Origin: Bryobacterales bacterium
GTDB lineage: Bacteria > Acidobacteriota > Terriglobia > Bryobacterales > Bryobacteraceae
NCBI GenBank assembly: GCA_003487005.1
Contig: DNFG01000117.1
Span: forward strand, 1-13,393
Direction of reading: 5' to 3'
DNA: 13,393 nucleotides
Below, piece by piece: positions 1 to 13,393 of the stretch (within the stretch, counting starts at the first letter, position 1; the number at the start of each line of letters is the position of its first letter). The translations under genes were made by a program, and so were the position numbers. Below the pieces are notes generated by a model. The model was given only the letters and a program-made list of their open reading frames with translations. It did no database searches and had not been told where the DNA came from.

Positions 1-100
1 GCCCCTTCGGCCCCCCTTCGGCCCTCCCTTCGGCCCTCCTTCGGCCCTTCGGCCCCCTTCGGCCCGCCCTTCGGCCCCCCCCTTCGGCCCCCCTCGGCCC
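1..100. repeat. Irregular C-rich CTTCGGCCC repeat at contig edge
   Basis: The core TTCGGCCC occurs eight times (TTCGG at 6, 17, 29, 40, 48, 58, 70 and 83) plus one degraded copy (TCGG at 94). The distance between copies varies from 8 to 13 bases because the C-tract between cores changes length. GGCC is self-complementary, so neighbouring copies could pair. One frame stays open across it to a TGA at 133-135 and would give a Pro/Ser/Arg-rich tail, but nothing shows this is translated. It probably continues beyond the window and is a likely reason the assembly stopped here. Confidence 0.85.
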
Positions 101-190
101 CACAAATCGGTGCGGCGACCGCTGAGCACCCATGAGCGACCGGCCAGGGCCAACGTTTGCAGAAAGAGGTAGCATACTGCCATTTTGAGC

Positions 191-206
191 AGTACTATAT
201 AGTTCT
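191..206 (+). promoter_or_regulatory. Candidate LexA-type operator overlapping the promoter
   Basis: AGTACTATATAGTTCT is a 16-bp inverted repeat with one mismatched position (AGTACTAT / ATAGTTCT). It abuts the lexA ATG at 207. On the other strand it reads GAAC-N6-GTAC, which resembles but does not equal the GAAC-N4-GTTC box of Bacillus LexA. Its AT-rich centre holds -10-like hexamers (TACTAT 193-198, TATATA 196-201), which would place transcription start at or near the ATG. No Shine-Dalgarno sequence is present, so the mRNA may be leaderless. I see no convincing -35. A repressor bound here would block its own promoter, as expected for autoregulation. Confidence 0.55.
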
Positions 207-824
207 ATGGCTTCCTTGCCAACGGAGCGCCAACGGCAAATTGCGTCATTCCTCCGATCCGAGTCGCGCGAACGCGGAATTGCGCCAACGCAACGTGAGA
301 TCGCCGAGCGTTTCGGCTTCGCCAGCCTGAACTCCGTGCGGTCCCACCTTCGGCTGATGGAGAAGAAAGGAATGCTCAATCGGCTCCCTGGCAAGGCCCG
401 GGGCCTGGAGCTGAAAAAGCGCCCCGTGATCGGCATCCCCTTGGTCGGCCGCATCGCGGCAGGTCATCCTCGGCTCGCAAGCGAGGATGAAGGCGAGATC
501 GTTCCGGTTTCTCCGGATCTGTTTCCTGGGTCTGATCTGTTCGCCCTTCGGGTGAAAGGCGAAAGCATGAAGGATGATGGGATTCTGCCAGGTGACATAG
601 CTGTCATGGCGCGCCAGAACGATGTGGCGGAGGGCGAAATCGCCGCAGTGCTGCTAGACGATGAGGCAACACTCAAACACATCTACAGACCCCGTGGGAA
701 AGTAGTCCTCCGGGGGGCCAATCCGGCATTTCCCGACATCGTCATTCGCGATGGTCAATCGGGTTCGGTTCGAATTCTCGGCAAGTACGTCGGCCTCATT
801 CGCACACAGGGGGCCGCGCGTTAG
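207..824 (+). CDS. lexA: LexA-type SOS repressor (S24 autopeptidase)
   Basis: The 205-residue product has the normal length and layout of LexA, a repressor that cuts itself when RecA filaments form on damaged DNA. Residues 1-70 form the winged-helix DNA-binding domain, with the recognition region around TQREIAERFGF (28-38) and RSHLRLMEKKGML (45-57). The cleavage bond is Ala85-Gly86 in VGRIAAG. The catalytic dyad is Ser120 in KGESMKDDG and Lys157 in EATLKHIYR. All hallmark residues are present, so it should be active. The start is fixed by the alignment and by the operator ending just before it. Its TAG stop is followed at once by the methylase ATG. Whether it is the organism's main LexA or a dedicated copy for this cassette cannot be told from the window; its place at the head of a restriction-type operon suggests the latter. 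Confidence 0.93.
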   Translation: MASLPTERQRQIASFLRSESRERGIAPTQREIAERFGFASLNSVRSHLRLMEKKGMLNRLPGKARGLELKKRPVIGIPLVGRIAAGHPRLASEDEGEIVPVSPDLFPGSDLFALRVKGESMKDDGILPGDIAVMARQNDVAEGEIAAVLLDDEATLKHIYRPRGKVVLRGANPAFPDIVIRDGQSGSVRILGKYVGLIRTQGAAR

Positions 825-3800
825 ATGGCGACAACACCTCCCAGTTCCGCCCAACCCCTGGCAGATCGCCTGGCGCACTACGGCGTCACTAGCGTCATCA
901 GGCTTGATGAGAGGCTCACCTCTGCCGAGCAGTTGGATTATCTTGACTTGCTTCCCAAGCAAAGCAACCATGCGCCGGCTCTCACTGCCGTCGCGGAACA
1001 CCAAGGAGCGGCTTTGCTCTATCTGGTGGACACCAGCAGCAACGTAAAAAGCGACGCTGTTTCACTAGCTACTCTCCGAAAGCAACTCGCGAATCGTAGC
1101 GACCCCGCCTGGCTTGGTGTCCTCCGGTTGGGCTCCCTTGAAGTGTTCCCTATTGGATTCCACGAGGCCGCAGATTCCGTGGCGGTAAAGATTGTTGAGG
1201 AACAGAGCCCGGCGGCGCCGCTGTTCTTCCAGAGCCTCGCCCACGGAACATTCGAAGAAAACCACCGTCTGGGTGGCACCGACTACGTATTCAAAAAGAT
1301 CTTCGACCTGCTAACCCGCATGACGACGGAGTTCGTGCCTGCGAACGGTAAGGGGAAACTGGATGCGCTCGAGGTCCTGTCGATGGCGGGTCGAGCGCTG
1401 TTCTTCCGCTTCCTTGTCGATCGGCGAATCGTTCTGGAATCCGAGCGTGATCAAATTTGCCCGGCTGCCAGCGAACTGAAAGATGCGTTCTCCTCGGCAG
1501 ACAAGGCAGCGCAAACCTCTGCCTGGCTCGACGCGACATTCAACGGGGACTTCTTGCCCCTCGTTGACGAGTCTATTCCCGCCAATAACCGGGATGCCCG
1601 TGAGACCGAGTATCTGCGATTCTTTCGGCGCACGGAACGCTTGGCTGGAAAGCGGGTCTTTGATCATCTCCACGCAATTCTGCGTGGTTGGCGAGCGACT
1701 GGCGACGCAGTGCAGACTGAACTGGACTGGGGTGACTTGGACTTCGCCCACATCCCAGTCGGTGTGCTCAGCCAAGTCTATGAGAGCTTCAGTCACCGCG
1801 CGGACCCGCGGACGGCACGTGACACGAGTGTTCACTACACGCCCCGAATGATCGCGGGACTGATGGTTGACCAAGCTTTCGCCGCGACGAAATACAAAGC
1901 GAGCACCCGCGTCCTGGACAGTTCCTGCGGCGCCGGCATCTTTCTCGTACTCGCATTCCGTCGCCTCGTCCGTGAACATTGGATTGCCCACAACGAGCGT
2001 CCAAAGACTGCGGTCATTCAGAGCATTCTCTACAACCAACTGCGCGGCTTTGACATCAGCGAGCCCGCGCTGCGGCTGGCGGCCTTGGCGCTCTACATAA
2101 CCGCGATTGAACTGAACGCCAGTCCCCGGCCGCCTCAGGCGCTAAAATTCCCCCGCAATCTGCGCGGTGAAGTGCTCTATCGCTTCGGCGTGGGCGGGAG
2201 TGAGGAGACGACCTTTCCTTTGGGCAGTCTGGGCCCGGAGGTTCCCCAGGACTTTGACAATTCGTTCGACATTGTCATCGGCAATCCACCCTGGACGCGA
2301 TTGCGGGACAGCAAGGATGATCTCGACAACAGCGATGAGGAGAACAAGAAATCGCCCACCGATGAGTTGAACAAAACTTTTACTGCGATTGGGCAGCGTG
2401 TGCTTGCGAGTCGCGGATTGGAGGATCTTGCGGCTGGCTACCGAAACCCAGACAAGAACCCGGATTTGCCTTTCCTATGGCGTGCGATGGAGTGGGCGAA
2501 GGAAGGGGCGGTCATCGCGCTGGTGATGCCGGCGAGGCTCTTTGGGCGGATCTCGGGAAGAGGATTTGAAGCGTGGCGGGCCGTCCTAAGGAGCGTCGAA
2601 GTCACAGGACTCATCAATGGCGCAGATCTTCGATGGTCGGCGGTCTGGAAGGATGTCAAGATACCGTTCTGCCTCTTCTTCGCGCGCAACCGAGCTCCTG
2701 GTCCCGACCATCGCTTTTACTACGCCGCGCCAATTAACGAGCCTGAAATGAACGGCTGCGGGCGTTTCAGGATCGACTATGATGCCGCCCAACCCCTCAG
2801 CACTGCGCGAGTCGAAAAACAGCCCTGGATTCTCAAGGCCCTCGCATTCGGCACGTGGCTTGACGTCGAACTCATGGAAGCACTTTCGACCGCCGGTGGG
2901 CAGACATTGGAGAGTTTCTGGGCAGCTTGGGATCGACGTGGTGTCAAAACAGGCAAAGGATATGATCGCTCACCGCAACTGACGCAGAAATTTGTGGACT
3001 TCTTGGGCGATCTTCCAGTGTTTGCCCCGCACTCACAGACACTGCTCGGAGAGGCGCAACCAAAGACGTACGGTGAGATGTTCGGCAGGAATTCCGAGGG
3101 GCGCAGCAGCGCCTATTGGCCGAAGACAAAAGACCTTTTCCAGCCGCCGCTTGTCGTCATACCTCAATCACCGGGTGACCAGAATAGTCGACCGCGCGCC
3201 TACATATTAGATCATCCCGTGGCCTTTTCTCAAAGTTATTACGGCTATTCGTGCGCGGGCCATCCGCAAGCGGATACCCTGGCGGGGCTGATCTACTTGC
3301 TAGCCCACTCCACGCTGTTCGATTATTTCTGCCTGATGACGAGCATTCGGAGCGGTTTTGACCGCCAGACTTTCAACAAGAAGGAGTTCGACGCGCTCCC
3401 ATTTCCGGATGTCGCGGACCTCTCTGAAAGGGACAAGGCTACCATCCGCAGCCTTACCCAGCGGCTTCAGATTGACAGCGTCGGACCGAGGGCCGACCTC
3501 AACAAATTTATCTTCCCGCTATACGGCCTCAATCCTGACGCGGTCCAAGTAGCCGAGGACACACTCTTCTCGGCAGCGGCGTATCGAAAGGCGGGTAGGG
3601 CAGCGCTGGAGCGAACCACCGTGGAGACGCGCAAACCCTTCTTGGATGCTTTGCGAAGCGAGCTAGAACCGTACTTCGACGTCTGTGCGGAACACGCGGC
3701 AGTAAGTGAAGCGGCCTTTCAGCCGGCGGACTGGCGCGAATCTTGGTTCTTCATTTCGGTCGCTCGCGAAGGACACTCCGTACCGGTCAATCCCGCCCTG

Positions 3801-3992
3801 ATGCGGGAGGCCATGGATGCAGCTAACCAACGTGGCTGCAGCCGAATCATGGTCCACGCGCCTGGTAAGCGTGGCCTCCTTGTCGGCCTCTTGAACCAGC
3901 GCCGGTGGTGGACCATCACCCGCGCGCGTCTCTGCGCCCAACACATCATCCGCGAACGCTTGGGTTCATGCGGACTCCCGGAGCATTCATGA
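825..3992 (+). CDS. Eco57I/type IIG-like N6-adenine DNA methylase
   Basis: This 1055-residue protein belongs to the class of large N6-adenine methylases found in type IIG, BREX (PglX) and related defence systems. Seen directly: HYTP at 337-340 (motif X region), VLDSSCGAGIF at 363-373 (SAM-binding motif I), and FDIVIGNPPW at 481-490 (catalytic motif IV, NPPW). The segment from about 690 to 865, ending in FNKKEFDALPFPD, resembles the target-recognition domains of TaqI/Eco57I-like enzymes. Residues 1-300 match nothing I can name, and I see no clear PD-(D/E)xK motif there, so cleavage may depend on the next gene. It starts directly after the lexA stop with no gap and shares ATGA with the nuclease gene, so translation is probably coupled. 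Codon use is more mixed than in genes to the right, which suggests horizontal transfer. The target sequence cannot be predicted. Confidence 0.85.
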   Translation: MATTPPSSAQPLADRLAHYGVTSVIRLDERLTSAEQLDYLDLLPKQSNHAPALTAVAEHQGAALLYLVDTSSNVKSDAVSLATLRKQLANRSDPAWLGVLRLGSLEVFPIGFHEAADSVAVKIVEEQSPAAPLFFQSLAHGTFEENHRLGGTDYVFKKIFDLLTRMTTEFVPANGKGKLDALEVLSMAGRALFFRFLVDRRIVLESERDQICPAASELKDAFSSADKAAQTSAWLDATFNGDFLPLVDESIPANNRDARETEYLRFFRRTERLAGKRVFDHLHAILRGWRATGDAVQTELDWGDLDFAHIPVGVLSQVYESFSHRADPRTARDTSVHYTPRMIAGLMVDQAFAATKYKASTRVLDSSCGAGIFLVLAFRRLVREHWIAHNERPKTAVIQSILYNQLRGFDISEPALRLAALALYITAIELNASPRPPQALKFPRNLRGEVLYRFGVGGSEETTFPLGSLGPEVPQDFDNSFDIVIGNPPWTRLRDSKDDLDNSDEENKKSPTDELNKTFTAIGQRVLASRGLEDLAAGYRNPDKNPDLPFLWRAMEWAKEGAVIALVMPARLFGRISGRGFEAWRAVLRSVEVTGLINGADLRWSAVWKDVKIPFCLFFARNRAPGPDHRFYYAAPINEPEMNGCGRFRIDYDAAQPLSTARVEKQPWILKALAFGTWLDVELMEALSTAGGQTLESFWAAWDRRGVKTGKGYDRSPQLTQKFVDFLGDLPVFAPHSQTLLGEAQPKTYGEMFGRNSEGRSSAYWPKTKDLFQPPLVVIPQSPGDQNSRPRAYILDHPVAFSQSYYGYSCAGHPQADTLAGLIYLLAHSTLFDYFCLMTSIRSGFDRQTFNKKEFDALPFPDVADLSERDKATIRSLTQRLQIDSVGPRADLNKFIFPLYGLNPDAVQVAEDTLFSAAAYRKAGRAALERTTVETRKPFLDALRSELEPYFDVCAEHAAVSEAAFQPADWRESWFFISVAREGHSVPVNPALMREAMDAANQRGCSRIMVHAPGKRGLLVGLLNQRRWWTITRARLCAQHIIRERLGSCGLPEHS
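3980..3983 (+). promoter_or_regulatory. Shine-Dalgarno GGAG for the nuclease gene
   Basis: GGAG lies five bases before the ATG at 3989, inside the end of the methylase gene. It favours that start over the upstream ATGs at 3905 and 3968 and over the later ATG at 4103, which has no Shine-Dalgarno-like sequence before it. Confidence 0.5.
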
Positions 3993-4741
3993 GGGCGAGG
4001 GGCACAACTGGCTTTTTCACACTTGGCGTGCGATCGGATCAATACCACCTCCCACATCCGCGTTTGGGCTTGCCGGTGATCCTTCTGCTTCGGCGCGTGC
4101 TAATGAAGGCGTTTGAGAAGCTGCGAGATCGAGGTTTCCCACTGGCCGCAGAGCGAGAGGATCGCATCACGGAACAGCTTTTCAACGTACTTGAAAACGA
4201 CCTTCGCCAGACAGGCGAAGTCATTGGCTTCAACTCCGCGTTCTATGACCGTGTTGTTCGTCATGCTGAAGTCACGAACTACAACGGCGAAAAGCTCGCG
4301 AAGACGCCCGACCTCTCTTTCAAACTCCGCCATGGGGAATCTGAGTCGCGCCCCGTTCTTTCCTCACACGACGCCCTTTTTGTCGAATGCAAGCCGGTCG
4401 ATGGAGACCATGCTGCCGGGAGCGCGTATTGCGACGACGGCCTGATCCGATTCGTGAATGGCGACTACGCATGGGCGATGCAGGATGCAATGATGCTTGG
4501 TTACGTCCGCAACGGTAGAAGCATCGCCGGGCACCTTGTTCCCGCCATGGCAGCCTCCGCCAGACAACAGTCACTTGCCGTTGTCCAGCAACTCCAGCCA
4601 TGCGAAGAGGCCGGAGCCGCCACCTGTGCAGAGGCGGAGGCAGTTTACCTCTCCAGGCATCGTCGTGCGTTCACATGGCCCGACGGCAAAGGCCCTGCGA
4701 CTGATATCACCGTCTTTCATCTCTGGCACCGCTGTGAGTAA
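3989..4741 (+). CDS. PD-(D/E)xK nuclease-like protein, probable REase
   Basis: From the ATG at 3989 this gives 250 residues; I recognise no named family. It carries a plausible PD-(D/E)xK core: Pro107-Asp108 in KTPDLSFKL, then ALFVECKPVD with Glu133-x-Lys135, at the spacing and hydrophobic context of this nuclease fold. The segment GLIRFVNGDYAWAMQDAMMLGY (151-172) looks like the helix that follows the core. I infer that it is the DNA-cleaving partner of the upstream methylase. The start was chosen for its GGAG and its ATGA overlap with the methylase stop. An ATG at 4103 would give 212 residues beginning MKAFEKLRDRG and may be the true domain start, because the 38 residues before it look unconserved. 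It could instead be a helper protein with a decayed nuclease fold. Confidence 0.68.
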   Translation: MRARGTTGFFTLGVRSDQYHLPHPRLGLPVILLLRRVLMKAFEKLRDRGFPLAAEREDRITEQLFNVLENDLRQTGEVIGFNSAFYDRVVRHAEVTNYNGEKLAKTPDLSFKLRHGESESRPVLSSHDALFVECKPVDGDHAAGSAYCDDGLIRFVNGDYAWAMQDAMMLGYVRNGRSIAGHLVPAMAASARQQSLAVVQQLQPCEEAGAATCAEAEAVYLSRHRRAFTWPDGKGPATDITVFHLWHRCE

Positions 4742-4766
4742 GTATCGTATCGGGAGCCAGGCACAC

Positions 4767-4797
4767 AAGCCGCACAGCGCGCAGGCGCATGCGGTTT
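4767..4797 (+). terminator. Hairpin after the lexA-methylase-nuclease operon
   Basis: AAGCCGCA (4767-4774) pairs with TGCGGTTT (4790-4797) with one G-T pair. Inside it GCGC (4777-4780) pairs with GCGC (4785-4788) around a four-base GCAG loop. It begins 25 bases after the nuclease stop, where an operon terminator belongs. The T-run is only three bases, so it is a weak intrinsic terminator or a transcript-end stabiliser. Confidence 0.45.
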
Positions 4798-5085
4798 CCA
4801 CGGCAGCTATTCAGAAGAGTGCAACTGATCCGCGCTAGTCAGCGGCCACGGCGACGACCACTTCCCGCATGGTCGACACACCCCTCCCCGACTCCCTTCC
4901 CACACCCGAATCCGTGCCCAATCCCGCGCAAATCCCCTCCAAGGTGCCCGACGAAACTCGAAGAACCCGGATTTCGCGAAGGAGCCAGATCCGTCCGATA
5001 CCTTCGCACAGCAAAACAGACATCCGGCAATATTCGGCACGAGCCTGCGGGTGATTCGCGTTGTGCGTCGCAGGGTTTCTCCCGC
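4798..5085. other. C-rich spacer with no supported gene
   Basis: I find no convincing gene, tRNA or mobile-element end here. The + strand is strongly pyrimidine-rich; in 4861-4920 I count 32 C and 8 G. A short frame at 4869-5054 would give a Pro/Ser/Arg-rich peptide, but its composition simply reflects the C-rich DNA, and it has no ribosome-binding site or recognisable domain. The spacer separates the defence cassette from the peptidase gene and marks the change in base composition. Confidence 0.6.
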
Positions 5086-5114
5086 TTGTTCAGGACTCGC
5101 GTGTCTGATAGATT
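5086..5114 (+). promoter_or_regulatory. Candidate promoter giving a leaderless peptidase mRNA
   Basis: TTGTTC (5086-5091) and TAGATT (5109-5114) are separated by exactly 17 bases and match three and four positions of the sigma-70 consensus hexamers. The predicted transcription start falls on A5121, the first base of the peptidase ATG. No Shine-Dalgarno sequence precedes that ATG, which agrees with a leaderless message. Confidence 0.4.
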
Positions 5115-5120
5115 TACGTC

Positions 5121-5954
5121 ATGCCGGGACGGATTATTGCGTGTTTTCTTCTGTTGATGGCCGGGGCAAACGGGCAAACCCAGTTGCATTACGAGCGGGT
5201 GGTGGAGGGGAAGATCCGCGAGCGGTTCGAGATGGTCCATCCGGAGATGGAGGAGCGATACCGGCGGCTGAAAGCGATGTTCGAGAACGCCGGGTGCACG
5301 GGTGACCGGTTGAGCGAACAGCCGGTCCGGCGGGAGAAATACCCGAATCTGGTCTGTGTTTTGCCGGGAGAGACGGAGGAGGAGTATCTGGTGGGGGCGC
5401 ATTTCGATTACTTCCGCGGGGAAGGCGCGCTGGATAACTGGTCGGGTGCGAGTCTGCTGCCATCGCTTTACGAGAGTCTGGCGAAGACTCAACGGAAGCA
5501 TACCTTCCGTTTTGTGGCATTTACGGCGGAGGAAAAGGGACTTGTGGGGTCCCGGTTCTATGCGGAAAGGGTTAAGAAGGGCACATTGCCGCGCCCGAAA
5601 GCGATGATCAACCTGGATTGTCTGGGGTTGGGGCAGCCGAATCTCTGGTTCAGCGGAGGCGATTTGGCTTTGAATAACCGGATTCACTCCCTGGCGGTGA
5701 AATTGCAGATCAAGTTGTCGCTGGTGGATATCGGCCGAGTGGGGACGACGGACTCCGAGTCATTCCGGAAGATTGGCGTGCCGGCGGCGACGGTCCACTC
5801 GGTGACGCAGGAGACGCTGAATATCATCAATAGCGACAATGACACCAGGGAAAAGCTGAAGTTCGGCGACTACTACGATACCTACAGGCTGCTGGCGCTG
5901 ACACTCGCCTCGCTGGACGTACTGCCTGTGACCTTCCCCGCCGCGGGCAAGTGA
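5121..5954 (+). CDS. Secreted M28-family peptidase-like protein
   Basis: The 277-residue product has an N-terminal signal peptide (hydrophobic stretch IIACFLLLMAGA, probable cut after ANG, residue 18) and the zinc aminopeptidase fold of family M28, which normally removes N-terminal residues from peptides outside the cytoplasm. Metal and catalytic positions visible are His94 and Asp96 (GAHFDY), bridging Asp105 (ALDNWSG), Glu137/Glu138 (TAEEKGLVGS) and Asp166 (NLDCLG). The last ligand of the family, the His of an IHTPNDT-type motif, is Asn237 here (INSDNDT, 236-242), so it may bind one metal or be inactive. The gene has no Shine-Dalgarno and converges, with a six-base gap, on the minus-strand DUF5808 gene. 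Its codons are G-rich, like its + strand neighbours to the right and unlike the cassette to its left. Confidence 0.88.
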   Translation: MPGRIIACFLLLMAGANGQTQLHYERVVEGKIRERFEMVHPEMEERYRRLKAMFENAGCTGDRLSEQPVRREKYPNLVCVLPGETEEEYLVGAHFDYFRGEGALDNWSGASLLPSLYESLAKTQRKHTFRFVAFTAEEKGLVGSRFYAERVKKGTLPRPKAMINLDCLGLGQPNLWFSGGDLALNNRIHSLAVKLQIKLSLVDIGRVGTTDSESFRKIGVPAATVHSVTQETLNIINSDNDTREKLKFGDYYDTYRLLALTLASLDVLPVTFPAAGK

Positions 5955-5960
5955 ACGGGC

Positions 5961-6215
5961 TCAGCGGGCGGCCATCGAAAATCCGAGGGCAACGATCACG
6001 GCGGCGAGGATGAGGATGGGGATCAGGAAGGAGCCGAGGAAGAACCAGGCGCCTTTCTGGGTGGCGAGGTTGAAGGTCCAGCCCAGCATCGGGTTGCGTT
6101 TGGGCACGATCCAGCGGGTGTCGCGCTTGCTGAAGTAGATGCCGACGGGCAGAGTCCAGTTGGCGGGGTCTTCCCACTCCCGGCGGTTCTGTTCATCCTG
6201 GCCCGGACCGATCAT
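5961..6215 (-). CDS. Small membrane protein with DUF5808-like motif
   Basis: This 84-residue protein starts at MIGPGQDEQN. Its middle, VGIYFSKRDTRWIVPKRNP followed by LGWTFNLA (24-51), resembles the DUF5808 signature, in which a short motif of the type D-x-R-x-x-V-P-K precedes a G-W-T-x-N segment. A single transmembrane helix follows (WFFLGSFLIPILILAAVIVALGF, 57-79), and the C-terminus is short. The function of this family is not known. The frame stays open upstream to 6428, but that part lies over the neighbouring gene and has a low-complexity Pro/Ser composition, so I chose the ATG at 6215. It lies 19 bases downstream of the membrane-protein gene and is probably the last gene of its operon. 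Confidence 0.75.
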   Translation of the reverse strand: MIGPGQDEQNRREWEDPANWTLPVGIYFSKRDTRWIVPKRNPMLGWTFNLATQKGAWFFLGSFLIPILILAAVIVALGFSMAAR

Positions 6216-6234
6216 CAAAGCAGTATACCGGAGG

Positions 6235-6831
6235 TCAAAGAAGTTCGAAGGCCTCGAGCAGGCGGAGGATGAGAACAAGCAGGGAGAGAACAGCAGCGAT
6301 GGCGACGGACCACCGATAGAAGCGGCTTTGGTTCCGCTCCCGGGCGGCGGAGAGGACGGCGGTCTGAACAATGTCGCCGCGTCCCGCGGGTTCGAGTTGG
6401 CGCCGGGCATCGGCGAGGACGCTTTCAAGGATGGCGGCGGGGGCGGTCAGATAGCCGGTGGCGCGGCCGCGACGGATGGCGAGAGCGAGATCGGAAGCAT
6501 CGCGCTGGCGCGGGCGCTGCACGAGGTAGAGGGTGGAGATCTGGCACCAGGGCAGAAGGCTCTCGAGGTGGCGGTAGGGCTGGAAGTGGCGAACCGGTTG
6601 AATCCAGATCCCGTCCGAAGACAGCGCCACCCGCACGGGAACCTGGACGAAGCGGAGGGCGGCCAGCAGGGCGGCGATGTACAGGGCCGTGCAGGAGACG
6701 ATGATGATGCCTTCGTTCCATTGGGCGATGATCATCATCCAGCCGATCAGGAGGAAGACGAGGGGGATGGGCAGCAGGATGGCGCCGACGACGGCGGCGC
6801 TGGTGTTGTAGCGGATGTTCGTGGGGGGCAT
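6235..6831 (-). CDS. Membrane protein, possible bacterial PH-like domain
   Basis: The 198-residue product begins MPPTNIRYNT. It has two N-terminal transmembrane helices (about 11-36 and 41-63), a soluble middle part (about 64-170) and a C-terminal hydrophobic helix (about 171-190). The soluble part begins VRVALSSDGIWIQPV and runs through short strands, the layout seen in bacterial PH-domain (YdbS/YdbT-like) membrane proteins; this is a resemblance, not a firm match. The open frame extends to 7284, but the extra part is a Pro/Ser-rich shadow of the M20D gene, so I chose the ATG at 6831. It follows the M20D gene by 34 bases and precedes the DUF5808 gene by 19, indicating one minus-strand operon. 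Function unknown. Confidence 0.72.
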   Translation of the reverse strand: MPPTNIRYNTSAAVVGAILLPIPLVFLLIGWMMIIAQWNEGIIIVSCTALYIAALLAALRFVQVPVRVALSSDGIWIQPVRHFQPYRHLESLLPWCQISTLYLVQRPRQRDASDLALAIRRGRATGYLTAPAAILESVLADARRQLEPAGRGDIVQTAVLSAARERNQSRFYRWSVAIAAVLSLLVLILRLLEAFELL

Positions 6832-6865
6832 CAACCGGGATGGCGGATTCCCGGCCTGGAGTGTG

Positions 6866-8293
6866 TCAGCGCGGGGCTGGTTTGCGGTCCGCGGGGAGGA
6901 GGGATTTGTAAGTGCGGTTGTTGATGGATTTGAGCCAGTCCTGGCGCGCCTGGGCGGCGAGTTGGGGGTTGTGGAGGAGTTCGGCGGCGGAGAGGGCGAG
7001 GGTTTTGGCGGCGACAACCATGCCTTTGCGGCCGAGGGAGGTGCCGGCGGCGGCGGTGGACATCCAGGTATGCAGGGGGGTGCCGGGCGGGAAGGTGGCG
7101 GCATGGAAGTGGCCGGTGGGGACGACCCAACTGACGTCGCCGACGTCGGTGGAGGCGTAGACGAGGTCGCGGCGGGGTGGCTGGATCTCGCGTTCGGAGC
7201 CGAGGGGGAGGTCCTCGGGGAGGTCGACCATTCTCTTGCGGAGGGCTTCGGCGAAGGTTCGCTCCTCGGGCGAATAGTGGACACCGCCGGTGGCGCGGAG
7301 ATTGCGGTCGAGGAGGGCGACGAGGGAGGGCGTGTGGACCATGTTGGTGTAGCTGGAGGAGATTTCGAAGTTCATGGTGGTGCCGGAGGCGAGGGCGCCG
7401 GCCTGGGCGGTATTGAGGACGCGCTCCCAGATGGATTCGAGTTGGCGCTGGTCGGGGTGGCGGGCGATCAGACTGAGTTCGGCGGTTTCGGGGACGATGT
7501 TGGGGGCGTCGCCGCCTTTGGTGATGACGTAGTGAATCCGGGTTTCCTGAGGGACGTGTTCGCGGAGGAGATTGAGGGCGTGGGTCATGATCTCGATGCC
7601 GTCGAGGGCGGAGCGTCCGGCGTCGGGGGAGGCGGCGGCATGGGCGGAGCGCCCGGTGAAGCGGAAGCGGCCGGAGACGTTGGCGAGCCAGGGGTTGTTG
7701 TCGGCTTCATTGCGGTCGAGGGGGTGCCAGGCGAGGACGACGGAGGCGTCCTGGAAGGCGTTGGCGCGGATCATGTAGATTTTGCCGCCGCCGCCTTCCT
7801 CGGCGGGGGTGCCGTAGAAGCGGATGGTGCCGGGGGTTCTGGTGGATTCGAGGTGGTGTTTGACGGCGACGGCGGCGAGAGCGGAGGCGGCGCCGAAGAG
7901 GTTGTGGCCGCAGCCATGACCGGGAGCGCCTTCGACGCGGGCCTGGCGCTGAGGGATGTCCTGCTGCGAGAGGCCGGGGAGGGCATCGTATTCGCCGATG
8001 ATGCCGATGATGGGGGCTCCGGAGCCCCATTCGGCGATGAAGGCGGTCGGAATGCCGGCCACGTTTTCGGTGATGCGGAAGCCGTTGGCCTTGAGTTCGT
8101 CGCGAAGCAGGGCGGCGCTCTTGAACTCCTGGTAGCCGGTTTCGGGATGTTCCCAAATCTGGCGGGAGATCTGGCCGAAGCGTTCGGTGCGGGCGTCGAC
8201 GGCGGCGAGGATGGGGGCTTCGAAGGGTCTGAGGGGCTGGGCCGCGGCGGAGGCGGCGGTTAGCACCAGAAGGAGGAGGTGGGCGATAATCAT
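6866..8293 (-). CDS. Secreted M20D-family amidohydrolase (AbgB-like)
   Basis: The 475-residue product has a signal peptide (IIAHLLLLVLTAASAAAQ, probable cut near residue 19) and a complete M20D metallo-amidohydrolase. AbgB in this family splits p-aminobenzoyl-glutamate; relatives act on other N-acyl amino acids, and the substrate here is unknown. Visible motifs are GEYDALPGL (100-108), GHGCGHNLFG (125-134) with ligands Cys128 and His130, PAEEGGGGK (163-171) with Glu165/Glu166, AWHP with His190, the dimerisation-domain segment GRSAHAAASPDAGRSALDG (214-232), STDVGDVSW (381-389), and PLHTW with His408. All expected ligands are present. The frame is open further upstream to 8647, over the ppx gene, but the signal peptide sets the start at 8293. 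It is divergent from ppx with a 31-base gap. It heads a minus-strand operon with the two small membrane proteins. Confidence 0.92.
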   Translation of the reverse strand: MIIAHLLLLVLTAASAAAQPLRPFEAPILAAVDARTERFGQISRQIWEHPETGYQEFKSAALLRDELKANGFRITENVAGIPTAFIAEWGSGAPIIGIIGEYDALPGLSQQDIPQRQARVEGAPGHGCGHNLFGAASALAAVAVKHHLESTRTPGTIRFYGTPAEEGGGGKIYMIRANAFQDASVVLAWHPLDRNEADNNPWLANVSGRFRFTGRSAHAAASPDAGRSALDGIEIMTHALNLLREHVPQETRIHYVITKGGDAPNIVPETAELSLIARHPDQRQLESIWERVLNTAQAGALASGTTMNFEISSSYTNMVHTPSLVALLDRNLRATGGVHYSPEERTFAEALRKRMVDLPEDLPLGSEREIQPPRRDLVYASTDVGDVSWVVPTGHFHAATFPPGTPLHTWMSTAAAGTSLGRKGMVVAAKTLALSAAELLHNPQLAAQARQDWLKSINNRTYKSLLPADRKPAPR

Positions 8294-8324
8294 GGCAATC
8301 CGGAGAGTTTTAGTGTAACGCCAG

Positions 8325-9857
8325 ATGCCCAGATACGCGGCCATTGATGTGGGAAGCAATTCGATCCGCCTGATGGTGGCGGAGGCGGACCGGAATGGAG
8401 TGGTGGAGACGCTGGCGGAAGAGCGCCAGGTGACGCGGTTGGGGGAGTGTGTTTTCCGGACCGGCCAACTGGATCCGCGGGTGGTGGAGGAGGTACTGGG
8501 CGTGTTGGGGCGGATGGCGGGGGTATACAAGGGGCTTTCGCCGCTGGCGGTGCGCGTGGTGGCAACGGCGGCGCTGCGGGACGCGTCGAACAGTGACGAC
8601 TTTCTGGACCGGGCGACGGAGATCGCGGGGGTTCCGGTCGAGATCATTTCGGGGCAGGAAGAAGCGCGGCTGATTCATCTGGGGGTGGAGTCGCGGTGGC
8701 CGCATCCGGAGGAGCGGGTGTTGCTGATCGACATTGGGGGCGGGAGCGCGGAGATTATCGAGGCGGTACAGGGGCAGATGCAGACGGCGTTTTCGCGGCC
8801 GCTGGGGGCGGTGCGGATCCAGTCGCTGATTGTGAGCCAGGATCCGCCGTCGCGGGAGGATCTGGAGCGGCTGCGGGAGTATATCGACGAGAAACTGGCG
8901 GTGGTGTTGCGGCGGATTCCTCGGGGCGGGTTTGCGCGGGCGATCGGGACATCGGCGTCGGCATCGGCGGTGGTGTGCGCGGTGAACCGGATCCCGCGGA
9001 CGAAACGGGACCTGGCGGACCGGCGGCGGGCGACGACGGACGAGATCCGGAAGTTGTACGCGCAGTTGAGCACGATGAACCTGGCGGCGCGGCGGAAGTT
9101 GACGGGCATCGGACCAAGGCGGGCGGAGATCATCCTGCCAGGCGCGGCGGTGCTGTTGCGGGTGCTGGAGGAGTTTGAGATCCCGCAGTTGGCGTACTGC
9201 GCGGCGGGGGTCCGTGACGGATTGATCCGGGATCTGGCACTGCGGGGCGTGGGCCGGGAGCGGGCGAGGCTGGACCGGGAACAGCGGGCGATGGTGGAGC
9301 GATTTGCGCGGCGGTTTGGGGTGGATTTGCGGCATGCGCGGCACGTGGCGGGGTTTTCGCGGGAGTTGTTCGACGCGCTGGCGCCGCTGCACAAGCGGCC
9401 GCCGGAAGAGGGGCGATTGCTGGAGGCGGCGGCGTATTTGCGGGATGTGGGTCACGCGATCAACGACACGAGTCATCACAAACATTCGCATTACATCGTT
9501 TCGAGGTCGGATCTGGCGGGATTCACGGCGGAGGAACGGGAGCAGGTGGCGATTTTGTGCCGGTATCACCGGAAGGCTGTGCCGGTGGCGCGGCATCTGG
9601 AGTACCAGACGTTGACACCGGAGCAGCGGAAGTCGGTGATGATGCTGGCGCCGTTGTTGCGGGTGGCGGACGCGCTCGACCGGAGCCGGGATCAGCGGGT
9701 GGAGGGGATCGGGTGCGCGGTGAAGAACGGGACGGTGGAGTTGCTGGTGCAGTCGCCGGTGGACACGGGGCTGGAGCAGTGGGCGGTGGAGGGGACTGGG
9801 GAGTTTTTCCGGCAGGCGTATGAACGGGCGCTGGTGGTGACGAGGGAGGAGACATGA
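8325..9857 (+). CDS. ppx: Ppx/GppA phosphatase with C-terminal HD-like domain
   Basis: The 510-residue protein is a member of the exopolyphosphatase / pppGpp phosphohydrolase family, cytoplasmic enzymes that shorten polyphosphate or convert pppGpp to ppGpp. The ASKHA phosphate loops are clear: AAIDVGSNSIRLMV (5-18), VVATAALRDASN (78-89), ISGQEEARLIHLG (108-120) and LLIDIGGGSAEII (133-145). GTSASASAV (208-216) closes the catalytic domain. From about 315 there is the HD-like domain, with His340 and the HHKHSHYIV stretch (384-392). The usual HD pair is Arg373-Asp374 (YLRDVGH), so the HD part may lack hydrolase activity. The ATG is set by the conserved N-terminus; there is no Shine-Dalgarno. Its stop overlaps the first CHAD gene by ATGA. 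The adjacent CHAD proteins favour polyphosphate over pppGpp as substrate. Confidence 0.93.
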   Translation: MPRYAAIDVGSNSIRLMVAEADRNGVVETLAEERQVTRLGECVFRTGQLDPRVVEEVLGVLGRMAGVYKGLSPLAVRVVATAALRDASNSDDFLDRATEIAGVPVEIISGQEEARLIHLGVESRWPHPEERVLLIDIGGGSAEIIEAVQGQMQTAFSRPLGAVRIQSLIVSQDPPSREDLERLREYIDEKLAVVLRRIPRGGFARAIGTSASASAVVCAVNRIPRTKRDLADRRRATTDEIRKLYAQLSTMNLAARRKLTGIGPRRAEIILPGAAVLLRVLEEFEIPQLAYCAAGVRDGLIRDLALRGVGRERARLDREQRAMVERFARRFGVDLRHARHVAGFSRELFDALAPLHKRPPEEGRLLEAAAYLRDVGHAINDTSHHKHSHYIVSRSDLAGFTAEEREQVAILCRYHRKAVPVARHLEYQTLTPEQRKSVMMLAPLLRVADALDRSRDQRVEGIGCAVKNGTVELLVQSPVDTGLEQWAVEGTGEFFRQAYERALVVTREET

Positions 9858-10300
9858 CAGTGCGGCGGGAGGCGTGGGAGCGGGGGGCGGCGGAGTTCGC
9901 GCGCGGGGAGACGGAGGCGCGGATGGCGCGCTTTTTCGAGGAACTGGAGCGGGCGACGCGGGCGCCGGATGAAGAGGCGGTGCATGATTTGCGGGTGTCG
10001 ATCCGGCGGTTTTCGCAGGCACTGCGCATCTTTGCGCCGCTGTTGCCGGGCAAGGCGGTGAAGAAGATCCGGGGGCGGATGAAGGTAGTGATGGACGCGG
10101 CGGCGGTGGTCCGGGACCTGGATGTGGGCATGGAGGCGCTGGCGGAGTTGGGGGTGGAGGCGGAGGACGCGGTGGTGGTGCAGATGCGGGCGGAGCGCCG
10201 GCGGGGAGAGTTGTTCTTGCTGGGGCAGGTTTGTTTGTTGCGGGCGGAGGATCTGGAAGTGGAGTGGCGGGCGCGGTTGGGCTGGAGTGAAGCGGGATGA
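9854..10300 (+). CDS. N-terminal half of a split CHAD-domain protein
   Basis: CHAD domains are alpha-helical repeats rich in conserved His and Arg/Lys that bind polyphosphate. This 148-residue protein has only the first half: VHDLRVSIRRFSQALRIF (43-60) with His44, Arg47, Arg51 and Arg52, then VVRDLDVGMEAL (85-96), the RDLDV signature. It stops where the second helical half should begin. An AGGAG/GGGAGG sequence just before the ATG and the ATGA overlap with ppx show coupled translation. A CHAD protein next to Ppx is a known pairing and suggests that it presents or tethers polyphosphate. It could be one chain of a heterodimer with the next product, or the first part of a gene broken by a frameshift or sequencing error. 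Confidence 0.8.
   Translation: MTVRREAWERGAAEFARGETEARMARFFEELERATRAPDEEAVHDLRVSIRRFSQALRIFAPLLPGKAVKKIRGRMKVVMDAAAVVRDLDVGMEALAELGVEAEDAVVVQMRAERRRGELFLLGQVCLLRAEDLEVEWRARLGWSEAG
10284..10287 (+). promoter_or_regulatory. Shine-Dalgarno GGAG for the second CHAD gene
   Basis: GGAG lies nine bases before the ATG at 10297, inside the end of the first CHAD gene. A well-placed ribosome-binding site together with the ATGA overlap supports separate, coupled translation of the second half rather than a sequencing frameshift. Confidence 0.5.
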
Positions 10301-10785
10301 AGAAGGGGCGGAGCCTGGACTGGGATCCCGGGTTGAGCGCGGGGGAGAACGCGCGGGTGCAGTTGCCGGCGGTGACGCGGGAGTTTTTCGCGGCGGGGCG
10401 GGTGTTGCTGGCGGGGGCGGCGGCGCCGGTGGATCTGCACAATTTCCGGCTGGCGGCGAAGCGGTTCCGGTACACGCTGGAGATGTTCCGGCCGTTGTAT
10501 GGGCCGGGGCTGGAGGAGAAGTTGGGGGCGGTGCGGAAGATTCAGTCGTTGCTTGGAAGCAGGCAGGATTGCGAGGTGCTGGCGGGGCGGTTGCGGCTGC
10601 CGGCGCAGGGGTCGGAGGCGTTGCGGGGGGCACTGGAGAAGACGGAGCGGCGGGCATTGAAGCTGGAGCAGGAGTTCCGGGCGTACTGGCTGGACGAGTT
10701 TGACGCGGCGGGGCGGGAACTGGCGTGGGTGCGCTATTTCACGCGGCGGCCGCCGGCGCCGCGGAGACCGAAGGTGACTGAATGA
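10297..10785 (+). CDS. C-terminal half of a split CHAD-domain protein
   Basis: The 162-residue product carries the second CHAD half: LHNFRLAAKRFRYTLEMF (47-64) with His48, Arg51, Lys55, Arg56 and Arg58, then KIQSLLGSRQDCEVL (81-95), equivalent to the LQxxLGxxxD segment of whole CHAD proteins. It lies one base back in frame from the first half and begins at an ATGA overlap with its own GGAG. In the upstream direction its frame meets a TGA within about ten bases of the ATG, so a fused reading needs a shift in a very short interval. Together the two proteins total 310 residues, about one normal CHAD domain. Its stop overlaps the methyltransferase start by ATGA. The basic, Pro-rich tail (150-162) is not conserved CHAD sequence. 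Confidence 0.8.
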   Translation: MKKGRSLDWDPGLSAGENARVQLPAVTREFFAAGRVLLAGAAAPVDLHNFRLAAKRFRYTLEMFRPLYGPGLEEKLGAVRKIQSLLGSRQDCEVLAGRLRLPAQGSEALRGALEKTERRALKLEQEFRAYWLDEFDAAGRELAWVRYFTRRPPAPRRPKVTE

Positions 10786-11783
10786 CTGAACCGACTCCCC
10801 TGCGCTTCATTGAGGCCGTGAATGGCTTTCAGCGGACGGCCGTGATCCGGACGGCGATGGAACTGGATATTTTCACGGTGGTGGGTGAAGGCGTGGAGAC
10901 GGCGGAGGCGCTGGCGGCGCGGTTGGGGATTGCGGAGAAGGGGGCGCGGGTGCTGGCGGACGCGCTGGTGGTGCTGCATCTGTTGACGAAGGCGGAGGGG
11001 CGTTATCGACTGACGGCGGAGAGTGCGCTGTTTCTGGACCGGAAATCGGCGCGTTTCCTGGGCGATTCGGTGAAATTTCAGTTGTCGGAAGCGATTACGG
11101 GGGCGTACGCGCGGTTCTCGGAGGCGGTGAAGAAGGGGGGGACGGCATCGGACGGAGCGGGGGCGCTGGAGCCGGAGCATCCGATGTGGATCGAGTTCGC
11201 GAAGGGGATGGCTCCGTTGATGTACACGACGGTGCTGAAGGTGGCGGAGGTGGCGGCGCCGGCGGGGCGGGTGCTGGAGGTGGCGGCGGGTCATGGAAAA
11301 TACGGGATCGGACTGCTGGAATCGGGGGCGGCGCGGGAGGTGACGGCACTGGACTGGCCGGGGGTGTTGAGGTTGGCGGAAGCGAACGCGAAGGAGGCGG
11401 GGATGGCGGAGCAGTGGCGGGGATTGCCGGGGGATGCCCTGGCGACGGACTGGGGGACGGGTTATGACACGGTGTTGCTGGCGAATTTCCTGCATCACTT
11501 CGACACGGCGACGGCGACAGGGATACTGGAACGGGCGCGGGCGGCGCTGACGGCGGAGGGGCGGGTGGTGCTGGTGGAGCATGTACCGGAGGAGGACCGG
11601 GTGTCGCCGTCGGCGCCGGCATGGTTTGCGGTACAGATGCTGGCGACGACGCCGGCAGGGGACGCGTACACGCTGGCGGAGTACACGGGGATGCTGACGG
11701 AAGCGGGTTTCACGGAGCCGACGATGCATAAAGTGCCGGGGGCGGCGCGGCACGTACTGGTGGCGGAGCGCCGGGTCCGTTAG
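10782..11783 (+). CDS. SAM-dependent O-methyltransferase, family 2 type
   Basis: The 333-residue protein has the two-part build of the family-2 O-methyltransferases (hydroxyneurosporene, resorcinol and polyketide type). An N-terminal winged-helix dimerisation domain covers about 8-80 (AMELDIFTVV, ETAEALAARLGI, LHLLTKAEGRYRLT). A Rossmann SAM-binding domain has motif I VLEVAAGHGKYG (164-175), acidic ALDWPG (189-194) and LLANFLHHFD (232-241), where the His pair sits at the usual catalytic-base region. The substrate cannot be read from the sequence; a small hydroxylated metabolite is typical. It overlaps the second CHAD gene by ATGA, with AAGGTGA a few bases before its ATG, so it is made with the polyphosphate genes, although no biochemical link is known. 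Some family members methylate other groups. Confidence 0.87.
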   Translation: MTEPTPLRFIEAVNGFQRTAVIRTAMELDIFTVVGEGVETAEALAARLGIAEKGARVLADALVVLHLLTKAEGRYRLTAESALFLDRKSARFLGDSVKFQLSEAITGAYARFSEAVKKGGTASDGAGALEPEHPMWIEFAKGMAPLMYTTVLKVAEVAAPAGRVLEVAAGHGKYGIGLLESGAAREVTALDWPGVLRLAEANAKEAGMAEQWRGLPGDALATDWGTGYDTVLLANFLHHFDTATATGILERARAALTAEGRVVLVEHVPEEDRVSPSAPAWFAVQMLATTPAGDAYTLAEYTGMLTEAGFTEPTMHKVPGAARHVLVAERRVR

Positions 11784-11794
11784 AATCGGAAGCC

Positions 11795-13377
11795 ATGTGG
11801 CAACAGGTTTACACGCCGCTCGGCGGCAATCTGGCGTATTCAGCGCTGGCGGCGGCGGTTCCATTATTCGTTCTGCTGTATCTGCTGGGGGTGAAGCGGA
11901 CGGCAGCATGGATTGCGGCGCTTTCGGGGTTGGGGGCGGCGTTCGCGATGGCAGTGGGGGTGTTCGGGATGCCGGCGGGGCAGGCGGTGAGCGCGTCGCT
12001 GCTGGGGGCGTCGTTCGGGCTGCTGCCGATTACATGGATCGTGTTCTGGGCGATCTTTTTGTACCGGTTAACGCTCGAAACGGGGCATTTCGAGGTTATT
12101 AAGGACTCGATCGGGGGATTGACGCAGGACCGGCGGTTGCAGGCGCTGCTGATCGCGTTCGCGTTCGGGGCGTTCGTGGAAGGGGCGGCCGGATTCGGGA
12201 CGCCGGTGGCGGTGGCGGCGGCGATGTTAACGGGGCTGGGCTTTTCGCCGTTCTACGCGGCGGGGATCTGTTTGCTGGCGAACACGGCGCCGGTGGCGTT
12301 CGGGTCGATCGGGATTCCGGTGATCACGCTGGCGGGGATCACGGGGTTGCCGCTGGAGCAGTTGAGCGCGGCGGTGGGACGGATCTGCGCGCCGATTTCG
12401 TTGATCGTGCCGGCGTATCTGATGCTGGTGATGGGCGGGGTGAGAGGGCTGGCGGGGGTTTGGCCGGTGGCGTTGGGTTGCGGGGCGGCGTTCGCGGTGA
12501 CGCAGTGGCTGGTGTCGAATTACGTGGGTCCGCAACTGGTGGATATTTTGAGTTCGCTGGCAGCGATCGCGGCGATTCTGGTGCTGCTGCGGTTCTGGAA
12601 GCCGAAGGACAAGTTTGAGCTGGAGGGGGAGCACGCGCCGAGCGTGAAGCCGCCGAAGCATGGAGTGGGGCGGGTGCTGCTGGCATGGTCGCCGTTCGGG
12701 ATGCTGGTGATTTGTGTGCTGGCGTGGGGAAATCCTGCGTTGAAAGACGCGCTAAACAGCATGACGCGGGTGATTGACTGGCCGGGATTGCACAACCAGA
12801 TCCTGCAGGCGCCGCCGGTGACAGCGGGAGAGACGGCATACGCGGCGCGGTACACGCTGAATCTGTTGTCTGCTTCGGGGACGGCGTGTCTGCTGGCGTG
12901 CCTGCTGTCGGCATTGATTCTGCGGGCGCCGGTTTCGTTGCTGAAGAAGGTGCTGGTGACGACGGCGCAGCAGTTGGCGAAGCCGACGCTGACGGTGTGC
13001 TCGGTGCTGGGACTGGCGTTCCTGATGAACTATTCGGGGGCGACGGGGACTCTGGGACTGGCGTTCGCGGCCACGGGGGGCGCGTTTCCGTTCTTCAGCG
13101 CGCTGCTGGGGTGGCTGGGCGTGTTCCTGACGGGGAGCGACACGTCGGCGAATGCGCTGTTCGGGAATTTGCAGGTGGTGACGGCGAACCGGCTGGATTT
13201 GAACGCGGTGCTGATGGCGGCGTCGAATTCAAGCGGGGGCGTGATGGGCAAGATGATCAGCCTGCAGAGCATCGCGGTGGCAGGGGCGGCGACGGGGGTG
13301 GCGACGGGGGATGAGTCGCGACTGTTTCGGTTCACGCTGCGGCACAGTGTGTTGCTGGCGGCGGTGATCGGGGTGGT
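11795..13377 (+). CDS. lctP: LctP-family L-lactate permease, 3' end cut off
   Basis: This is a polytopic inner-membrane transporter of the lactate permease family, which takes up L-lactate and glycolate with protons. Family blocks are VEGAAGFGTPVAVAAAMLTG (128-147), ANTAPVAFGSIGIPV (162-176), MNYSGATGTLGLAFA (411-425) and FLTGSDTSANALFGNLQ (444-460). Many hydrophobic helices run throughout; a polar loop rich in Lys and Glu lies near the middle (RFWKPKDKFELEGEHAP). About 527 residues are present, and known members are a little longer, so only the last helix is missing. The frame reads on through 13378-13393, but those bases are adapter, not gene. The start ATG has GGAAG just before it and lies 11 bases after the methyltransferase stop, so it may be the end of that operon or have its own promoter. 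Confidence 0.93.
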
Positions 13378-13393
13378 AGATCGGAAGAGCGTC
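13378..13393 (+). other. Illumina adapter remnant at contig end
   Basis: The final 16 bases, AGATCGGAAGAGCGTC, are identical to the start of the standard Illumina TruSeq adapter. They sit exactly at the window end and interrupt the lctP frame with residues unlike the family (DRKSV). They are untrimmed adapter and should be removed from the biological sequence. Confidence 0.93.

Follow-up and report, generated by a model that had tools for sequence, protein, structure and literature searches.

The presence of a full-length lexA gene in front of a DNA methylase gene and a nuclease-like gene raises the question of whether a restriction-modification system can be placed under the control of DNA damage. 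The switching-on of restriction and defence genes during infection is still poorly understood and first-gene repressors of restriction genes, such as RptR, are a current topic. The locus lies in a stretch of DNA (i.e. the window) that comprises the whole 13,393-base contig C373 of its host MAG, a 4.47 Mb assembly of 527 contigs that is 84% complete. Three genes follow one another on the + strand in the order lexA, N6-adenine methylase and PD-(D/E)xK protein. The first (207..824) encodes a 205-aa repressor with a winged-helix DNA-binding domain and an S24 autoprotease domain, the second (825..3992) a 1055-aa N6-adenine DNA methylase with a predicted target-recognition region and the third (3989..4741) a 250-aa PD-(D/E)xK nuclease-like protein. 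The TAG stop codon of lexA is followed by the ATG of the methylase with no gap (824/825), and the nuclease start codon lies within the last codons of the methylase (i.e. an ATGA overlap at 3989). An earlier note on this DNA had described a three-gene unit with these two junctions, which is borne out by the ORF coordinates; it had placed the cassette at 191..4741, of which the end stands while the start runs through the predicted operator at 175..194. A simple promoter scan of the + strand of the window found no separate nuclease promoter and no sigma-70 promoter 5' of lexA, and the latter was dropped as a candidate feature. The three genes would be transcribed as a single message.

The cassette LexA scored 178.7 bits against the NCBIfam equivalog TIGR00498 (cut-off, 110.95) and contained the Pfam LexA DNA-binding (PF01726) and S24 (PF00717) domains. 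Numbered on the LexA translation, the cleavage site is A85-G86 and the catalytic dyad is formed by S120 and K157, exactly the positions claimed when the gene was first read as a full LexA. The Ala-Gly cleavage site, the Ser and the Lys are preserved in 29/29 cassette LexAs, including that of the window, and the cassette LexA can probably undergo RecA-stimulated self-cleavage.

The methylase had matches over the Pfam cut-offs to the Eco57I, N6_Mtase and MmeI_Mtase domains, and its top PADLOC model was a type IIG enzyme (2.2e-22, residues 302-430). An NPPW motif (487-490) was invariant in 51/51 aligned sequences, as were D365 and G369. In structure comparisons the methylase model was nearest to CamA, BrxX and MmeI, with fold matches spanning residues 311-902. 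By motif and model, the protein appears to be a DNA methylase with both catalytic motifs and a recognition region. Matches from a viral library were to general adenine methylases only. Identity with BREX or MADS was rejected as the scores were far under the curated cut-offs, BREX profiles giving 23.6-27 bits against NCBIfam cut-offs of 400-900.

The third protein has hundreds of homologues yet lies outside Pfam, NCBIfam and PADLOC, in which zero family matches were found; a Foldseek search against the PDB gave nothing at E<=0.001. Among 1961 candidates there were 948 homologues at E<=1e-3, and the lengths of the 120 listed ranged from 199 to 260 aa and were mostly near 250, supporting the nuclease start at 3989. 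The residues P107-D108...E133-x-K135 were invariant in 60/60 aligned sequences, which favours the original reading of the gene as coding for a PD-(D/E)xK-like protein, and a restriction-like nuclease fold is indicated. The predicted catalytic residues of both methylase and nuclease are conserved far beyond chance.

Recurrence of the cassette was examined by scanning the genome_contigs collection of public genomes once with the nuclease alignment, which yielded 58 loci. The methylase was located 5' of the nuclease in 56/58, the other two (L055 and L062) being cut by contig ends; its reading frame was split in two in L012, L022 and L037 and was only partly open in L065. The gene for the predicted nuclease is thus regularly paired with a methylase. 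Loci cut within the methylase (L018, L043, L047 and L067) or with no lexA in an upstream stretch too short to judge (L023 and L027) were left out of the lexA count. Fifty loci were judgeable, and lexA lay directly 5' of the methylase in 28 of them, with -13 to +30 nt between lexA and the called start of the methylase ORF in 28/28. It was absent in 22/50, a count obtained with one query at 1e-4 plus tblastn of the 29 LexAs against 1.2 kb upstream of lexA-less methylases, a search that a very divergent LexA could escape. Remnants of lexA were present in two of the 22 lexA-less loci (L037 and L042), and the status of L065 is doubtful. The three-gene order sought in other genomes on the advice of the earlier note does therefore recur (28/50). 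The same note had held that regular occurrence of the pair without lexA would count against its proposal, and this objection proved partly justified by the 22 loci. LexA is an optional part of a methylase-nuclease cassette.

Carriers of lexA-led cassettes, mostly MAGs, belong by the names on their records to six phyla (Acidobacteriota, Verrucomicrobiota, Pseudomonadota, Thermodesulfobacteriota, Kiritimatiellota and Nitrospinota); Myxococcota was not counted as a seventh as the records say Deltaproteobacteria only. Of the cassettes found, those closest to that of the window came from Acidobacteria MAGs. Methylase matches at 1e-10 were found in 5/395 other sampled genomes of the window's phylum, all of them distant, which fits horizontal spread.

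Examination of the DNA upstream of lexA revealed a predicted LexA operator that is newly noted here. This E. coli-type SOS box, TACTGCCATTTTGAGCAGTA (175..194, no strand assigned), is a perfect TACTG-N10-CAGTA located 12 bp 5' of the lexA start codon. The E. coli SOS consensus is given as TACTG(TA)5CAGTA (PMC9578287), and its ends were used in the form TACTG-N10-CAGTA. Palindromes were sought upstream of all 29 cassette lexA genes (i.e. those of the 28 loci and the window). All 10 positions were matched in 11/29 regions, at least nine in 23/29 and at least eight in 27/29. In 300 sets of dinucleotide-preserving shuffles of the same 29 regions, the mean number reaching 9/10 was 0.07 (maximum, 1 of 29) and the mean reaching 8/10 was 1.4 (maximum, 6). 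The cassettes below 8/10 were L046 (7/10, a CCG-N10-CGG form) and L059 (5/10, GGTGAACATTTGTTCACC). Among lexA-less loci, with four contig-edge loci left out and only the E. coli-type form scored, 0/24 reached 9/10 and two (L063 and L069) reached 8/10; direct control of lexA-less loci by an E. coli-type box was rejected on this count. The conserved box ahead of lexA lends support to the earlier suggestion that the repressor may control the cassette. In L048, a TTGCTT-N17-TATAAT sequence seen by eye, and unscored, spans the first box.

The specificity of the box was assessed by counting sites in whole genomes. The perfect motif occurred once in the 4.47 Mb of the window MAG, at 175-194, as compared to five occurrences of a reversed-pattern control, and a longer form of the box with <=3 mismatches was likewise found at 175-194 only (control, 1). 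In 27 carrier genomes there were 0-4 perfect motifs per genome (control, 0-16), and hence no indication that perfect sites form a set across the genome; the count was at or below the control in 23/27 and above it in four (G398, G402, G404 and G411). A perfect box was present at the cassette itself in 10/27 carriers and was the sole perfect site in three of these (G401, G412 and G421), the remaining seven having one to three further perfect sites. Judged by perfect sites alone, the box may be a dedicated cassette operator. The host LexA motif reported for Geobacter is GGTT-N10-AACC (PMC8565304), and the boxes of the Geobacter cassettes are unlike it.

A second LexA scoring over the cut-off was detected in 20/28 genomes with a lexA-led cassette, including the window MAG. 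The latter encodes a second full LexA on contig C182 (150.8 bits), with an upstream palindrome (AGTGTGTAAACACT) that differs from the cassette box, and a C-terminal LexA piece on C431; a role for the cassette LexA as the sole LexA of its host was rejected on the strength of the C182 gene. The possibility, raised in the earlier note as a potential refutation, that the same LexA is the only SOS regulator of the lineage thus fails for the host MAG and could hold in the eight genomes without a second LexA over the cut-off (G399, G407, G409, G411, G412, G413, G415 and G422). One of these eight is from an isolate, Malonomonas rubra (G407, carrying L033), and another (G411) has a further LexA marginally under the cut-off. 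A RecA gene was not found in the incomplete window MAG; RecA was present in 12/12 relatives and in 27/27 carriers, 26 of them over the cut-off.

Phylogenetic analysis placed 27/29 cassette LexAs, from six phyla, in one group with support of 98/98. This group also holds two other LexAs (L113 and L114) from one Desulfobacteraceae genome, around which no methylase or nuclease relatives were found in stretches of 12 kb and 9 kb. The LexAs of L057 and L059 fell into a second group together with those of ten further loci, of which eight are from Verrucomicrobiota genomes, and a single clade for all 29 cassette LexAs was rejected (AU, p 0.00012). Both of these cassettes carry palindromes other than the E. 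coli-type box. L104, the nearest relative of the L057 LexA, has a similar palindrome (ATACTACTCATGTGAGTAGTAT versus ATACTAGCCATTTGTCTAGTAT). On the methylase tree, the presence of lexA changes at least eight times by a quick method with contig-edge rows excluded. This is most simply read as repeated acquisition and loss of lexA; the LexAs were probably drawn from two lineages, each with its own operator.

ORFs were listed around seven lexA-led loci and a few neighbours were typed at six of them, read here as individual cases and not as enrichment. Known defence genes were located beside 3/6 of these part-typed loci: GajA and GajB (Gabija) adjoin the cassettes of L049 and L052, and a type IIG enzyme is directly upstream of that of L044. 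L033 adjoins TnsA, TnsB, TnsC and TniQ genes and a magnesium-chelatase gene, which we take to be ComM-like. We know of no defence system to which the typed neighbours of L034 (a RhuM-family protein) or L032 (an ERCC4-domain protein and a kinase-sigma54 protein) belong. In the window, the cassette is followed on its right by peptidase, Ppx/GppA, CHAD, methyltransferase and lactate-permease genes, with no defence gene among those typed, and leftwards the contig ends. The location in defence islands that was to be checked therefore holds for some relatives, which lie beside known defence genes, and has no counterpart among the typed genes of the window.

Methylase relatives were also present in 10 plasmid records; in the three examined, the methylase was followed by a nuclease relative and LexA was absent. 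In Agrobacterium tumefaciens plasmid pAtK224b, a gene annotated as an XRE regulator, with no Pfam match, is located 5' of the pair, and genes for AbiE, a restriction endonuclease and an integrase are nearby. The lexA-less locus L069 has a small gene in front with a weak MerR match (E 0.005, under the cut-off). No methylase match was found in phage records at 1e-20, and none of 12 stretches of viral_contigs matched by exact patterns encodes a relative; a phage-borne system was dropped as a candidate on these two results. A search for empty sites in three same-genus genomes found no match at 1e-40 to the M28 peptidase neighbour, with seven weaker matches elsewhere.

We consider the locus to be a self-contained, mobile and SOS-inducible restriction-modification cassette, a reading to which a probability of roughly two in three is given from the sequence data. 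Given how the genes are coupled, the operator in front of them and autoprotease residues that are all intact, expression of the whole cluster under damage control is the simplest reading. LexA would bind the SOS box before its own gene and repress one polycistronic LexA-methylase-nuclease message. The methylase, which resembles in its build the methylase-plus-recognition portion of type IIL/IIG enzymes, would mark host DNA, and the separate PD-(D/E)xK protein would cut unmarked DNA. Phage attack, incoming DNA or other damage would generate RecA filaments and lead to self-cleavage of LexA, upon which methylase and nuclease would rise together; repression would return as the signal fades. This copy of the cassette would itself be mobile and would act in phage defence. 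A wider proposal is portable, damage-gated immunity. Restriction-modification genes would then carry a dedicated LexA and operator that stand apart from the SOS regulon of the host, LexA would have been taken up on two or more occasions, from distinct lineages and with distinct operators, and damage done to DNA by phage would call up restriction as a second line; this we put forward tentatively, at somewhat less than even odds.

A rather unlikely alternative is that LexA acts chiefly as a controller of establishment and dosage, like a C protein or RptR, with the damage response as a by-product. On entry, when no repressor is present, all of the genes would be on and the host would become methylated, and accumulation of LexA would then keep the module low. 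The predicted autoregulatory operator immediately 5' of lexA, the spread across six phyla and the occurrence of other small genes in front of lexA-less relatives (i.e. the XRE-annotated gene of pAtK224b and the weak MerR match of L069) are all in keeping with such a role, as is the report that RptR, which is likewise encoded first in its island, is an autorepressor (PMC12255303). Conservation of the self-cleavage Ala-Gly, Ser and Lys in 29/29 LexAs, however, exceeds the needs of a plain repressor, and two cassettes are led by LexAs of a second lineage. Less probable still is a damage-triggered abortive response or addiction, wherein the nuclease would cut under-methylated host DNA and kill infected or cassette-losing cells. 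According to PMC3874152, the SOS response can be induced by type II systems, the loss of which can be lethal, and a single gene cluster would tie the nuclease to damage, but methylase and nuclease on one predicted message would rise together and the scan of the + strand offered no promoter for the nuclease alone. A role in epigenetic marking or in DNA repair linked to damage, in which the nuclease would serve repair and not restriction, is very improbable. LexA control is typical of repair genes, and CamA, the best methylase match, is itself an epigenetic methylase that lacks a nuclease and is no restriction enzyme. Against this role stand the set of models closest to the methylase (CamA, BrxX and MmeI, with the proviso just given for CamA), the restriction-like fold of the nuclease, the AbiE and restriction-endonuclease genes in the vicinity of a plasmid relative and the frequency of lexA-less forms (22/50).

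Damage-triggered immunity of the kind favoured here is directly testable, as LexA biochemistry names both the signal (i.e. RecA filaments) and the operator. If true, it would provide a restriction-modification parallel to LexA-led mutagenesis cassettes and a single-operon LexA regulon in several phyla. Among the literature matches listed, as titles and abstract starts with few subscription journals or bioRxiv items, there was no description of a LexA-controlled restriction-modification operon, and a term search of a 2025 review on host-dependent restriction-modification gave 0 occurrences of 'LexA' (PMC12707154).

The nearest known kinds are type II/IIL restriction-modification systems and LexA-led mutagenesis cassettes. 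Like the type IIL/IIG enzymes (e.g. MmeI, DrdV and BpuSI), the cassette has an N6-adenine methylase core with a predicted recognition region and a putative PD-(D/E)xK nuclease partner; unlike them, it has the nuclease encoded separately, as a protein of 250 aa, and is headed by lexA. It is not a single-chain IIG/IIL enzyme, methylase (825-3992) and nuclease (3989-4741) being separate genes, and residues 1-150 of the methylase may hold a further domain. It differs from BREX PglX/BrxX in profile scores far under cut-off and in a recurring unit of two to three genes that includes a nuclease. The linkage of a regulator gene to genes for restriction or defence is shared with C-protein type II systems, with the type I islands of which RptR is the first-gene autorepressor (PMC12255303) and with the WYL-type regulators BrxR (PMC9122601) and CapW. 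In contrast to all of these, the cassette regulator is a full LexA with self-cleavage residues and an SOS box, and not the small lambda-cI-like regulator that defines a C protein, being a 205-aa LexA. How repression is lifted in RptR-controlled islands is given as unresolved in PMC12255303; for the cassette, the signal can be named from these features of its LexA, the self-cleavage residues being those on which RecA stimulation acts. The imuABC mutagenesis cassettes (described in PMC9578287) provide the second comparison. Both they and the present cassette are damage-inducible units, the latter by prediction, that may travel with their own lexA. In some lineages, imuA-imuB-dnaE2 cassettes are led by a second lexA; the cargo of the cassette described here is a methylase and a predicted nuclease instead of translesion-synthesis genes.

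Operator arrangements varied among the cassettes, i.e. lexA followed by the N6-adenine methylase and PD-(D/E)xK nuclease-like genes. Upstream of lexA in five cassettes of the Deltaproteobacteria/Thermodesulfobacteriota (loci L035, L041, L048, L049 and L050), an overlapping pair of SOS-like boxes was observed with a spacing of 15 bp, the two boxes having one half-site in common such that three half-sites lie in a row. Two distinct lexA-led cassettes (i.e. L041 and L044) were present in the single genome of Geobacter sp. UBA6151, and their operators differed, being TACTG-like and TACCG-N10-CGGTA.

A perfect TACTG-N10-CAGTA box, the motif of the LexA operator predicted in the window, was also located upstream of an S24 (UmuD-like) gene and a Y-family polymerase gene, the latter recognized by eye, in a Prosthecobacter MAG (G420; L176:1752-3489). 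This genome carries a lexA-led cassette as well, and the cassette LexA may regulate these two genes too. In a Desulfobacteraceae MAG (G406), a LexA belonging to the cassette group of the LexA tree was found without a methylase or nuclease (L174:5691-6963); it adjoins a gene that resembles, by eye, an integron-type tyrosine recombinase. A methylase-nuclease pair without lexA was present in an archaeal Woesearchaeota MAG (L060), with a small winged-helix gene upstream of the pair.

Two other features were noted in the window. A GC-rich tandem repeat with a unit of ~11 bp (CCCCTTCGGCC) lies ahead of the operator, at the end of the contig (positions 2-101), and a CHAD domain is divided between two ORFs with a 4-base overlap (9854-10785) behind a Ppx/GppA gene.

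In Malonomonas rubra, the cassette (L033) is flanked on its right by genes for TnsA, TnsB, TnsC and TniQ together with a magnesium-chelatase gene (L033:10819-16304), which suggests that a Tn7-like element carries this cassette as cargo.
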